From positions 558,001-622,000 of the forward strand of contig NZ_WWER01000001.1 of NCBI RefSeq assembly GCF_009857885.1: a stretch of DNA of 64,000 bases, given 5' to 3'. Each line of letters opens with the position of its first letter. Position 1 is the first letter of the stretch. The stretch is from Pusillimonas sp. TS35 (lineage in GTDB: Bacteria > Pseudomonadota > Gammaproteobacteria > Burkholderiales > Burkholderiaceae_B). The notes below the pieces were generated by a model, which had not been told where the DNA came from, did no database searches, and was given only the letters and a program-made list of their open reading frames with translations. The position numbers and the translations under genes are program-made. Below, one piece after another: positions 1 to 64,000 of this stretch.

Positions 1-103
1 TGGCGCGAACGAGACCGCCGTAGAACAGTGCGAGGCCGGGCATAACCATGAAAAGTACGAGCACGGTCGAGATGCCGACCCATGCCAGGTCTGCTTTATC
101 CAT
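1..103 (-). CDS. amtB: Ammonium transporter AmtB, N-terminal fragment
   Basis: Partial gene cut by the left edge of the window. The 34 visible residues start at the ATG complementary to 101-103 and include the stretch GLALFYGGLVR, the hallmark of the first transmembrane helix of Amt/MEP/Rh ammonium channels. It begins 34 bases after the glnK stop codon on the same strand, so the pair forms the usual glnK-amtB operon. In that operon the PII protein binds and blocks the channel under nitrogen excess. An Amt normally has about 400-460 residues, so most of the gene lies outside the window. The family call rests on this short motif and on the glnK neighbour. Confidence 0.85.
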   Translation of the reverse strand, partial: MDKADLAWVGISTVLVLFMVMPGLALFYGGLVRA

Positions 104-137
104 ATTATTGGCTCCAGAATGTTTAGGTAGGGCGGGG

Positions 138-1012
<875 letters not shown>

Positions 1013-1228
1013 ATGATGCAGACACGTACTCAATTAGCCATTATTGCCTTGGCCGCTTCCCTGACGGCGCTGGCGGGTTGCTCCAAGAAGGAAGAATCCA
1101 GCGCGCCGGCATCGGATCCGGCAACGAGCTCCACTACACCTGCGCCTGGCAGCAGCGCGCCCGCTACTGGCACACCTACGCCAGCACCCGCTCCGGCGCC
1201 CGCGCCTGATGCATCGGGCACAAAGTGA
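1013..1228 (+). CDS. Small Pro/Ala/Thr-rich lipoprotein
   Basis: A 71-residue protein with a signal peptide ending in the lipobox LAGC (Cys23), followed by KKEES and a low-complexity tail of Ala, Pro, Ser and Thr. It is predicted to be exported, lipidated and cut before the Cys. No domain is recognisable. The tail looks like a flexible periplasmic or surface tether. The start could be either Met of the ATGATG pair (1013 or 1016); GAGGGATAAAG just upstream is the likely ribosome binding site. The next lipoprotein gene follows after 7 bases, so the two are probably co-transcribed. Confidence 0.7.
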   Translation: MMQTRTQLAIIALAASLTALAGCSKKEESSAPASDPATSSTTPAPGSSAPATGTPTPAPAPAPAPDASGTK

Positions 1229-1235
1229 GGTTCTT

Positions 1236-1625
1236 ATGAAGAAATCGCGTACTCATCTGGCCGTTCTGGCCATGGCCGCCACGCTGAGCCTGCTTGCCGC
1301 ATGCGGAAAGGAAGAGTCTGATACCGCCGCGACAGGCACGGCGCCTACCACCGAGCCGGCATCGGCGCCCACGCCTGGATCGACGGGGGCTGAAAGTGGC
1401 ACGTCGCAGCCATCCGGCATGGACGCGCTGAAGGATGACGCCAAGCGCGCCGGCGAGGCAATCTCGAAAACCGCTGGTGATGTGAAGGACGCCACGGTAG
1501 ACGCCGCCAAGAGCGCGGGTGAGGCGATCCGCGAAGGTGCGGACAAGGCGGATCAGAAGATCCAGGAAAAGCTGGGCGACGGTAAACCCACCACGCAAGA
1601 GCCGCCACCGCCCAATCAGGGGTGA
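1236..1625 (+). CDS. Lipoprotein with Ala/Lys/Asp-rich amphipathic helices
   Basis: A 129-residue protein starting MKKSRTHLAVLAMAATLSLL with lipobox LAAC, then the same KEES-type motif seen after the Cys in the preceding gene. Residues about 60-115 form Ala/Asp/Lys/Gly repeats of 11-residue type (DALKDDAKRAGEAI, DVKDATVDAAKSAGEAI) that resemble the amphipathic helices of YtxH/LEA-like or apolipoprotein-like proteins. The start at 1236 is preferred over the upstream Met at 1209, because GTGAGG lies just before it and it gives a proper signal peptide. The function is unknown; the repeats suggest envelope association or stress protection, which is inference. Confidence 0.75.
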   Translation: MKKSRTHLAVLAMAATLSLLAACGKEESDTAATGTAPTTEPASAPTPGSTGAESGTSQPSGMDALKDDAKRAGEAISKTAGDVKDATVDAAKSAGEAIREGADKADQKIQEKLGDGKPTTQEPPPPNQG

Positions 1626-1709
1626 CGGCACGGGCCAGCGTTGGGTTCATTCGCCAGGCGCCGCCTGCGCCCAACCAGAGGTGACAGTGATCGTGATCCG
1701 CTGGCCCAT

Positions 1710-1752
1710 AAAGACGATGCCGATATCCAAGACCGGCATCGTCTTTTCTTTT
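1710..1752 (+). terminator. Rho-independent terminator after the lipoprotein pair
   Basis: AAAGACGATGCCG (1710-1722) pairs perfectly with CGGCATCGTCTTT (1734-1746) around an 11-base loop, and a T-rich run follows (TTTTCTTTT). The 13-bp stem plus T tract makes it a strong intrinsic terminator for the lipoprotein transcript, ahead of ubiK. Confidence 0.88.
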
Positions 1753-1814
1753 ACACTAGTGGATAAACCCGTATTCGCGCCGCGCTGGCGGCTGCACGCA
1801 GCAAGGAGGCCCCT

Positions 1815-2084
1815 ATGATCAACCGCAATGCCTGGATCGAAGATTTCCAGAAGAACGTCTCCGACCTCATCGCCAAAAGCCCCGCTGCAGACATCGAACG
1901 CAACGTAAAGGCCATGATGGCGCAAACATTCTCGCGCATGGATTTGATCACGCGCGACGAGTTCGATGTTCAGGCCCAGTTGCTCGAACGTGCCTTGGCG
2001 CGCATCACCGCGCTCGAATCCCGGGTACAAGCGCTCGAGGGCCGGCCCGATACGCCACTGCAGCAAGGCACGCCGCATACTTGA
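1815..2084 (+). CDS. ubiK: Ubiquinone biosynthesis accessory factor UbiK (YqiC/BMFP family)
   Basis: An 89-residue member of the YqiC/DUF526 family. The N-terminal amphipathic helix and conserved segment DFQKNVSDLI precede a C-terminal coiled coil (about residues 50-78; LLERALARITALESRVQAL). UbiK forms a trimeric coiled coil with membrane-fusogenic properties and helps the late, partly soluble ubiquinone biosynthesis complex with UbiJ. The start has an AAGGAGG-type ribosome binding site. In Burkholderiales this gene commonly sits beside glnK and comM, as here. The short tail after the coil is not conserved. Confidence 0.9.
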   Translation: MINRNAWIEDFQKNVSDLIAKSPAADIERNVKAMMAQTFSRMDLITRDEFDVQAQLLERALARITALESRVQALEGRPDTPLQQGTPHT

Positions 2085-2458
2085 GCCATCGTCCGTGCCC
2101 CGGCAATGCAAGGTTTTACCCGCCAGCAGCAACGGTAGCTGTGGCCGCTCGTTTTTGAGCGTTATCCGTAACAAGCACTGAATGCAGTCCGGGCTGCGGG
2201 GTGGCTCGCGTTGGGCGAGGCGATGGCAATGCCTCTTCGCGCATTCGGCGTCCTACTTCAACTGTCAGTTTTTGTGTGGCGCGATGCGCGCCGCGCGCTG
2301 GTCGGCGCCCCTGCGCGTTGGCATACTTTCCCCTCGATTTGCATAACTAGGCCAGTATTCTTCATGTGCCGTTCGCGCATTGGCCCAGGGGCGCGGGCGC
2401 TTTACTGGCACAAGCTCGCCCGCTTGGAGAGGGGCAGAGGCCGAAAGCAGGGGGAATT
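2085..2458 (+). other. Gap between ubiK and comM
   Basis: 374 bases without a supportable gene. Open frames entering comM from 2366 lack a ribosome binding site and show no family similarity. A short CGCTC/GAGCG hairpin with a T5 loop lies near 2145-2160. GGGGGA just before 2459 is the comM ribosome binding site. Confidence 0.5.
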
Positions 2459-3973
2459 ATGTCGTTGGCAGTATTGGCCAGCCGGGCACTGCACGGCATT
2501 GAGGGGCGCCCGGTAAGGGTCGAGGTGCATCTGGGCAATGGCCTGCCCGCTTTCAATATGGTTGGCCTGGCCAGCACCGATGTGCGCGAAAGTCGTGATC
2601 GCGTGCGTTCGGCCATCGTCACCAGCGGGTTCGAGTTTCCCGCCGGGCGTATCACCGTCAATCTTGCGCCAGCGGATCTGCCCAAGGAATCCGGGCGCTT
2701 CGACTTGCCTATCGCGTTAGGCATCCTGCTGGCCTCGGCGCAGATTGTGCCGGCCGGCGGTGGTGTGGAGCTCGCACAGTATGTGTTTGCGGGTGAAATG
2801 TCGCTTACCGGCGCCGTGATGCCTGTTGCGGCACCGCTGGCTATCGCGCTTGCAGTGGCCCGGCATAATCCTGATGCCATGTTGGTGCTGCCGCCCGGGT
2901 GTGCGGGCATTGCAGCCCAAGTGCCTGGCCTCAAGGTATTCGAGGCCGCTACCCTGGCCAGCCTGGCGGCGCATTTTGCGGGTACTGGCCTCTTGCCCGT
3001 CGCCAGCGCAGCAGCGCCGAGTTTGGGTGTGGGTTTCGATGATGCCATGCCTTGCCTCTCCGATGTACGCGGGCAGTTGCTGGCAAGGCGGGCACTCGAA
3101 ATTGCGGCGGCGGGCGGTCACAGCCTGCTGATGTCGGGTCCGCCGGGCGCGGGCAAAAGCATGTTGGCCCAGCGGCTGCCGGGCATACTGCCGCCATTGT
3201 CTCAAGCCCAGGCACTCGAGGCGTCAGCCATCGCTGGTGTGAGCGGCGTGGCGCGCTACAGCAATCGGCCGCCTTTTCGCGCGCCGCATCACTCGGCGTC
3301 AGTGGCGGCGCTGGTGGGCGGCGGCCGCCATCCCCGGCCCGGTGAAATTAGTCTGGCTCACCATGGCGTGTTGTTTCTGGACGAATTGCCCGAATTCGGC
3401 GCCCACGCACTCGATTCGCTGCGCGAGCCGCTGGAAACCGGGCAGGTCAGCATCGCCCGCGCCGCGTGCACGGTAAGCTTTCCCGCGCGTTTCCAACTGG
3501 TCGCGGCCATGAATCCATGTCCTTGCGGTTTTCTGGATCATCCCGGCGTCAGCTGCCGCTGCAGCACCGATGCGATCATCAGGTATCGTGGCCGGGTGTC
3601 GGGCCCCATACTCGATCGCATCGACCTCCAGATATCGCTGCCGGCGGCTGATGCCGATTGGCTGGATGCGCCGCCAGGCGAACCTTCCGCGCCTGTACGC
3701 GAGCGGGTGGCCGGCTGCCGTGCCATTCAGCTTGCACGCCAAGGCTGCGCCAATGCCAGCCTGCCGGTCGCCGCCATCGAACAGCACTGCCGGCTTGAAA
3801 CGGCGGCGCATGCATTACTGCGCCGAGGCTTGGGGCGCTGGCGCTGGTCTTCGCGCGTGGTGCACCGCATGCTGCGGGTGGCACGCACCGTGGCCGATAC
3901 GGAGCGGGCATGCGATATTTCGGCCGTACATCTGGCCGAAGCCATCCGCCTGCGGCAGCCATGGAGTGGTTGA
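2459..3973 (+). CDS. comM: Mg-chelatase-like AAA+ ATPase ComM/YifB
   Basis: A 504-residue protein of normal YifB/ComM length. The N-terminal ribosomal-S5-fold domain (about 1-170; SLAVLASRALHGIEG, VGLASTDVRESRDRVRSA) is followed by the Mg-chelatase AAA+ core with Walker A GPPGAGKS (227-234), Walker B VLFLDE (304-309), a CPCG zinc-type motif and a C-terminal helical domain. ComM is a hexameric helicase that promotes branch migration during natural transformation in Vibrio and Acinetobacter, though many non-competent species keep it. I chose the ATG at 2459 because MSLAVLASRALHGIEG is the family start; the longer frame from 2366 is an extension. Confidence 0.93.
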   Translation: MSLAVLASRALHGIEGRPVRVEVHLGNGLPAFNMVGLASTDVRESRDRVRSAIVTSGFEFPAGRITVNLAPADLPKESGRFDLPIALGILLASAQIVPAGGGVELAQYVFAGEMSLTGAVMPVAAPLAIALAVARHNPDAMLVLPPGCAGIAAQVPGLKVFEAATLASLAAHFAGTGLLPVASAAAPSLGVGFDDAMPCLSDVRGQLLARRALEIAAAGGHSLLMSGPPGAGKSMLAQRLPGILPPLSQAQALEASAIAGVSGVARYSNRPPFRAPHHSASVAALVGGGRHPRPGEISLAHHGVLFLDELPEFGAHALDSLREPLETGQVSIARAACTVSFPARFQLVAAMNPCPCGFLDHPGVSCRCSTDAIIRYRGRVSGPILDRIDLQISLPAADADWLDAPPGEPSAPVRERVAGCRAIQLARQGCANASLPVAAIEQHCRLETAAHALLRRGLGRWRWSSRVVHRMLRVARTVADTERACDISAVHLAEAIRLRQPWSG

Positions 3974-4093
3974 CGGGGGCGGCCGGGGCGGATGCCTGCT
4001 GGCGGTACAATCCTCTAAAGCCATCTTGGCGGAAGGCCGGCAATCGCCACGGGCACCACATGTGCGGGCTTGTTGATCAGCCCCTCTATCGAC

Positions 4094-4123
4094 TGGACAA
4101 GCCATTGAAAATCATCATATAAT
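4094..4123 (+). promoter_or_regulatory. Probable sigma-70 promoter of rpmI-rplT
   Basis: TGGACA (4094-4099), an 18-base spacer and a perfect -10 TATAAT (4118-4123). It leaves a leader of about 110 bases before rpmI, with a small hairpin (AAATCCA 4154-4160 / TGGATTT 4166-4172). In other bacteria L20 represses its own operon through such leaders, but I cannot match the known L20 site here. Confidence 0.65.
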
Positions 4124-4238
4124 CCAAGGCTTTTCCGGCATTATTTCCGGTAAAAATCCAATAAGTGGATTTCAGGTTTATTGAAGTGCTGCCGAGGCCG
4201 GTGGCCACCTGCGTTCACAAATCATCGAGTTTTGCATC

Positions 4239-4436
4239 ATGCCTAAGATGAAAACCAAGAAAAGCGCCGCAAAGCGCTTTAAGGTTCGCGGTAGCGGGTC
4301 GATCAAGCGGGGCCAGGCGTTCAAGCGCCACATCCTCACCAAGAAAACAACCAAGAACAAGCGCCAACTGCGCGGTTCTGCCGCGGTGCACGAATCCAAC
4401 GTCGCCTCGGTCAAGGCCATGATGCCTTTTGCTTGA
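4239..4436 (+). CDS. rpmI: 50S ribosomal protein L35
   Basis: 65 residues of the typical L35 pattern: [14 protein letters not shown], then very basic segments such as [16 protein letters not shown]. It is a structural component of the large ribosomal subunit. It lies 19 bases upstream of rplT in the conserved rpmI-rplT order. The usual upstream partner infC is absent; a 265-base non-coding stretch separates rpmI from comM instead. Confidence 0.98.
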
Positions 4437-4455
4437 TTAACGGAGATCACTCACT

Positions 4456-4815
4456 ATGCCACGCGTAAAACGCGGCGTTACCGCCCGTGCCCGTCACAAG
4501 AAAGTCCTCAAAGCAGCGAAAGGCTATCGTGGCCGCCGCGGCAATGTATTCCGCATTGCCAAGCAGGCCGTCATGCGCGCAGGCCAGTATGCCTACCGCG
4601 ACCGCCGCAACAAAAAGCGCACCTTCCGTGCGCTGTGGATCACTCGTATCAATGCCGCTTGCCGTGAACTGGGCGTAAGCTATAGCCAGTTCATCGCCGG
4701 CACCAAGAAGGCGTCGATCGAACTCGATCGCAAGGTTCTGGCCGACATGGCCGTCAACGACAAGGCTGGCTTCGCAGCCGTGGTTGCCCAGGCCAAGAAC
4801 GCGCTGGCCTCGTAA
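4456..4815 (+). CDS. rplT: 50S ribosomal protein L20
   Basis: 119 residues starting [21 protein letters not shown] with the conserved [20 protein letters not shown] and the C-terminal globular region. L20 binds 23S rRNA early in large-subunit assembly and, in Escherichia coli and Bacillus, autoregulates the operon. GGAG lies ahead of the ATG. Length and order (rpmI-rplT-pheS) are canonical. Confidence 0.98.
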
Positions 4816-4842
4816 TCGGCCTGCACAATCTGTTGTAACACT

Positions 4843-4873
4843 GCAAACGGGGCCTCTGACGGGCTCCGTTTGC
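4843..4873 (+). terminator. Hairpin between rplT and pheS (weak terminator or attenuator)
   Basis: GCAAACGGGGCC (4843-4854) pairs with GGCTCCGTTTGC (4862-4873), with one G-U pair and a 7-base loop. Only ATTTGG follows, so termination would be partial. It may adjust pheST expression relative to ribosomal protein expression. No Phe-rich leader peptide was seen, so classic attenuation is not supported. Confidence 0.5.
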
Positions 4874-4892
4874 ATTTGGACATGCGACATCT

Positions 4893-5915
4893 ATGACATC
4901 CTCGGCCGAAGACCTGATACTCCAGGCTCAAGATCTTTTTGCGCAGGCGCATGACGCCGCGGCGCTCGAAAACGCCAAGGCCCGCTTCCTGGGCAAGCAG
5001 GGCGCGCTGACTGCCCTGCTCAAAGGGTTGGCCAGCCTTGATCCCGAACGCAAGAAAACGGAAGGCGCACACATCAACCAGGTCAAGCAGCGCATCGAAG
5101 CCTTGCTCAACGACCGACGTTCGGCGCTGGCACAGGCCGAGCTCGATAAGCGCTTGGCTGCCGAAACCATCGATGTCACGCTGCCGGGCCGCGGGCGCGG
5201 ATTCGGCGGCATCCATCCAGTCATACAAACGTGGCAGCGGGTCGAGGCCATTTTCCGTTCCATTGGTTTCGATGTGGCCGACGGTCCCGAAATCGAGAAC
5301 GACTGGACCAATTTCACAGCGCTCAACAACCCCGAAAACCACCCCGCGCGCTCCATGCAGGACACCTTCTACGTCGATATGAACGACGCGCAGGGCCTGC
5401 CGCTGCTGTTGCGCACGCACACCAGCCCGATGCAGGTGCGCTACGCGCGCATGAACAAGCCGCCCATCAAGGTGATCGCACCGGGACGCACCTACCGGGT
5501 CGACAGCGATGCCACGCACTCGCCCATGTTCCACCAGGTCGAGGGCCTTTGGATCGCCGAAGACATCTCTTTCGCCGATCTGAAGGGCGTCTATACCGAT
5601 TTTCTGCGTGCCTTCTTCGAAACCGACGACCTGAGTGTGCGCTTCCGCCCCTCGTTCTTCCCGTTCACTGAGCCTTCGGCCGAAATCGACATGATGTTCA
5701 CATCGGGGCCCAATCAAGGTCGCTGGCTCGAGATTTCCGGCTCGGGGCAGGTGCACCCCGCCGTCGTGCGCAATTTCGGGCTCGATCCCGAGCGTTATAT
5801 CGGCTTTGCCTTTGGCTCGGGCCTCGAGCGCCTGACCATGCTGCGCTATGGTGTGAACGACTTGCGCCAGTTCTTCGAGGGTGATCTGCGCTTCCTGCGC
5901 CAGTTCAACCGTTAA
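4893..5915 (+). CDS. pheS: Phenylalanine-tRNA ligase alpha subunit
   Basis: A 340-residue class II aminoacyl-tRNA synthetase subunit. It has an N-terminal coiled-coil arm that binds tRNA (about 1-90, with [17 protein letters not shown]) and the catalytic domain with motif 2 ([20 protein letters not shown]) and motif 3 ([11 protein letters not shown]). With PheT it forms the alpha2-beta2 enzyme that charges tRNA-Phe. The ATG at 4893 gives the standard N-terminus. pheT starts 37 bases after its stop. Confidence 0.97.
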
Positions 5916-5952
5916 TCCCGATCATCCTGAATTCTTAGTCTACGAGCGGATC

Positions 5953-8373
5953 ATGCAATTCCCTGAGTCCTGGCTACGCGCTTTTGTGAACCCCGACATC
6001 GATACCGAGGCGTTATCGCATCGCCTGACGATGGCCGGCCTGGAGGTCGAGGAAACCACGCCCGTTGCGCCGCCGTTTCGCGGCGTTGTCGTGGCGCACA
6101 TCGTCGAGGTGGCAGCGCACCCCAACGCCGACAAGCTGCGCGTGTGCCAAGTGGACGACGGCACGGGTTCGCTGCTGCAGATCGTATGCGGCGCGCCTAA
6201 TGCAGCCGCAGGCATGAAGGTGCCACTGGCCCGCGTGGGTGCTACGCTGCCGGGCGGCATGAAGATCGGCGTTGCAAAAATGCGCGGCGTAGAATCCTCC
6301 GGCATGCTGTGCTCTGCCCGTGAACTGGGCCTGTCGCAAGACCATGCCGGGTTGCTCGAACTCGATCCTGCACTCGGCATCGGCCAGTCCATCCGTGATG
6401 CGTTGGACCTTGACGATACGCTGTTCACGCTCAAGCTCACGCCCAACCGCGCCGATTGCCTGTCCATCATGGGTGTTGCGCGCGAGGTGGCCGCGCTCAC
6501 CGGCGCGCCGCTGACGCCTCCCATGTTCGACGCGGTGCCGGTGACGCTTACCGATCGCCTCGATGTCAATGTGCATGCGCCCGACCTGTGTGGGCGTTTT
6601 GCCGGCCGCATTATCCGCGGCGTGAACGCGCGCGCGCAGACACCCGACTGGATGAGGACGCGCCTGGAGCGCGCTGGCCAGCGCTCGGTGTCGGCGCTGG
6701 TCGATATTTCCAACTACGTGATGCTCGAGCTGGGCCGTCCCACGCACGTGTTCGACCTGAACCGCATCAAGCGCAATACGCTCGACGTCCGTTGGGCCAG
6801 AGAGGGCGAAGCACTCGAACTGCTCAATGGCCAGACGATCAAGCTCGACAGCGATGTGGGTGTGATCTGCGCCGATGGCCAGGTTGAAAGCATGGCGGGG
6901 ATCATGGGCGGTGAAGCTACCGCGGTCACGCTGGACACCACCGACATCTATCTCGAAGCGGCTTTTTGGTTTCCCGAGGCCATCATGGGGCGCGCCCGCC
7001 GCTACAAGTTCAGCTCCGAAGCCAGCCATCGCTTCGAACGAGGCGTCGACTTTGCCAGTATCCCCGAACACCTCGAGTTCATCACTCGTCTGCTGGTGGA
7101 TATCTGTGGCGGCCAGGCCGGCCCTGTAGACGACCAGGTCGTCAACCTGCCCGAGCGTGCGCCGGTCACTATGCGTCTGGCGCGTTGCCGTAAAGTCCTG
7201 GGGCTTGACGTTTCGCGCGAAGAAGTCGAATCCATTTTCACGCGGCTCGAGCTGCCTTATGTTTTCCGCGACGACAATTTCATCGTTACGCCGCCGTCCT
7301 ATCGCTTTGATCTCTTCCTCGAGGAAGACCTGATCGAAGAGGTGGCGCGCATCTATGGCTTCGAGCGCATTCCCGATGTGCCGCCCACCGCACGTGCCGA
7401 CATGCTGGTGCAGCCCGAAGCGCTGCGCGGCCCGCATCTGCTGCGCGCGCGCATGGCTGCGCTCGACTACCAAGAGGTCATCAACTTCGCGTTTGTCGAA
7501 GAAGCATGGGAGCGCGACCTGGCCGGCAACACTGATCCGATCAGGCTGCTCAATCCCATCGCCAGCCAGCTTGCTGTCATGCGATCGAGCCTGCTTGGCG
7601 GTCTGGTGGCCAATATTGCCTACAACGCCAACCGCAAACAGAGCCGTGTACGGGTGTTCGAACTGGGTCGTGTCTTCCGGCGCGATACGCAGGTGGACGA
7701 TGGCGATCTGTCCGTCGCGGGTGTGGCGCAGCCCACACGTCTTGCGGGTGCGGCATGGGGTCCGGCGCTTGATGAACAGTGGGGCCTGCCTACCCGCCAG
7801 GTTGACTTTTATGATGTGAAAAAAGATGTCGAGAACCTGCTGGGCGACAGCGCAGGGCGGCTCCAGTGTGTCGCGGCTGCGCATCCGGCGCTGCATCCAG
7901 GCCGCTCGGCCCGCCTCGAGCTCGACGGCACGCTGATTGGATGGCTGGGCGAGGTGCATCCCCGCTGGGCGCAGCAGCATGATCTGACGCATGCCCCGGT
8001 GGTGTTCGAGGTGGATGTGGCGGCAATCTCGCACGGTTCGCTGCCCGCGCCGGCGCCGCTTTCGCGTCAGCCCATGGTCATCCGCGACCTGGCCGTGTGG
8101 GCCAACGCCCAGGTGAGCTACCAGGCATTATTGGATACACTTAAGCAAACTATCCAATCTGATGATACGCTTGGGATCGTCAAAGACATTAAACTGTTTG
8201 ATGTCTGGCGCGACAAGACCGCCGAGGCGGCCGGCGCTGCCGAGAAAAGCATGGCACTGCGCTTCTGGCTGCAGGGCCAGGATGCCACCCTGGACGACAC
8301 AACTGTTGAAAAGTGCGTGGCGCGGCTGCTGGAAGTACTTGTTGCCGCACACGGCGTTCGTCAGCGCGCTTGA
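5953..8373 (+). CDS. pheT: Phenylalanine-tRNA ligase beta subunit
   Basis: 806 residues. The EMAP-like tRNA-binding domain lies at about 40-150 (VAHIVEVAAHPNADKLRVCQ), followed by the B3/B4 editing domain, the B5 domain (SYRFDLFLEEDLIEEVARIYG), a catalytic-like core and a C-terminal ferredoxin-fold anticodon-binding domain. Together with PheS it charges tRNA-Phe and edits mischarged Tyr-tRNA-Phe. MQFPESWLRAFVNP at 5953 is the canonical start; in-frame codons upstream to 5881 only extend into pheS. ihfA follows after 15 bases. Confidence 0.97.
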   Translation: MQFPESWLRAFVNPDIDTEALSHRLTMAGLEVEETTPVAPPFRGVVVAHIVEVAAHPNADKLRVCQVDDGTGSLLQIVCGAPNAAAGMKVPLARVGATLPGGMKIGVAKMRGVESSGMLCSARELGLSQDHAGLLELDPALGIGQSIRDALDLDDTLFTLKLTPNRADCLSIMGVAREVAALTGAPLTPPMFDAVPVTLTDRLDVNVHAPDLCGRFAGRIIRGVNARAQTPDWMRTRLERAGQRSVSALVDISNYVMLELGRPTHVFDLNRIKRNTLDVRWAREGEALELLNGQTIKLDSDVGVICADGQVESMAGIMGGEATAVTLDTTDIYLEAAFWFPEAIMGRARRYKFSSEASHRFERGVDFASIPEHLEFITRLLVDICGGQAGPVDDQVVNLPERAPVTMRLARCRKVLGLDVSREEVESIFTRLELPYVFRDDNFIVTPPSYRFDLFLEEDLIEEVARIYGFERIPDVPPTARADMLVQPEALRGPHLLRARMAALDYQEVINFAFVEEAWERDLAGNTDPIRLLNPIASQLAVMRSSLLGGLVANIAYNANRKQSRVRVFELGRVFRRDTQVDDGDLSVAGVAQPTRLAGAAWGPALDEQWGLPTRQVDFYDVKKDVENLLGDSAGRLQCVAAAHPALHPGRSARLELDGTLIGWLGEVHPRWAQQHDLTHAPVVFEVDVAAISHGSLPAPAPLSRQPMVIRDLAVWANAQVSYQALLDTLKQTIQSDDTLGIVKDIKLFDVWRDKTAEAAGAAEKSMALRFWLQGQDATLDDTTVEKCVARLLEVLVAAHGVRQRA

Positions 8374-8388
8374 GGAGCACACATACGC

Positions 8389-8709
8389 ATGAAAGCCGAC
8401 CGTACCCTGACCAAGGCCGAGCTTGCCGAATTGCTGTTCGAGCGCGTAGGCCTGAACAAGCGTGAGGCCAAGGACATCGTCGATACCTTCTTCGAAGAGA
8501 TCCGTGATTGCCTGGCGCGTGGTTCCGAAGTGAAGTTGTCCGGTTTCGGCAACTTCCAGGTGCGCGACAAGCCGCCACGCCCGGGTCGTAATCCCAAGAC
8601 GGGCGAGATCATTCCCATAGCCGCGCGCCGTGTGGTGACTTTCCATGCGAGCCAAAAACTCAAGAGCGCGGTCGAGACCGCTGACAGCAGCGCACCGGCC
8701 TCCGAATAA
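8389..8709 (+). CDS. ihfA: Integration host factor alpha subunit
   Basis: 106 residues of the HU/IHF family: [23 protein letters not shown], the conserved [10 protein letters not shown], and the DNA-intercalating beta arm [12 protein letters not shown]. The dimer with IhfB bends DNA at promoters, including sigma-54 promoters, and at recombination sites. The position directly after pheT is the classical one. AGGAG (8372-8376) precedes the ATG, overlapping the pheT stop. Confidence 0.96.
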
Positions 8710-8727
8710 CAGGCATAGAATCCGCCC

Positions 8728-9141
8728 ATGAGCACCAGCGAAAAATCCGTCATCCTGCCACCCATTCCCGCCAAGCGTTATTTCACAATCGGCGAGGTCA
8801 GCGAGTTGTGTTGTGTCAAGCCTCACGTGCTGCGCTACTGGGAACAAGAATTCACCCAGCTCAAGCCCGTGAAGCGGCGCGGTAATCGGCGCTACTATCA
8901 GCATCACGAGGTGCTGCTTATCCGCCGTATCCGTGATCTGCTGTATGAGCAGGGCTTCACGATCAGCGGCGCGCGCAACCGCCTGGGCGATGATGAGCCG
9001 CGTGATCAAGATGCGGCGGTACGCCTGTCGGGCGCCGAACTGCAGTCGCTTCGCACCGACCTGATGGCCATCCGGGACATGCTGGGCGCGGCGTTGGACG
9101 AACACGCTGCAGGGGCGCCCCCACGCGAACACCTGTTCTGA
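8728..9141 (+). CDS. MerR-family transcriptional regulator
   Basis: 137 residues. The N-terminal winged helix-turn-helix of MerR proteins runs from about 17 to 85 (RYFTIGEVSELCCVKPHVLRYW, then the wing KRRGNRRYYQHHEVLLIRRI). The C-terminal half is short and lacks the metal-binding Cys pair of MerR or CueR, so the ligand is unknown. It is the regulator that typically follows ihfA in beta- and gammaproteobacteria (YcgE/MlrA-like domain) and is 18 bases downstream of it, probably in the same transcript. Confidence 0.88.
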   Translation: MSTSEKSVILPPIPAKRYFTIGEVSELCCVKPHVLRYWEQEFTQLKPVKRRGNRRYYQHHEVLLIRRIRDLLYEQGFTISGARNRLGDDEPRDQDAAVRLSGAELQSLRTDLMAIRDMLGAALDEHAAGAPPREHLF

Positions 9142-9202
9142 TGTCTTAAAGCAGCGGGCCAGTCGGCGCCGCTTCTTGCCAATTGGCCAGACTATTTGCT
9201 TC

Positions 9203-9997
9203 ATGCCGATTCATTCTTTGCGCGCGCGGGCGCTGGCGGCTTTATGCGAGCGAAACCCCTCCGCCAAGGCTCAGGCTGCGCAAGCGCTGAGCGACAATCT
9301 CGACCCCGGCGCCGCCATTATTTTCGATGCACCCGGAAACATACCCGGGCGCCCGGACACGCCCGAACTGGTCCGCCCGCAGGATGTTCGTGCCCGCACG
9401 CCGGGTTCGATACAAGGCAGGGCGGCACTCATCCATTCTCTTTGCCATATCGAGTTCAATGCCATCAATCTGGCGCTGGATATCCTGTGGCGCTTCCCAG
9501 GCATGCCCGATGCATTCTATGCAGACTGGGCGCGTGTCGCGCGCGAAGAAGGCCTGCATTTCTCATTGTTGCGCGCCCATCTGCGTACGCTGGGTTACGA
9601 CTATGGCGACATGCCGGCCCATGACGGCCTGTGGGAGATGGCCGAACGTACGAAAGAGGATTTGCTTGCGCGGCTGGCCTTGGTGCCGCGTACGCTTGAG
9701 GCGCGCGGGCTGGATGCTTCGCCGGTTGTCAGACGCAAGCTGGCGGATGCGGGCGATTTGGCCGCGGCGGGCATTATCGACATTATCCTGCGCGATGAAA
9801 TCGGCCATGTGGCGGCGGGCAATCGCTGGTATCGCCACGTATGCGCAACGCGCGGGCTGGACCCGTTGGCCGCGTTTCGCGAACTGGCCGCCAGGTATCG
9901 CGCGCCCAAGCTGCGGGGGCCTTTCAACCTGCCAGCGCGGCGCGCGGCAGGCTTCAGTGACGAAGAGTTGGAGGCGCTGTTGAGCGAGGCGGGCTGA
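9203..9997 (+). CDS. DUF455 ferritin-like protein
   Basis: A 264-residue member of the DUF455 family, with a ferritin-like four-helix bundle. The candidate di-metal ligands are arranged as in that fold: Glu84 (CHIEFNAINLALD), Glu116 and His119 (REEGLHF), Glu167 (RTLEARGLD) and Glu199 with His202 (RDEIGHV). The biochemical role is not established; some relatives are annotated as tRNA-modification (MiaE-like) hydroxylase relatives. The ATG at 9203 is chosen over a TTG at 9176 because the latter adds only nine non-conserved residues. Neither start has a strong ribosome binding site. It is convergent with the anti-sigma gene. Confidence 0.82.
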   Translation: MPIHSLRARALAALCERNPSAKAQAAQALSDNLDPGAAIIFDAPGNIPGRPDTPELVRPQDVRARTPGSIQGRAALIHSLCHIEFNAINLALDILWRFPGMPDAFYADWARVAREEGLHFSLLRAHLRTLGYDYGDMPAHDGLWEMAERTKEDLLARLALVPRTLEARGLDASPVVRRKLADAGDLAAAGIIDIILRDEIGHVAAGNRWYRHVCATRGLDPLAAFRELAARYRAPKLRGPFNLPARRAAGFSDEELEALLSEAG

Positions 9998-10015
9998 ACG
10001 CGGAGCCCGTGCGGA

Positions 10016-11581
10016 TCAGTTTGCGGCGCTGCCCGGCGCTGAGCCGGACGCAGCGGGCGGCCTGCCACCGCCCACGACCGGCTCGGTGCCGGGTGCACCG
10101 AAGGTGACGACACGGCCAATGAACAGTACCGGGCCGCTGGGGCTGGCCGTAGGCGAACCGCCTTGTGGCTCAAGCGTCATTTCAAAGTATTGTTCTTTGC
10201 CCAGTTCTCCCATGAGCGCGGCCGGCACAGTGATCGGTCTGTTCGGATCGATCAGGCCCAACGAGCGCGGCGCCGACACGGTTTCGTTGTACGTCCAGAG
10301 TTGCACGGCGGATTTTGGCGCGACATCGCTGTGTACCTGCGGCGACATCAACACATTGCCCTGAGGGTCGAAGGTAACGATCCAGCCGGGTGTCGAACTT
10401 TGCCCGGGGGCTTGCAGGATGGCGGCGCGCGTAGGCGCAACTTGTACGACATTGATGGGTGGCGGCAGCGGCTCTTTGGGGACGAGCGAAATCGCCAGCG
10501 CAAGTGCGGCGAAGACGATAGTGGCGCCGCGCCAGAGCCAGACGCTGTGCATCAGACGGCGTTTTTCGGGAGGAGGGAGCGTTGAAGGCGCGGTGATCGG
10601 GATAGCGTCGGACGCAGATGCCGGGTTGAGCGGCGGTACACGCGCGGCGGCTTGTGCCGGCGAAAATGCAGGCGCGGAGGCGGCCGGCCGCGGGGCACCC
10701 TCGGTGGCAGGCGATGAATGGGGGGCTTGCGAAATACGCGAGGCGTCTGAAGGCGTACTCGGAAGGGAAGAGGCACCCATGTGCGCGGCTTGCCCGGACG
10801 AGGCGCGGCCTTGTGGCGCCTGCGTGGCGCCAGATGCGCCCACGAATGCGCTATCGTTGAAATAGGGCTCGCGCGGTGCGCGGCGGTGCGGATTGTGGCC
10901 GGGCGAACCGCCTGCGGGGGGGCGGGCCGTCGGGCCAGCCTGCCCGCTGTGCCCGGGGGCAGGCGTACCGTTGCGCTCGGCGCTTGATTCGCTGCCAGCC
11001 GCAGCCATACCCGCCGCACGCAAGGCGCCATCAGATATGGATGCGGCTGATGTGGCAGGCGCGTTGGCCGATGGGAGCGAGGCAGCGGCCGTGGATGGGG
11101 CCTCTTGTGTGGCGGTTGCTGCAATACCCGGCATGGCCGCGCTTGTGTTGTTGGGTATTTGGGCCGACGCGATGCCGTTGTGCGCCTGGGCCACGGCAGC
11201 CCCGTTGCTCGAATCGGCCATGCCGTTCATGGGGCGTGTAGCGCCATTTGGCCCAGGAGCTGCCGGTGTGGTGGCGCCGACCATGCCGTTTGCGAGGAAC
11301 GGTTGAGGCGAATCTGGCTGACGGTACAAACTAGAGGGCGCGGGTGGGGCATTGTGCCCCAGGCTAGCCTGTATGCGCTGGAGCAGCAGCGGCGATGGGT
11401 CGACCGGTGGCAGCAGATCGGTGAGTTCGAGCAGGTTTTGTTCCCAGTCGAGTGCCATGGCGACGGCGTCGTCGCGCTCGCCCAGCAACTGATGCGCGCG
11501 GGCGAGCTCATGCGACTCGAGCAGGCCGAGCGTGTATTCGGCGATCAGGATGTGATGGCTGTTGGGTTTGGCGGCACTCAT
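10016..11581 (-). CDS. Anti-sigma factor (RskA-like) with very long linker
   Basis: 521 residues, about twice the usual length of a RskA/anti-sigma-K protein. Residues 1-76 form a helical cytoplasmic anti-sigma domain (HHILIAEYTLGLLESHELARA). Residues 77-340 are a low-complexity Ala/Pro/Ser/Gly/Asn segment. Residues 347-367 make one transmembrane helix, and 375-500 an RskA-type periplasmic domain (PGWIVTFDPQGNVLMS, PKSAVQLWT, SLGLI). It presumably holds the neighbouring ECF sigma factor at the membrane. Its ATG overlaps the sigma stop by four bases, so translation is coupled. The signal sensed is unknown. The long flexible linker on the cytoplasmic side of the helix is the odd feature. Confidence 0.85.
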   Translation of the reverse strand: MSAAKPNSHHILIAEYTLGLLESHELARAHQLLGERDDAVAMALDWEQNLLELTDLLPPVDPSPLLLQRIQASLGHNAPPAPSSLYRQPDSPQPFLANGMVGATTPAAPGPNGATRPMNGMADSSNGAAVAQAHNGIASAQIPNNTSAAMPGIAATATQEAPSTAAASLPSANAPATSAASISDGALRAAGMAAAGSESSAERNGTPAPGHSGQAGPTARPPAGGSPGHNPHRRAPREPYFNDSAFVGASGATQAPQGRASSGQAAHMGASSLPSTPSDASRISQAPHSSPATEGAPRPAASAPAFSPAQAAARVPPLNPASASDAIPITAPSTLPPPEKRRLMHSVWLWRGATIVFAALALAISLVPKEPLPPPINVVQVAPTRAAILQAPGQSSTPGWIVTFDPQGNVLMSPQVHSDVAPKSAVQLWTYNETVSAPRSLGLIDPNRPITVPAALMGELGKEQYFEMTLEPQGGSPTASPSGPVLFIGRVVTFGAPGTEPVVGGGRPPAASGSAPGSAAN

Positions 11582-12105
11582 GCTTGACGCAGCCCCCGCA
11601 GTAGACTGAGGCCGACCTGGACGCGCGTTTTGGCCTGGGTGGCGGGAATACTGAGCCGCGCACCGATCTGCTCGTACGTATACCCCTTGTAGAACGCCAT
11701 CATGATTGGTTCGCGCTGGCTGTCGTCGAGGCGGGCCAAGGCGCCCACCAGCGAGGTGGCGGGCATGTGTGCGCTAGCGACGCGAAGGTCGGGCAGAGCA
11801 CCGGCTCCGGGCGGCTCGGGACGCCGGGCGGCCTGGCGCAGGCGCCTGAGCGCACGGTAGCGCAGGATGCTGTACATCCAGGCGCGGCCGGAACCAGCTT
11901 GTTCATCGAAGCTGCCGGCATTCTTCCAGATGAGTGTGAAGGTATCGCGCAAGAGGTCTTCGGCGCTGGCGCGCTGGCCCAGCAGCGAGATACCCAACGC
12001 CAGCATACGCGGCGCCTCGTGTTCGTAGAGCCTTTGGAATGCATGTTCGTCGCCGCGCGCGCAGGCGCGCAGGGCGGCGTCGTAATCGACGGGGGATGCT
12101 GCCAT
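11578..12105 (-). CDS. ECF-type RNA polymerase sigma factor
   Basis: 175 residues. Region sigma2 lies at about 20-95 (AFQRLYEHEAPRMLALGISLLGQ, DTFTLIWKNAGSFD, GSGRAWMYSILRYRALRRLR) and region sigma4 at about 115-170 (LDDSQREPIMMAFYKGYTYEQIGARL), joined by a short Pro-rich linker. This matches group IV (extracytoplasmic function) sigma factors paired with RskA-like anti-sigma factors. The gene is co-transcribed with its anti-sigma partner. The leader contains a 15-bp inverted repeat (12131-12170). No target promoter motif could be assigned. Confidence 0.93.
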   Translation of the reverse strand: MAASPVDYDAALRACARGDEHAFQRLYEHEAPRMLALGISLLGQRASAEDLLRDTFTLIWKNAGSFDEQAGSGRAWMYSILRYRALRRLRQAARRPEPPGAGALPDLRVASAHMPATSLVGALARLDDSQREPIMMAFYKGYTYEQIGARLSIPATQAKTRVQVGLSLLRGLRQA

Positions 12106-12130
12106 GGGTACTCCGGAATCGCCACATTGG

Positions 12131-12170
12131 GCGCGCCCCTTCGATACACAAGCGCATCGAAGGGGCGCGC
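12131..12170. repeat. Perfect 15-bp inverted repeat upstream of the sigma factor gene
   Basis: GCGCGCCCCTTCGAT (12131-12145) is perfectly complementary to ATCGAAGGGGCGCGC (12156-12170) around a 10-base loop. It sits 26 bases upstream of the sigma start codon and 71 bases downstream of the Bug gene stop. It has no T run on either side, so it is not a classical terminator. It could stabilise the 3' end of the Bug transcript, act as a leader element or bind a regulator. Confidence 0.8.
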
Positions 12171-12240
12171 GATCATCAGATTATTCGTTATTGTATTAGG
12201 TGCGGCGCGTGGCGATGGTTCCCGGGTGCAATTGAATGCA

Positions 12241-13212
12241 TCAAGCTGGCGTGATGCCCGCTTTTTTGATGATCTCGCCCCATTTCTCGGTTTCTTTTTT
12301 CTGGAAATCGGCAAGCTCCTCGGGTGATGAGGTCACTGGCCGGGTACCGGTTTGGCTGTAGAACTGCTTCGCGGCGTTACGGCTCGTCGCCTTGACTAGC
12401 AAGTCGTGCAGCGTAGCGACAACATCCTTGGGCGTGCCGGCCGGCACATAGGCGGCAAACCAGTAGCCCATTTCGTAGCCAGGAACACCGGCCTCGGCGA
12501 TTGTGGGCACATCGGGCGACAGCGGCGAGCGTTGGGTGCGCGTGACACCAAGTGCGCGCAGCTTGCCTGATTGCACCTGCGGCAGGCCGGTTGCCATATC
12601 CGCCATCATCATGTCGACCTGCCCGCCGAGCAAGTCGGTGATGACCAGCGGGTTGCTTTTGTAGGGTACATGGAGCAGCTCTACCCCGGCCATTTGCTGG
12701 AACAGTTCACCGGCCACGCGGCTGCTTGAACTGCCGCTGCCGAAGCTGTATTTGCCGGGGTTTTCCTTGGCCATGCGGATAAAGTCTTGTACGGACTTGG
12801 CCGGAGAAGCGAGGTTGACGACCATGATTTGGCCACCCGTGCCCAGCAGCGTTACGGGCTGAAAATCGGCAACGGGATCGTAGCTCAGTTTTTTGTACAG
12901 ATGCGGATTGGCCGATTGCGAAGTGTTGGTGGTGATCAGCACCCTGTAGCCGTCAGGTTTGGCGCGAGCGACGTCGGCAGCGCCGATCATGGCGCTGGCA
13001 CCGGCCTTGTTCTCGATCACGACAGCTTGGCTGGTTTGTTCCGTAACGCCCTGGCCGAGTGCGCGGGCGAGTTGGTCGGTGGCACTTCCCGCGCCGAACG
13101 GCACGACGAAGGTAATGGGTTGGTCGGGATACTTGGCCTGGGCGGCCAGTGGCGCGGCCAGGCAGGTGGCGGCGGCCAGCAGCAGGCCGAGGGTGAGGCG
13201 ATGCGGATGCAT
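12241..13212 (-). CDS. Tripartite tricarboxylate transporter (Bug) substrate-binding protein
   Basis: 323 residues with a cleavable signal peptide (about 1-26, ending AAQA). The Bug/TctC family pattern is clear: YPDQPITFVVPFGAGSATDQ near the N-terminus, VVIENKAGASAMIG, and DVPTIAEAGVPGYE in the second lobe. Bug proteins are periplasmic receptors for carboxylates and similar ligands, greatly expanded in Bordetella and relatives. No TctA/TctB membrane partners are nearby, which is usual for orphan Bug receptors. It lies 61 bases downstream of the AtuA-associated gene on the same strand, suggesting that the ligand is the substrate of that pathway. Confidence 0.93.
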   Translation of the reverse strand: MHPHRLTLGLLLAAATCLAAPLAAQAKYPDQPITFVVPFGAGSATDQLARALGQGVTEQTSQAVVIENKAGASAMIGAADVARAKPDGYRVLITTNTSQSANPHLYKKLSYDPVADFQPVTLLGTGGQIMVVNLASPAKSVQDFIRMAKENPGKYSFGSGSSSSRVAGELFQQMAGVELLHVPYKSNPLVITDLLGGQVDMMMADMATGLPQVQSGKLRALGVTRTQRSPLSPDVPTIAEAGVPGYEMGYWFAAYVPAGTPKDVVATLHDLLVKATSRNAAKQFYSQTGTRPVTSSPEELADFQKKETEKWGEIIKKAGITPA

Positions 13213-13273
13213 AGTCAGTCTCCTTGGTTATTGGTGATGGGTGTTGCGTTGATGATCTGGCGCTGTGCGGCGC

Positions 13274-13765
13274 TCAGACGACGTCTGGCAAGCCGCGGGC
13301 GAGCACGGCGCTCACTTCGATCGGGATATCCAGCAGATGAAAGGACAGCCCCTTGCCATGCGCGTCCAGGTTGAGCGCGCTGTTCACGCCGCCATCGAGT
13401 ACATCGTGCAGCACGAAGTTGAGCGCGCCCAGCGTAGGGATTTCGTAACGGTCGACGCGACTCGGGTGACGGTAGCTGAACCAGTCGCGCACTGCCTGCG
13501 CGGTGAGCTGCCGGGCGAGCAGCGCATAGTTGGCTTCGTCATAGGCGATGACACTGATATTCGAGATGTTGCCCTTGTCGCCGGTGCGGCTGTGGGCCAG
13601 CCGATAAAGCGGGACGGTGACAGCATCGGTGCCCCTGGCGGCGACCGTCGCTGTGGAAGCTGCGCTGGCGGCCATGTGATGCGCGCCGGCTTCAGCGATG
13701 CCATCGGCGCTATGGCTGGTGCCGCTGGCACCGATTTTGGGGGTATGGGCTGAATGCGTGACCAT
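13274..13765 (-). CDS. AtuA-associated small protein
   Basis: 163 residues. The core from about residue 50 (VPLYRLAHSRTGDKGNISNISVIAY) is the conserved domain that accompanies AtuA/DUF1446 proteins, either fused to their C-terminus or, as here, encoded by the next gene. The first ~45 residues are Ala/Ser/Thr-rich and not conserved. The start at 13765 has AAAGGAA upstream. It lies 33 bases after the AtuA-like gene. The family is named from acyclic terpene (citronellol/geranic acid) utilisation in Pseudomonas, but most members work on unknown hydroxyacyl substrates. Confidence 0.82.
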   Translation of the reverse strand: MVTHSAHTPKIGASGTSHSADGIAEAGAHHMAASAASTATVAARGTDAVTVPLYRLAHSRTGDKGNISNISVIAYDEANYALLARQLTAQAVRDWFSYRHPSRVDRYEIPTLGALNFVLHDVLDGGVNSALNLDAHGKGLSFHLLDIPIEVSAVLARGLPDVV

Positions 13766-13798
13766 ACGGTATGTTCCTTTGATTGTTTTGCTCGACTT

Positions 13799-15145
13799 CT
13801 ATTCTTCGAAGCGCCAGCCAGCGGGTGCAAGCTCGCGTGGTATCAACGCCGAGACGCTGCCCAGGCGTGCGCGCAGCGATGTGCGTACACCACCCCCGCC
13901 GGCCGGGCCGCAGGTGTAGAGCGCGGTAACTTCGCGCAACACGTGCTCGGCCGTGGCGCGATCAGTGTGCGCACCCGCCACCCGCAGCCGCACGTCGCGT
14001 GCGTGGCTGTCGGGTGCTCCGCCCAGCATCTCGCCGCTGTCGTCGCCCAGTATGCTGGTGACGCCAATCAGATCGAAGCGTAGCGGCAGGCGATGGCCGA
14101 TGCGCCGGCGCACCGTGTCGGCGGCGAGCCGGGCACGGGCCTCGGCCTGCACCCCTGCATAGGAGATCTCGGCCTCGGCCAGCCAGCCGCCCTGATAGCA
14201 GACGTTGACCTTGAGCGTATCTGGCCGTGCGTGGCCGCGCACGTCGTATACGCGCACCCTATCGGCGCCTGGTTGCGCCACACGCGCCTGGCTGATGTCG
14301 GCGACGACGTCGGGCGTGAAGTAGGCAGCCGGGTCGTGCACTTCGTAAAGGAGTTGTTCTTTGACTGTAAGGCTGTCCACCCGTCCACCGGTGTTGTCGG
14401 CCTTGCCGACCTCGAAGCCGCCATCGGCATCGATGCGGGCAATGGGGTAACCCAGCGTATCCATGCCAGGTACGTCCTTCAGGCCCGGGACGGCAAAGTA
14501 TCCGCCGGTGACCTGAGTGCCGCATTCGAGCAGGTGGCCCGCCATGGTGGCGCCCGCCAGCCGCTGCCAGTCGTCGCCGGCCCAATCAAAATGGGCCAGC
14601 GCGCAGCCCACAGTTAAAGACGGGTCTGACACGCGTCCGGCTACGACAATGTCCGCGCCGGCACGCAGCGCCTCACCGATTTCCGCCGCACCCTGATAAG
14701 CGTTGATGCTGACGATGTCCAGCGTGTCCATCGCCGGCCCGAGCTGCTCCCGCAGGTAGGACTTCTGCGCAGCGTCGTTCAGCGTATCGCCCGAGAGCAC
14801 CGCGATACGCGGCGCTCGCAGGCCCAGTTCACCGGCCAGCCTTCGGATGCGGCGCGCCGCAGCGGGCGGGTTGGCGGCGCCAAAATTGCTGACGATGCGT
14901 ATGCCGTGCCGCAGACAAGGTTCGAGTGCCGGGCGCAGCAGGTCATCGAGTAGCGGCTCATAGCCGAGCTCGGGGTCGCGGTTGCGCGCCAGTTGCGCCA
15001 GCGCGAGCGTACGTTCGGCAAGGGTTTCAAAGATCAGGGCATGGCCGCCCTGGCGTACCAGGGTGTCGACGACAGGGCCGACGCCGTCCGTGCGGTCGCC
15101 CGAGAACCCTGTTGCGCAAGCAATGATCAGCGGTGTGTCTGGCAT
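13799..15145 (-). CDS. AtuA-like protein (DUF1446 family)
   Basis: 448 residues from MPDTPLIIACATGFSGD. The family signatures are seen: GYEPLLDDLLRPALEPC, SNFGAANP, VLSGDTL, AGADIVVAGRVSDPSL and ECGTQVTGGYFA. AtuA-type proteins are required for catabolism of acyclic terpenes or of branched hydroxyacyl-CoA intermediates; the precise reaction is unsettled. I start at 15145 because the longer frame (15253) adds 36 non-conserved residues. The operon here is atuA-like, its small partner and a Bug receptor, divergent from a LysR regulator. That suggests a small inducible uptake and catabolic unit. Confidence 0.85.
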   Translation of the reverse strand: MPDTPLIIACATGFSGDRTDGVGPVVDTLVRQGGHALIFETLAERTLALAQLARNRDPELGYEPLLDDLLRPALEPCLRHGIRIVSNFGAANPPAAARRIRRLAGELGLRAPRIAVLSGDTLNDAAQKSYLREQLGPAMDTLDIVSINAYQGAAEIGEALRAGADIVVAGRVSDPSLTVGCALAHFDWAGDDWQRLAGATMAGHLLECGTQVTGGYFAVPGLKDVPGMDTLGYPIARIDADGGFEVGKADNTGGRVDSLTVKEQLLYEVHDPAAYFTPDVVADISQARVAQPGADRVRVYDVRGHARPDTLKVNVCYQGGWLAEAEISYAGVQAEARARLAADTVRRRIGHRLPLRFDLIGVTSILGDDSGEMLGGAPDSHARDVRLRVAGAHTDRATAEHVLREVTALYTCGPAGGGGVRTSLRARLGSVSALIPRELAPAGWRFEE

Positions 15146-15281
15146 GTCTTCCTTTCTCCTCACGCCTCGTGCCGATGCGGCGCGTGGGCCGCGGTATGTG
15201 ACGTACTGCGCGTCTTGCCGGGCGTCGAGCCTGGTGCCCACTGCGTGGCGCATCGCGATGAAGAAATGATAGGCACCCAGG

Positions 15282-15317
15282 ATTAATAAGTAAAATACAA
15301 AAATACGATCAATTAAT
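15282..15317. promoter_or_regulatory. AT-rich divergent operator/promoter region for LysR and AtuA operon
   Basis: Two ATTAAT palindromes (15282-15287 and 15312-15317) frame an AT-rich stretch in otherwise GC-rich DNA, immediately before the lysR start at 15330 and between two divergent units. LysR proteins usually autorepress and activate from such a shared region. The assignment rests on base composition and position only. Confidence 0.35.
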
Positions 15318-15329
15318 AGAGAAAATAAT

Positions 15330-16253
15330 ATGAATATCGCGGCCCGGCATCTGCGTGCTTTCGTGGCTTTGTGCGAAGAGAAACACTTCTCCCGGGCTGC
15401 GGCGCGCTGTCACCAGACTCAGCCGGCCTTCAGTGCGCTGATTCGCACGCTCGAAGAGCAGGTGGGTGCGCGCCTCTTCGACCGCAGCACACGCAAAGTC
15501 GAGCTCACGCGCGAAGGTGAGCGCCTGTTGGAGACGGCGCTGCGTGTGCTGCGGGATATCGATGACGCGGTGGGCGACATCCGCGACCGAATCGCGATCC
15601 GAAAAGGCAGAGTGGCCATTGCGGCGTTGCCTTCGCTGGCGGCGGGGTGGCTGCCGGATATCTGTGCGCAGTTTCATGCCGCACACCCTGGCGTGGATCT
15701 GATCTTGCGCGATGCCTTGCTGGAGCCATGCCTGGCACTGGTGCGTGCCGGCGCGGCCGATTTCGCCGTTGCGGCAATGGGCCGCGAAATGGCCGGGCTT
15801 GCGGTGGAACCATTGTGCGAGGATGCGTTTTACCTGGTCTGCCGCGACGATCACCACCTTGCCGGGCGAACGTCGCTGCGGCTTGCGGACTTGGCGGGCT
15901 GCGACATGATCCAGCTGGGGCAGGGCAGCAGCGTGCGCCAGAGCCTGGCGCCGCGCATCGACAGCCAGGGTTTGCGAACGTTTCTGGAGGTGGATCATCT
16001 GGCAACCGTGACCGGGCTGGTGGCGGCAGGCCTGGGGGTGAGCTTGGTGCCAGGCATGACATTGTTCCAGTTTCGTCATCCGCGCATACGCATTGTCCCG
16101 CTGGCGTCGCGCGATCGCATCATGCGCGCGCTTTATCTCATTCGCCGCCAGGATCGTAGCCTGCCCGGCGCCGCGCAAGCCTTTTATGACGTCCTGTTGG
16201 CGCGGCGCAGCGAAATACGAGCCCTGGATCCGCGCGTCAAGCCGGCAGGCTGA
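15330..16253 (+). CDS. LysR-family transcriptional regulator
   Basis: 307 residues. The N-terminal winged helix-turn-helix lies at about 1-60 (ARHLRAFVALCEEKHFSRAA, FSALIRTLEEQVGARLFDR), followed by a periplasmic-binding-protein-like effector domain at about 90-295. The length is normal. It is transcribed away from the atuA-like/Bug operon, the classic layout of a LysR activator with its target; the inducer is presumably a metabolite of that pathway. The start at 15330 matches the family N-terminus. Confidence 0.93.
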   Translation: MNIAARHLRAFVALCEEKHFSRAAARCHQTQPAFSALIRTLEEQVGARLFDRSTRKVELTREGERLLETALRVLRDIDDAVGDIRDRIAIRKGRVAIAALPSLAAGWLPDICAQFHAAHPGVDLILRDALLEPCLALVRAGAADFAVAAMGREMAGLAVEPLCEDAFYLVCRDDHHLAGRTSLRLADLAGCDMIQLGQGSSVRQSLAPRIDSQGLRTFLEVDHLATVTGLVAAGLGVSLVPGMTLFQFRHPRIRIVPLASRDRIMRALYLIRRQDRSLPGAAQAFYDVLLARRSEIRALDPRVKPAG

Positions 16254-16407
16254 CGCCCACGGCCGACGGTGCACGGCACATGGCGGCCAACTCCATAGCC
16301 TGAACGAGATCTTGCGAATGGAAATGACGCTGCGGCACCACGGCCACAGCCTGCGGGCTGCTGTCCCGATCGAGATACAGGCACCGGCATTGAGGCGTAC
16401 GCTGCAT
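16237..16407 (-). CDS. Possible small protein (56 residues)
   Basis: Candidate small gene antisense to the gap between lysR and the ABC exporter; its last 17 bases overlap the lysR 3' end. The frame MQRTPQCRCLYLDRDSSPQ... shows strong G/C preference at third codon positions, as in neighbouring real genes. It includes TATTGT upstream but only a weak ribosome binding site. No domain is recognised. It may be a chance frame in GC-rich DNA; conservation in related genomes would decide. Confidence 0.3.
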   Translation of the reverse strand: MQRTPQCRCLYLDRDSSPQAVAVVPQRHFHSQDLVQAMELAAMCRAPSAVGVSLPA

Positions 16408-16516
16408 ATTGCACGGCCCCGCGCGCGCCACGCCTACAATATGGCCTTCCGAGCAAATACTAACTTTGGAATGGGCAATGCCTTGCTGTCGCGCGGCATG
16501 ATGCCTCCCCCCCACC

Positions 16517-18322
16517 ATGAAGTTCACCCCCCGCCCTGCGCCCACCGATCGCAACGACCTCTATGCCCTCAAGTCGCTGCTGCCTTACGTATGGCAATTC
16601 AAGTATCGGGTGTTGGCGGCGCTCGCCTGTCTGGTGGCGGCCAAGGTCGCCAGCGTCATCTTGCCGCTCTACCTGAAAGACGTAGTCGACGCCTTGAGTG
16701 TGCCTGCCACGATGCTGGCGCTGCCGCTGGCCGCGCTGGCCGGCTATGGCTTTGCGCGCCTTGCCACGAGTGTTTTCGGCGAATTGCGTGACGTGCTGTT
16801 TGCGCGGGTCACGCAGGGGGCGATACGCCGCATTGCTACCCGGCTGTTCGAGCATCTTTTTTCACTGTCGCTGCGTTTTCACATGCAGCGCCAAACGGGC
16901 GGCCTGAGCCGCGACATCGAGCGTGGCACAAAGGGCGTTGGCTTTCTGCTCAATTTCATGGTGTTCAATATCCTGCCCACCTTGCTGGAGATCGGCATGG
17001 TGGCCGGTATATTGCTGTGGCGCTACGACCTGCGTTTTGCGGTGGTCACGTTGGGCACTATCGCCGCCTACGTGCTCTTTACACTGCTGGTAACCGAGAA
17101 GCGCATGGTGTACCGGCGCAGCATGAACGAGCTTGACAGCAAGGCCAACAGCCGCGCCATTGATGCGCTGCTCAACTACGAGACGGTCAAGTATTTTGGC
17201 AACGAGGCCTACGAGGTGCGCCGTTACGACCGCAATCTGGGCAAATGGGCCGATTCGGCAGTGAAGAACCAGATTTCGCTCAATCTGCTGAACATGGGGC
17301 AGGGCGCAATCATCACCGTTGGTATCAGCTTGCTGCTATGGTTGTCGGCCGATGGCGTTGTGCGCGGCACGATGACGGTTGGCGATGTGGTGCTGGTGTC
17401 GGCGTATCTTACGCAACTGTATGCACCGCTGAATTTCCTGGGCTTTGTGTACCGCGAAATCAAGCACGCGCTGGCCGATATGGAGCGCATGTTCAGGCTG
17501 ATGGACCAGTCGCGCGAAGTCGCTGACCGGCCCGACGCGCAGGCGCTGCGCACTGATCGCGCCGCAATCGTCTTCGATGGCGTTGATTTCGGCTACGAAC
17601 CTACGCGGCAAATACTGCGTGGCGTATCGTTCTCGATACCAGCTGGCCATACGGTGGCGGTTGTCGGGGCGTCGGGTGCTGGAAAATCGACGTTGTCGCG
17701 GCTGTTGTTCCGGTTCTACGACGTGGATGGCGGCGCCGTGCGCATCAATGGCACCGATGTGCGCGACCTGACCCAGGCCAGCCTGCGCCAGCATATCGGC
17801 ATTGTTCCGCAGGATACGGTGCTGTTCAATGACACCATTCAATACAACATTGCCTATGGCAACCCTGATGCGGGCGAGGAGGACATCGTGCGCGCGGCAA
17901 AGGCCGCCAGCATCCACGATTTCGTGCTGAGCCTGCCCGAGGGCTATCACACACAGGTAGGCGAGCGCGGCCTGAAGCTTTCGGGCGGCGAGAAGCAGCG
18001 CGTTGCCATTGCGCGGGCCATTCTCAAGAACCCACCAATCATGGTGTTCGATGAAGCCACCAGTGCGCTGGATACGCGCACCGAGCGGGCCATCCAGCAG
18101 GAACTGGAGCAGATTGCACGCGATCGCAGCACGCTCATTATTGCGCACCGATTGTCTACAATTGTGAATGCCGACCAGATCATTGTGCTCGATCATGGCC
18201 AGGTGCTGGAGCGCGGCACGCACGCCGAGCTGCTCGCCCGCGGCGGGCGTTATGCGCAGATGTGGCGGATGCAGCAGGCGCATGAAGAGGGGGTGGATGC
18301 CCCGGCGCAGGCGCAGGCGTGA
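16517..18322 (+). CDS. ATM1/HMT1-type ABC exporter (permease-ATPase half transporter)
   Basis: 601 residues. There are six transmembrane helices in the N-terminal half (about 20-310), then an ATPase domain with Walker A GASGAGKST (about 383-391), signature LSGGEKQR (about 488-495) and Walker B IMVFDEATS. The N-terminal region (YVWQFKYRVLAALACL, LPLYLKDVVDAL) is of the ATM1/MsbA-like class found in mitochondria and proteobacteria. Bacterial members export glutathione-linked compounds and metals. Its position just upstream of the SUF operon suggests a link to Fe-S or sulfur metabolism. The start lacks a clear ribosome binding site and is preceded by seven C residues (16507-16513). Confidence 0.9.
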   Translation: MKFTPRPAPTDRNDLYALKSLLPYVWQFKYRVLAALACLVAAKVASVILPLYLKDVVDALSVPATMLALPLAALAGYGFARLATSVFGELRDVLFARVTQGAIRRIATRLFEHLFSLSLRFHMQRQTGGLSRDIERGTKGVGFLLNFMVFNILPTLLEIGMVAGILLWRYDLRFAVVTLGTIAAYVLFTLLVTEKRMVYRRSMNELDSKANSRAIDALLNYETVKYFGNEAYEVRRYDRNLGKWADSAVKNQISLNLLNMGQGAIITVGISLLLWLSADGVVRGTMTVGDVVLVSAYLTQLYAPLNFLGFVYREIKHALADMERMFRLMDQSREVADRPDAQALRTDRAAIVFDGVDFGYEPTRQILRGVSFSIPAGHTVAVVGASGAGKSTLSRLLFRFYDVDGGAVRINGTDVRDLTQASLRQHIGIVPQDTVLFNDTIQYNIAYGNPDAGEEDIVRAAKAASIHDFVLSLPEGYHTQVGERGLKLSGGEKQRVAIARAILKNPPIMVFDEATSALDTRTERAIQQELEQIARDRSTLIIAHRLSTIVNADQIIVLDHGQVLERGTHAELLARGGRYAQMWRMQQAHEEGVDAPAQAQA

Positions 18323-18392
18323 AGGTCGCCAGGATGATGGAGGCTGCGGTTTTGCAGTGATAAAAAATTCAATTACAATACCGTGCCTTATA

Positions 18393-18418
18393 AAAGGCCG
18401 CCGCAGGCGGCCTTTTTC
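18393..18418 (+). terminator. Rho-independent terminator after the ABC exporter
   Basis: AAAGGCCGCC (18393-18402) and GGCGGCCTTT (18406-18415) form a perfect 10-bp stem with a 3-base loop, followed by TTCTC after the T run. It separates the exporter transcript from the SUF operon. Confidence 0.88.
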
Positions 18419-18466
18419 TCGGCCCGATGCCAAGGCGTTGCGACCAACCCCTCCGCATTTCTTTCC

Positions 18467-18495
18467 TTGAACATACAGTACCAAAATGGTACTAT
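18467..18495 (+). promoter_or_regulatory. SUF operon promoter with inverted-repeat operator
   Basis: TTGAAC (18467-18472) and TACTAT (18490-18495) are spaced 17 bases apart as -35 and -10. Exactly between and overlapping them is the inverted repeat AGTACCAAAATGGTACT (18477-18493; 6-bp arms, 5-base centre). The downstream gene encodes an Rrf2/IscR-like regulator, so this is the probable autorepression operator controlling sufBCDSUT. The motif differs from the E. coli IscR type 1 and type 2 sites. Confidence 0.7.
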
Positions 18496-18532
18496 ATGCG
18501 CATTGTAAAATTCACTGCCGGAGGCGGAGCAC

Positions 18533-19056
18533 GTGCTGCGCATCAGCAAGATCATGGATTACGGCACGTTGGTGCTGACCCACATGGCGGGGGCGCCAAC
18601 CGGCGTGTACAGCGCTGCGGATCTCGCAGCCACCCTGGGCTTGGGCCAGCCCACCGTCAGCAAAATCCTCAAGTTACTCGGCCAGCACGGCCTGGTGCGC
18701 GGCAGTCGCGGCGCGCGGGGCGGCTACACGCTCAGCCGCCCCGCGTCCCAGATCAGCATTGCCGATGTCATCGATGCCCTCGAAGAGCAGCCCTTTGGCC
18801 TGACCGAATGCACCGCCCAACCGGGCGCCTGTAGTGTCGAGGCGGGTTGCCACATCCGCAGTAATTGGCAGCGCATCAATGCCATTGTGCGGCGCACCCT
18901 CGAAGATGTGTCCATTGCCGACATGACGCCCCCGGGTGCAATACCGGGCGGCACCGCCGAGTTTTCCTTGAATTTCCGGCCGGGGTCCCGGCCAGCGGCG
19001 CCCGCGCCGCAATCCAAGTCCCGTGTGGCCGAAGCCACGACATGGAGCCTTCCCGA

Positions 19057-19060
<4 letters not shown>
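18533..19060 (+). CDS. sufR: Rrf2-family SUF system regulator (IscR-like)
   Basis: 175 residues of the Rrf2 family, of the subgroup that heads proteobacterial suf operons. The winged helix-turn-helix lies at about 1-70 ([35 protein letters not shown]). Cys93, Cys100 and Cys106 match the three-Cys Fe-S cluster site of IscR-type sensors. Loss of the cluster would signal iron or oxidative stress and change suf expression. The start is GTG at 18533, behind GGAGGCGGAG. The C-terminal ~35 residues are variable. The last codon overlaps the sufB start (ATGA). It is unrelated to cyanobacterial SufR despite the shared name. Confidence 0.88.
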
Positions 19061-20529
<1,469 letters not shown>

Positions 20530-20543
20530 GGAGAATTACACAC

Positions 20544-21311
20544 ATGCTGAGCATCAAAGATCTGCACGCCTCGATCGAAGAAAAGTCGATCCTGCGCGGT
20601 TTGAACCTCGACGTCAAAGCGGGTGAGGTGCACGCCATCATGGGCCCCAACGGCGCTGGCAAGAGTACGCTGTCGCAAGTACTGGCGGGTCGCGAAAACT
20701 ACGCAGTCACCAAAGGGTCGGTCGAATTCCTTGGCAAAAACCTGCTTGACATGCCTATTGAAGAGCGGGCACGCGCAGGCCTTTTCCTGGCATTCCAGTA
20801 CCCGATCGAAATCCCGGGTGTATCCAACGCCTACTTCCTGCGCACCGCTGTCAACGCCGGGCGCCGCCACCGCGGCGAGCCCGAGCTGGACGCGATGGAC
20901 TTCATCAAGCTGGCCAAGGCCGAAATGAAGAGCGTCGGCATGCGGGAAGAGTTCCTCTACCGCTCCGTGAACGAAGGGTTCTCGGGCGGCGAGAAGAAGC
21001 GCAATGAAATTCTGCAGATGTCGCTGCTGCAGCCCAAGCTGGCCATCCTCGACGAAACTGATTCGGGGCTGGACATCGATGCGCTCAAGACGGTGGCTAA
21101 TGGTGTGAACCGCATGCGTTCGCCCGACCGCGCCATGATCGTCATTACCCACTATCAGCGTCTGCTCGACTACATCGTGCCTGACTATGTGCACGTGCTT
21201 GCGGGCGGGCGCATCGTGCGCTCCGGCGGGCGTGAGCTGGCGTTGGAGCTCGAGGAGCAGGGCTATGGCTGGGTAGAAGACAAGCCAGCCGGCAAAGGGG
21301 CGGCCGCATGA
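20544..21311 (+). CDS. sufC: Fe-S cluster assembly ATPase SufC
   Basis: A 255-residue ABC-type ATPase with Walker A GPNGAGKST (34-42), signature FSGGEKKRNEI and Walker B LAILDETDSGLD. These are diagnostic of SufC, which powers conformational change in the SufBC2D complex. AGGAG lies before the ATG. The stop overlaps the sufD start (ATGA at 21308-21311). Confidence 0.97.
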   Translation: MLSIKDLHASIEEKSILRGLNLDVKAGEVHAIMGPNGAGKSTLSQVLAGRENYAVTKGSVEFLGKNLLDMPIEERARAGLFLAFQYPIEIPGVSNAYFLRTAVNAGRRHRGEPELDAMDFIKLAKAEMKSVGMREEFLYRSVNEGFSGGEKKRNEILQMSLLQPKLAILDETDSGLDIDALKTVANGVNRMRSPDRAMIVITHYQRLLDYIVPDYVHVLAGGRIVRSGGRELALELEEQGYGWVEDKPAGKGAAA

Positions 21312-22609
21312 GTACGCTTGCCCCCTGGATTGACAGCTACGCGGCGCGCCAGCGGGCCGCGGGCGCCACGGCGCCGGCGTGGCTTGCCACGCTGCGTGCG
21401 CAGTCGCTGGCGCGTTTCGCCGATGAAGGCTGGCCCGCAAGCAATCTGGAAGCCTGGCGTCATACCTCGCTGGCGGTGCTGGCGGGGCAGGCCTTTGCGC
21501 TACCCGAGCAAAGCGCGGCGGCCACTGTACCAACGCCGTGGTCTGATGCCGATGATGGACACTGGATGGTGTTTGTTGATGGCGCCTACGCACCCGCATT
21601 GTCGCGCATCGGCACCCTGCCGGGCGGCGTGCGCCTGCAGCCGCTGTCACAGGCTCTGGCCGAAGCCCCCGATACCATTGAGGCGGCGTTTGGGGATGCC
21701 GCCGCGGGTTTCAGCAGCGAGGCGCTGAACACGGCGCTCGCGGCCGACGGCGCGGTGCTGCGCCTGGCGCAGGGTGCGGTGCTCGAAGAAACCCTGCACT
21801 TGGTGTTCATCGCGGCCACCCCTGGCGCGGCCAGCTTCGCGCGCAACCTGGTGCTGGCCGAGGCGGGCGCGCAGGCGACCATCCTCGAACACTATATGGG
21901 GCACGGCAGCCAGGCCAGCCTTACCAATACTGTCACGCGCCTGAGGCTTGACGCTGACGCTCACGTCACGCACCTGAAGCTGCAGAACGAAGACCTGGCG
22001 GCTTTCCACTTGGGGGCCGTAGATGTCTCGCAAGGTCGAGGCTCGGTATTCAACTCGCATTCCATGTCTTTTGGCGCGCGTCTGGCCCGCCATGATATCC
22101 ACACTGATTTCGCCAGCCCTGGCGCCGAGGCTTTGCTCAATGGCCTGTATTACGTCAACGGCAAGCGTCATGTCGATCACCACACGTTCATCCGGCACAG
22201 CCAGCCGCATTGCGTGAGCCGGGAGTTCTACCGCGGCGTGCTCGACGACACCGCACGCGGGGTATTCGGCGGCCGCATCTATGTGGCGCCGGGCGCCGAC
22301 AAGACCGACGCCATACAGCGTTCCGACAGCCTGCTGCTATCGCGGCTGGCCAAGGCCGATGCGCGCCCCGAGCTCGAAATCTACGCCGATGATGTCAAGT
22401 GCGCACACGGCGCGACCGTTGGCCAGTTGGATGAAACCAGCTTGTTTTACCTGCGTTCACGCGGATTGGACGAAGCGCATGCACGGCATGTGCTGACCTA
22501 CGCATTTGCGGCTGAAGCCATTTCCCGTATCGGGGCCGATGCCTTGCGCAATCGCGTCATCGGCGCCATCCGCGCCTTGGCGCCCGCCGAGCTGGGAGAC
22601 CTGTCATGA
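21308..22609 (+). CDS. sufD: Fe-S cluster assembly protein SufD
   Basis: 433 residues with the SufB/SufD beta-helix family features in the C-terminal half (SVFNSHSMSFGARLARHDI, KRHVDHHTFIRHS, FGGRIYVAPGADKTDAIQ, VKCAHGATVGQLDE). SufD pairs with SufB in the scaffold and is needed for iron acquisition. The N-terminal ~100 residues are variable, as usual. It shares four-base overlaps with sufC and sufS. Confidence 0.95.
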   Translation: MSTLAPWIDSYAARQRAAGATAPAWLATLRAQSLARFADEGWPASNLEAWRHTSLAVLAGQAFALPEQSAAATVPTPWSDADDGHWMVFVDGAYAPALSRIGTLPGGVRLQPLSQALAEAPDTIEAAFGDAAAGFSSEALNTALAADGAVLRLAQGAVLEETLHLVFIAATPGAASFARNLVLAEAGAQATILEHYMGHGSQASLTNTVTRLRLDADAHVTHLKLQNEDLAAFHLGAVDVSQGRGSVFNSHSMSFGARLARHDIHTDFASPGAEALLNGLYYVNGKRHVDHHTFIRHSQPHCVSREFYRGVLDDTARGVFGGRIYVAPGADKTDAIQRSDSLLLSRLAKADARPELEIYADDVKCAHGATVGQLDETSLFYLRSRGLDEAHARHVLTYAFAAEAISRIGADALRNRVIGAIRALAPAELGDLS

Positions 22610-23859
22610 ACGCACCGTTGATTGCAAGCATGGAAACAGCCTTGCTGGATCGCGCTGGCGATTTTCCCATCTTGGTACATCCCGTGAAGGGCCGGCGTCT
22701 GGCCTATCTGGACAACGGCGCCACGACGCAGAAGCCCGCCGCCGTGATCGATGCCGAGCGTAGCTACTACGAACGCTCAAACGCCAATATTCACCGCGGC
22801 GTGCACTGGCTGTCCCAGCACGCCACTGATCTGTACGAGCAGGGCCGCGAGAGCGTCCGCCGGCTGCTCAACGCAGCGCGTGCCGAGGAGATCGTCTTCA
22901 CCCGCGGCACCACAGAAGGCATCAACCTGGTGGCGGCAAGCTGGGGCCGTGCCAACCTGAAGGCGGGCGACGAGATCCTGATCACGGGTATGGAGCACCA
23001 CTCCAACATCGTGCCCTGGCAGTTGCTGTGCGAGCAGACCGGTGCCGTGCTCAAGGTGGCTTCAGTCACCGACAGCGGTGAGCTGGATCTGGATTCCTTC
23101 AAAGCACAGGTGTCCTCGCGCACCCGGCTGGTAGGTGTGGCGCATGTATCCAATGCACTGGGCACCATCAACCCGGTGGCCGACGTCGTTGCGCTGGCCC
23201 ATGCCGTTGGCGCGCGCGTACTGATCGACGGTGCGCAGGCGGTAGCCCACCAGGCGGTGGACGTGCAAGCGCTCGATTGTGACTTCTATGTCTTTTCCGG
23301 GCATAAGCTCTATGGCCCCACAGGCATTGGTGCGCTGTACACGCGCTACGATATCCTGAAAGATATGCCTCCCTGGCAAGGAGGGGGGGACATGATCTAC
23401 ACCGTCAGTTTCGAGCGCAGCACCTATGCAGACGTGCCCCAGCGTTTCGAGGCCGGCACGCCTAATATCGCAGGCGTGGTGGGGCTGGATGCCGCCATCC
23501 GTTATGTCGAAGAGGTGGGGCTGGACGTGATCGCCGCGCACGAACAGGCTTTGCTCGATCAGGCCATGCAGGCGCTGCAGGCGCTGCCGGGTTTGCGTGT
23601 GGTGGGTACGGCGCCGCAAAAGGCGGGCATACTGTCTTTCGTGGTCGATGGCATCCATCCGCACGATCTGGGCACCATCCTCGATACCGAAGGCGTAGCC
23701 ATACGTGCCGGGCATCACTGTGCCATGCCGCTGATGACACGCTTTGGCATCCCAGGCACGGCGCGCGCCTCGTTTGCGCTGTACAACACGCCTCTGGACG
23801 TGCAGGCCCTTGAATCGGCGCTGCGCAAGGCCCTGAAACTGTTTGGAATAGGCCAATGA
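22606..23859 (+). CDS. sufS: Cysteine desulfurase SufS
   Basis: A 417-residue group II PLP-dependent cysteine desulfurase. The PLP lysine is Lys234 in SGHKLYGPTG and the persulfide-carrying Cys372 lies in RAGHHCAMPL. Other family marks are YLDNGATTQKP and GMEHHSNIVPWQ. It removes sulfur from cysteine and passes it to the scaffold, here probably through SufU because no sufE is present. It overlaps sufD and sufU by four bases on each side. Confidence 0.96.
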   Translation: MNAPLIASMETALLDRAGDFPILVHPVKGRRLAYLDNGATTQKPAAVIDAERSYYERSNANIHRGVHWLSQHATDLYEQGRESVRRLLNAARAEEIVFTRGTTEGINLVAASWGRANLKAGDEILITGMEHHSNIVPWQLLCEQTGAVLKVASVTDSGELDLDSFKAQVSSRTRLVGVAHVSNALGTINPVADVVALAHAVGARVLIDGAQAVAHQAVDVQALDCDFYVFSGHKLYGPTGIGALYTRYDILKDMPPWQGGGDMIYTVSFERSTYADVPQRFEAGTPNIAGVVGLDAAIRYVEEVGLDVIAAHEQALLDQAMQALQALPGLRVVGTAPQKAGILSFVVDGIHPHDLGTILDTEGVAIRAGHHCAMPLMTRFGIPGTARASFALYNTPLDVQALESALRKALKLFGIGQ

Positions 23860-24308
23860 CCGGCAACAGTGATCTGCGCGAGCTTTACCAGGAAGTCATC
23901 TTCGACCACAACCGAAACCCGCGCAATTTTGGCGCGCTGGAAGACGCCAGCCATCGTGCCGATGGCCACAATCCGTTGTGTGGTGACCAACTTACCGTCT
24001 ATGTGCGCGTTGAAGGCGATGTGGTGCAGGCGGTCAGCTTCATCGGTCATGGCTGCGCTATCTCGACCGCCTCAGCATCACTGATGACAGAAGCCGTCAA
24101 AGGGATGAAGCTGCAAGAGGTTGAGGCGCTGTTCAACGACATGCATGCCATGCTCACAGAATCCCAGCCCGAGGGGCGCGATTTCGGCAAGCTGGAAGTA
24201 CTGTCGGGGGTGCGCGAGTTTCCCGCCCGGGTGAAATGCGCGACGCTGGCATGGCACACCCTGCACAACGCCATCAACATGGCACGTGAAATCGCGCGTA
24301 CCGAGTAA
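23856..24308 (+). CDS. sufU: Sulfur-relay protein SufU
   Basis: 150 residues of the IscU/SufU fold with three Cys: Cys42 (NPLCGDQL), Cys67 (GHGCAIS) and Cys128 (RVKCATLAW). The insert of about 20 residues between the second and third Cys, and the lack of the IscU HscA-binding LPPVK motif, mark it as SufU rather than IscU. SufU is a zinc-dependent sulfur acceptor for SufS, best known in Gram-positive bacteria. It takes the place of SufE in this operon. Confidence 0.93.
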   Translation: MTGNSDLRELYQEVIFDHNRNPRNFGALEDASHRADGHNPLCGDQLTVYVRVEGDVVQAVSFIGHGCAISTASASLMTEAVKGMKLQEVEALFNDMHAMLTESQPEGRDFGKLEVLSGVREFPARVKCATLAWHTLHNAINMAREIARTE

Positions 24309-24325
24309 ACACGCAAGAGAAATAC

Positions 24326-24880
24326 ATGAGCTACACACGCCAAGATGTCATCGTCAGCCGGGACTGCCCGGCGGTCACGGTGCCCTATGGGTCGCCCGTC
24401 ACCATCGAGAAGGGATGCGAAGCTACCATCACCCAGCAGTTGGGTGGCACCTTTACGGTATTGGTGCAGGGTAATCTGTACCGCGTCGAAGGCGTGGATG
24501 GCGACGCCCTGGGCTTCGAACCCATCGAGCCGACTGTTCACGTCCATGAAGGCCCCATCACTGCGCAGGTCATCGAGGATGCGGCCTGGAGCATGCTGGC
24601 TACCTGCTATGACCCGGAGATCCCTGTCGATATCGTTGCGCTGGGGCTGGTCTACAGTTGCAAGGTGACGCCGCTGGCCGAAGAGCGCTACCGCGTCGAA
24701 GTCGAAATGACCTTGACTGCGCCCGGCTGTGGCATGGGGACCATGATCGCGGACGAAGCGCGGGACAAGCTGCTGACCATCCACGGTGTAGACGAGGCCA
24801 AGGTAGACTTGGTCTGGGATCCTCCATGGAGCCGCGAAATGATCAGCGAGCCAGCCCGGTTGCAACTGGGGCTGCTCTAG
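24326..24880 (+). CDS. sufT: Putative Fe-S cluster assembly protein SufT (DUF59/MIP18 family)
   Basis: 184 residues. An N-terminal SufT-specific part (about 1-75; VPYGSPVTIEKGCEATITQQLGG) precedes a DUF59/MIP18 domain (about 85-175; CYDPEIPVDIVALGLVY, TLTAPGCGMGTMI). SufT proteins act as auxiliary Fe-S maturation factors, in Staphylococcus under high demand for Fe-S clusters. It is last in the operon, 17 bases after sufU, and convergent with the LuxR regulator gene. Confidence 0.92.
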   Translation: MSYTRQDVIVSRDCPAVTVPYGSPVTIEKGCEATITQQLGGTFTVLVQGNLYRVEGVDGDALGFEPIEPTVHVHEGPITAQVIEDAAWSMLATCYDPEIPVDIVALGLVYSCKVTPLAEERYRVEVEMTLTAPGCGMGTMIADEARDKLLTIHGVDEAKVDLVWDPPWSREMISEPARLQLGLL

Positions 24881-24930
24881 CGCCGGTTCGCGGCGGCGCC
24901 CCGCAAGCGCGGAGGCCGCCGGACCTGCGA

Positions 24931-25692
24931 TCAGGCGCGTGCTTCGGGGGCTTTCTGGGTGGTGATGCTGGGCAGGCCCAGCGTGGCGCCGCGCGAAACG
25001 GCTGCGTATACAGCGGCGTTCCGATTATGCACATCCAATCGCTGGTATAGGGTTTCGGTATGTGCCTTGGCCGTTGCCACCGAAATATTCAGGTAACGAC
25101 CCACCGTCTTCATTGGGTAACCCCGAGCCAGCAATACCAGCACCTCGTACTGGCGCGGCGTCAGTCCGAGCATTTCACACTCGGGGTGCGCGTTGCCGTT
25201 GAAGCGGCGGGGCTTGTCGGGCTCCGGTACCGGCCACGGGCCATTGGCCGGCGTGATACTGGGCAGCGAGGCCTGCTGCGGCAACTGAACATGCGTACCG
25301 TTGGTGTTGCCAGGCATGGGGAAGCACGTGCCACCGGCCAGCACCAGGCGCACAGACGCCTGCAGCACTTCGGGCGACGCATGCTTGGGCACATATCCCG
25401 TGACGATGGGCGGGAGGCTCTGCGGTGAATAGGGCAAGTCCGGCGTGTCGGACATGAGCAAGACCGCCTTGGGCGAATATGCCGTGCGGGCTGCGTTGAC
25501 GAGCCGGTGTACGTCGCCGAAGTCGGCCACCGACAGGAGAATCAGATCGCACTCGGATTCGGCGGTCGGCTCGCGTGAAAGATCGGAGTAATCAGCGCCC
25601 CGCAACATACAGTTGGGAGTGATATCCGTGAGCAACTGCAAAAGGCCCAGCCGTAGCAAGGGGTGCGGTTCAATGACAAGAATGGTTGACAT
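24931..25692 (-). CDS. LuxR-type regulator with degenerate receiver domain (CsgD-like role)
   Basis: 253 residues. The N-terminal half looks like a response-regulator receiver (STILVIEPHPLLRLGLLQLL), but the phospho-acceptor Asp is replaced by Ser54 (CDLILLSVADF) and the acidic pocket by EP (8-9). It is therefore probably not phosphorylated. A linker rich in Pro/Asn follows, then a LuxR helix-turn-helix at about 180-240 (GLTPRQYEVLVLLARGYPMKT, ISVATAKAHTETLYQRLDV). It is the last gene of the minus-strand pga/csg island. By analogy with CsgD, another LuxR protein with an atypical receiver, it may activate curli and PNAG genes. That role is inference; it is not a clear CsgD orthologue. Confidence 0.85.
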   Translation of the reverse strand: MSTILVIEPHPLLRLGLLQLLTDITPNCMLRGADYSDLSREPTAESECDLILLSVADFGDVHRLVNAARTAYSPKAVLLMSDTPDLPYSPQSLPPIVTGYVPKHASPEVLQASVRLVLAGGTCFPMPGNTNGTHVQLPQQASLPSITPANGPWPVPEPDKPRRFNGNAHPECEMLGLTPRQYEVLVLLARGYPMKTVGRYLNISVATAKAHTETLYQRLDVHNRNAAVYAAVSRGATLGLPSITTQKAPEARA

Positions 25693-25817
25693 GCTCTTTT
25701 CCCTGTGTTGTCCGCCTTTGGTACCGCGCCCGGAGGGTAAGCTCCGGCCGTTGTCCGGCGAAACTTGATAGATAGCCGGTATTGCTGGCTACTTTATTGG
25801 CTTCTCGGTGCTGTACA

Positions 25818-25834
25818 GACCAATATTATTGGTC
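25818..25834. promoter_or_regulatory. Perfect 17-bp palindrome upstream of the LuxR gene
   Basis: GACCAATATTATTGGTC has perfect 8-bp arms around one central base. It lies 126 bases upstream of the regulator start codon and 82 bases downstream of the csgH stop codon. LuxR-type helix-turn-helix dimers bind such symmetric sites, so it may be an autoregulatory operator. It has no terminator-like T run. Confidence 0.55.
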
Positions 25835-25915
25835 AACCTAACCATTTGCAAGAAAATGTGGTTGTAGATGAGTGACTTGCGACAGTTGTTTCAGTATTTA
25901 ATAATTTGATTCGGG

Positions 25916-26227
25916 TTATCCCGGGCATTCAAAATGATATTTCCGTTCCGGCGCGCCCGCCTCTCTCAGGAATAGCTCGACGAAGCAATTATTTTCAGGT
26001 GCCCGTGTTACGGACATGCGTCCAAGTGCCGTGGGGACGCCTGCTTCCAACCTGATCGTGCCGCCCTGGCTCATCATCGCGCGCCCGGTGGCACCGATGT
26101 TCACGGTTTGCACCAGGTAGCGTAAGGTGCGGCCCCGGTCGCTTTCGACATAAGGTACGATCATGGACGGTTGAGTCTGGGTCATCTGCTCCAGCCAGAC
26201 CTGGATATCGGCGTCTCCGTTCATCAT
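25916..26227 (-). CDS. csgH: CsgH/CsgC-like curli protein without signal peptide
   Basis: 103 residues. The core (LRYLVQTVNIGATGRAMMSQ, then GGTIRLEAGVPTALGRMSV) matches the beta-sandwich pattern of CsgH, the alphaproteobacterial counterpart of CsgC, which blocks premature amyloid formation by the curlin subunit in the periplasm. The ATG at 26225-26227 has a strong AGAGGAG site 5 bases ahead, and no in-frame upstream start supplies a leader. The product therefore appears cytoplasmic, unlike known CsgC/CsgH. The gene is just downstream of the curlin gene. The assignment rests on the pattern and the neighbours. Confidence 0.65.
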   Translation of the reverse strand: MMNGDADIQVWLEQMTQTQPSMIVPYVESDRGRTLRYLVQTVNIGATGRAMMSQGGTIRLEAGVPTALGRMSVTRAPENNCFVELFLREAGAPERKYHFECPG

Positions 26228-26309
26228 GTGTCTCCTCTGATTCTTCGGTCTGGTCGAGGCCGGACGGGCCCGGCCCGCCCGACCCCGGCTTGCTGCCAGG
26301 TACGTCGAG

Positions 26310-27023
26310 TTAGTGTTGCTTTATGTATGCATCGTTGCGATAGCCGACCTGTGTGACAGTCGCCATGTGGCCGCTGCCGGATTGAAGTACGACTGCGTCG
26401 TTCTTCGCACCGACCTGGTTGATGGTGGCCGTCAGACCGCGACCGTCTTGGCGGATGTAACCGTCATTGAACCAACCGCGCTGGTTGATGTTGGCTACGT
26501 TCATGATGTGATCGTCGCCTTTCTGGTCAATTACAGCAAGGTTTTTGACGCCGGCTTGTGTAATGGCCGCCGAGAGCATATCGCCCATCTGGTCAACTGC
26601 GGCGCTGTTGCCCCAACCCGCGGTCTGGTTGATGGTTGCGGTCAGGTTGATGCCCATGTGGTGGCCCCAGTGATGGCCGCCGTCCGGGCGTTGCCTGATC
26701 GTTGCATCACCGCCATAGCCAGCTTGGTAAATGGTTGCGCTGGCGTTTGCGACACGGTTCTGCTCGATCACTGCATCGTTGCGGCTGCCGCTGGCGTCGA
26801 TGCGGGCGGTGGTGTTCCAGTTGCGCGACTGCGTAATCGTACCGTCGTTGTAGTCGCCGGTCGACCCAACATAGGCCGTCGTGTTGTAGTTGTGATCTTG
26901 TTCGATCACGGCCTGGTTGTAATCACCATTCTGGTACACCGTTGCCTGATTGACAGCGGACGCTGGTGCGCCGTAAGCGATTGCGATGCCCAGGGCGGCT
27001 GCAGTCAAAGTGTATTTCATCAT
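26310..27023 (-). CDS. csgA: Curlin repeat protein (curli major subunit)
   Basis: 237 residues. The signal peptide ends near APASA, followed by about ten curlin repeats with the N-x-A-x-I-x-Q pattern (NQAVIEQ, NDGTITQ, NDAVIEQ, LTATINQ, NDAVVLQ, NDAYIKQ). Each repeat forms a strand-loop-strand rung of the amyloid. A His/Trp/Gly insert (GGHHWGHHMG) interrupts the middle. The start is the ATG at 27023 (or 27020) behind GAGGAG; an upstream TTG frame contains the ribosome binding site itself. Only one curlin gene is seen where most systems have csgA plus the nucleator csgB. Confidence 0.9.
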   Translation of the reverse strand: MMKYTLTAAALGIAIAYGAPASAVNQATVYQNGDYNQAVIEQDHNYNTTAYVGSTGDYNDGTITQSRNWNTTARIDASGSRNDAVIEQNRVANASATIYQAGYGGDATIRQRPDGGHHWGHHMGINLTATINQTAGWGNSAAVDQMGDMLSAAITQAGVKNLAVIDQKGDDHIMNVANINQRGWFNDGYIRQDGRGLTATINQVGAKNDAVVLQSGSGHMATVTQVGYRNDAYIKQH

Positions 27024-27038
27024 AGTTCTCCTCAAATT

Positions 27039-27080
27039 AAAGACCTGGCACTACTGAAACAAGCGAGCCCGACGGTCTTT
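27039..27080 (-). promoter_or_regulatory. Hairpin in the csgG-curlin spacer
   Basis: AAAGACC (27039-27045) and GGTCTTT (27074-27080) can pair across a 28-base loop, ending just before the GAGGAG site of the curlin gene. It could stabilise or process the transcript so that the abundant subunit is made at a higher level than csgEFG. No T run is present, so it is not a terminator. Confidence 0.35.
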
Positions 27081-27130
27081 GAATCGCGCTCTCCCGACAC
27101 TTGCATGGCTGTCCTGGTTTCTGTCTGCGC

Positions 27131-28135
27131 TCAGAGAGGCTTGGGTGGTTCAGCAGGGCTGACCGGGTTGGTTTGGGCACCTTGTTCATTGCTGGACGCT
27201 TCACTTGCCGCGGCGGCACTTTCCACCGTGCCCTGTACAGGTTTTGCATCGCTGGGCAGCGCGTAGTTGGTGCTGTCGCGCAGGTAGCGCTGAACAATGG
27301 GTGAGTACCAGTCGCTCTGGTTTTTGAGGTTCCAGGTGCCTTCCTTGATGCCTTGCACCGTCAGGTGCAGGACGGCTGCTTCGATCGCCTCCTTGACGCA
27401 CAGCTGCGTAGGCTCGTTGCTGGTGATACCGGCCTCAATTTCCAGCAGATCGCGATAGTTCACGAACTTGTAGACGCTGGGATGCAGTTCGTACGAATAG
27501 ATCGTCTTGGTGGTTGAGACGGTATGCAGGATGCGCCCTGTTCGGATATCCACGCTGCGCAAGCTCACGGTGACCTGATCCATGCGGTACTCGGTTGACA
27601 GGCCAATGCCTAGGAAACGGGCGCCTGCGCCGCCGGTGCGTACATTGCTTTCGTAGGCCACAATGCCGCCGTCGATGAGTATCGTGGCCGGCATCAGAGC
27701 GGGGATCTGGAGGGGCTGGGCCTGTTCGTTTTGCGAGCCATCCAGCGCGCGCACAATCCGGCGCTCGGTCAGCAGTTCCTGCAGGCTTTCACGCTCCACG
27801 GGCGTGTACCAGCCGGAGTCCTTGAGCGCTTTGACCAGCATGGAAGCGGCGCCCTGTGTCACAGAGGTTGAGAATGAGCTGTCCGGAGACGGTTTGTACT
27901 GGCCGGTCTGATCACGAAATCCGTAGACGGCCGTGACAATCTTGCCCGCTGGCGGGGGCATCTTCAGCAGATCGCGCGTGGACGGTGTGGCAGGGGTCAG
28001 CTTTGCGGAGCCGTTGACCTCGGCCGGGTGGTTGGGGATTGCACATGCGGTGAGTGTCAGGGCCAGTGCTGCCATCAAGGGCAGGCGTGCGTAGCGTGCA
28101 AGCGTACGCTTGTTATTAGTATGGGTAGTTTTCAT
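27131..28135 (-). CDS. csgG: Curli secretion channel lipoprotein CsgG
   Basis: 334 residues. Signal peptide with lipobox LTAC (Cys31), then the CsgG family core (KIVTAVYGFRDQTGQYKP, QGAASMLVKALKDSGWYTPVER, LIDGGIVAYESNVRTGG, ARFLGIGLSTEYRMDQVTVSLR). CsgG forms a nonameric outer-membrane pore that exports curlin subunits. The C-terminal ~45 residues are an Ala/Ser/Glu-rich tail longer than in E. coli CsgG (277 residues). The start overlaps the csgF stop by four bases. Confidence 0.95.
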   Translation of the reverse strand: MKTTHTNNKRTLARYARLPLMAALALTLTACAIPNHPAEVNGSAKLTPATPSTRDLLKMPPPAGKIVTAVYGFRDQTGQYKPSPDSSFSTSVTQGAASMLVKALKDSGWYTPVERESLQELLTERRIVRALDGSQNEQAQPLQIPALMPATILIDGGIVAYESNVRTGGAGARFLGIGLSTEYRMDQVTVSLRSVDIRTGRILHTVSTTKTIYSYELHPSVYKFVNYRDLLEIEAGITSNEPTQLCVKEAIEAAVLHLTVQGIKEGTWNLKNQSDWYSPIVQRYLRDSTNYALPSDAKPVQGTVESAAAASEASSNEQGAQTNPVSPAEPPKPL

Positions 28136-28581
28136 TGCAGGATCCCCGTCCCTGTTTGTGTCGTCACCTGGGCGCCCGTCACCTTGTCTGTCGTGGTGAT
28201 CTCCATATAGGTGCCCATGTCTTTCACGGTGATGATGTAATTGATGGTTTCCAGCGTGCCGGGGACGAACTTGCCGTCAGGACCAATGATTCTGGACGAG
28301 GCGGCCGATGCCATCTGGGCCAGGATGGAACGCTCCAGCGTCTCGTTGAAGATTTCCAGCGGCGTTTTCTGTTCGATGCCCAACCCGTCCGCGCCTACAT
28401 CGGGCGGCTCGTGGTGGCTGGTAATCTGCGCCTGATTCAGCAAAATCGAGCCATTCAGCGGGTTGCCGCCGAACGATGGATTGCGAGGGTGATAGATCAG
28501 CTCTGAGGCGCTGGCCGATCCGGCCAGCAGTCCCGTGGCGAGCAGTACTGCATGCAGCGCTTGTTTTTTGTGCCTGATCAT
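28132..28581 (-). CDS. csgF: Curli assembly factor CsgF
   Basis: 149 residues with a signal peptide (about 1-25, ASA) followed directly by the family motif LIYHPRNPSFGGNPLNGS, which in E. coli CsgF plugs into the CsgG pore. A longer C-terminal helix and neck region follow. CsgF couples secretion to nucleation at the cell surface. It lies between csgE (15-base spacer) and csgG (ATGA overlap). Confidence 0.93.
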   Translation of the reverse strand: MIRHKKQALHAVLLATGLLAGSASASELIYHPRNPSFGGNPLNGSILLNQAQITSHHEPPDVGADGLGIEQKTPLEIFNETLERSILAQMASAASSRIIGPDGKFVPGTLETINYIITVKDMGTYMEITTTDKVTGAQVTTQTGTGILQ

Positions 28582-28596
28582 GATGTCTTCTCCTTG

Positions 28597-29127
28597 TTAC
28601 AACTCTTCCGGCCCGAGATCCGGAGACCGATTCAACAACTGAGCCATCAACTTATTGGTGATGTTCTGGTTGACGATTTCCACTGCCCGTGTGCTGATCT
28701 TCCGGGTAGCCGCCCGGGCAGGCGGCAGAAAGGCATGCAGCATGGCCTGGTTGCGGTACAGCACCCAGATTTCGCTGCCATAGCGGGCAGTGGGGCGCTC
28801 GCGTACCACGATCGTGACCGCGTTGCTCAGTTCTCTCTGACGCCAGGCCTGGGCAAAGTACTGGTAGAACTCGTTACCCTGCACGGTGACCGTGCGGTTC
28901 ACCACAATGCCCGCAAGCGGATCCTCGAATATCTTGCGGACGTCTTTTTCCTTGTCGGTTTCCAGCTTCGGCTCCGGCAGCGGGTTCTGCTTGCCTGCCA
29001 GATCCTGGCCTTGCACAACGGGACTGCAAAGCAGGGCCAGCACAGCGATGCAGAGGCCGGTATGTCGCCAGGTCCAGCCTGCCTGGTGTTGGCTCATTCG
29101 GTAATTGCGTGGGTTGCTGGGCCTCAT
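28597..29127 (-). CDS. csgE: Curli secretion adaptor CsgE
   Basis: 176 residues from the ATG at 29125-29127, which is preceded by CGGAG at a suitable distance; a longer frame to 29187 lacks support. The N-terminal ~40 residues form a signal peptide (GLCIAVLALLCSPVVQG). The mature part carries the CsgE domain (GIVVNRTVTVQGNEFYQYFA, NAVTIVVRERPTARYGSEIW, ILVYR-like WVLYRNQ). CsgE caps CsgG on the periplasmic side and gives substrate specificity. It is the first gene of csgEFG, 230 bases after pgaD. Confidence 0.9.
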   Translation of the reverse strand: MRPSNPRNYRMSQHQAGWTWRHTGLCIAVLALLCSPVVQGQDLAGKQNPLPEPKLETDKEKDVRKIFEDPLAGIVVNRTVTVQGNEFYQYFAQAWRQRELSNAVTIVVRERPTARYGSEIWVLYRNQAMLHAFLPPARAATRKISTRAVEIVNQNITNKLMAQLLNRSPDLGPEEL

Positions 29128-29248
29128 CACCATCTCCGAAATGCGAATTGCTACGGTTAGACAAAAAAATGCGTCGATCAGTAACAAGTGAAAAAGACTA
29201 AGACATCATGATAGGGAGGGGCATTTATTCGGGCATGTGCCGTATTAC

Positions 29249-29312
29249 TTACGCTGCGCCCCGTTACGTGGACTACGACTTTCGAGCAGCGGTCGTAGGA
29301 CGTACGGCGTAA
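29249..29312. repeat. Nested imperfect inverted repeat between pgaD and csgE
   Basis: Three nested pairs form an interrupted hairpin: TTACGC (29249-29254)/GCGTAA (29307-29312), ACGT (29266-29269)/ACGT (29300-29303) and CTACGAC (29273-29279)/GTCGTAG (29292-29298). It lies in the only sizeable spacer between the polysaccharide and curli genes. It has no T run. It may be a transcript-processing or regulatory site at the junction of the two units. Confidence 0.45.
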
Positions 29313-29359
29313 GCAATTACCCTTTCGTCTGTTATCGCCGCCCTGCGGCCTTGTGCGGG

Positions 29360-29809
29360 TCACGCCACACGCTGCTGCTCGAACACATTGCTGTTGCCCG
29401 CCGGCTGCATGCGCAACTGGTCGGTTTCCAGGAAGGCAATATCGCCTTCGCCGGAGTGGTAAATCACGGTGACTCGACTGTCCTGGACTTCATGCAACTG
29501 ATTGGGGGACAGGTGGAAATGCAAGGCCCGCGTTTCTTCGTCCACTACGGCCGCAATATCCCGGTGCTGCAGCTTGTCCGCGAACCTTTTTCGATAGCGT
29601 CCCCACAGCACGACAACGGCGGCGCTTGTTGCGGCAATGGCGCTGAATACAGCGATCGCACCCGAGGACGGCAGCGCCGACGTCGTGCTTTCGCCGGTGG
29701 TCGCTGTCATGCCGGCAAAAGTCAGGTAGATGAGGCCGGCCCAGCCGAGCGCGGTCAGACAGGCATCGATGATGGCGCCCAACGGAGCGCGGGATGTCTT
29801 GATAATCAT
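29360..29809 (-). CDS. pgaD: Poly-N-acetylglucosamine biosynthesis protein PgaD
   Basis: 149 residues with two transmembrane helices near the N-terminus (about 10-33 and 48-70) and a short cytoplasmic tail. PgaD (BpsD in Bordetella) stabilises the PgaC synthase and forms the cyclic-di-GMP site with it. It overlaps the pgaC stop by four bases. Similarity within this family is low, so the call relies on topology, size and position after pgaABC. Confidence 0.85.
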   Translation of the reverse strand: MIIKTSRAPLGAIIDACLTALGWAGLIYLTFAGMTATTGESTTSALPSSGAIAVFSAIAATSAAVVVLWGRYRKRFADKLQHRDIAAVVDEETRALHFHLSPNQLHEVQDSRVTVIYHSGEGDIAFLETDQLRMQPAGNSNVFEQQRVA

Positions 29810-31134
29810 GTCAACTCCTTAATGCCGCGATCCGGACTGCTCCAGCGTGCGCGCCGGCGCCGGATTCTGAGCATGACTTTGGGGAAACTGCAGACGATGG
29901 TGACGAAGTTGATGAGCCAGAAGGCGAACGGGTACCAGATGATCCAATACAGGGCGCGCGCCAGATCCGGCTCATAGCGGCGGTCTATCGTGATGCTCAC
30001 GAGGAACTGCATCAGACAGGCCAGGGCCAGCACCATGCCGGTGAACGACGACGGCACGATGATGGATACTTGCAAGTGGGGCGGCAGCGCCACAGCATGC
30101 CCGGCCACCCACAGGACGATGGACAGCAGCAGCGCGTAGGCCCAAAGGACAGACAGAAAGTAGTCAACCATCAGCGGCCACAGGCGGCAGTAATTCCAGC
30201 GCCAGATGGTGGTGACGTTCTTGATGAAAACCTCGGCGCCGCCCTGCGCCCAGCGCATGCGCTGTTTCCACAGCCCACGCACGGTTTCGGGCATCAGAAT
30301 CCAGCACAGTGCGCGAGGTTCGAAGAACACGGCCCAATGAGCGCGCTGCAGCTTCCAGGTGATATCGATGTCTTCGGTGATCATGTCCAGGTCCCAGTAC
30401 CCGATCTGGTCGATCGCCTGGCGCCTGAAGGCCGTACAGACGCCCGACACAGTGAATATCTGTCCGTAGACACGTTGGGTGCGCTTGATCAGTCCGATGA
30501 TGGATGAGAACTCACCGACCTGTACGCGACCAATCAGGGTGGAGCGCGTGCGGATGCGCGGATTGCCCGTTACTGCCGCGACACGTGGGTGATCGACCAA
30601 CGGTGCGATCAGATAGTTCACAGCATCGGGCGCCAAGGTTGCATCGCCGTCTATGCAAACCAGGTAATCGCTGCGGGCTGCCATTGCACCCATGCGCAGG
30701 GCCATCGCCTTGCCCTGGTTGCGGGCCAGGTGGATCACGCGCAGGCGCGGGTCGCGGGTGGTCAACCGGTCGAACAGCTGCGCCGTTTCGTCGCTCGATC
30801 CATCGTTGACCGCGATCACTTCGATGTTGCGGTAATCCTGTCCCAGTGCCGCCATAATGGTCTCTTCGGCATGGCGCGCTTCGTTGTAGCACGGGATCAC
30901 AATGGTCACCAAGGGGTTGCCCTTGAGCTCGGGCGGCCGGTAGGGGCGCCAGTTCCATTTGCGTTCCCAATGCGCCCAGAAATACAGTCCACCCGCCATC
31001 CAGATCACCGACATGAACAAGGGGTAGATGAAGACGAAGGCCAGCAGCAGCTCGCTGGTGAGCGAGAGCGTCAGTCCGAACGGTGCGCCGAGCACGAAGC
31101 ACAGCACAAGAAGGGCGATCAGTCGGTCTATCAT
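29806..31134 (-). CDS. pgaC: Poly-beta-1,6-N-acetylglucosamine synthase PgaC
   Basis: 442 residues. Two N-terminal membrane helices precede a GT2 glycosyltransferase domain with VTIVIPCYNEARHAEETI (about 76-95), DGD (162-164), TED (253-255) and QRMRW (291-295), the Q-x-x-R-W of processive synthases. Further membrane helices occupy about 320-430. It polymerises UDP-GlcNAc into PNAG and passes it across the inner membrane. In Bordetella the same function is carried by BpsC. ATGA overlaps occur with both pgaB and pgaD. Confidence 0.96.
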   Translation of the reverse strand: MIDRLIALLVLCFVLGAPFGLTLSLTSELLLAFVFIYPLFMSVIWMAGGLYFWAHWERKWNWRPYRPPELKGNPLVTIVIPCYNEARHAEETIMAALGQDYRNIEVIAVNDGSSDETAQLFDRLTTRDPRLRVIHLARNQGKAMALRMGAMAARSDYLVCIDGDATLAPDAVNYLIAPLVDHPRVAAVTGNPRIRTRSTLIGRVQVGEFSSIIGLIKRTQRVYGQIFTVSGVCTAFRRQAIDQIGYWDLDMITEDIDITWKLQRAHWAVFFEPRALCWILMPETVRGLWKQRMRWAQGGAEVFIKNVTTIWRWNYCRLWPLMVDYFLSVLWAYALLLSIVLWVAGHAVALPPHLQVSIIVPSSFTGMVLALACLMQFLVSITIDRRYEPDLARALYWIIWYPFAFWLINFVTIVCSFPKVMLRIRRRRARWSSPDRGIKELT

Positions 31135-33164
31135 TCTTGTGGGTACCAGCTGTTGGAAATGGCCGGCCGGATCACATCCAGACGGGGATGGTTCTCGACG
31201 AAGTCGTCGGGGTAGTAGCCCAGATTGCGCGCACCGCGCAGCTGCAGGCGTTTGAGCCAGCGCGCCATTACCGCCGAGTCAATGGCGCCGCGTTCCCGCC
31301 CCTTGGCGTTGGGTCGCCAGTCGCGCGCCTGAATCTCGAACACCGTGCGGTTCAATGCGCCGGGGCGGCTGGCCACGGCATCGACCAGGCGATCTAGCCA
31401 TGCGTTTTCTTCCCCGGCGGGCACGTTTTCCATGTAGGGCATGGCCATCGGTGCGGTCCAGTCGTAGGCCGCCAGGAAATCGTCCAGATTCTGTGCAAAC
31501 CACGCTTCGCTCTCGGGCTCGATGATCGGCATGGCGAATATATTGCGGGCAGTCTTGATCTGCGGCCCCCTGATCGCTTTGACGTGATTGGCCAGTTCCA
31601 GTGTCAGATCGGTCAGCGCCTTGCTCTTGAATCGCGTCCAGCGCTGCAGCATGGCGGGATCGGCGCGCAGGGCGGCTATGTTGTCAGGTAGGCCGGCGGC
31701 GCGATAGGCGGCCAGCGCCTGTGGCCCCACATCCTCGAAATCGGACAGCAGCGCATCATCGTGAAACAGAATGCCGTCGAACATGGCGTGACTGGACAGA
31801 TCTTCGTAGATGTCGATGATCTGCTGGCGTGCACGGGGATCAAAGGGAGACAGGCGGCGGTACTGTTGTGCGTCCACATTTATCTGGCCGGTTGCGGGGT
31901 CCCAGCGCTGTACGCGCGCAAACGCCGGGTCCAGGTCAAAGCTGAGCACAGGCAGCCAGGCATATACCTTCACGCTCGCACGGCTCATCAACTGCCACGC
32001 CGCGCGGTTGAAGAGTTCGGACCGCATCGGCAAATGGCGGTTGGGAAAGTACAGCGCCTTGATCAGGCCGTCGCCTTCCGGATCGGCGAATGCCTGCAGA
32101 AACACATGCGTGATTCTCATGTCGGCGATGCGCTGCACCAGTTCGCCCAGGTTGCGCTCCATCTGCGCCGGGTCATCGTCGTAGACATAATCCAGATCCA
32201 CATGCGCCACGCGCATGAGCGGGTGATTGCGCATATTGATGACGGCTGAGGCATATTCACGCAGCGGCGGGTCATTAGCCACCAGCATCCGCGGGGTATT
32301 CATCAACGTGTTCACTGTGCCGGCGCCGTCCTGCAGCGTCATGGCGATGTCGTAGCCATGGTCACCCACGATCTTCAATGCGGGTCCGGAGGCGGCGCCA
32401 TACGGCCACACCCACACTCTCGGTTTGGTACCGGTGGCGCGCATGATCTTGCCGCTGATCATCCGGACATCTTGTTCGATGCGCGTACGGTAGTCCGCCT
32501 CGCTCTCGTACGACTTGAGGGCGATGTCGTAGCGGCGCGCCGCGGCAGCGGGCTCTTGGTTGCCTTGCGGGTTGGCGACGGCGCCGTGGTGCAAGTTGTC
32601 GGTATGGGCACCGATTTCGACCAGGCCCGAACGGACCATCTCGCGCACCTGCTGCCAGTACAGAAACTTGTCGCGAGGTGTAGGTGTGCCGCCGAAGTTC
32701 ACGGACTGGTCACGGGGCGTATCCAGCCAATTGCCCACGGGCGCCAGCACAGCCGGCCAGCGATAGGCCTTCAACACCGGATACACACGGGTATAGAAGC
32801 TGCGATAACCATCATCGAAGGTCAGCAGGACCGCACGTTCGGGCAATGATTCACCGCCTCGCCTTGAGGCGAGTATCTGCTCCACGGATACGGGCTGATA
32901 GCCGTTGGCATATAGCCAGGCAAATTGTTCCTTCAAGTGATCAGTGGTAATGGCGACGAAGGTCTGGTCCGGGTTGCGGTCCACCACGTCGTGATAGGCC
33001 AGCGCCAGAAAGGAGTTCTCGGCCCACGGCTGTTCGGCCTCTATTGGCGCGCGCTCTGCGGGCGGCGTGAACAGAGGAATGTCGCGGGCGCAGGCCGACA
33101 GCAGCAGGACGAGGCCCAGTGCGCTGGTCAGCAGACGTAAGCAACGAAACAGGCGGGTGCGCAT
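31131..33164 (-). CDS. pgaB: PNAG N-deacetylase PgaB
   Basis: A 677-residue outer-membrane lipoprotein (lipobox LLSAC, Cys25). The N-terminal carbohydrate-esterase-4 domain (about 50-300) has the metal/catalytic pair in LLTFDDGY (Asp117, Asp118) and IGAHTDNLHH. The C-terminal glycoside-hydrolase-like domain spans about 310-650 (MRITHVFLQAFADPEGDGL, FDGILFHDDALLSDFED). PgaB partially deacetylates the polymer, which is required for its export through PgaA. It starts 10 bases after the pgaA stop. Confidence 0.96.
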   Translation of the reverse strand: MRTRLFRCLRLLTSALGLVLLLSACARDIPLFTPPAERAPIEAEQPWAENSFLALAYHDVVDRNPDQTFVAITTDHLKEQFAWLYANGYQPVSVEQILASRRGGESLPERAVLLTFDDGYRSFYTRVYPVLKAYRWPAVLAPVGNWLDTPRDQSVNFGGTPTPRDKFLYWQQVREMVRSGLVEIGAHTDNLHHGAVANPQGNQEPAAAARRYDIALKSYESEADYRTRIEQDVRMISGKIMRATGTKPRVWVWPYGAASGPALKIVGDHGYDIAMTLQDGAGTVNTLMNTPRMLVANDPPLREYASAVINMRNHPLMRVAHVDLDYVYDDDPAQMERNLGELVQRIADMRITHVFLQAFADPEGDGLIKALYFPNRHLPMRSELFNRAAWQLMSRASVKVYAWLPVLSFDLDPAFARVQRWDPATGQINVDAQQYRRLSPFDPRARQQIIDIYEDLSSHAMFDGILFHDDALLSDFEDVGPQALAAYRAAGLPDNIAALRADPAMLQRWTRFKSKALTDLTLELANHVKAIRGPQIKTARNIFAMPIIEPESEAWFAQNLDDFLAAYDWTAPMAMPYMENVPAGEENAWLDRLVDAVASRPGALNRTVFEIQARDWRPNAKGRERGAIDSAVMARWLKRLQLRGARNLGYYPDDFVENHPRLDVIRPAISNSWYPQE

Positions 33165-33174
33165 TCACGTTCTC

Positions 33175-35634
33175 CTAGAAGCGCAGATTCATGTCGAACA
33201 TGATGCGTACCTCGCGTTCTCTAACGCCGTCGTAGGGACGCGAAATACCGACGACCGAAGCACCTACATCGAGTACCTGGTTGCTGCGATAGCGCAGCCC
33301 GTAGCCGATGGCGCCCACAGCGCCGCTGCTGAAGCCGCGCTGTGCATAAATGCCGGCGCCAATCATGAAACGCTGCTCCAGGCTAGTGTCATAGCGGCGG
33401 TAGAGCGTATGCGTGAATGCCAGGGCTGGAAGCACGAACAGGTCTGCACGTGGATTGAAGTAGGGGCCGCCTTCCTGCGAGTTGTGCGAACCGCTGAATT
33501 CGAGTTCAAGATCGGTTTGCAGGCGCGGGGAGGCGAACAGGCGCTCTCGGCCGTGCAGGCTGTATTCGACCCGGTTGTTCCCATCCGAGAAGTGCGAGGG
33601 TGCTAGCGCCAACTGCCAGGCACGGCCTTCGTTGGCGTGCCAGCCGATGCGAAACTCGGCGCGGTTGCTTGAAATGTTGGCCAGCAAGGCGCGCAATGGA
33701 GTGGCGCGGGAGCGAAACTCGGCGCTCGCGCCGATCTGCCAGTGATCGTTAAGGTCGACATCGACGCTTGCGCGAAAGCCAGTCTTCACGCCGTGGCCAT
33801 AACTGTTCGCGGATGCATCGAGCTCCGCCTTCAGGTCGCGCCCCCGCCATTCCACGCCCCCACGCATCCAGCGGTAATGTGATTTGCCTTCCTCGAACTC
33901 GGCTTGTGCATAGCCGCCGCCTGCAAAACCGCGCCAATTCTGGTCGATCGGCGCGGTATAGACCACGGTATCGATGCCGGTATCGCCGCTGCCCGACACC
34001 GGGCTATCGGTGGCGATGTCGTGATTGGCGGTTACGCGCAGCTCGGCCTTGTTGTGCACTTCCCAGACCCGGGCCAAGCGCTGCACCTCCCCATTTTCGG
34101 GATTGCGTGCAGTAACGTCGGCCACCAGTAGTTCAGCTTGTCGGTATTCCCTCAATGCTATGGCGGTGTTGGCCTGATCCACTTCAAGCTGCACCGCGCG
34201 CGGTGTCATAGCTTCGGCCATCTTCAGTTCGCGCTCGGCGGCGCGCGGTTGCTCGCGCCCCAGCAGAATCATGGCCAGATCTCCGCGCAGCGTGCTGTTG
34301 TTGGGGGCGGTCTGAAGCAGTGTGCGAACACGCTGTTCAGCACCCTCTGCGTCCCGGGCGTAGTATTGGCCGACCGCTTGGGTATGCGCGGCATACAGGT
34401 ACAGTTCGTTGGGCTGACTAGATGGCTGGCCCTTCAATCGCACCCATTTTGGCTGCTCGCTGACTGCTTGTTCAATGACATCGTCGGCTTCCTCGTAGCG
34501 CTCGCTCTCTTGCAGCGCGTAGTACAGGCCGGTCTGGGCGCTGACGCGTTCGTGGGCGCTCAGGGGGGGAGGAGATTCGTCGCTGAGCAGCAGTTGGTAG
34601 AGCGCGACAGCTTCTTCGGGGCGACGCACCGCCAGGTACGCATCGGCAACGTCGCCCAAGACGTGTCGGGGAATGGGTGTGCCCTCGGCGCGCATGGCTT
34701 CGTATCCGGCGACGACATCCTCGCGCCGGGCCCGTGCATGAAGTGCATGCAGGCGGTCGGCACGGGCACGGTTCAGTTCCGCCCGCGCCGGCTCCCCAAG
34801 CGCCTGCCATTCCGGTATGAGTTTGTCGTAGAGGGCCAGCGCCTGGTCGGCCAGTGCAAAGCGGTCCGACTCTCGCATGCTGGGCAGCACAGCCAGCCGG
34901 GTGAGCTCGGCCGCGCGATCAGCCCATATGACGCGCACTGTGGCGGCGTCGATGCTACCGGGGCTTACTCTGGCCTCTCGCAGCGCGGGGCCGGGCAGGC
35001 CGGCATCGCGCAGCGCGTGTATGTATTCGCGGGTAACGTAGCGTTTGCCCGGCGCGAGCGCAGCGGCGCGTGTTGTGTGCTGAAGCGCAGCGTCGGCGGT
35101 GTGCGCACCGCGTGCCGCATAAGCCTGTGCCAGCGCGATGTCTTCGCTTTCGGGCCATTGCCTCGCGGCCGCTTGCGCGGCGGCCAGCGCCTCATTCCCG
35201 CGTCCGGCATCAGCCAGCACTTTGATTTCACCTACGGCGAAGGCGGTGTGGCGGGGATAGAGTCGCCGGCCGTCCCGATAGAGCACAAGCGATTTATCCC
35301 ATTGCCGGGTATCGCGATAAGCGGCGGCCACTGTGGCGAGCACGTCGGCCGGAGGATGGTTGGGCGTCGGCGTAAGCGCCTCGTACGCCGCAATGGTTTC
35401 AGCGGGGCGCCTGGCCCATGACGCGATCAGCGCGCGATCATAGGCGGCGCGCAAGTCGTGCGGGTATTGTTGGCTGTGCTCCCGAAGCATGGCGAGCGCG
35501 GGTTCGTATTCGCCATTGCGGGCCTGGATGATGAGCGCGTCATACTCATTGCGCGTCAGCGCATGTGCCGGTTGGCCCGCAGCGCCCAGCAATAGGCTCA
35601 ACACACCCATCCATGGAGCTGCCGCCTTTATCAT
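33175..35634 (-). CDS. pgaA: PNAG outer-membrane export porin PgaA
   Basis: 819 residues from the Met at 35632-35634. A signal peptide (about 1-26, PAHA) precedes a TPR superhelix (about 27-500; repeated AL-rich helix pairs) and a C-terminal 16-strand-type beta-barrel (about 520-819) ending in Phe (DMNLRF). PgaA guides deacetylated PNAG through the outer membrane. The longer frame from 35730 would place 32 hydrophilic residues before the signal peptide, so I trimmed it; GGGAAG lies upstream of the chosen ATG. It is the first gene of the pgaABCD operon. Confidence 0.92.
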   Translation of the reverse strand: MIKAAAPWMGVLSLLLGAAGQPAHALTRNEYDALIIQARNGEYEPALAMLREHSQQYPHDLRAAYDRALIASWARRPAETIAAYEALTPTPNHPPADVLATVAAAYRDTRQWDKSLVLYRDGRRLYPRHTAFAVGEIKVLADAGRGNEALAAAQAAARQWPESEDIALAQAYAARGAHTADAALQHTTRAAALAPGKRYVTREYIHALRDAGLPGPALREARVSPGSIDAATVRVIWADRAAELTRLAVLPSMRESDRFALADQALALYDKLIPEWQALGEPARAELNRARADRLHALHARARREDVVAGYEAMRAEGTPIPRHVLGDVADAYLAVRRPEEAVALYQLLLSDESPPPLSAHERVSAQTGLYYALQESERYEEADDVIEQAVSEQPKWVRLKGQPSSQPNELYLYAAHTQAVGQYYARDAEGAEQRVRTLLQTAPNNSTLRGDLAMILLGREQPRAAERELKMAEAMTPRAVQLEVDQANTAIALREYRQAELLVADVTARNPENGEVQRLARVWEVHNKAELRVTANHDIATDSPVSGSGDTGIDTVVYTAPIDQNWRGFAGGGYAQAEFEEGKSHYRWMRGGVEWRGRDLKAELDASANSYGHGVKTGFRASVDVDLNDHWQIGASAEFRSRATPLRALLANISSNRAEFRIGWHANEGRAWQLALAPSHFSDGNNRVEYSLHGRERLFASPRLQTDLELEFSGSHNSQEGGPYFNPRADLFVLPALAFTHTLYRRYDTSLEQRFMIGAGIYAQRGFSSGAVGAIGYGLRYRSNQVLDVGASVVGISRPYDGVREREVRIMFDMNLRF

Positions 35635-36080
35635 GGCCGTCTTCCCGGCGGTCCGGACGCGCGCCACGATGCGTTCGTACTCAGCGTTATGCGCATGCTC
35701 TTCCCCTGATTGGCCGCCGCGTATTGCCAATTGCCGCTGACTGTATCCGCTTGTTTGCGGCCTGCTTTGCGGCCGTCTCGCTGCCTCCCTGATGCAGCCG
35801 TTACGGTCAGTAAGCTTTCTAATGTCTAGATACAGACCTTGAGGTAATGTTAGAGATGGCTTGGCACTGCTACATGCGATGTTCGTCTTAAGCCTGCCGG
35901 GCTTGATGGCTTAGCGCGGATGGTATCGGCTATGTGGTCGAGGATAGGGAAGTAGCGAGGACGAGGCGGCCAAAGAGGGGGGGATGGGTGGCGGATATTT
36001 ACGCAGGATATCGATCGGGGAGAAAGGTATCGATGGTGGATATTGCTGCGGCCAGCTACGGCGGTATCGTGGTAGCGCAA
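35635..36080. other. Gap upstream of pgaA
   Basis: 446 bases with no supportable gene. It should hold the pga promoter, since the region at about 35810-35860 is less GC-rich, but no convincing -35/-10 pair was found. The rest shows no recognisable feature apart from a small AAGCC/GGCTT hairpin near 35890. Confidence 0.45.
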
Positions 36081-36118
36081 GAAAAAAGGCCTGCGGACAT
36101 TGCTGTCTGCAGGCCTTT
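36081..36118 (-). terminator. Rho-independent terminator of the tRNA-Pro genes
   Basis: On the minus strand a long stem forms between 36085-36099 and 36104-36118 with a 4-base loop (15 bp with one G-U pair), followed by a T run (complement of the A run at 36082-36087). It lies directly downstream of the second tRNA gene. Confidence 0.9.
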
Positions 36119-36124
36119 CTGGCT

Positions 36125-36201
36125 TGGTCGGAACGGCGGGATTCGAACTCGCGACCCCTTGCACCCCATGCAAGTGCGCTACCAGGCTGCGCTACGCTCC
36201 G
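36125..36201 (-). tRNA. tRNA-Pro (anticodon GGG), downstream copy
   Basis: 77 bases with a full cloverleaf: acceptor CGGAGCG/CGTTCCG (one G-U pair), D-arm AGCGCAGCCTGGTAGCGC, anticodon stem CTTGC/GCAAG with loop ATGGGGT (anticodon GGG), and T-arm loop GTTCGAATC. The CCA end is encoded (complement of 36125-36127). It differs from the upstream copy only in the acceptor stem. Confidence 0.96.
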
Positions 36202-36207
36202 TTTTTC

Positions 36208-36286
<79 letters not shown>

Positions 36287-36294
36287 AGAACGAG

Positions 36295-36323
36295 AGTATA
36301 TCCGATAAAAAAAAGTTGCACAA
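36295..36323 (-). promoter_or_regulatory. Sigma-70 promoter of the tRNA-Pro pair
   Basis: On the minus strand, TTGTGC (36318-36323), a 17-base spacer that is T-rich, and TATACT (36295-36300). Transcription would start a few bases before the first tRNA at 36284. The spacing and the -10 match are good. Confidence 0.75.
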
Positions 36324-36465
36324 ATGACATGCGCGCCCTGATTACGATGAAATAACCGGGCTGTTATGCCACCGAAAACAGGCTGGTTACGCCATATGCG
36401 CATGACCTGTATGGGCCGCCTAGATGTACTTTCGTACGGACAAGGGCGCGGTATGTCAGGGCACA

Positions 36466-37812
36466 TCACGGCAGGTTTTGCAGAACTGTGAAAACGGTTT
36501 TGGTCAGGAAGGAAAGGTCTTCGTCAGGCATGGTAAACGATGGCGTCAGGTAGACAGTGCGGCCGAATGGCCGTATCCATGCGCCTGCATCGATAAAGCG
36601 CTGGCGCAGTGCATCGCGGTTGGGCTGGCGGGCGAGCTCCACAACACCGATCGCCCCCATCACGCGCACATCCTGCACACCTGGCAGGGCGGCGCATGGC
36701 GTCAGGCCGGCACGCAGCGCGGCTTCAATGTCGCGCACTTGGTTCAAGCGCGGTTCGCGCTCGAACAGATCAAGCGACGCATGGGCGGCGGCGCAGGCCA
36801 GCGCATTGCCCATATACGTAGGCCCATGCATCAGCGCACGAGCGGGATCATCGGACCAGAACGCCTCGAACACCTTGCCGCCGGCCACCGTGGCGGCCAG
36901 CGGCAGCGTGCCGCCAGTAAGCGCCTTGGAAAGCGTGATGATGTCGGGCATGATGCCGGCCTGTTGAAATGCGAACATCGAGCCGGTGCGGCCAAAGCCT
37001 GTGAAGATCTCGTCGAAGATCAGTAGTGTGCTGTGGCGGTCGGCAAGGCGGCGCAGGCGCCGCAGCACAACGGGTGGATGCATCAGCATGCCACCCGCGC
37101 CTTGTACGAGCGGCTCAATCAGCAGGGCCGCGATCTGGCCTTCATGCTGCGTCAGCAAGGTGTCGAGCGCGGCTTCGCTTTCGTCGTCCACTGGCACAGG
37201 CGCAATGATCTGGGCAGGGAAGACACCATCGAAGGCCGTGTGCATGCCGACATCGGGATCGCATACGGCCATGGTGCCCAAGGTGTCGCCATGATAGCCG
37301 CCTTTGAAGGCCACCACCTTGCGGCGCAGGGGCTCGCCCAGATTGAACCAATACTGCATGGCCATCTTGAGCGCGACTTCCACACTAACCGATCCGGATT
37401 CAGTGAAAAACACGCGGTCCAGGCCAGGCCCCAGCAGCCCCGCCAGCCTTTTTGCCAACGTGAGTGCAGGCTCATGTACCAGCCCGCCAAACATCACATG
37501 CGGCATGGTGTCGAGTTGTTCGCGCACTGCTTGCGCAATGTGTGGATGGTTGTAGCCATGGCAGGCTGTCCACCACGATGCAATACCGTCCACCAGCTTG
37601 CGCCCATCGGCCAGCTCGATGTGGCAGCCGTGGGTGCGCACGACCGCTGGTGACGGCGCGGCGGTTTTCATTTGCGTGTAGGGTAGCCAGATATGCGGCA
37701 TGCCTTCGGCCATCCATGATGGCGGCGGCACGTTGGAGTTGTGGCGGGCAGACTGGCTATGGGTGACGGCGGGCGTTGGCATGGTGGGCATGGCGGCGGG
37801 AGGGGGCTTCAT
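36466..37812 (-). CDS. bioA: Adenosylmethionine-8-amino-7-oxononanoate aminotransferase
   Basis: A 448-residue class III PLP aminotransferase. Family marks include IWLPYTQMKTA, GIASWWTACHGYNHPHI, FKGGYHGDTLGTMAVCD, LIFDEIFTGFGRTGSMFA and the PLP lysine in LSKALTGGTLPLA. BioA converts 8-amino-7-oxononanoate (KAPA) to 7,8-diaminononanoate with S-adenosylmethionine as amino donor. The N-terminal ~35 residues are Pro/Ala/Met-rich and several Met codons could serve as start. It is divergent from bioF, so one spacer controls both biotin transcripts. Confidence 0.95.
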   Translation of the reverse strand: MKPPPAAMPTMPTPAVTHSQSARHNSNVPPPSWMAEGMPHIWLPYTQMKTAAPSPAVVRTHGCHIELADGRKLVDGIASWWTACHGYNHPHIAQAVREQLDTMPHVMFGGLVHEPALTLAKRLAGLLGPGLDRVFFTESGSVSVEVALKMAMQYWFNLGEPLRRKVVAFKGGYHGDTLGTMAVCDPDVGMHTAFDGVFPAQIIAPVPVDDESEAALDTLLTQHEGQIAALLIEPLVQGAGGMLMHPPVVLRRLRRLADRHSTLLIFDEIFTGFGRTGSMFAFQQAGIMPDIITLSKALTGGTLPLAATVAGGKVFEAFWSDDPARALMHGPTYMGNALACAAAHASLDLFEREPRLNQVRDIEAALRAGLTPCAALPGVQDVRVMGAIGVVELARQPNRDALRQRFIDAGAWIRPFGRTVYLTPSFTMPDEDLSFLTKTVFTVLQNLP

Positions 37813-37967
37813 GATCGTTTTGCTATGATCGCATGATCACGCGGCTTGCGCTGTATTAGCGCGCGGGCATATGCTGCGCGGTCTTGTGTTGTGCCCCGTT
37901 CGTGTTTCCGCCCCTTGCTCCATCTGCCCTCGCCAGAATCCCTCCGTATCGCCTTTACCCGATCCCG

Positions 37968-39191
37968 ATGAGCCGCCTCGATTCGCTATGCCTGGATTAC
38001 CTCGCCGACGCTGCGCGGCGGAACCGTTTGCGTGTGCTGCGCACACGCGATCCGGCGGGCCCGGGGCGGGTGACCGACGGCGGCCGTGTCATGCTCAATT
38101 TTTCCAGCAATGACTACCTCGGCTTGTCGCAGCATCCTGCTGTAGTGGATCGATCGCGCGAATGGGCGGCGCGTTTTGGTGCGGGCGCGCAGGCCTCGCG
38201 GCTGGTGTGCGGCAGCTTCAGTGCGCACGAACAGGTCGAGCGCAAGCTCGCGCGAGCCAAAGGCACAGAAGCCGCATTATTGCTGGCATCCGGATGGCAG
38301 GCCAATGCGGCTGTACTGCCGGCATTGTTGCAGCTTGCCGCACGGGAGCCTGGCACGCTGCAGGTCTATACCGACAAACTCAATCACGCCAGCCTGCACC
38401 ATGGCTGTACTGCCGCGGGGGTGCGCCAGGTTCGTTTTCGCCACAACGACCTTGATCACCTCGAAACCCTGCTGCAGAGCAGGGCGGGCGATCCGGGGCG
38501 GCGCTTCATCGTGACCGAAAGCGTGTTCAGTATGGACGGCGATCGCTGCGACGTCGCACGCCTGGCCGATATTGCGCGGCGCCATGACGCCTTCGTCTAC
38601 CTAGACGAAGCGCATGCGACCGGTGTGCTGGGGCCGCATGGCATGGGCCTGGCAGGTCTGGTTCCGGGCGGCATCGATCTGGCCATGGGTACGTTCAGCA
38701 AGGCTGCGGGCGCTTTTGGCGCCTATGTGGCGGGCTCCCGCGCATTGTGCGATTACCTGGTCAACGCCTGTGGCGGCGTTATCTACACGACCGCACTGCC
38801 GCCGGCGGTGCTGGGCGCCATCGACGCCGCACTCGACCTTATCCCCGCAATGGGTGCCGAGCGCGCGCGGCTGGCAACGCATGGCGATACACTGCGTGCC
38901 GCATTGCGAGCGGCGGGCATGCAGTGCGGTCTATCCAGCACACAGATCGTGCCTGCCATGGTAGGCGATGAGCGCGTTGCGCTGGACATGGCCGCAGACA
39001 TCGCGGCGCAGGGCATGCTGCTTACCGCGATCCGGCCACCGACGGTGCCGCATGGCACCAGTAGGCTGCGCGTCGCATTGAGCGCGGCTCATACAGAAGA
39101 AGATATTCATACACTGGCGCAGGCATTGGCTGCGGCGTGGGCGCGGCGGGCCGGTACTGCGCGGGAGACAGATACTGATGATATGCATTGA
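37968..39191 (+). CDS. bioF: 8-amino-7-oxononanoate synthase
   Basis: A 407-residue alpha-oxoamine synthase. Family marks include MLNFSSNDYLGLSQHP, GSRLVCG-like ASRLVCGSFSAHEQVERKLA, TDKLNHASLHHG, FVYLDEAHATGVLG and the PLP lysine in GTFSKAAGAFGAYVAG. It condenses pimeloyl-ACP with alanine to KAPA. The start is the ATG at 37968 (MSRLDSL); an upstream frame from 37884 is not supported. Its last 14 bases overlap the start of the fused bio gene, so translation is probably coupled. Confidence 0.95.
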   Translation: MSRLDSLCLDYLADAARRNRLRVLRTRDPAGPGRVTDGGRVMLNFSSNDYLGLSQHPAVVDRSREWAARFGAGAQASRLVCGSFSAHEQVERKLARAKGTEAALLLASGWQANAAVLPALLQLAAREPGTLQVYTDKLNHASLHHGCTAAGVRQVRFRHNDLDHLETLLQSRAGDPGRRFIVTESVFSMDGDRCDVARLADIARRHDAFVYLDEAHATGVLGPHGMGLAGLVPGGIDLAMGTFSKAAGAFGAYVAGSRALCDYLVNACGGVIYTTALPPAVLGAIDAALDLIPAMGAERARLATHGDTLRAALRAAGMQCGLSSTQIVPAMVGDERVALDMAADIAAQGMLLTAIRPPTVPHGTSRLRVALSAAHTEEDIHTLAQALAAAWARRAGTARETDTDDMH

Positions 39192-41376
39192 TGCAATGTC
39201 TGGCGCTGCGACCGGCGCGTGGGCGGGGGTCGCCTCTGGCGGCCGCCCCACGCTGGTGTTCGTGCATGGTTGGTCGTTCGACCCCGCGTTCTGGGCGCCG
39301 TTGCGGGCCGCGTTGCACGCCTGGCCGCAGCATACGCTGGATCTAGGCTATTACGGCGGAGAAGCCGCGTCCGCGATGCTTCCCGAGGGGCCGTTGGTCA
39401 TCGTCGGCCATTCGTTCGGCTTCATGCATGCACTCGATGCGTTTGCAGGTCTGGACGCGCGCACGGCTGCGTGGATATCAATCAATGGTTTCGCGCGGTT
39501 TTCCGCTGGCGAAGGCTTTCCCCAAGGGGTGGCTGCGCGGGTGGTGCAACGCATGTTGGCGCGGCTGCCACAGGCGCCGGATGCGGTCGTTGCGGATTTC
39601 CGCCAGCGCTGCGGTGCGCACACCGATCAACGGCCCTTGCGGCTCGAGACGCTGCAGCGTGATCTCTCCGCCATGCTGAGCGGCGACGCGCGCAGCCGCT
39701 TGGCCCGGCGGCATGTACCGCTGCTGGCGCTTGCAGGCGACGCCGACCCGATCGTGCCGGCGGCCATGACGGCGGCCCAATTTTCCCCGCACCATATTCG
39801 CTGGCGCGCTGGGGGCGGGCATCTGTTGCCCTGTACCGATGCTCAATGGTGCGCGGATCACATCCAGATGTTCCTGGCGAAGCTGGCCGGCGGCGATACG
39901 GCGCGCCGGGCGCGTATCGGCCGGGCCTTTGGCGCTGCTGCGGATACTTACGCAGGGCATGCCGCAGTACAGTCCATTGTTGCAGACGACCTGATGCGCC
40001 GTATTGCGGCACTCGATTTACCCGTGCGGCCGCGCATCCTGGAGATCGGCTGCGGCACCGGCAATCTGACGCGCAAACTGGCGGCGCATTTTACTGATGC
40101 GGAGTGGATCATCACCGATTTGGCGCCGGCCATGGTGCAAGCGACGCGCGACACCGTAAGCTTGGGGGGGCGGGCCCGTTTTCTGGTGATGGACGGTGAG
40201 TTTCCCAGCCTCCTGCTGGGCACCGAGGCGGACGCCGAGCAAGGTTTTGATCTCATCTGCTCCAGCATGGCCGTGCAATGGTTCGATGATCTCAATGGCG
40301 GCCTGAGGCGGCTCGCCGCACTGCTGCGCCCCGGAGGATGCCTCTGCGTGTCCACGCTGGCGGGCGGCACCTTTGAAGAGTGGGGCGTCGCGCATGTCGA
40401 AGAGGGCTTGATCGCCGGCACACCCGCATATCCGGCCGCAGAGGATATCGGCGCCGGCCTGGGTCTGTGCGGCAGGGTCGACGTGCAGCGCGTGGTGCAT
40501 GCGTGTGGCAGCGGGCGCGCCTTTGCGCGGGGCCTGAAGGCGATTGGAGCGGGGACGCCAGCCGCGTCGGCCATACCGTTGAGTCCGCCGCAGTTGCGCC
40601 GCGTATGCGCCCGCTTCGATGCGCAGGGTGCCCGGGTAACCTACAACGTAGCCTATGGCCTATGGCGCAAAGCGCGCCTGCCGCGCGGCGTATTCGTCAC
40701 AGGCACGGACACCGATGTGGGCAAGACGCTGGTCTCGGCGATCTTGGCCAAGGCGTGGCAGGCTGATTACTGGAAGCCTTTCCAGACAGGCGTAGCCGAA
40801 CTACCGGCTGATACGGATACGGTCGCAGCACTGCTGGGGGCGCCGGGCGCCGGCGAGCGTGCACATGTGCTGCACCCGCCCGCTTATATATTGCAGGCCG
40901 CCTTGTCGCCGCTGGCGGCGGCGCAATGCGAGAACGTAGAGATCCGTGCCAACGCCCTGCGCCTGCCCGACACCGCAGCGCCGCTGGTAGTGGAAGGTGC
41001 GGGCGGCCTGTATGTGCCAGTGGACGAAACGACCATGATGATAGACCTGGCCGAATCGTTGGCCCTGCCGGTGGTTCTGGTGGCACGCAGCACCCTAGGC
41101 ACCATCAACCATACGCTACTGAGCCTGCGTGCGCTTCGGGCGCGAGGCATACTGGTGCTGGGGGTGGTAATGAGCGGGCCGCCTTCGTCGGGCAACGCCG
41201 ATGCCATCGGCAGATTCGGCGGCGTACCCGTGATCGCGCAGATCCCGCACATGGATAGGCTGGACGCTGATGCTGTTGCCGCTGCGGCGGCTGCCATCCC
41301 TGCGCTGGAGGCCTTGATGACAGGTAGCTGCAGGCCGGGCCAGCAAGGCCCGGACGATATGCGCGGCGCGGCCTGA
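39178..41376 (+). CDS. Trifunctional biotin protein: carboxylesterase-BioC-BioD fusion
   Basis: A single uninterrupted 732-residue frame with three domains. Residues 1-240 are an alpha/beta hydrolase like BioH (VFVHGWSFDPAFW; nucleophile Ser79 in GHSFG; probable Asp190 and His215), expected to cleave pimeloyl-ACP methyl ester. Residues about 245-500 are BioC, malonyl-ACP O-methyltransferase (RIGRAFGAAADTYAGHAA; SAM motif ILEIGCGTGNL at 287-297). Residues about 503-730 are BioD, dethiobiotin synthetase (P-loop GTDTDVGKT at 509-517; KPFQTG; VEGAGGLYVP). The chain thus holds the first two dedicated steps and the penultimate step of the pathway, while BioF and BioA are separate. Start ATG at 39178, or 39196. 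Confidence 0.92.
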   Translation: MICIDAMSGAATGAWAGVASGGRPTLVFVHGWSFDPAFWAPLRAALHAWPQHTLDLGYYGGEAASAMLPEGPLVIVGHSFGFMHALDAFAGLDARTAAWISINGFARFSAGEGFPQGVAARVVQRMLARLPQAPDAVVADFRQRCGAHTDQRPLRLETLQRDLSAMLSGDARSRLARRHVPLLALAGDADPIVPAAMTAAQFSPHHIRWRAGGGHLLPCTDAQWCADHIQMFLAKLAGGDTARRARIGRAFGAAADTYAGHAAVQSIVADDLMRRIAALDLPVRPRILEIGCGTGNLTRKLAAHFTDAEWIITDLAPAMVQATRDTVSLGGRARFLVMDGEFPSLLLGTEADAEQGFDLICSSMAVQWFDDLNGGLRRLAALLRPGGCLCVSTLAGGTFEEWGVAHVEEGLIAGTPAYPAAEDIGAGLGLCGRVDVQRVVHACGSGRAFARGLKAIGAGTPAASAIPLSPPQLRRVCARFDAQGARVTYNVAYGLWRKARLPRGVFVTGTDTDVGKTLVSAILAKAWQADYWKPFQTGVAELPADTDTVAALLGAPGAGERAHVLHPPAYILQAALSPLAAAQCENVEIRANALRLPDTAAPLVVEGAGGLYVPVDETTMMIDLAESLALPVVLVARSTLGTINHTLLSLRALRARGILVLGVVMSGPPSSGNADAIGRFGGVPVIAQIPHMDRLDADAVAAAAAAIPALEALMTGSCRPGQQGPDDMRGAA

Positions 41377-41477
41377 TTGGTAGGCATACACGGGGCGGCC
41401 TGCGCGGGGTGATCCGAGCGGGGGGCGGTGCCGAGCATGCGCGTCGGGTGCCCGTTGAGTTTGGCCCGCCCGGGGCG

Positions 41478-42845
41478 CTAGCCCACCTGGAATTCTGCTT
41501 CGGGGTAGCGGATGCGGCTGCGGCGTTGCGTGGCTATGCTGTATACCAGTGTCAGCGGGCCTATCCGGCCTGCGAACATCAGCACTGCTACGATTATCTG
41601 CCCCGGTGCCGAAAGCGTTGGCGTCAGGTCGCGGCTCAGGCCGGTTGTGCTGAGCGCGGAGATTACCTCGAACAGGATGCTGAGGAAGGGGGCTTTTTCT
41701 ATCATAGTAAGCACCAGCACGCCCACGAATGCCATGGCAGCGGTAACCAGCAGCAGCGCCAGGGATTTCTGCACGGTTTCGGAAGAGATCGAACGACCCA
41801 GCAGAACCACTTCTTTGCGGTGCGTAATATAGGAGCGCACGGCGGCAAGCAATACGATGAACGTACCAACCTTGATGCCGCTTGCTGTGCTCAACGAGCC
41901 ACCGCCGATAAACATCAGCAGCATCATCACCAGGGTCGAGCTGTCGTGCATCTTGCCGATGTCGATGGAGAAAAAACCGGCCGTGCGTGAGGCTACGGAC
42001 TGGAACCAGGCGCCCAACGCCTGTTCGTGCCAGGGCAGCATCCCCAGCGTGTCGGGGTTGCCGGCCTCCAGCGCCCAAAAGATCACGAAGCCGGTAAGAT
42101 TCAGCGCCAGTGTGCCGAAAATCATGATTTTGGTGTAAGGCATCAGCGGCGCCCACGCACGCTTGGCATTTATATCGCTCAGCACAGAGAAGCCGATGCC
42201 GCCGAGAATGATTGCGCCTGAAATGGTTAGCAGGGTAAGCGGGCTCGCGGAGAACAGGGCCAGGCTGCCGGGAAACAAAGAGATGCCCGAGTTATTAAAG
42301 GCGGTGATAGCGTGAAACATCCCCAGGAATAATGAGGTTCCCAGGGTATGCTCAGTACGCCACGCCATGGTCAAGATCACCATGATGATTAGCTCGATCA
42401 CAATGGTGATGCGCAGCACGGATAAGGCCGTGCGGTTGATCTTGCCGACATTGGTCTGGTTGAACGCCTCGAGCGCCAGAGCTTGATGGGTGAGGCTCAT
42501 GCGCTTGCCCAGGGTGATCGACGCCAGCACCGCAAATGTGACAAAGCCGATGCCGCCGGCCTGTACCAGCAGCATGAGAACGACCTGCCCGAAACGAGTC
42601 AAGTCGGTGCTGGTATCGATGACAGCCAGTCCCGTGACCGTGACTGCCGACGTGGCCATGAAAAAGGCCGAAAGTATGCTGATGGGTTTGACCGTGGCGG
42701 CCGGGAGCGACAGCAACAGCGTGCCGAGGGCGATCAGGGCGAGAAAGCCGGCCGCAAGCACGGCCGGCGGGCTGGCCCGCAGGGTGCCCGTGCGGCGAAA
42801 GCGTGCATAAGAATGGAAATGCGCCAGCGGATCCCAGTTTCGCAT
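41478..42845 (-). CDS. ktrB: Ktr/Trk-type potassium transporter, membrane subunit
   Basis: 455 residues of the TrkH/KtrB family. Four pore-loop repeats are visible, with filter-like segments including TSAVTVTGLAV, HAITAFNNSGISLF, SVASRTAGFFS and SALSTTGLSRD, between paired membrane helices. Size and partner fit KtrB (about 450 residues) rather than the longer TrkG/H. It works with the cytosolic regulator encoded just upstream. MRNWDPLAHF at 42845 is preferred, 4 bases after the ktrA stop; the frame reaching 42869 would overlap ktrA. Confidence 0.9.
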   Translation of the reverse strand: MRNWDPLAHFHSYARFRRTGTLRASPPAVLAAGFLALIALGTLLLSLPAATVKPISILSAFFMATSAVTVTGLAVIDTSTDLTRFGQVVLMLLVQAGGIGFVTFAVLASITLGKRMSLTHQALALEAFNQTNVGKINRTALSVLRITIVIELIIMVILTMAWRTEHTLGTSLFLGMFHAITAFNNSGISLFPGSLALFSASPLTLLTISGAIILGGIGFSVLSDINAKRAWAPLMPYTKIMIFGTLALNLTGFVIFWALEAGNPDTLGMLPWHEQALGAWFQSVASRTAGFFSIDIGKMHDSSTLVMMLLMFIGGGSLSTASGIKVGTFIVLLAAVRSYITHRKEVVLLGRSISSETVQKSLALLLVTAAMAFVGVLVLTMIEKAPFLSILFEVISALSTTGLSRDLTPTLSAPGQIIVAVLMFAGRIGPLTLVYSIATQRRSRIRYPEAEFQVG

Positions 42846-42849
42846 GGGC

Positions 42850-43503
42850 TCAGACCAGCTTGGGCGCAATCATTTTCAGTGCTGCCAGCTGGCCGAGCAG
42901 GATAAGTGAATCCTTGGCCTGCAGGGCAAAGCCAGCCGGCGGATGCGGGGTGACCCGTGTCTTGCGCTTGACGGCCAGCACGTGCACATCTTCCGCCACG
43001 TCTTTGAGCACTGCGTTCAGGGTCATGCCGTCCAGGCGTTCGCTGACGTCGATTTCGACCACGAATTCGCCATTGCCCAGCGAGATGTAATCGTTGACCA
43101 TTGGGTAACTGAGTGTCTGTGCGACCCGTATGCCCATTTCTTCTTCAGGGTGAATGATGCGATCCACCCCCAGCTTGCCTAGAATCAAATGCTGCGCATG
43201 CGAAGAGGCCTTGACCCAGATGGTAGCGATGCCCAGTGTCTTAAGGTGCACCACGCACACCAGGCTGGCCTGCACGTCTTCGCCGATGGCGACCAGCACA
43301 ACGTCGTAGTGCTCGAGGCCCAGTTCTTCAAGTGCGGCACGATCGGTAACATCGGCAATGACGGCGCGGGTAAGCTGGTCTGCGTGTTTGTCTACCAGCT
43401 TTGGGTTGGCATCGACACCCAGTACGGAGTGCCCCATTTTCATGAGTTCGAGCGAGGCGGCAGCGCCGAAGCGGCCCAGGCCGATTACTGCAAATTGCCC
43501 CAT
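42850..43503 (-). CDS. ktrA: Ktr/Trk-type potassium uptake regulator (RCK protein)
   Basis: 217 residues: an RCK_N Rossmann domain (about 1-125; FAVIGLGRFGAAASLELMK, GVDANPKLVD, AVIADVTD) that binds ATP/ADP or NAD, and an RCK_C domain (about 135-217). It gates the KtrB channel. The start at 43503 (MGQFAVIG) lies behind GGAGG; the Met at 43521 precedes the ribosome binding site. It forms a two-gene operon with ktrB. Confidence 0.92.
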   Translation of the reverse strand: MGQFAVIGLGRFGAAASLELMKMGHSVLGVDANPKLVDKHADQLTRAVIADVTDRAALEELGLEHYDVVLVAIGEDVQASLVCVVHLKTLGIATIWVKASSHAQHLILGKLGVDRIIHPEEEMGIRVAQTLSYPMVNDYISLGNGEFVVEIDVSERLDGMTLNAVLKDVAEDVHVLAVKRKTRVTPHPPAGFALQAKDSLILLGQLAALKMIAPKLV

Positions 43504-43689
43504 CCCGCTTCCTCCGCGCATTGTGCCGCTGAATCTAATCCGATACGATAGTCGATTGGCATTGTTACTAAAAATCTGGTAAAAACCCTTATGGACATTT
43601 GATTGTGGCGCAAAAAGAACTATAAGGCGCCATTTACAGGCCAGTCGGTAGTCAAGGCTGACCCTCGCTTAACGGCCGCAGATTTGATT

Positions 43690-44799
43690 ATGACGAATTT
43701 ATTCGACCCTATCCAATTGGGGTCTCTGGCGCTGGAAAATCGGATAGTCATGGCGCCCATGACACGCAACCGTGCGTCGGAGGGCCGCATACCCAACGAC
43801 ATCATGCGGCAATACTATTGCCAACGCGCGTCGGCCGGCCTTATTGTTTCCGAAGCCACGTCAATTTCGCCCCAAGGTGTGGGGTATCCCCATACGCCGG
43901 GCATTTGGTGCAGCGCCCAAGTCGAAGGCTGGAAGCGCGTTACCCAAGCAGTGCATGCCAAGGGCGGCAAAATTATGCTTCAGCTCTGGCACGTCGGCCG
44001 TGTCTCGGATCCCGAATATCTCAATGGCGAAATCCCCGTAGCGCCGAGCGCTATCGCGTGCGAAGGCAATGTCAGCCTGCTGCGCCCGCAGCGGCCTTAT
44101 GTGGTGCCGCGCGCATTGCATGCCTGGGAAATCGCCCGCGTTGTCGCTGATTTCGCCGAAGCGGCGCGCAAGGCCAAAGAGGCCGGCTTCGATGGCGTCG
44201 AGATCCATGGCGCCAACGGCTATCTTATCGACCAGTTTTTGCACGATGGCAGCAATACGCGTGCAGACGAATACGGCGGCTCGATCGGCAATCGCGCCCG
44301 CCTGCTGCTCGAGGTCGTGGACGCCTGCGTCGGTATCTGGGGCGCCGGCCGGGTGGGCGTGCATCTGTCGCCCAGGGGTACGGTGCACGGCATGCATGAT
44401 TCCAATCCCCAGGCGCTCTTCGCGTATGTCGCCCAGGCCTTGGGCGAGCGCCGCCTCGCGTTTCTGTTCTTGCGCGAGCCGCGCCACGCGGAAAGTCTCA
44501 GCCCTGAAATCAAGCGTTTGTTCCGGGGCCCGGTGATTGTAAACGAAGCCTATGACAGCAAACTGGCCGCGCGCTCGCTCATTGAAGGCCACGCCGATGC
44601 AGTGGCTTTTGGCAAGCCGTTCATTTCCAACCCTGATCTCGTACAGCGCCTGCGCAGGGGTGCGCCGCTGGCACCCTGGGACACATCCACCTTTTACAGC
44701 AGCGGTGTCAAGGGTTATACCGATTATCCCGTCCTTGCGGCCGACGATACGCTTTTCGCCGAAGAAAAAACTTCACCGCAAAGCGCGATGACGTGCTAA
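43690..44799 (+). CDS. Old Yellow Enzyme family NADH:flavin oxidoreductase
   Basis: A 369-residue FMN-dependent TIM barrel of the NemA/XenB group. Marks include LFDPIQLGSLALENRIVMAPM, LQLWHVGRVSDP, GVEIHGANGYLIDQFLHDGSN, RADEYGGSIGNRARL and ADAVAFGKPFISNPDL. These enzymes reduce activated alkenes, N-ethylmaleimide, nitrate esters or nitroaromatics. The true substrate is unknown. The ATG at 43690 gives the family N-terminus; the frame from 43603 is an extension. It is divergent from ktrA. Confidence 0.92.
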   Translation: MTNLFDPIQLGSLALENRIVMAPMTRNRASEGRIPNDIMRQYYCQRASAGLIVSEATSISPQGVGYPHTPGIWCSAQVEGWKRVTQAVHAKGGKIMLQLWHVGRVSDPEYLNGEIPVAPSAIACEGNVSLLRPQRPYVVPRALHAWEIARVVADFAEAARKAKEAGFDGVEIHGANGYLIDQFLHDGSNTRADEYGGSIGNRARLLLEVVDACVGIWGAGRVGVHLSPRGTVHGMHDSNPQALFAYVAQALGERRLAFLFLREPRHAESLSPEIKRLFRGPVIVNEAYDSKLAARSLIEGHADAVAFGKPFISNPDLVQRLRRGAPLAPWDTSTFYSSGVKGYTDYPVLAADDTLFAEEKTSPQSAMTC

Positions 44800-44927
44800 T
44801 TTTTCAAGCTGTCAGGGCTGCGCTGGGAGGCCTTGAAGGGCCGTCCGCGTAAGCGCCACACTATCTTGCCCGGCCTGCGCGCCGTATGCCATTTTCCGCC
44901 AGGCCATCACGAATGAAAACGGAGGCG

Positions 44928-45329
44928 ATGGTGAAAGCACTTGTTTCCGCCATGGCGGTTGCACTGTTGGCCGGATGTGCCGGTGGTATCAAATCCGGCG
45001 ATGATTCTCCCTCCATTACTTACGTCGTGCCGCGCAGCTATCAAATCGTGTACTTGCGCGTGCAGAATCAAGCTGGCGAGTGTTTGCGCGCCAAGAATCA
45101 ATATGATGTCTATGCCAGCGTGGATGGCGATAGGCAGAAAGGCTCGGTTGTCGTGAAGGGCATGCTGGGCACGCTGGAGGTGGCGCGCACCGATATCGAG
45201 GCCATCGACAAGAACCATACACGCGTCAGGCATACGGTGTGGGGCCGTGCGCCCTGGGACGGAGGGGCGCTGCAAGCCATGCGGCAGTCGGTCCTGATGG
45301 ATACGTCGGTGTGCTCGGCGTATCGGTAG
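44928..45329 (+). CDS. Hypothetical lipoprotein
   Basis: 133 residues starting MVKALVSAMAVALLAGC: signal peptide with lipobox LAGC, then a small globular domain (SYQIVYLRVQNQAGECLRAK, DVYASVDGDRQKGSVVVKG, TVWGRAPWDGGALQAMRQS) with two further Cys that could form a disulfide. No family recognised. GGAGG precedes the start, and the GTG at 44931 or the Met at 44913 are alternatives. Its neighbours do not suggest a role. Confidence 0.75.
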   Translation: MVKALVSAMAVALLAGCAGGIKSGDDSPSITYVVPRSYQIVYLRVQNQAGECLRAKNQYDVYASVDGDRQKGSVVVKGMLGTLEVARTDIEAIDKNHTRVRHTVWGRAPWDGGALQAMRQSVLMDTSVCSAYR

Positions 45330-45380
45330 TAGTGGGTGGCCGGTAGCGGCTGCTTGTGCAGGCATGCAAGGCGTGGCGAG

Positions 45381-45441
45381 GCCGCCTTGGCGGCCCGGTT
45401 GGGCGCACTGGCAAGGCCGCCAGGCCCATGGCCCTGGCGGC
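45381..45441. repeat. Two GC-rich palindromes between the lipoprotein gene and yqeY
   Basis: GCCGCCTTGGCGGC (45381-45394), and GCCGCCAGG (45416-45424) pairing with CCTGGCGGC (45433-45441). They lie between convergent genes and may act as weak bidirectional terminators, although no T run follows on either strand. Confidence 0.45.
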
Positions 45442-45488
45442 ATGCGTCTGCGCGGGGGCGGCTGTTGAGCCTGGCCCGCTGTCGGCGG

Positions 45489-45950
45489 TCAGCCGTTGAG
45501 CTTCGCCTTTACCTGCCCTGATATGGCCGACATATCCGCCCGCCCGGCCAATGCCTGCTTTACCTGGGCCATTACTTTACCCATGGCGGCGCCGCCCGTC
45601 AGGCCTTGAGCCTGTACCTGCGCAATGGCGTCGGTAATGGTGGCGTCGATTTCTTCTTGTGTGGCAGCTTCGGGAAGGAACTCCTGCAACACGGCCAGCT
45701 CGGCTTTTTCCTGGTCGGCGCTTTCGGTGCGGCCGGCTTGCTCGAAGGCGGCAATGGATTCGCGCCGCTGCTTGACCTGCTTTTCGATGATGGCCGTGAT
45801 GTCGTCGTCAGACAGCGTTTTTTGGCTGTCAATTTCTTTCTGCTTGATGGCGGCTTGCAGGAGGCGCAGGGTGCCCAGACGGGCCGTGTCGCGGGCGCGC
45901 ATAGCGGCTTTGACGGCGTCGGAAATATGCTGTGCGAGCAGGTTGCTCAT
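45489..45950 (-). CDS. yqeY: GatB/YqeY domain protein
   Basis: 153 residues of the YqeY family (HISDAVKAAMRARDTARLGTLRLLQAAIKQKEID, QRRESIAAFEQAGR, EFLPEAATQEEI, GKVMAQVKQAL). The domain resembles the tRNA-binding tail of GatB. YqeY proteins are widespread, often near rpsU and dnaG, and their function is not settled. Here the gene is downstream of dnaE2 on the same strand, 64 bases away, with no dnaG or rpsU in view. Confidence 0.9.
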   Translation of the reverse strand: MSNLLAQHISDAVKAAMRARDTARLGTLRLLQAAIKQKEIDSQKTLSDDDITAIIEKQVKQRRESIAAFEQAGRTESADQEKAELAVLQEFLPEAATQEEIDATITDAIAQVQAQGLTGGAAMGKVMAQVKQALAGRADMSAISGQVKAKLNG

Positions 45951-46014
45951 GATGACATCCTTTATGGTGAAGCGAATATTTTAAGACATGGTTCGGGTGG
46001 CCTGGTCCGTGTTC

Positions 46015-49000
46015 TCAATGGAAGTCGCGGCTGCGCGTAGGCAGGCCGTCCAGCAAAGGGGAAAGATCAACCAGCCGGGACGCCAGCAGGTGGCAGACGC
46101 CCGACTGCTTTTGCCAGACACCATATACGCCCATCAGCCGAGTGTGCATCAGTTCGCCGCGCTGACGCTCGGCCAGATGCGCATGCACGATCACATTCAC
46201 ATTGCCGCTTTCGTCTTCCAGAGTAACGAAGACGACGCCTTTGGCGGTGCCGGGTCGCTGGCGGCCTGTGACGATCCCGCAGGCGCGCGCCAGGCGCCTG
46301 TCGGGGTAGCTGCCTGCCAGGGTAGCGGCGTCAAGAAAGCCGCGTTCCCGCAAGGCCGGGCGCAACAGGGCGACAGGATGGCGCCCCAGCGTCAGACGCA
46401 GCGACTGGTAGTCGGCAAGGATCTCTTCGGCTTCGACAGGAGCGGGCAGGGCGGGCATTACGGGTTCCGTAATCGGTGCGCCATGCAGCAGGCCTTTGAG
46501 TGCGGGGCCGGCGGCTTGCCAGCGGGCTTGGCGGCGATGGCCGGCGAGGGCTTGCAGGGCGTTGGCGGCGGCCAGGGCATCCAGGTCGTGGCGGCTCAAC
46601 GCTGCGCGCAGACTCAAGTCGTGCACGTTGTCGAACGCGCGTTCGCAGCGAGCCGCTTCGATGCGCCGGCCGGCCGCTTCGGACAGCGCCTTGATCCGGC
46701 TCAGGCCCAGGCGCACGGCAGGCCGGGCGGCAGTCTTCGGCGCAAAGCCGGGCATCCTGGCTGATGCTGTCTCCGGCGTCGCGTCGGACGCCGTGGCTGA
46801 CACCAACGCCTCATGCGGCGTGTGCAATGCGCAGGATGCGAGAGTGCTGTCCCACATACTGTGGGCGATGTCCACCGGCAGCACCTGTACGCCGTGCCGC
46901 CGTGCATCCTGCACCAGTTGGCTGGCAGAGTAAAACCCCATGGGCTGAGAGTTGAGCAGGGCAGCCAGAAAGGCTTCCGGCTCGTGCCGCTTGAGCCAGG
47001 CGCTTACATAAGCCAGTTTGGCAAAGCTGGCCGCATGGCTTTCCGGAAATCCATACTCGCCAAAGCCTTCGAGCTGGCGGTAAAGCGCCTCGGCGAAATC
47101 CTTGTGGCAACCGTTGGCTAACAAGCCCTGTACCAGGCGATCATGGAATTTGCCCACGCCACCCTTGCGCCGCCAGGCAGCCATGGATCGACGCAACTGA
47201 TCCGCCTCATCGGCGCTGAAGCCCGCTGCATCCATGGCGATCTGCATGGCTTGCTCCTGAAATATGGGCACACCCAGCGTGCGGCGCAGCACGGCTTCGA
47301 TGGCAGGCGTCGGGCTGATTGCGGGCTCCTCGCCATTGCGCCGCCGCAGGTAGGGGTGCACCATGCCGCCCTGGATCGGCCCAGGGCGCACGATGGCCAC
47401 CTGGATGACCAAATCGTAGAACTCGCGCGGCCGGATGCGGGGCAGCATGCTCATCTGGGCGCGCGATTCGATCTGGAACACACCGACAGTGTCGGCGTTG
47501 GCAATCATCTCGAAGGTGGCTGTGTCGTCGCCGGGGATGTCCTGCATCCGCAGCGGCTGGCCGCGCCGCGCACTGGCCAGTGCCAGGCAGCGGCGCAAAG
47601 CCGACAGCATGCCCAGCGACAGCACGTCCACCTTGAGCAGGCCCATGGCGTCCAAGTCGTCCTTGTCCCATTGCACGACACTGCGATCGGGCATGGCGGC
47701 ATTCTCGATCGGCACCAGGCGGCAAAGCTTGTCGCGTGCAATCACGAACCCGCCTGGGTGCTGAGACAAATGGCGCGGAAACCCTAGCAGCGCCTCGGCC
47801 AACTGCGCCCACATGCCTGCCAGCCGGCTGTCGCGGTCCAGGCCGTGTTCGGCCAGCCGGTCCAGCAGGCCGGTTTTGCCGTCCCAGTAATGAAAAGACT
47901 TGGCGATGCGATCGATTAGGTCCGCATCCAGCCCCAGCGCCTTGCCGGTGTCACGCAATACGCTGCGGATGCGATAGCTGCTGACCACCGCGGTCAGGGC
48001 GGCACGGTCACGCCCATACTTGCCGTAGATGTATTGGATGATTTCTTCGCGCCGCTGATGCTCGAAATCCACATCGATATCGGGTGGCTCTTTGCGAGCA
48101 TGGCTGATAAAGCGTGCGAACAGCGTGTTGCCGCTTTCCGGATCGACCTCGGTGATGTGCAAACAGTAGCACACTGCGGAATTCGCGGCTGAGCCTCGAC
48201 CCTGGCACAGTATGCCGCGCGAACGCGCGAATTGAACAATGTCATAGACGGTGAGAAAGTAAGGCTCATAGGCCAGACTGGCAATAATGGCCAATTCGCT
48301 TTCGATCTGGCTGCGCACCTTGGCGCTGATGCCGCCTGGGTAGCGCAGTTTCGCGCCCGCGTAGGTTTCCTGGCGCAGATAAGCGGCCGGTGTCATGCCG
48401 TCGGGTACGATTTCGCGCGGATACTGGTAGCGTATGTCTTTTAGGTCAAAGGTGCAGCGCTCGCTGATAGCCAGTGTCTGGGCCAGTGCGCGAGCAGGAT
48501 AGAGATTGGCCAGGCGCACCCGGCTGCGCAGGTGGTGCTCGGCATTGGGCTTGAGTGCATAGCCACATTGCGCCACCGGCCGCTTCAGACGTATGGCGGC
48601 CAACACATCGTGCAGGGGTTGGCGTGAACGCGCATGCATTTCGGCCTGCCCCAGCGCAACGACTTCCAGGGCGTGATTGGCAGCGGCTTTTTCCAGTGTG
48701 GCCTGGTGACGGGCATCGGCGTGGCCATGATGCAGGGCAAGGCCCAGCCACAGGCGCGCAGGAAATACGGACTTGAGCCGGGCGAGCTGTTCATCCAGCA
48801 ACGGCGGCGCGATGTCATGCGCAGGACGCAGGATGGCCAGGCAATCCGGCAGTTGGCGCAGGTGTGCATAGCCTGCGGGCGGCTCGGCAATGTCGTGCAG
48901 GCCTAAGGTATAGCAGCCTTTCCCGCTGCGTCGCCGCGCCAGGGTGATGAGTTCGGACAGGTCACCATAGCCGTTGGTATTGCAGGCCAGAATGATCACA

Positions 49001-49236
49001 TGCATGCCGTCGAGTTCGAAGCGGCTGCCCACGATGAGCTTGATGCCTTGTTGTTCGGCTTCAGTGTAGGCGCGCACGACCCCGGCCAGCGAGCACTCAT
49101 CGCACAGCGCCAGCGCCTGGTAGCCAAGCCTGGCCGCTTGTTCGACGAGTTGTGCGGGGCAGGAGGCGCCGCGCAGAAAAGAAAAATTGGACAGGCAATC
49201 CAGCTCGGCATAGCCGGACAGTGCGGTAGTGTGCAT
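46015..49236 (-). CDS. dnaE2: Error-prone DNA polymerase DnaE2 (ImuC)
   Basis: A 1073-residue C-family polymerase of DnaE2 type. It has an N-terminal PHP domain (YAELDCLSNFSFLRGAS; LALCDECSLAGVVRAY), a palm with conserved acidic motifs (KEPPDIDVDFEHQRREEII; LDAMGLLKVDVLSLGMLSAL), FQEQAMQIAM, and a C-terminal OB-fold (GVVFVTLEDESGNVNVI). It lacks the C-terminal beta-clamp-binding tail of DnaE1. With ImuA and ImuB it carries out SOS-induced mutagenic translesion synthesis. It lies 9 bases after imuB in the cassette order imuA-imuB-dnaE2. Confidence 0.95.
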   Translation of the reverse strand: MHTTALSGYAELDCLSNFSFLRGASCPAQLVEQAARLGYQALALCDECSLAGVVRAYTEAEQQGIKLIVGSRFELDGMHVIILACNTNGYGDLSELITLARRRSGKGCYTLGLHDIAEPPAGYAHLRQLPDCLAILRPAHDIAPPLLDEQLARLKSVFPARLWLGLALHHGHADARHQATLEKAAANHALEVVALGQAEMHARSRQPLHDVLAAIRLKRPVAQCGYALKPNAEHHLRSRVRLANLYPARALAQTLAISERCTFDLKDIRYQYPREIVPDGMTPAAYLRQETYAGAKLRYPGGISAKVRSQIESELAIIASLAYEPYFLTVYDIVQFARSRGILCQGRGSAANSAVCYCLHITEVDPESGNTLFARFISHARKEPPDIDVDFEHQRREEIIQYIYGKYGRDRAALTAVVSSYRIRSVLRDTGKALGLDADLIDRIAKSFHYWDGKTGLLDRLAEHGLDRDSRLAGMWAQLAEALLGFPRHLSQHPGGFVIARDKLCRLVPIENAAMPDRSVVQWDKDDLDAMGLLKVDVLSLGMLSALRRCLALASARRGQPLRMQDIPGDDTATFEMIANADTVGVFQIESRAQMSMLPRIRPREFYDLVIQVAIVRPGPIQGGMVHPYLRRRNGEEPAISPTPAIEAVLRRTLGVPIFQEQAMQIAMDAAGFSADEADQLRRSMAAWRRKGGVGKFHDRLVQGLLANGCHKDFAEALYRQLEGFGEYGFPESHAASFAKLAYVSAWLKRHEPEAFLAALLNSQPMGFYSASQLVQDARRHGVQVLPVDIAHSMWDSTLASCALHTPHEALVSATASDATPETASARMPGFAPKTAARPAVRLGLSRIKALSEAAGRRIEAARCERAFDNVHDLSLRAALSRHDLDALAAANALQALAGHRRQARWQAAGPALKGLLHGAPITEPVMPALPAPVEAEEILADYQSLRLTLGRHPVALLRPALRERGFLDAATLAGSYPDRRLARACGIVTGRQRPGTAKGVVFVTLEDESGNVNVIVHAHLAERQRGELMHTRLMGVYGVWQKQSGVCHLLASRLVDLSPLLDGLPTRSRDFH

Positions 49237-49245
49237 GGCAGCCCC

Positions 49246-50733
49246 TTAGCCGAACAGGCCGTGCAGAAACCAGCCCTGCGGCGGCTTGCCGCGCAGGCGG
49301 TAGACCCAATAGCGGGCGCCTTGGCTATCCTGGGCTACGAAGTAATCGCGTTGGGCATGGCCGGTACTGCTCCACCAGCCGCTTTCCATGCGCTCCGGGC
49401 CCAGAATCAGCCGTAATGGCGCGCCCTGGTGCATGGGGCGGTTATTGCGGGTATTGAGCGGCTCCGGAGGGTCCAGCAGCCAGCATGGCCGGGCATGTGT
49501 TGGCAATTGTGGTGGTGGGGCGATGGCAGCCCCTTCCAGGCCGCCATCGGGCTCGGTGCCCAGAGGCAGCCATAGGTTGGCCTGCTCAGGCCGGTAATCG
49601 GCAACAGGCACGCTGCGCCGCAGGCGCGCCGGGCCCAACCGGGCGCGCAACAGATCGAGCAGGCGGTGCTCTTGGCGCTGCCACTGGGCGGGTTCGGGCA
49701 GCAGGCTGGTATTAGCCGGGGGCCGTTCGGCTGGATGATGCGCGCTCAGTGCGATGCCCACGACGGGCGCGGGCAGGCTCAGCGTCTGGACTTGCTCGCG
49801 CAGCACTGCAGCAAAATCATCGGGCGCCCAGGCGTTTTCGGATAAACGCAGGGCGAAGCGGGTAGGTGGGCGCGCATGGCGGCCTTTTTCGTGGTCGAGC
49901 GTGAAATCCAACTGACCCACAGCCAGTTGCCGAGCCTGCAGCCAGCCGCAGAGCTGTTCGATGAGCCGTAGCGCAACGGCCAGCACACCGCCCGTGTGTT
50001 CGATATGCTCGACCAGGTCGTAACGTTGGCTGAAACAGGGTGGTGGTTCGAACCAGTCGAAACACTGCACAGAGAGACCGTAGGCGGCGTCAGCATCTCG
50101 CATGAGTGCCGGCGCGCTGCGCTGCTGCAAGGCAGCGCGAGGCAGGCCACGCAACTGGCCCAGTGTGCGGCAGCCTATGCCTTCAAGCCAGTCGGCATAG
50201 GGCTGCGCCGCAGGCAGGGCATGGGCTGGCAGGGTGTCGAGCAGGCGGGCCAGGCGCGTCATGGACAGCGCACGCCGCCCGGCGGGGTGCTGGCGGGACA
50301 GCAGCCAGGCGCCTAGAGCAGTGGGCGCCATGCCCAATTGGGCGCGCATGCCCAACCTGGCAAGTGTGGCGCGGACGCGGTGGCACAGTTGAACCGGCCC
50401 GCCGAAGAGGATAAGGCTGGCCCGCACCTCCATCAGTACGGCATGTTCGCGAAAGAACGTCACATTGGGCGTGTATTGCAGCATGCCCAGAGCCAGGGCG
50501 CGCAGATGGCGTTCGCGGGCCGAGGGGTCGTCAGGCGCGAGCTGGATGCCGGGGGCTAGGCTGCGCGCAGCCCCTGCACTCATGCCAGACGATACGCCCC
50601 GGGCCTGCGCAGCGGGTGTGCAGGTATGGATGCGGTCGCGCACCAGCACGGCTGCCGCTTGCTCAGCCGACCAGTTCGGAAAACTGACGTCCAGGCTGTG
50701 CGTGCAGAGGTAAAGACTGATCCAGAGCTGCAT
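49246..50733 (-). CDS. imuB: ImuB, catalytically inactive Y-family polymerase homologue
   Basis: 495 residues related to Y-family (DinB) polymerases, with an N-terminal LWISLYLCTHSLDVSFPNW where active enzymes have the catalytic Asp motif. The acidic active-site residues are therefore missing, as in known ImuB. It acts as the hub that binds the beta clamp, ImuA and DnaE2. The finger/thumb-like part contains PYADWLEGIGCRTLGQLRGLPRAAL. The C-terminal ~150 residues are variable. Its first 71 bases overlap the imuA 3' end. Confidence 0.93.
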   Translation of the reverse strand: MQLWISLYLCTHSLDVSFPNWSAEQAAAVLVRDRIHTCTPAAQARGVSSGMSAGAARSLAPGIQLAPDDPSARERHLRALALGMLQYTPNVTFFREHAVLMEVRASLILFGGPVQLCHRVRATLARLGMRAQLGMAPTALGAWLLSRQHPAGRRALSMTRLARLLDTLPAHALPAAQPYADWLEGIGCRTLGQLRGLPRAALQQRSAPALMRDADAAYGLSVQCFDWFEPPPCFSQRYDLVEHIEHTGGVLAVALRLIEQLCGWLQARQLAVGQLDFTLDHEKGRHARPPTRFALRLSENAWAPDDFAAVLREQVQTLSLPAPVVGIALSAHHPAERPPANTSLLPEPAQWQRQEHRLLDLLRARLGPARLRRSVPVADYRPEQANLWLPLGTEPDGGLEGAAIAPPPQLPTHARPCWLLDPPEPLNTRNNRPMHQGAPLRLILGPERMESGWWSSTGHAQRDYFVAQDSQGARYWVYRLRGKPPQGWFLHGLFG

Positions 50734-51409
50734 GATGGAGAACAGGGGCGGTGGAAGCCGCCCGCGCCGGATACAAGGCCAGTGAGATGGTGACGGCGCA
50801 GGCCGGCCCCGGCCGTTTCAGGATACGGATGTCCAGGCCGTGCGCGGCAGGGGCCAGCGCCAGGCGTAGAGGGGCTGCGCTGGCCTGCTCGGCCGCCGTG
50901 GGCGGGCGTGCCATGATGAACAGCGTGTCGCTTTGCCGGGCGGCCAGATGCAGCCGGCGCAGTGCGGCGGGGCGCAGGGGGCCCGCCCAGCAAAGCAGGG
51001 CGGCGCCGGCATTGTGGCGCAGGATCTGTTCGGCGGCCCAGAGTGTGTCGGCCATGCTGGCGGGCGTGATCCATATAATCTGGCGGCCTCCCAGCCCCCA
51101 GTTGGACCAACAGTGGAAATATGGTGTGCAAGGAGGGGCGAGCAGGTAAATACCCCGTTCGCCAGGCAGGCGGGCCAGGGCAGGCTGCAGCAGGGAAAGC
51201 TCACCCTGGCCCGGCCGGTCGGGGAGCAGTTCGACCAATGAGCCCAGAGGCCAGCCAGCGCCGGGCAATTGCTTGTCGAGTGCGCCAAAACCCGTGCTCA
51301 CTGCCGCCCCAGGCGGGCGCGCCAACTGGCTGCCTCGCCACAAAGCGGGGTGGATGCGCTCGGGGTGCCGGAGTGCGGCCGGCGAATGAACAGGAGCGGT
51401 CTGGGCCAT
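50663..51409 (-). CDS. imuA: ImuA, RecA/SulA-like mutasome protein
   Basis: 248 residues of the ImuA family. The start HPALWRGSQLARPPGAAVSTGFGALDKQLPGAGWPLGSLVEL corresponds to the region that aligns with RecA around its Walker A, but the P-loop Lys/Thr are absent. ImuA regulates the ImuB-DnaE2 mutasome and interacts with RecA in Myxococcus studies. It is the first gene after a LexA box located 163 bases upstream of its ATG. The C-terminus runs 71 bases into imuB. Confidence 0.9.
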   Translation of the reverse strand: MAQTAPVHSPAALRHPERIHPALWRGSQLARPPGAAVSTGFGALDKQLPGAGWPLGSLVELLPDRPGQGELSLLQPALARLPGERGIYLLAPPCTPYFHCWSNWGLGGRQIIWITPASMADTLWAAEQILRHNAGAALLCWAGPLRPAALRRLHLAARQSDTLFIMARPPTAAEQASAAPLRLALAPAAHGLDIRILKRPGPACAVTISLALYPARAASTAPVLHHAALDQSLPLHAQPGRQFSELVG

Positions 51410-51571
51410 GGAAGCGAGACGTGAATCGTGGAATCGAAACAGATAAATCGTGGCAGATGGACAGGCAAAGCCGCGGCGAACGAAGACGGCAAGCGGGGCT
51501 GCATCAGATTGGCCGGCGCAGATGCGTCAGGGATTGTGGCAACTGAGCCAAGGTATCCGTCTTTCAAAAAA

Positions 51572-51587
51572 CTGTATGAATACACAG
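51572..51587. promoter_or_regulatory. LexA (SOS) box of the imuA-imuB-dnaE2 cassette
   Basis: CTGTATGAATACACAG fits the proteobacterial LexA consensus CTG-N10-CAG. It lies upstream of imuA on the minus strand and about 215 bases upstream of the rightward esterase gene. ImuABC cassettes are known LexA targets. Confidence 0.85.
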
Positions 51588-51800
51588 TATAAAGCTTTAT
51601 AAAAATTTTGCCCAACTGCACTGTGCTCATTCGACCGACTGCGCGCATTCGATACAGTCTATACAGGCGTGGTTGGCTCTATTTCCATCTTGGCTTGCCA
51701 CTGCATTCGCCCGAAGAAGCCCCGGCGTGCAGGGCGCTTCAGCGTACAATTTCCTTATTGATTTCAGACTTGATTTAGCGTTTTCCGGAGGCGCCCACCC

Positions 51801-52565
51801 ATGGGGATGTTTGAAAAGCCGGGGTTGCCGCAGCCCTACGTATTTGTGCCACGCAGCGGTAAGCCGCAGTTGTTGTTTGTGCTGCTGCACGGCGAAGACG
51901 CCACGCCGCGTCAGTTGTTTCCACTGGCCGACGCCATCAAGCAGGCCTTTCCTGCCTCAATGGTGGTATTGCCTTATGCCTTCGAAAACCGCGCCTGCCC
52001 GGGCGCGGGCCAAGCTGCGGATGCTTACTTCTGGGTCGATCCGGTAGAGCTGCACGCGGGCAATCAGGCCGAGCGCATGCAAAAAGCCGTGGCCTCGCTG
52101 ATCGCTGAAGTGCGTGCCATCCAGCAGGCCTATGGCCTGAGCGGCCAGCAAACCGCGCTGGCCGGGTTCTCGCAGGGTGCCACATTGGCGCTTGAGGCCG
52201 TGCACGAACGCAATGATCTGGCTGGCCGTGTCCTGGCCTTTTCAGGTGCTTATACCCGTTTGCCCGAACACGTTCCGCCTGCCACAGTGCTGCATTTCTT
52301 TCATGGCGCGCAAGACGACGTGATATCTGTGCGTGAAATCGAAGCCAGCCTCAAACATTTGGGCGAGCTGCAAGCCGATGCGACGCTGGACATCGCATCG
52401 GGGGTGGGGCACACGCTCCACGAGGCACTGGTCAACCAGGCTGTGGTGCGGCTGCAAACCTGCGTGCCCCTGCGCAGTTGGGAAGCTGCCTTCGCTTCGC
52501 TGGACGAAGCCCAGCACCAAGAAGGCCAAAGCAGAAGCCCCGGCCCTGGTGACACCTTGCATTGA
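51801..52565 (+). CDS. Alpha/beta hydrolase, YpfH-type esterase
   Basis: 254 residues of the phospholipase/carboxylesterase group (YpfH-like). The oxyanion region is LLHGEDATPRQLFPLADAI, the nucleophile Ser124 lies in GFSQG, the acid is probably Asp172 or Asp173 (HGAQDDV) and the base His204 (GVGHTLH). It is predicted cytoplasmic. The natural substrate is unknown; YpfH of E. coli hydrolyses short acyl esters. The start at 51801 follows GGAGG. The C-terminal ~25 residues are a non-conserved tail. Confidence 0.88.
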   Translation: MGMFEKPGLPQPYVFVPRSGKPQLLFVLLHGEDATPRQLFPLADAIKQAFPASMVVLPYAFENRACPGAGQAADAYFWVDPVELHAGNQAERMQKAVASLIAEVRAIQQAYGLSGQQTALAGFSQGATLALEAVHERNDLAGRVLAFSGAYTRLPEHVPPATVLHFFHGAQDDVISVREIEASLKHLGELQADATLDIASGVGHTLHEALVNQAVVRLQTCVPLRSWEAAFASLDEAQHQEGQSRSPGPGDTLH

Positions 52566-52575
52566 CCAAGGCAGG

Positions 52576-53013
52576 CTACATGGGGCCGCTGGCGGGCAGT
52601 TTCCAGGTGAACTTGATATCGGTCGTGCCGCTTGCCTTGATCACCACTTTTTGCGACTGTGTCTGGCCCTCGTAGGTTGCAAAAACCTTGTAGCTGCCAG
52701 GCTGCAGGCGCGCCAGGAAATACGGGCCATCCGAGGTTACGTTCAGTACGGGCTGGTCCTGGATGTCGCGGATCACCACTTGCACATCCGCGGCATAGGG
52801 CGAACTGCTGCTGCCTTCGGCATGGGTGGCAAAAGTAAGCGCCAAGGCATATTGCGATTTGGCTTGCCTGAATGCCGTGGATTCATCCTGGCCAAAGCCG
52901 CCGGATACATAAACAATGCCGTTCTGGTTTTGCGTGGGCGGCAGTTGCGCCTGGGCGGCCCCCAAGGCAAGCAGGCTCGCCAACGCGGTAGCCGCAAAAG
53001 AGATGCGATTCAT
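52576..53013 (-). CDS. Exported protein with carboxypeptidase-regulatory-like beta fold
   Basis: 145 residues. The signal peptide (about 1-23, AQA) is followed by a region with Gln/Asn and Ser stretches and a beta-rich domain (NVTSDGPYFLARLQPGSYKVFATYEGQTQ) typical of carboxypeptidase-regulatory-like/transthyretin-like folds. It is probably periplasmic. No enzymatic residues are visible. The ATG at 53013 sits behind GGAG; the Met at 53031 gives an unneeded extension. It is convergent with the esterase gene, 10 bases apart. Confidence 0.75.
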   Translation of the reverse strand: MNRISFAATALASLLALGAAQAQLPPTQNQNGIVYVSGGFGQDESTAFRQAKSQYALALTFATHAEGSSSSPYAADVQVVIRDIQDQPVLNVTSDGPYFLARLQPGSYKVFATYEGQTQSQKVVIKASGTTDIKFTWKLPASGPM

Positions 53014-53260
53014 GGTGTGCTCCGTGCCCAATATGAAGGTGCTGGTTGATCAGACCTGGTTGGTTGGGCTGTTGTTGATTGTTCCGTGCCAGCTGGAAAC
53101 GCAAAGGCTGGATGGAGTTCAGCATATCGTATGCCGCGTGTAGCGCGTGCCGGGCACTCCTGGACGAGTGTATGCCACTTGCTGCAAGTGCAAGCACGGG
53201 AGCCTCAAGGGCTGCGCCGCTATGCATCCTATGCCCGTACGGCCTGTAGCGGCGCCAGGC

Positions 53261-54037
53261 TCAGCCCACCAGCCTGAACGGCCAGTCGTGGCGCTGCACG
53301 GGGCGCCCCTGGGCATCGTAGCTGAGCTCACTCAACAAACCTTGCCCGCTCGCGCCAAGCGCGATCAGGGTCGAGCAGCGGGTACCGTAGTCGGGGCTGA
53401 CGATAAAGGGGCTGCTGAGCAGGCGCTCGCGCTCCGGAGTCAGGCCCGTGTTCGGCAGCGCGTGCTCCTCGGCCTGGGTGGCATCCCGAAGCGCATCGAA
53501 TGCCGGTGCCAGAGACGCCTCAAGGCCTTCGAGCGCAAAGGCGTCAAGCGCGCTGCGCAAGCGGCGCGCTTTGGGCCAGGGTGTATCCAGCAGATGATTG
53601 GACAGCACATAACGCCCCGGCGGCAGCACTACGGGGGCCGCCTGGCCCGCACGGTTGCTGAGATAGCAGGCTTGCTGCCTGTCGCCCACAATCAGATTGA
53701 AGCCGTTGTATGCCGTGCCGTCCGCATGCACCTGCCGCGCGTAGTCGAGCGGCGACTGCGCGCCCTCCAGGTAATCGCTGACGAGCCGCCCCCGCGAGGG
53801 CGCATGGGCCAGTGCATGGCCGGGCTCGCGGTAATTGGTGATCAGGGCGTAGCGGCCCGCGTGCGTAACCCCCAGCCAAGTGCCGCCACCCTGCAGATCA
53901 AGGCCAGCGATGATGTCGGGGCGTTGTGTCCAGGGTTGCGCGACGCTGCAGGGGCGGGCATGGAACTCATCGCGGTTGGCTGCGATGAACAGCGGCCAGC
54001 GCGCATGGGCGCCGAGGGCGAGATAGGCAATGCACAT
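53261..54037 (-). CDS. NRDE/TANGO2 family protein
   Basis: 258 residues of the NRDE family (TANGO2 homologue), named for the motif NRDE, here residues 21-24. The start MCIAYLALG leaves Cys2 as the potential N-terminal nucleophile, as in Ntn hydrolases. Further family segments are DIIAGLDLQGGGTWLGV, ALITNYREP and RGRLVSDYL. The start at 54037 is chosen for this reason; the frame from 54130 would overlap pbpG. The biochemical function of bacterial members is unknown; eukaryotic TANGO2 is linked to lipid or haem handling. Confidence 0.88.
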   Translation of the reverse strand: MCIAYLALGAHARWPLFIAANRDEFHARPCSVAQPWTQRPDIIAGLDLQGGGTWLGVTHAGRYALITNYREPGHALAHAPSRGRLVSDYLEGAQSPLDYARQVHADGTAYNGFNLIVGDRQQACYLSNRAGQAAPVVLPPGRYVLSNHLLDTPWPKARRLRSALDAFALEGLEASLAPAFDALRDATQAEEHALPNTGLTPERERLLSSPFIVSPDYGTRCSTLIALGASGQGLLSELSYDAQGRPVQRHDWPFRLVG

Positions 54038-54050
54038 GGCGCCCCGTTGT

Positions 54051-55106
54051 CTACAGCATGGCGATGGCGTTGGAGTTTTCGACCAGGTTGCGCAGGCGCA
54101 CCGCGTCGCCAATGCGCGAATAGCGTCCACTGGAGTTCAGCAGCACGATGGCCAGGTCGCGGTCGCCAATGCGTGTGAGCATGACCAGGCATTCGCCCGC
54201 TTCGTTGATGAAGCCGGTTTTGGAAATGCGGATGTCCCAGTTGTCGTTGCGAACCAGACGGTTGGTATTGTTGTAGACGAGCTGACGGCCTTTTCCCACC
54301 TGCAGCTCGTAGCGGTCGTCGGTAGTGTAGCGACGGATCAGCGGCTGTTTGCTTACCGCCTGCAGCAGCTTGACCAGATCGCGCGCCGTGGAAACGTTTT
54401 CGCTGGACAGGCCGGTAGGCTCGACAAAGCGCGTATTGCGCATGCCCAGCGCACGCGCCTTGTCATTCATGGCGCGCACGAAAGCTGGCAGGCCGCCAGG
54501 GTAGTAGCGGCCCAGCGCATGCGCCGCGCGGTTTTCGGACGACATCAGCGCAAGGTGCAGCATATCGCCGCGATTTAATTCGGTGCCCACGCGCAGGCGC
54601 GAGCTGGAATGGCGCATGCGGTCGACATCGGCCTCGGTGATCTGCATGACTTCGTCCATTGGCAGGCCTGCTTCGGTCACCACCAGGGCGGTCATTAGTT
54701 TGGAGATGGACGCGATGGGCCGCGGGGTGTCGTCTGCGTTTTTGTTGTACAGCACTGTGGCGGTTGCCAGGTCTTGTACATAGGCGATTTCGGATCGCAG
54801 CGAGGCTTTGCCCGTAAGGGGTTTGATGCCGAGGTCTTCGGAGCGGGGTGAAACCGCGCTGGGTAGTTGTGTGCCAGCCCCAGGCTGGCTCAGGCTCGCA
54901 CGAGTGAGTACGCCATGGCTGTCGGCCGCGTACCGGACGGGGTGCAGGTTTTGCCGATGCAGGATTTGAGTGCCATGCACACGCGTCGTGGCGTGGGTGG
55001 GCGCACCGGATTCGGCGTGGGCGGGCGCAACCGCGAATGCCAGGCAAGCCGGGCCAAGGGCCACCTGTGCCAGGCAACGCATGACGTAGCGTTTAAGTGC
55101 GGACAT
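54051..55106 (-). CDS. pbpG: D-alanyl-D-alanine endopeptidase (PBP7-like)
   Basis: A 351-residue low-molecular-weight penicillin-binding protein. It has a signal peptide (about 1-32), a variable segment, and an S11 peptidase domain with SxxK (Ser133-Lys136 in SISK), SxN (Ser190-Asn192 in SEN) and KTG (296-298). It hydrolyses D-Ala-meso-DAP cross-links in peptidoglycan. No C-terminal amphipathic anchor of the DacA type is present, which fits PBP7. The NRDE gene follows after 13 bases. A LexA-like box lies 129 bases upstream. Confidence 0.93.
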   Translation of the reverse strand: MSALKRYVMRCLAQVALGPACLAFAVAPAHAESGAPTHATTRVHGTQILHRQNLHPVRYAADSHGVLTRASLSQPGAGTQLPSAVSPRSEDLGIKPLTGKASLRSEIAYVQDLATATVLYNKNADDTPRPIASISKLMTALVVTEAGLPMDEVMQITEADVDRMRHSSSRLRVGTELNRGDMLHLALMSSENRAAHALGRYYPGGLPAFVRAMNDKARALGMRNTRFVEPTGLSSENVSTARDLVKLLQAVSKQPLIRRYTTDDRYELQVGKGRQLVYNNTNRLVRNDNWDIRISKTGFINEAGECLVMLTRIGDRDLAIVLLNSSGRYSRIGDAVRLRNLVENSNAIAML

Positions 55107-55525
55107 GGGAGACGTTCCGATGAGAGATTAGCCGAAATGATATCAAAAAATCTCTTTATATTAGATAGTTACAGGCCATATTTAAGTAATTTCTTAGCTT
55201 TGGGTGCAAAACCTGGTTGATTTAAAGGTTTTTGCTGTATATGAATACAGCAGCAGCGTCTTTGGCGCCATGCCCGCAACAATGACCACACTGTGCCTGA
55301 TGCGCATCGGGCTGGTGAAACACTATGCATTGCGTTGTGGACAGGGGCGGAGCCACCCTATGCGCTGAGGGTTCGCCAAGAAGAAGCGTTTTCGCTGCGA
55401 CGGCGGCGGCAAGGTGGGCGGGCATTACGCCTGGCGCACTTGGATTTTACGCCGCCTGGCTCCTGAAAATATTGCAGTACGTGAGTGTTGGCGAGATCTG
55501 TCAGTCACGCGTGCGTCACGTGCGG
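55107..55525. other. Gap upstream of pbpG
   Basis: 419 bases with no supportable gene. The pbpG-proximal part (55130-55220) is AT-rich and probably holds the pbpG promoter. A LexA-like box is at 55235-55250. Nothing else recognisable. Confidence 0.5.
55235..55250. promoter_or_regulatory. LexA-like (SOS) box upstream of pbpG
   Basis: CTGTATATGAATACAG fits CTG-N10-CAG and matches the E. coli consensus CTGTATATATATACAG at 14 of 16 bases. The nearest gene start is pbpG (55106, minus strand). No gene begins closely downstream on the plus strand. Confidence 0.65.
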
Positions 55526-56356
55526 TCAAAGCAGAATGCGGGCAGTGGCCCGTGCCACGGGGCCTTCCAGGAAACGGGCAAGCGGGGCCGGCAGATCGAG
55601 TGGGCGCAGCAACATTTTGGCGGCCATGTCGACAGGGTAGTGTTGCTTCACCGAACCGCTCAGCCGTGCCATGACGTCGCGCATCGTTGCGTCCGCATTT
55701 GGCTCTCCTTGTGGTTGCATACGGATGCGGTGCACATGACGCAGCGCAATCTCGGCGTCGTCGTTGCGAGCTTCCACCATACGGCGCCGCAAAGCGGCGA
55801 GTATGCGCAGGCGGCCTGGCGGCTGCCTTTCGCCGTAGGCCCGGAAGAAACGATAAAAGTATTTGTAATGACCTACCTCGTCGGCCCGAATGCGGGCGGC
55901 AATGCCGGCCAGCACCGGCTCGCAGGCCATTTTCCCCAGCGCCTGGTAAAACGTGGCCGTGCCTGTTTCCACCACACATCGAGCCACCATTTCGAGGCTG
56001 CGCGCGGGCTCGAATTCGTCCAGGGTGCAGCGGGCGGAGTATTCGGCAAAAAAACCCTCGTAGGCACGCTGCCAGTCGAACTCTGGCCATACGTGCTCCA
56101 CGTAGCCGCGCAATGAATAGCCGTGGCGCAGCTCTTCGGGCTTCCATCGCTGCGCCAGCCATTGCACGACTTCGGTATCGCCGCTGAAATAGTCGATCAG
56201 ATTGTCGGTATAAAGCTCGGCGGCGATCTCGACAAATGACGCACCGGCAACAAGATAGAAAAGGTCCTCGTTGGCGCGTGCGCGCCCAATGTCGATCATG
56301 TGATAAGGAATTGTGTCCAGTGTCCAATGCTCTTCGACATCTTTTTGGTCCGGCAT
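55526..56356 (-). CDS. Ferritin-like diiron protein of unknown function
   Basis: 276 residues from MPDQKDVEEHWTLD. A four-helix bundle carries two E-x-x-H motifs and further acids: Glu43 (SFVEIAAELY), Glu75-His78 (EELRH), Glu130 (VVETGTATFYQAL) and Glu160-His163 (DEVGHYK). This is the ligand set of ferritin-like diiron carboxylate enzymes such as acyl-ACP desaturases and hydroxylases. The C-terminal region (MRDVMARLSGSVKQHYP) is additional. The substrate is unknown. The frame to 56413 adds 19 residues without a ribosome binding site. Divergent from the AI-2E family gene. Confidence 0.78.
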   Translation of the reverse strand: MPDQKDVEEHWTLDTIPYHMIDIGRARANEDLFYLVAGASFVEIAAELYTDNLIDYFSGDTEVVQWLAQRWKPEELRHGYSLRGYVEHVWPEFDWQRAYEGFFAEYSARCTLDEFEPARSLEMVARCVVETGTATFYQALGKMACEPVLAGIAARIRADEVGHYKYFYRFFRAYGERQPPGRLRILAALRRRMVEARNDDAEIALRHVHRIRMQPQGEPNADATMRDVMARLSGSVKQHYPVDMAAKMLLRPLDLPAPLARFLEGPVARATARILL

Positions 56357-56581
56357 TCCCGAGCCTCCATGAATGGCCCGGCCTGCAAGCACCTGGGCAC
56401 GCTGTGGATACACAAAGCGAATGTATTCAGCATACAGCGGCTGCCGGGATACTGTCGTGCTTGTCAGCCTTGCTATGTAACAATTTTGCTGTGGATTGAA
56501 ACAAATTCATGCTATTGTGGAACGTAGACGCGCCCAGCCGGCGCGCCGTTCCGTTCACGCTGAACACCTCCAAATTCAAAC

Positions 56582-57895
56582 ATGCAACCTGTCTTGCCCG
56601 CCCACCTGATCGCACGCTGGCTACTGGTGCTGGTCGTGCTGGTTGGGCTCTATTTTCTTCGCGGCTTTCTGGTGCCTGTGCTTGCCGCGCTGATCATCGC
56701 CCTGGCCAGTTGGCCGCTCTATCGCCGCCTCATGCGGCGCTGCCACGGCTCGCGGCCGCTTGCCGCAACCATTGCGCTACTGGTGGTGATCACGGTTCTC
56801 GTGGTTCCGCTTTCGTTCGCATTAACGTATGCCATCCGTGAAGCCAGTGGCTTCATCGGCTGGATGCTGGCGGCTAACCGCGACGGCATGCCCACGCCCG
56901 CCTGGATTCCCGCCTTGCCGCTGGTGGGTGAGCATCTGGCCAAATATTGGCAAACATACCTCGGCGCGCCGCATGCGCTGGGTGAGTTGGTCGAAATGGT
57001 CAGCGGCGAGCATCTCGGCAATATCTACCGCATGCTGCTGTCAGCCACGGGCGATATCTTCCGCTTGCTGCTTACTGTGATTTTCATGCTGATCACGCTG
57101 TTCTTTGTCTACAAAGACGGCAGTCGCATATTGCATCAGCTCGACATCGTCGGCGAACGTATTTTGCCTGGGCGCTGGCAGCGCTTTTCCCGCATGGTGC
57201 CAGCCACCATCAACTCTACCGTCACCGGTATGGGGTTGATCGCGTTGGGCGAAGGCGTAGTGCTGGGCATTGCCTATTGGGTCGCTGGTGTGCCCTCTCC
57301 GGTGCTGCTCGGTGTGATCACAGGCTTCATGGCGTTGGTGCCCGGCGGCGCGCCGTTGTCATTTTCACTGGTCTCACTGTACCTGGTGGGCTCGGGCCAT
57401 GCCATGGCCGGTCTGGGGCTGTTCCTGTGGGGCACGGTCGAGCTGTTCATTGTCGATAAAACCTTGCGCCCCAGGCTGGTGGGCGGGCCCGTCAAGCTGC
57501 CTTTCCTGCCCACGTTTTTTGGCTTGGTCGGCGGCGTTCAAACCATGGGGCTGGTCGGGCTTTTTGTTGGTCCGGTGCTGATGGCGCTGCTGGTCGCGAT
57601 CTGGCGTGAATGGATACACGAAAAGGCCGAGGAGGCGCTACCGGTCAATGTGGTCATGCCGGCCGGTGATGACGCAGCGGCGGCCGGCAATACGGCTGTT
57701 GTCGCGGGTGGCGCGCACGTCCCAGCCGAGGCAGCCGGCGTCGCGCAAGCGGCCCTCGTTGCCGAACCCGCCGTCGATGCGGTTGCCTTGGCGGATAAGC
57801 ACGCCCTTGCGCCGGCGCCTGCCTCGAGTGCGGGCGGCCGTTTCGAGTCGCCGACCCGGCCCGCCAAGCAGACGCCTAAAGGGCAGCCGGCCTGA
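56582..57895 (+). CDS. AI-2E family transporter (PerM/YdiK-like permease)
   Basis: 437 residues with about eight membrane helices. The N-terminal pair (LLVLVVLVGLYFLRGFLVPVLAALIIALASWPLYRRL) and conserved FFVYKDG, GLIALGEGVVLGIAYW and GLVGLFVGPVLMALL identify the AI-2E/UPF0118 family. Members have been linked to autoinducer-2 export or Na+/H+ antiport; the real substrate is uncertain. Residues about 355-437 form an Ala/Val/Pro-rich cytoplasmic tail not seen in typical members. A tnpB remnant begins directly after its stop codon. Confidence 0.9.
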   Translation: MQPVLPAHLIARWLLVLVVLVGLYFLRGFLVPVLAALIIALASWPLYRRLMRRCHGSRPLAATIALLVVITVLVVPLSFALTYAIREASGFIGWMLAANRDGMPTPAWIPALPLVGEHLAKYWQTYLGAPHALGELVEMVSGEHLGNIYRMLLSATGDIFRLLLTVIFMLITLFFVYKDGSRILHQLDIVGERILPGRWQRFSRMVPATINSTVTGMGLIALGEGVVLGIAYWVAGVPSPVLLGVITGFMALVPGGAPLSFSLVSLYLVGSGHAMAGLGLFLWGTVELFIVDKTLRPRLVGGPVKLPFLPTFFGLVGGVQTMGLVGLFVGPVLMALLVAIWREWIHEKAEEALPVNVVMPAGDDAAAAGNTAVVAGGAHVPAEAAGVAQAALVAEPAVDAVALADKHALAPAPASSAGGRFESPTRPAKQTPKGQPA

Positions 57896-58212
57896 TCTAC
57901 AAGCTGGCGTGGGCGGGCGGTTGGCTCATTGCCGTGCCGCCGCACAACACCAGCCGGGCATGCCCAGCCTGCGGCCATGTCCACGCGGATAACCGCAAGA
58001 CGCAGGCGCGGTTTGCGTGCGTGCAATGCGGCTACGAGGAAAACGCCGGTGTGGTCGGCGCGATGAATATTTTGGCGCGGGGACACCGCGTTGCAGCCTG
58101 TGGAGAGGACGTCAGCCGTGCAAGGCCCGCAAGGGCCAAGCGTGCAGCCTCTGCGAAGCAGGAACCCACCGAAGCGACGCACAGCAGCCTTGCGCCGCTG
58201 CGAGCGCCGTAG
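57896..58212 (+). pseudogene. 3' remnant of tnpB (IS200/IS605 family)
   Basis: About 105 residues of the TnpB C-terminus in one open frame: AWAGGWLIAVPPHNTSRACP, then ACGHVHADNRKT, ARFACVQCGYEENAGVVGAMNILARG. The two C-x2-C pairs form the zinc finger and NRKTQ is diagnostic. The last catalytic Asp of the RuvC domain (normally ADxNAA) is lost (AGVVGA). There is no start codon, and the N-terminal ~300 residues (wedge, REC and most of RuvC) are missing. The frame begins right at the stop of the upstream permease gene. TnpB is an RNA-guided nuclease guided by an omega RNA read from the element's right end. Confidence 0.85.
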
Positions 58213-58246
58213 GAATCCCCTTTCTTTAGGGAGGGGAGGATGTCAA
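58213..58246 (+). mobile_element. Right end of the IS200/IS605-type remnant
   Basis: GAATCCCCTTTCTTTAGGGA, GGGGAGGATGTCAA follows the tnpB stop directly. The CCCCTTTC/GGGAGGGG hairpin with TTTA loop and the AGGATGTCAA boundary resemble the subterminal hairpin of IS605-group right ends. No left end or tnpA was found in the window. Confidence 0.7.
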
Positions 58247-58330
58247 CGTGCTCCCATGCCCAACGCTGCCAGCAAAGGGGCGTTGTTTCCGCTGGGCCCG
58301 CACTGTCCGTGCATGGGTCGCTCAGCCTTA

Positions 58331-58903
58331 TCAGGCAGTCAGCGATCGCAGTATCTCAAGCTGCGTCTCCAGCGGCAGGCTGGCGTCCACAATATGCACC
58401 TTGCCCGCCAATACAGCGTCTGGCTGCCTGAGCGGGGCCAGGTAGGCGTCCCAGTGATCGAGCTTCCATTGGTCGCGCGGGTCGCCCCGGCGGATGATGC
58501 GCTCGCGGCGTATCTCTGGTGACAAGTCGAGCCACACATGGCGCAAGCGCGTTTCGCCCGGCAGCCCGAGCGCCTGCGGCGAAAACAGCGCGCCCGAAGA
58601 GAGTTCGCGGTTCCAGGGGCCGGGCAGGACTACGTCCAGGTCGAATTCGAGCTGGTCGCGCGCGATGCGCAGCGTGCTTTGGTAGCCCAGGTCGCGCACA
58701 TGTGTCTTGAAGGCGGGGCTGTCGCGGTCGTTCGGGTCGAAGCCTAAGGCCTGCAGCAGCGGGCCTGACCAGCATTCGCTCACAACGTCCTTGTCCAGTA
58801 CACACCAGGCATGGCGCGCCTTGCGTTGCTGGAGCACAAATTGTGTAGTCAGGAAGGATTTGCCGACGCCGGCATGTCCAAGGATGAAGAGAGCGGTCGG
58901 CAT
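58331..58903 (-). CDS. P-loop kinase/ATPase of unknown function
   Basis: 190 residues. Walker A GHAGVGKS (9-16) near the N-terminus, an LDKDVVSE segment, and a basic LID-like region (RRERIIRRGDPRDQWKLDHWDAYL) suggest a small-molecule or nucleotide kinase of the AAA_33/zeta-toxin-like fold. No antitoxin partner is adjacent, so a toxin-antitoxin role is not supported. It starts 19 bases past... upstream lies the symporter gene on the same strand, suggesting co-transcription after it. Confidence 0.75.
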   Translation of the reverse strand: MPTALFILGHAGVGKSFLTTQFVLQQRKARHAWCVLDKDVVSECWSGPLLQALGFDPNDRDSPAFKTHVRDLGYQSTLRIARDQLEFDLDVVLPGPWNRELSSGALFSPQALGLPGETRLRHVWLDLSPEIRRERIIRRGDPRDQWKLDHWDAYLAPLRQPDAVLAGKVHIVDASLPLETQLEILRSLTA

Positions 58904-58922
58904 GACGGTATCGGAAGAGGGA

Positions 58923-59909
58923 TCAAGCAGTGGCCAGGTCGTGTTTGCCGCGCGCGTAATGCTGGGCCATCACGGCGCACACCATCAACTGGATCTGGTG
59001 AAAAATCAGGACAGGCAGCAGGGCGGGGCCGACGGCCGCGCCCGTGAACAGCACCTGCGCCATCGGCACGCCGGTCGCCAGGCTTTTCTTGGAGCCGCAG
59101 AATACGATGGTGATTTCGTCCTGGGTATTGAAACCCAGCCTACGCGCCATTTTTGCCGTGCCATAGAGGGCGATTGCGAGCAAGACGCAACAGAAGAGAG
59201 TTAGTTCCAGGAGTGCCAGCGGCGGTACTTCGTTCCAGAGGCCGCCTATCACAGAGGCGCTGAAGGCGGTGTAGACCACCAGCAAAATGGAGCCCTGGTC
59301 CACATTCTTGAGCCAGCTGCGGTTGCGGTCGACCCAGTTGCCTATCCAGGGCCGCATCAGATGGCCGGCGACAAAGGGCAGCAGCAACTGGACGCTGATG
59401 TGCCAGATTGCGTCGAGCAGTGATGTGGCACCGCTTGCATCGATGTTTATCATCAGGTTCACGAGCAGCGGTGTCACGATGATGCCAATCAGGCTCGAGG
59501 CGGAAGCGCTGCAGACGGCCGCTGCAATGTTGCCCCGTGCGATGGACGTGAACGCAATCGCGGATTGCACCGTGCCGGGCAAGGCGCACAGATACAGCAC
59601 GCCAATGTACAGCGGCTCGCCCAGCACCGGCTGCAGCAGCGGACGCAACGCCAGACCGAGCAGCGGGAAGAAGATGAAGGTGCAGGCAAATACCAGCAGA
59701 TGCAGCCGCCAGTGTGTCGCCCCGGCGATGATTGCCTGGCGCGACAGCTTGGCGCCGTGCATGAAGAAAAGCAAGCCGATGGCAAGGCTGGTGAGCAGCT
59801 CGAAAAACGCTGCGCCACGGCCATGGGCTGGCAGGAAAGTGGCGGCCGCGACTACTGCGATCAGTATCAGTGTGAAATTGTCGAAAACGAGGCGAAGACG
59901 AGCAAGCAT
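58923..59909 (-). CDS. Bile acid:sodium symporter family transporter (YfeH-like)
   Basis: 328 residues with about nine to ten membrane helices. Conserved segments of the SBF-like/YfeH group are LLFFMHGAKLSRQAIIAG, LCALPGTVQSAIAFTSIARGN and CGSKKSLATGVPMAQVLF. These proteins belong to the bile acid/Na+ symporter superfamily, but bacterial substrates are varied and often unknown. The P-loop gene follows 19 bases downstream on the same strand. Confidence 0.9.
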   Translation of the reverse strand: MLARLRLVFDNFTLILIAVVAAATFLPAHGRGAAFFELLTSLAIGLLFFMHGAKLSRQAIIAGATHWRLHLLVFACTFIFFPLLGLALRPLLQPVLGEPLYIGVLYLCALPGTVQSAIAFTSIARGNIAAAVCSASASSLIGIIVTPLLVNLMINIDASGATSLLDAIWHISVQLLLPFVAGHLMRPWIGNWVDRNRSWLKNVDQGSILLVVYTAFSASVIGGLWNEVPPLALLELTLFCCVLLAIALYGTAKMARRLGFNTQDEITIVFCGSKKSLATGVPMAQVLFTGAAVGPALLPVLIFHQIQLMVCAVMAQHYARGKHDLATA

Positions 59910-60055
59910 GAGCCGGGCGGAAGGATGGGCGATGGAGCGAGAGAATGAACATGGGCATCGTCATGGACGATGCCCGTTGCTCGATTGTAGCCCCTTCGCC
60001 GTGCTGCTGTGCCGGCTTGCACGGAAAGCGCGCCGTGTCAGGGGTGAAGCCTGAT

Positions 60056-60089
60056 GGGAGGAGGCACCCGTCGGGAGGAGACACCTGAC
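60056..60089. repeat. Tandem imperfect 17-bp repeat
   Basis: GGGAGGAGGCACCCGTC (60056-60072) is followed immediately by GGGAGGAGACACCTGAC (60073-60089), 14 of 17 bases identical. CACCCGTC (60065-60072) also pairs with GACGGGTG (60087-60094). It sits in the 267-base spacer between the CoA-transferase and symporter genes, which otherwise holds nothing recognisable. Confidence 0.7.
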
Positions 60090-60176
60090 GGGTGGGCGCA
60101 CCACGATGCAGTGTTTCGCTGCGCGTACCATTGCGCAGGCTGGAGCTGCGTGCGGGTGTCATCACCCGTGTGCGGA

Positions 60177-60818
60177 TCAGGCGTGTTTGAGTGGCAGGCC
60201 GGTGAGGCGCTGCAGATCTTCGAACGTGGTGTCGCCGAAGAGATCGCCGACGGTGATCTCACCATTTTTGATGTTGAACACAGCCATGTCGGTGTACACA
60301 CGCGACACGCAGCCCACGCCCGTAAGTGGATAAGTGCAGCGTTCGACGAGTTTGCTGGTGCCATCGCGGGTGAGCAGTTCCATCATGACAAACACGTCTT
60401 TTGCGCCGATGGCCAGGTCCATGGCGCCGCCCACGGCGGGTATCGCGTCGGGTGCGCCCGTGTGCCAGTTGGCCAGATCGCCCGTGCGTGAAACCTGGAA
60501 TGCTCCCAGGACGCAGATGTCGAGATGGCCGCCGCGCATCATGGCGAAGGAATCGGCGTGGTGGAAGTAGGCACAGCCGGGCTGCTCGGTGACGGGCTGC
60601 TTGCCCGCGTTGATCAGGTCGTAGTCTTCCTGCCCGGGTGCGGGCGCCGGCCCCATGCCGAGCATGCCGTTTTCGGTGTGCAGGATCACTTCGCGATCAG
60701 CCGGCAGATGATTGGCTACCAGGGTGGGCAGGCCGATACCAAGGTTTACGTATGCACCCTCGGGAATGTCGCGCGCCACGCGGGCGGCCATTTGGTCGCG
60801 CGTAAGTTTGGCGGTCAT
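60177..60818 (-). CDS. 3-oxoacid CoA-transferase subunit B
   Basis: 213 residues. The start MTAKLTRDQMAARVARDIPEGAYVNLGIGLP and the catalytic Glu49 in HTENGMLGMGP are typical of the beta subunit of succinyl-CoA:3-ketoacid or 3-oxoadipate CoA-transferases (ScoB/PcaJ/AtoA group). It also has GGHLDICVLGAFQVSRTGDLANW. With subunit A it transfers CoA from succinyl-CoA to a 3-oxo acid for thiolytic cleavage. The specific substrate cannot be told from sequence alone. Its start overlaps the subunit A stop by four bases. Confidence 0.93.
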   Translation of the reverse strand: MTAKLTRDQMAARVARDIPEGAYVNLGIGLPTLVANHLPADREVILHTENGMLGMGPAPAPGQEDYDLINAGKQPVTEQPGCAYFHHADSFAMMRGGHLDICVLGAFQVSRTGDLANWHTGAPDAIPAVGGAMDLAIGAKDVFVMMELLTRDGTSKLVERCTYPLTGVGCVSRVYTDMAVFNIKNGEITVGDLFGDTTFEDLQRLTGLPLKHA

Positions 60819-61498
60819 GCTTGCTCCTTGTCTGCGGCGTCCAGCGCCACGACGCGCTTGACGAAGATACCGGGGGTGACGATGTTTTCGGGATTGAGTT
60901 CACCCAACTCGACGACTTCGCGCACCTGGGCTACGGCGATTTTGGCTGCGCTGGCCATGATGGGCCCAAAGTTGCGCGCGGTCTTGCGGAAGGTGAGGTT
61001 GCCCCAACGATCGCCTTGGTCCGCCTTGATCAGGGCGTAGTCCGCATACAAGGGGTACTCGAGCACGTATTGTCGGCCATTAATCTCGCGGATTTCTTTG
61101 CCCTCGGCCAGCGGTGTGCCGTAGCCGGTGGGCGTGAAGAACGCCCCGATACCGGCGCCAGCGGCGCGGATACGCTCGGCGAGGTTGCCCTGGGGCACCA
61201 GTTCGAGCTCGATCTTGCCGCTGCGGTATAGACCGTCGAAAATCTGCGAATCCGACTGTCGCGGAAAGGAGCAGATAATCTTGCGCACACGGCCCGCACC
61301 CAGCAGTGCGGCGAGGCCCGTGGTGCCATTTCCGGCGTTGTTGTTGATGATGGTAAGGTCTTTGGCACCCTGTTCGAGCAAGGCGTCGATCAATTGGATG
61401 GGCTGGCCCGCAGTGCCGAAGCCCCCGATCAAGACGGTGGCACCGTCAGGTACGTCGGCCAGCGCGTCGGCGGCCGAAGCGACGATTTTTGAGATCAT
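60815..61498 (-). CDS. 3-oxoacid CoA-transferase subunit A
   Basis: 227 residues starting MISKIVASAADALADVPDGA, with the CoA-binding GGFGTAGQP, NNNAGNGTTGLAAL, and FFTPTGYGTPLAEGKE. This matches the alpha subunit of ScoAB/PcaIJ/AtoDA enzymes. The start at 61498 is supported by the family N-terminus; the frame from 61567 adds 23 unrelated residues. It is the first gene of a two-gene operon divergent from yicC. Two related GTTCA-GGAC motifs upstream may be regulator sites. Confidence 0.92.
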   Translation of the reverse strand: MISKIVASAADALADVPDGATVLIGGFGTAGQPIQLIDALLEQGAKDLTIINNNAGNGTTGLAALLGAGRVRKIICSFPRQSDSQIFDGLYRSGKIELELVPQGNLAERIRAAGAGIGAFFTPTGYGTPLAEGKEIREINGRQYVLEYPLYADYALIKADQGDRWGNLTFRKTARNFGPIMASAAKIAVAQVREVVELGELNPENIVTPGIFVKRVVALDAADKEQA

Positions 61499-61584
61499 GG
61501 TTGCGCGCGTGTAGTTGCGAGGAAAGGAATGGCAGCCATGGTTCCATTTGCACGGGCGGGATGTCAACGACCCATAACTATAGT

Positions 61585-61604
61585 GTTCATTGTGCGGACA
61601 TTTT
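61585..61604. promoter_or_regulatory. Possible regulator site 1 upstream of the CoA-transferase operon
   Basis: GTTCATTGTGCGGACATTTT. The same pattern (GTTCA, six bases, GGAC, one base, TTTT) recurs 86 bases further from the operon at 61671. The GTTC...GGAC symmetry recalls operators of IclR-type regulators of aromatic catabolism genes; that assignment is inference. Confidence 0.35.
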
Positions 61605-61670
61605 TTACTGCATGATTCTGTATAGTGAATGAAGCTCTCGTGGGTGGGACGAGAGGGTTGAATAAAAATA

Positions 61671-61690
61671 GTTCACTAGTCGGACGTTTT
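61671..61690. promoter_or_regulatory. Possible regulator site 2 in the same spacer
   Basis: GTTCACTAGTCGGACGTTTT, 15 of 20 bases identical to the motif at 61585-61604. The 418-base divergent spacer (61499-61916) also has a CTCTCGT/ACGAGAG hairpin at 61635-61655 and no other gene. Confidence 0.35.
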
Positions 61691-61916
61691 GTTGGGCAGC
61701 GATATCATGCATATGCTCGGTCGATGGCTGGGGTTGTTATGGCGGCGCTTGCGTGTGCACGGCGTGCCGCCAGCAGGCACGCATGATGAGGCATGCATGC
61801 CTGCGGTGAATGGCAGAGTTGGCAGCGGGTCTACGGCTTGTCCAAGTACAATTCTGCGATTGAAACATCGCGTCGTACATACGCGGCGCCGCACGTCACC
61901 TCAGGAACCCAAGCCC

Positions 61917-62855
61917 ATGATACGCAGCATGACCGCCTTCGGCAGCGCCCGCGCAGAATCTACGCACGGCAGCGTCAATATTGAATTCCGCAGCGTGAAC
62001 AGCCGGTTTCTCGATATCAATTTCCGCATCCCCGAAGAGCTGCGCATGGCGGAAGGGATGGTGCGGGAGCAGCTTGGCCAGCAGGTGAAACGCGGCAAAG
62101 TGGATATCCGCGTCTCCTTTGCCCGCGCGGCGAGCGCCATTGAGGTCCAGCTCGACGAAGCACGCCTGGCCGATCAGGCCCGCAAGCTCGAGCTTGCCCG
62201 TCGCTACATCGCTGATGTTCCCGCTCCCACACTCTCCGAACTGGCTGCCGCTTCGCGCGGAACTGAGGTGGACAGCATGGATGGCGAAGCCTGGATGGCG
62301 ATGTGCCAGCAAGCCACGGCGCAGGCATTGGCGGATCTGCAGGCAACCCGCGAACGCGAGGGCGCACGCCTTGCGCAGATGATGCTCGAGTGCGCGGCTA
62401 CAGCGGGCGTTATCGTCGACGAGGTTGAACGCGACCTGCCGACGCTGTTGGCAGAGCATCAAGAGAAGATCGCCACACGGCTGCGCGATGCCTTGCTGGC
62501 GGCCAGCCCCGAAGGCTTCGCCCAGATCAGCGGCAATGAGCTTTCAGCCCGCATTGCCCAAGAGGCATCCTTGTTCGCCCTGCGCATCGACGTGGCCGAA
62601 GAGCTGTCGCGTCTGCGTTCCCATATTGCCGAACTGCGCCACCTGCTGGCCGCAGATGTGGCTGACGGTGAATCTGGGCGCGGCCGTAGAGGCGGCGGCA
62701 GTGCCGGCAAGCGGCTCGACTTTTTGTTCCAGGAAATGAATCGCGAGGCCAATACCCTGGGCTCCAAGGCCGGCGCCCTCAGCGTCACCCGCGCCGCTAT
62801 TGACCTGAAGCTGCAGATCGAGCAGATGCGCGAGCAGGCGCAAAATATCGAATAG
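61917..62855 (+). CDS. yicC: YicC family endoribonuclease
   Basis: 312 residues from MIRSMTAFGSARAES, the canonical YicC start. The N-terminal YicC domain (about 1-160; VNIEFRSVNSRFLDINFRIP) and the C-terminal DUF1732 domain (about 225-312; GKRLDFLFQEMNREANTLGSK) are complete. YicC proteins act as endoribonucleases; in E. coli YicC promotes decay of the small RNA RyhB. The frame from 61689 is an unsupported extension. A Gly/Arg-rich segment (GRGRRGGGSAG) lies between the two halves of the C-terminal part. Confidence 0.94.
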   Translation: MIRSMTAFGSARAESTHGSVNIEFRSVNSRFLDINFRIPEELRMAEGMVREQLGQQVKRGKVDIRVSFARAASAIEVQLDEARLADQARKLELARRYIADVPAPTLSELAAASRGTEVDSMDGEAWMAMCQQATAQALADLQATREREGARLAQMMLECAATAGVIVDEVERDLPTLLAEHQEKIATRLRDALLAASPEGFAQISGNELSARIAQEASLFALRIDVAEELSRLRSHIAELRHLLAADVADGESGRGRRGGGSAGKRLDFLFQEMNREANTLGSKAGALSVTRAAIDLKLQIEQMREQAQNIE

Positions 62856-62859
62856 GGCC

Positions 62860-62887
62860 GCTACCCGCTACCCGCTACCCGCTACGC
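62860..62887. repeat. Short tandem repeat (7-bp unit)
   Basis: Three exact copies of GCTACCC (62860-62880) and a fourth imperfect copy GCTACGC (62881-62887), starting four bases after the yicC stop codon. Such repeats can vary in number between strains. Confidence 0.85.
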
Positions 62888-62895
62888 GCCGGAGT

Positions 62896-62937
62896 GCGAC
62901 GCCACGTCTTATGCCTGTACTGGCGTGGTGCGTTTTT
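62896..62937 (+). terminator. Probable rho-independent terminator of yicC
   Basis: GCGACGCCACG (62896-62906) pairs with CGTGGTGCG (62924-62932) with one bulged A and one G-U pair, followed by five T (62933-62937). The loop is 17 bases. The stem is imperfect, but the T run and the position after yicC support it. Confidence 0.55.
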
Positions 62938-63186
62938 CGCCGCTAGCCTGCCTGATCGACGCCGAACCACTAAGCGGCACCATGGCTCGGCGCGAGTGCG
63001 CAGCTTTCGCGGCGTTGCCGGTGCAGGCCTTCCGCCGCGATGGCGGGGCGATGCAATTCGCATCACTGGTCAAGGCCAGGAGCATCCGGATGGAAGGAGC
63101 AGCGGCTGTTCCGTGCGAAAATGCCTTTCTGTCCGGGGTGGCCGGCGTCAGCCAGGCCGCCCTTATTGTTTTCCAGAGAGGTTGCA
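62938..63186. other. Gap between yicC terminator and rph
   Basis: 249 bases. Open frames cross it (for example from 62925), but none has a ribosome binding site or recognisable family. It should contain the rph promoter, although no clear elements were found. AGAGG lies just before the rph start. Confidence 0.45.
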
Positions 63187-63930
63187 GTGTCCGATTTCAT
63201 CACATCTTCGCGCCGGCCTTCGGGCCGCTCCGCCGCCGAGCTGCGGCCCATCACGCTTGAAACGGGCTACACCCGCTACGCCGAAGGCTCGGTGCTGATC
63301 CGTGCCGGCAATACGCATGTGTTGTGCAATGCCAGTGTGCTGGATAAGGTGCCGCCCTTTCTGAAGGGTAAGGGCCAGGGTTGGGTCACGGCCGAGTACG
63401 GCATGCTGCCGCGCTCTACGCACACGCGGTCTGATCGCGAGGCGGCACGCGGCAAGCAGAGCGGGCGCACGCAGGAAATCCAGCGCCTAATCGGGCGCAG
63501 CCTGCGCGCAGTGTTCAATCTGGGCGCGCTCGGCGAGCGCACACTGCATTTGGATTGCGATGTCATCCAGGCCGACGGCGGCACACGCTGCGCCAGCATT
63601 ACCGGCGCCTGGGTGGCGGCCGCGCTGGCCATGCGGCGGCTGGTGGCCGATGGGCAGTTGGCCGCCTCGCCGGTCCTCGATCACGTGGCGGCGGTGTCCG
63701 TCGGCCTGTACGAGGGGCAGCCAGTGCTGGATCTTGACTATATCGAAGACTCGGGCTGCGGCGCTGACATGAATATCGTCATGACGGGCGCAGGCCATTT
63801 CGTGGAGGTGCAGGGTACCGCCGAGGGGCAGACCTTCGGCCGCGAGCAGTTGGACAGCCTTCTGGACCTGGCCCAGAACGGCATCGCCGACTTGATTGGC
63901 ATACAGAAAAAGGCGCTCGAAAGCGCCTGA
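63187..63930 (+). CDS. rph: Ribonuclease PH
   Basis: 247 residues of the RNase PH family, starting with a GTG codon (63187) five bases after AGAGG; this yields [20 protein letters not shown]. Conserved parts include [74 protein letters not shown] and [19 protein letters not shown]. It is a phosphorolytic exoribonuclease that trims tRNA 3' ends as a hexamer. The GTG start is preferred; a longer frame from 63040 lacks conservation. The yicC-rph neighbourhood is common in proteobacteria. Confidence 0.95.
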
Positions 63931-64000
63931 TCGCGTGGCGCGGTATGCATTCCCGCGCCTATACAACCGCGAAGTTTACGCAGCCAGCCCAGGCGTCAGG
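63931..64000. other. Right end of the window after rph
   Basis: 70 bases with no assignable feature. An ATG at 63943 opens a frame to the edge but is too short to judge. Confidence 0.4.

Follow-up and report, generated by a model that had tools for sequence, protein, structure and literature searches.

The biotin locus and its fused reading frame

The window, i.e. the whole analyzed stretch of 64,000 nucleotides from Pusillimonas sp. TS35, contains a biotin locus with the gene order bioF-bioH-bioC-bioD, whose last three genes reside in a single open reading frame located behind bioF (Table 1). The 3′-end of bioF overlaps the start of this triple ORF by 14 nt. As originally predicted, BioF and BioA are separate proteins encoded by their own ORFs beside the triple frame. 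A bioB gene is present in the genome, and a BirA-box pattern gave no match within the window.

Table 1. Features of the biotin locus (positions in the window)
Feature	Position	Strand	Remarks
bioA	36466..37812	-	divergent from bioF
bioF	37968..39191	+	407 aa from ATG 37968; longest ORF from TTG 37884
Triple ORF (BioH-like + BioC-like + BioD)	39178..41376	+	732 aa, 76.5 kDa, single ORF
Alternative start of triple ORF	39196	+	ATG (Met7)
BioH-like alpha/beta hydrolase domain	39178..39888	+	~residues 1-237; Ser79, Asp190, His215
H/C junction	39889..39903	+	~5 residues; in-frame ATG at 39868
BioC-like SAM methyltransferase domain	39904..40677	+	~residues 243-500; motif I LEIGCGTGN at 288
BioD domain	40678..41373	+	from ~residue 501; P-loop GTDTDVGKT at 509

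Translation of the triple ORF yielded 732 residues without internal stops within an enclosing open frame of 764 codons, and the other two forward frames across the same interval exhibited 27 and 12 stops. The NCBIfam models were placed on the chain at residues 22-133 (bioH, the best of two stretches), 250-498 (BioC) and 506-665 (bioD). Translation and domain placement thus agreed on the unbroken frame and on the predicted order esterase-BioC-BioD. The catalytic Ser79 (within GHSFG), Asp190 and His215 were found at the positions that had been claimed for them; the SAM motif of BioC begins at residue 288 and the P-loop of BioD at residue 509. BioC is joined to BioD without an added linker. A structure prediction for the whole chain, carried out with three partial homologues, gave no usable fold (mean pLDDT 49.2, pTM 0.34).

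Identity of the three domains

The bioH, BioC and bioD models matched the chain in this order, but only BioD reached its curated cut-off. With 130.1 bits (TIGR00347, cut-off 83.3) it is the only BioD match of the genome. The chain harbors both GTDTDVGKT and WKPFQTG, and the two patterns were detected in 65/65 BioD segments of the clade, including that of the window.

The methyltransferase domain scored 134.8 bits over the full BioC model (TIGR02072), which is below the cut-off of 184.95; still, this was the best model for the chain. Its assignment is corroborated by the presence of SAM motif I, whose pattern occurs in 63/63 BioC segments of the close clade, and by the position of the domain between esterase and BioD, behind bioF. 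We therefore regard the fused methyltransferase as BioC-like and predict that it methylates malonyl-ACP. A search with the protein of the window had suggested that it might be the only BioC of the genome. This assumption was dropped, since a search of the genome with the BioC model disclosed a second, slightly better match (149.5 versus 138.3 bits), a methyltransferase of 322 residues located on another contig beside a comF-like gene. The match of this protein starts only at model position 18, and where the two can be aligned, it shares approximately 21% identity with the fused domain. It was found in 4/4 other genomes of the genus with 69-75% identity, whatever their fusion state.

The original prediction did not regard the esterase as an obvious BioH, BioG, BioJ, BioK or BioV type. 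In this point it was not borne out, because the bioH model, a PDB profile search and alignments all revealed a BioH-like domain, though one below the curated cut-off (TIGR01738, 206.95): it reached 45.2 bits in the chain and 50.5 bits alone, E. coli BioH 406.7 bits. The bioH model matched all of the 14 esterase segments scanned, the next-best model seven of them. Among the NCBIfam and Pfam families listed for these segments there was no BioG, BioJ, BioK, BioV or other non-bioH esterase model, in libraries that may lack some of these types. In the PDB search, which was performed with a profile lacking E. coli BioH, the BioH chains 4nmw, 6k5e and 1m33 ranked on top, narrowly ahead of arylesterases. 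Ser79, Asp190 and His215 align with S82, D207 and H235 of E. coli BioH, and this triad is invariant in 14/14 rows. Likewise in 14/14 rows, Arg121 and Arg125 align with Arg138 and Arg142 of E. coli BioH, which have been reported to bind ACP (available part of PMC9302846). Of the four ACP-binding lid arginines of BioH (R138, R142, R155, R159), the latter two lie near R142 and R144 of the chain without a one-to-one match. A pattern for the esterase acid and the pattern VEGAGG were found in 55/60 and 58/65 clade segments, respectively, but both were too strict, the former even missing the Asp190 stretch of the window itself, so that the conservation of esterase residues was assessed by the alignments instead. 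Taken by sequence, the esterase is closest to BioH, and hydrolysis of pimeloyl-ACP methyl ester is its predicted activity. Another hydrolase of the genome gave 81 bits on the bioH model, more than the fused domain; its best model was 3-oxoadipate enol-lactonase (126.7 bits), which is also below the cut-off of the latter model. A stand-in esterase may thus exist elsewhere in the genome.

Fusion states among relatives

A survey for the same architecture comprised 66 loci of the close clade, of which three, including that of the window, contained the triple fusion. Most relatives (46) only showed the C-D fusion; five loci were H-C fused, seven unfused and five incomplete. One of the C-D loci (G418) was counted as fused due to one stop-free piece over 237-716, its best BioD match being a downstream copy. 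A BioF-BioH-BioC fusion suggested by a frame of 951 codons in another genome was rejected, as bioF lies in a different frame. In the H-C fusions of five genomes of the same clade, the two matches are spaced by 5 to 63 residues, compared to two residues in the chain of the window. Within the genus, the C-D join was detected in only one of five genomes searched. Neighboring genes that are not fused mostly overlap by a few bases, and at one C-D junction in another lineage a one-base indel switches the frame between fused and split in close relatives. In the phylogenetic tree, the triple ORF of the window is placed inside an H-C-fused clade, the other two triples inside a mainly C-D-fused clade. 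A single origin of the triples was rejected (p-AU 3.7e-41) by a test made after a tree had been seen. In the scan of named genomes, Pigmentiphaga litoralis was the only relative.

Origin of the chain and comparison with known fusions

We consider it likely, with a probability of about 0.8, that the chain arose by natural fusion of neighboring biotin genes through lost overlaps, and that it provides equimolar, co-translated but independent enzymes without channelling. Short stop/start overlaps between adjacent genes would have been lost, probably first between H and C, which are also fused in relatives, and later between C and D in the lineage of the window. In the folded chain, the three enzymes should be largely independent of each other. 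BioC would methylate malonyl-ACP and thereby start pimelate synthesis on the machinery of fatty-acid synthesis. The methyl group of the resulting pimeloyl-ACP methyl ester would be removed by the BioH-like domain, and at a later step BioD would close the ureido ring. As all three reside on one chain, their stoichiometry should be fixed. A hand-over of substrate between the domains is not expected, because BioC and BioH are separated by two rounds of fatty-acid elongation, and BioH and BioD by the steps of BioF and BioA. E. coli BioD is a homodimer; by analogy, the chain would probably dimerize through BioD.

That BioD is in fact a separate gene, and that an assembly or sequencing error removed or inserted a base at the C/D junction, is very improbable. 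The join is backed by a single assembly of 25 contigs, and the indel described above demonstrates that one base may divide fused from split C-D frames. However, in frame +1 of the window, stops reside at 40637 and 40649, upstream of the BioC end, and the next one after the junction at 40793; in frame +2, the first stop past the junction is at 40764. The alternative frames are thus stop-free from the BioC end to 40764, and the nearest in-frame start codon upstream of BioD (TTG 40594) is 28 codons away. Since neither suitable stops nor a close start exist, a single base error would not yield a normal BioC end together with a normal BioD start; any single shift would leave both proteins with abnormal ends. 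Hence, the pattern of stops and starts at the C/D junction speaks against separate genes having been joined erroneously, a concern of the original prediction. The region 39840-39990 around the H/C junction is stop-free in all three forward frames, and this junction is also fused in the five H-C genomes of the clade. It is also unlikely that the esterase or the methyltransferase has decayed or drifted and that its step is performed by another protein. Both domains are below their cut-offs, the BioC-like protein beside comF slightly exceeded the fused domain in score and is better conserved within the genus, the genome contains other alpha/beta hydrolases, and in three related genomes bioF is directly followed by bioC without an esterase. 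Against decay, the triad and two ACP-arginine positions are intact, the SAM motif is universal in the BioC segments of the close clade, and the second BioC-like protein is a divergent, late-starting match that is independent of the fusion state. Moreover, the two other triples and Azospirillum, which possesses a complete bio operon, are likewise below the BioC and BioH cut-offs (Azospirillum BioC, 162.9).

The original prediction had raised the question of channelling. A true multienzyme channel, in which the domains are fused to pass on intermediates or ACP, appears quite improbable, even though C-D and H-C fusions recur and BioWF, a fusion of consecutive enzymes, has been proposed to hold a tunnel (available part of PMC9544090). 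The three activities are not consecutive, whereas BioF-BioH, the only adjacent pair acting consecutively, is unfused in 65/65 loci. Furthermore, either pair or none is fused among close relatives, and BioGC faces the same non-consecutive problem, as noted in the part of PMC3494674 available. The reading as independent enzymes fused at lost overlaps is thus the one we prefer. As a further, rather doubtful suggestion, a working trifunctional enzyme might have been reached twice by opposite routes, junction fusion being selected as a dosage control that keeps entry (BioC), gate (BioH) and late step (BioD) equal by flipping gene overlaps.

Several two-enzyme fusions of the biotin pathway have been published, and the chain extends them to three. 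The BioHC proteins CJA_0428 of Cellvibrio japonicus and Sde_3137 of Saccharophagus degradans (502 and 558 residues; PMC9894557, part available) contain BioH followed by BioC like the chain of the window, but belong to another lineage and are too short to include BioD. In BioGC of Bacteroides fragilis, whose two functions were demonstrated by complementation (PMC3494674), a pimeloyl-ACP methyl ester esterase is also joined to BioC; this esterase, however, is BioG and not BioH-like, and BioD is missing. BioAD of Arabidopsis and BioWF of Desulfosporosinus and Corynebacterium are natural fusions as well, but of other enzymes catalyzing consecutive steps (PMC9544090). Regarding the predicted precedents, esterase-BioC fusions are thus in print, whereas for BioC-BioD, though common in the clade, searches of an open-access library listed no description, nor for the triple fusion. 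The natural series of separate, H-C, C-D and H-C-D proteins raises the question of what gene fusion offers where channelling is not possible. In named Azospirillum, complete bio operons likewise contain a C-D fusion. On plasmid p3 of Azospirillum argentinense, BioC is joined directly to BioD (WP_137117977.1) as in the window, but the esterase is separate, residing just upstream with a 4-nt overlap. This protein is annotated as dethiobiotin synthase only, and such a label can conceal that a BioC-BioD protein also contains BioC.

The fused chain and its setting

The triple fusion is real: one stop-free reading frame encodes 732 residues (76.5 kDa), along which profile searches placed bioH, BioC and bioD in the predicted order, and the catalytic residues named beforehand were confirmed in the sequence. 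PDB sequence matches to the chain were BioD chains first, followed by one BioC and then by other methyltransferases. The end of bioF overlaps the start of the triple ORF by 14 nt, and a further ATG of the ORF lies at 39196. According to gene calls and profiles, bioA is divergent from the bioF/triple-ORF side, while bioB resides on another contig of the same genome. A BirA-box-like palindrome, sought with one fixed spacing and up to three mismatches, was not detected anywhere in the 64-kb window, the bio region (36466-41376) included. At the junction of esterase and BioC there is an in-frame ATG at 39868. The bioD model found a single place in the genome, the triple ORF. The closest in-frame start codon before the BioD part lies 28 codons upstream, so BioD is probably made solely as part of the chain.

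Coordinates of the fused gene and of other features observed
Feature	Sequence	Coordinates	Strand	Remark
Esterase-BioC-BioD fusion	window	39178-41376	+	
PgaA-type poly-N-acetylglucosamine export porin gene	window	33175-35730	-	close to bio genes
BioC-like methyltransferase, 322 residues	L179 (host genome G000, contig C19)	1393-2361 (about 265927-266895)		BioC model match
BioC-BioD fusion, 469 residues	L165 (Azospirillum argentinense plasmid p3)	4630-6039		named only dethiobiotin synthase
BioC-BioD fusion	L095 (G418:C15:526500-535200)	528550-529959		
BioC-tail + BioD stretches	L095	530917-531777, 533901-534671		after the fusion

The original prediction saw no obvious BioH in the esterase, a view that was not supported. 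The top hydrolase model in a scan of the whole chain was bioH, and when esterase segments of the window and 13 relatives were scanned singly, it matched all 14 and the next model seven. A profile of these 14 segments, built without E. coli BioH, ranked the BioH proteins 4nmw, 6k5e and 1m33 first in the PDB, with a narrow lead over arylesterases (E 3.4e-14 to 2.3e-13 vs 4.6e-13). The window esterase is 24% identical to E. coli BioH over 211 columns; its triad aligns with S82, D207 and H235, and its Arg121 and Arg125 align with R138 and R142, two of four E. coli BioH arginines reported as ACP-binding (PMC9302846). Since its bioH score is far under the curated cut-off, we call the enzyme BioH-like on these sequence grounds. 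This would fit a report that BioH proteins encoded in operons form a clade separate from free-standing BioH (PMC5438404).

The BioC model recognised five places in the genome at E 1e-5, none above its cut-off: the fused domain (138.3 bits), slightly ahead of it a methyltransferase on contig C19 (149.5 bits), and three others (38 to 44 bits). The C19 gene adjoins a divergent comF-like gene, and its product shares about 21% identity with the fused BioC domain over the aligned part. Counterparts at 69-75% identity occur in all four other genomes of the genus, which vary in fusion state. We take it to be a paralogue outside the biotin operon, but it may have a share in biotin synthesis.

Fusion states and their origin

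The chain (P0001) was searched in 5 genomes of the genus, 268 of the family (158 with a match at 1e-8; up to four candidate places scored per genome) and 399 of the order (350 at E 0.001; up to two places). We fetched 74 regions: 65 from the close family clade, two from elsewhere in this family (G003 and G442) and seven from other families. Counting the window, the close clade comprises 66 loci. Fusion state was scored by a stop or frame change between domain matches of esterase (H), BioC (C) and BioD (D). The same architecture was found in two further genomes, G427 and G423, giving three triples among the 66 loci, the other relatives being mostly split or two-domain-fused. C-D was fused with H apart in 46 loci (45 scored by script, and G418 from the family search), H-C with D apart in five (G469, G207, G505, G504, G325), and all three were apart in seven (G470, G471, G578, G579, G407, G419, G437). 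Two loci had BioD alone in the fetched stretch (G401, G434). In three (G503, G507, G508; L139-L141) C and D were apart and bioC directly followed bioF, no esterase being found beside bioC; their esterase may lie elsewhere or be of another type. The extra stretches of G418 are either partial duplicates in tandem or a repeat introduced by the assembly. Other family genomes gave weaker or no matches. Regions were inspected for just two of them, G003, in which all were split, and G442, in which neither H nor C was found, so a divergent triple could be missed among the rest.

In a quick three-domain tree (63 rows, LG+G4; without G418, G401 and G434), the window fell into a nine-row clade (SH-aLRT 100) with five H-C-fused rows and the three rows lacking a found esterase. 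G427 and G423 were placed in a 36-row clade (SH-aLRT 100) together with 31 C-D-fused and three split rows. A careful tree of 29 selected rows (27 of the 63 and two from Azospirillum) agreed, and constraining the three triples together, a test set after the first tree had been seen, was rejected (log-likelihood 170.6 lower, p-AU 3.74e-41). A BioC-only tree (43 rows; several deeper branches weak) still separated the window from G427/G423 (96/96 and 98/97); as these two were not resolved as sisters, it counts three H-C state changes vs two on the larger tree. Change counts alone give no direction; we read the window lineage as H-C first, then D, and the G427/G423 lineage as C-D first, then H.

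In unfused loci, neighbouring genes mostly overlap. Counted without G418 and with the start candidate closest to the stop, so that some starts are uncertain, 36 of 52 split H/C junctions overlapped by 4 nt and eight by 1 nt; among the 15 split C/D junctions, the overlap was 4 nt in eight, 8 nt in three and 11 nt in two. G414, G412 and G425 have H and C in a single frame with a TGA in between; in G427 and G423, their fused relatives, this TGA and the start after it are missing. At C/D, a one-base indel within an A-rich stretch, together with some substitutions, distinguishes split G407, G419 and G437 from their fused relatives G409, G410 and G417. The C-D-split loci L118-L120, nested among fused L108, L109 and L112 with frames one base apart, are possibly a recent fission.

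Among 398 genomes of the phylum, 94 had a match at 1e-25 (up to two places scored per genome). Stop-free C-D in one piece occurred, besides the window, in G1322, G1049, G1278 and G1338; G1276 probably holds C and D within one 547-codon frame, and G1095 and G1020 are possible H-C fusions. None of the matches listed, the window aside, had all three domains in one frame. In the class, the BioC model had matches at 1e-20 in 320 of 369 genomes; some of these may be paralogues resembling the C19 gene. The longest frame among the matches listed (630 codons) is too short for a triple. A plasmid search gave 188 matches among 72,556 records, seven covering at least 80% of the chain, all from Azospirillum; the three opened carry consecutive bioF, esterase, a C-D fusion annotated bioD, bioA and bioB.

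Function and known fusions

The pathway runs from BioC through two elongation rounds to BioH, BioF, BioA and BioD (PMC3494674, PMC9544090). None of the activities fused in the chain are consecutive, and BioH-BioF, the only neighbouring pair acting consecutively, was fused at none of 65 F-H junctions, nor F-C at any of three (72 loci, four without bioF in the fetched stretch; L032 and L133 are apparently one organism). BioF is a separate protein, as predicted. These data argue against the channelling raised by the original prediction and favour gene adjacency as the source of the fusion, with output of the enzymes in equimolar amounts. The coding sequences of bioC and the hydrolase are reported to overlap often, seemingly hard-wired in translation (PMC4751477).

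The triple fusion had been considered not well described, and two-domain fusions known. In open-access full-text literature, most subscription papers being outside this scope, we recognised neither a triple nor a BioC-BioD fusion, so that the second statement stood for esterase-BioC only, with BioGC (PMC3494674) and BioHC (PMC9894557) in print. Other fusions in print are BioAD and BioWF (PMC9544090).
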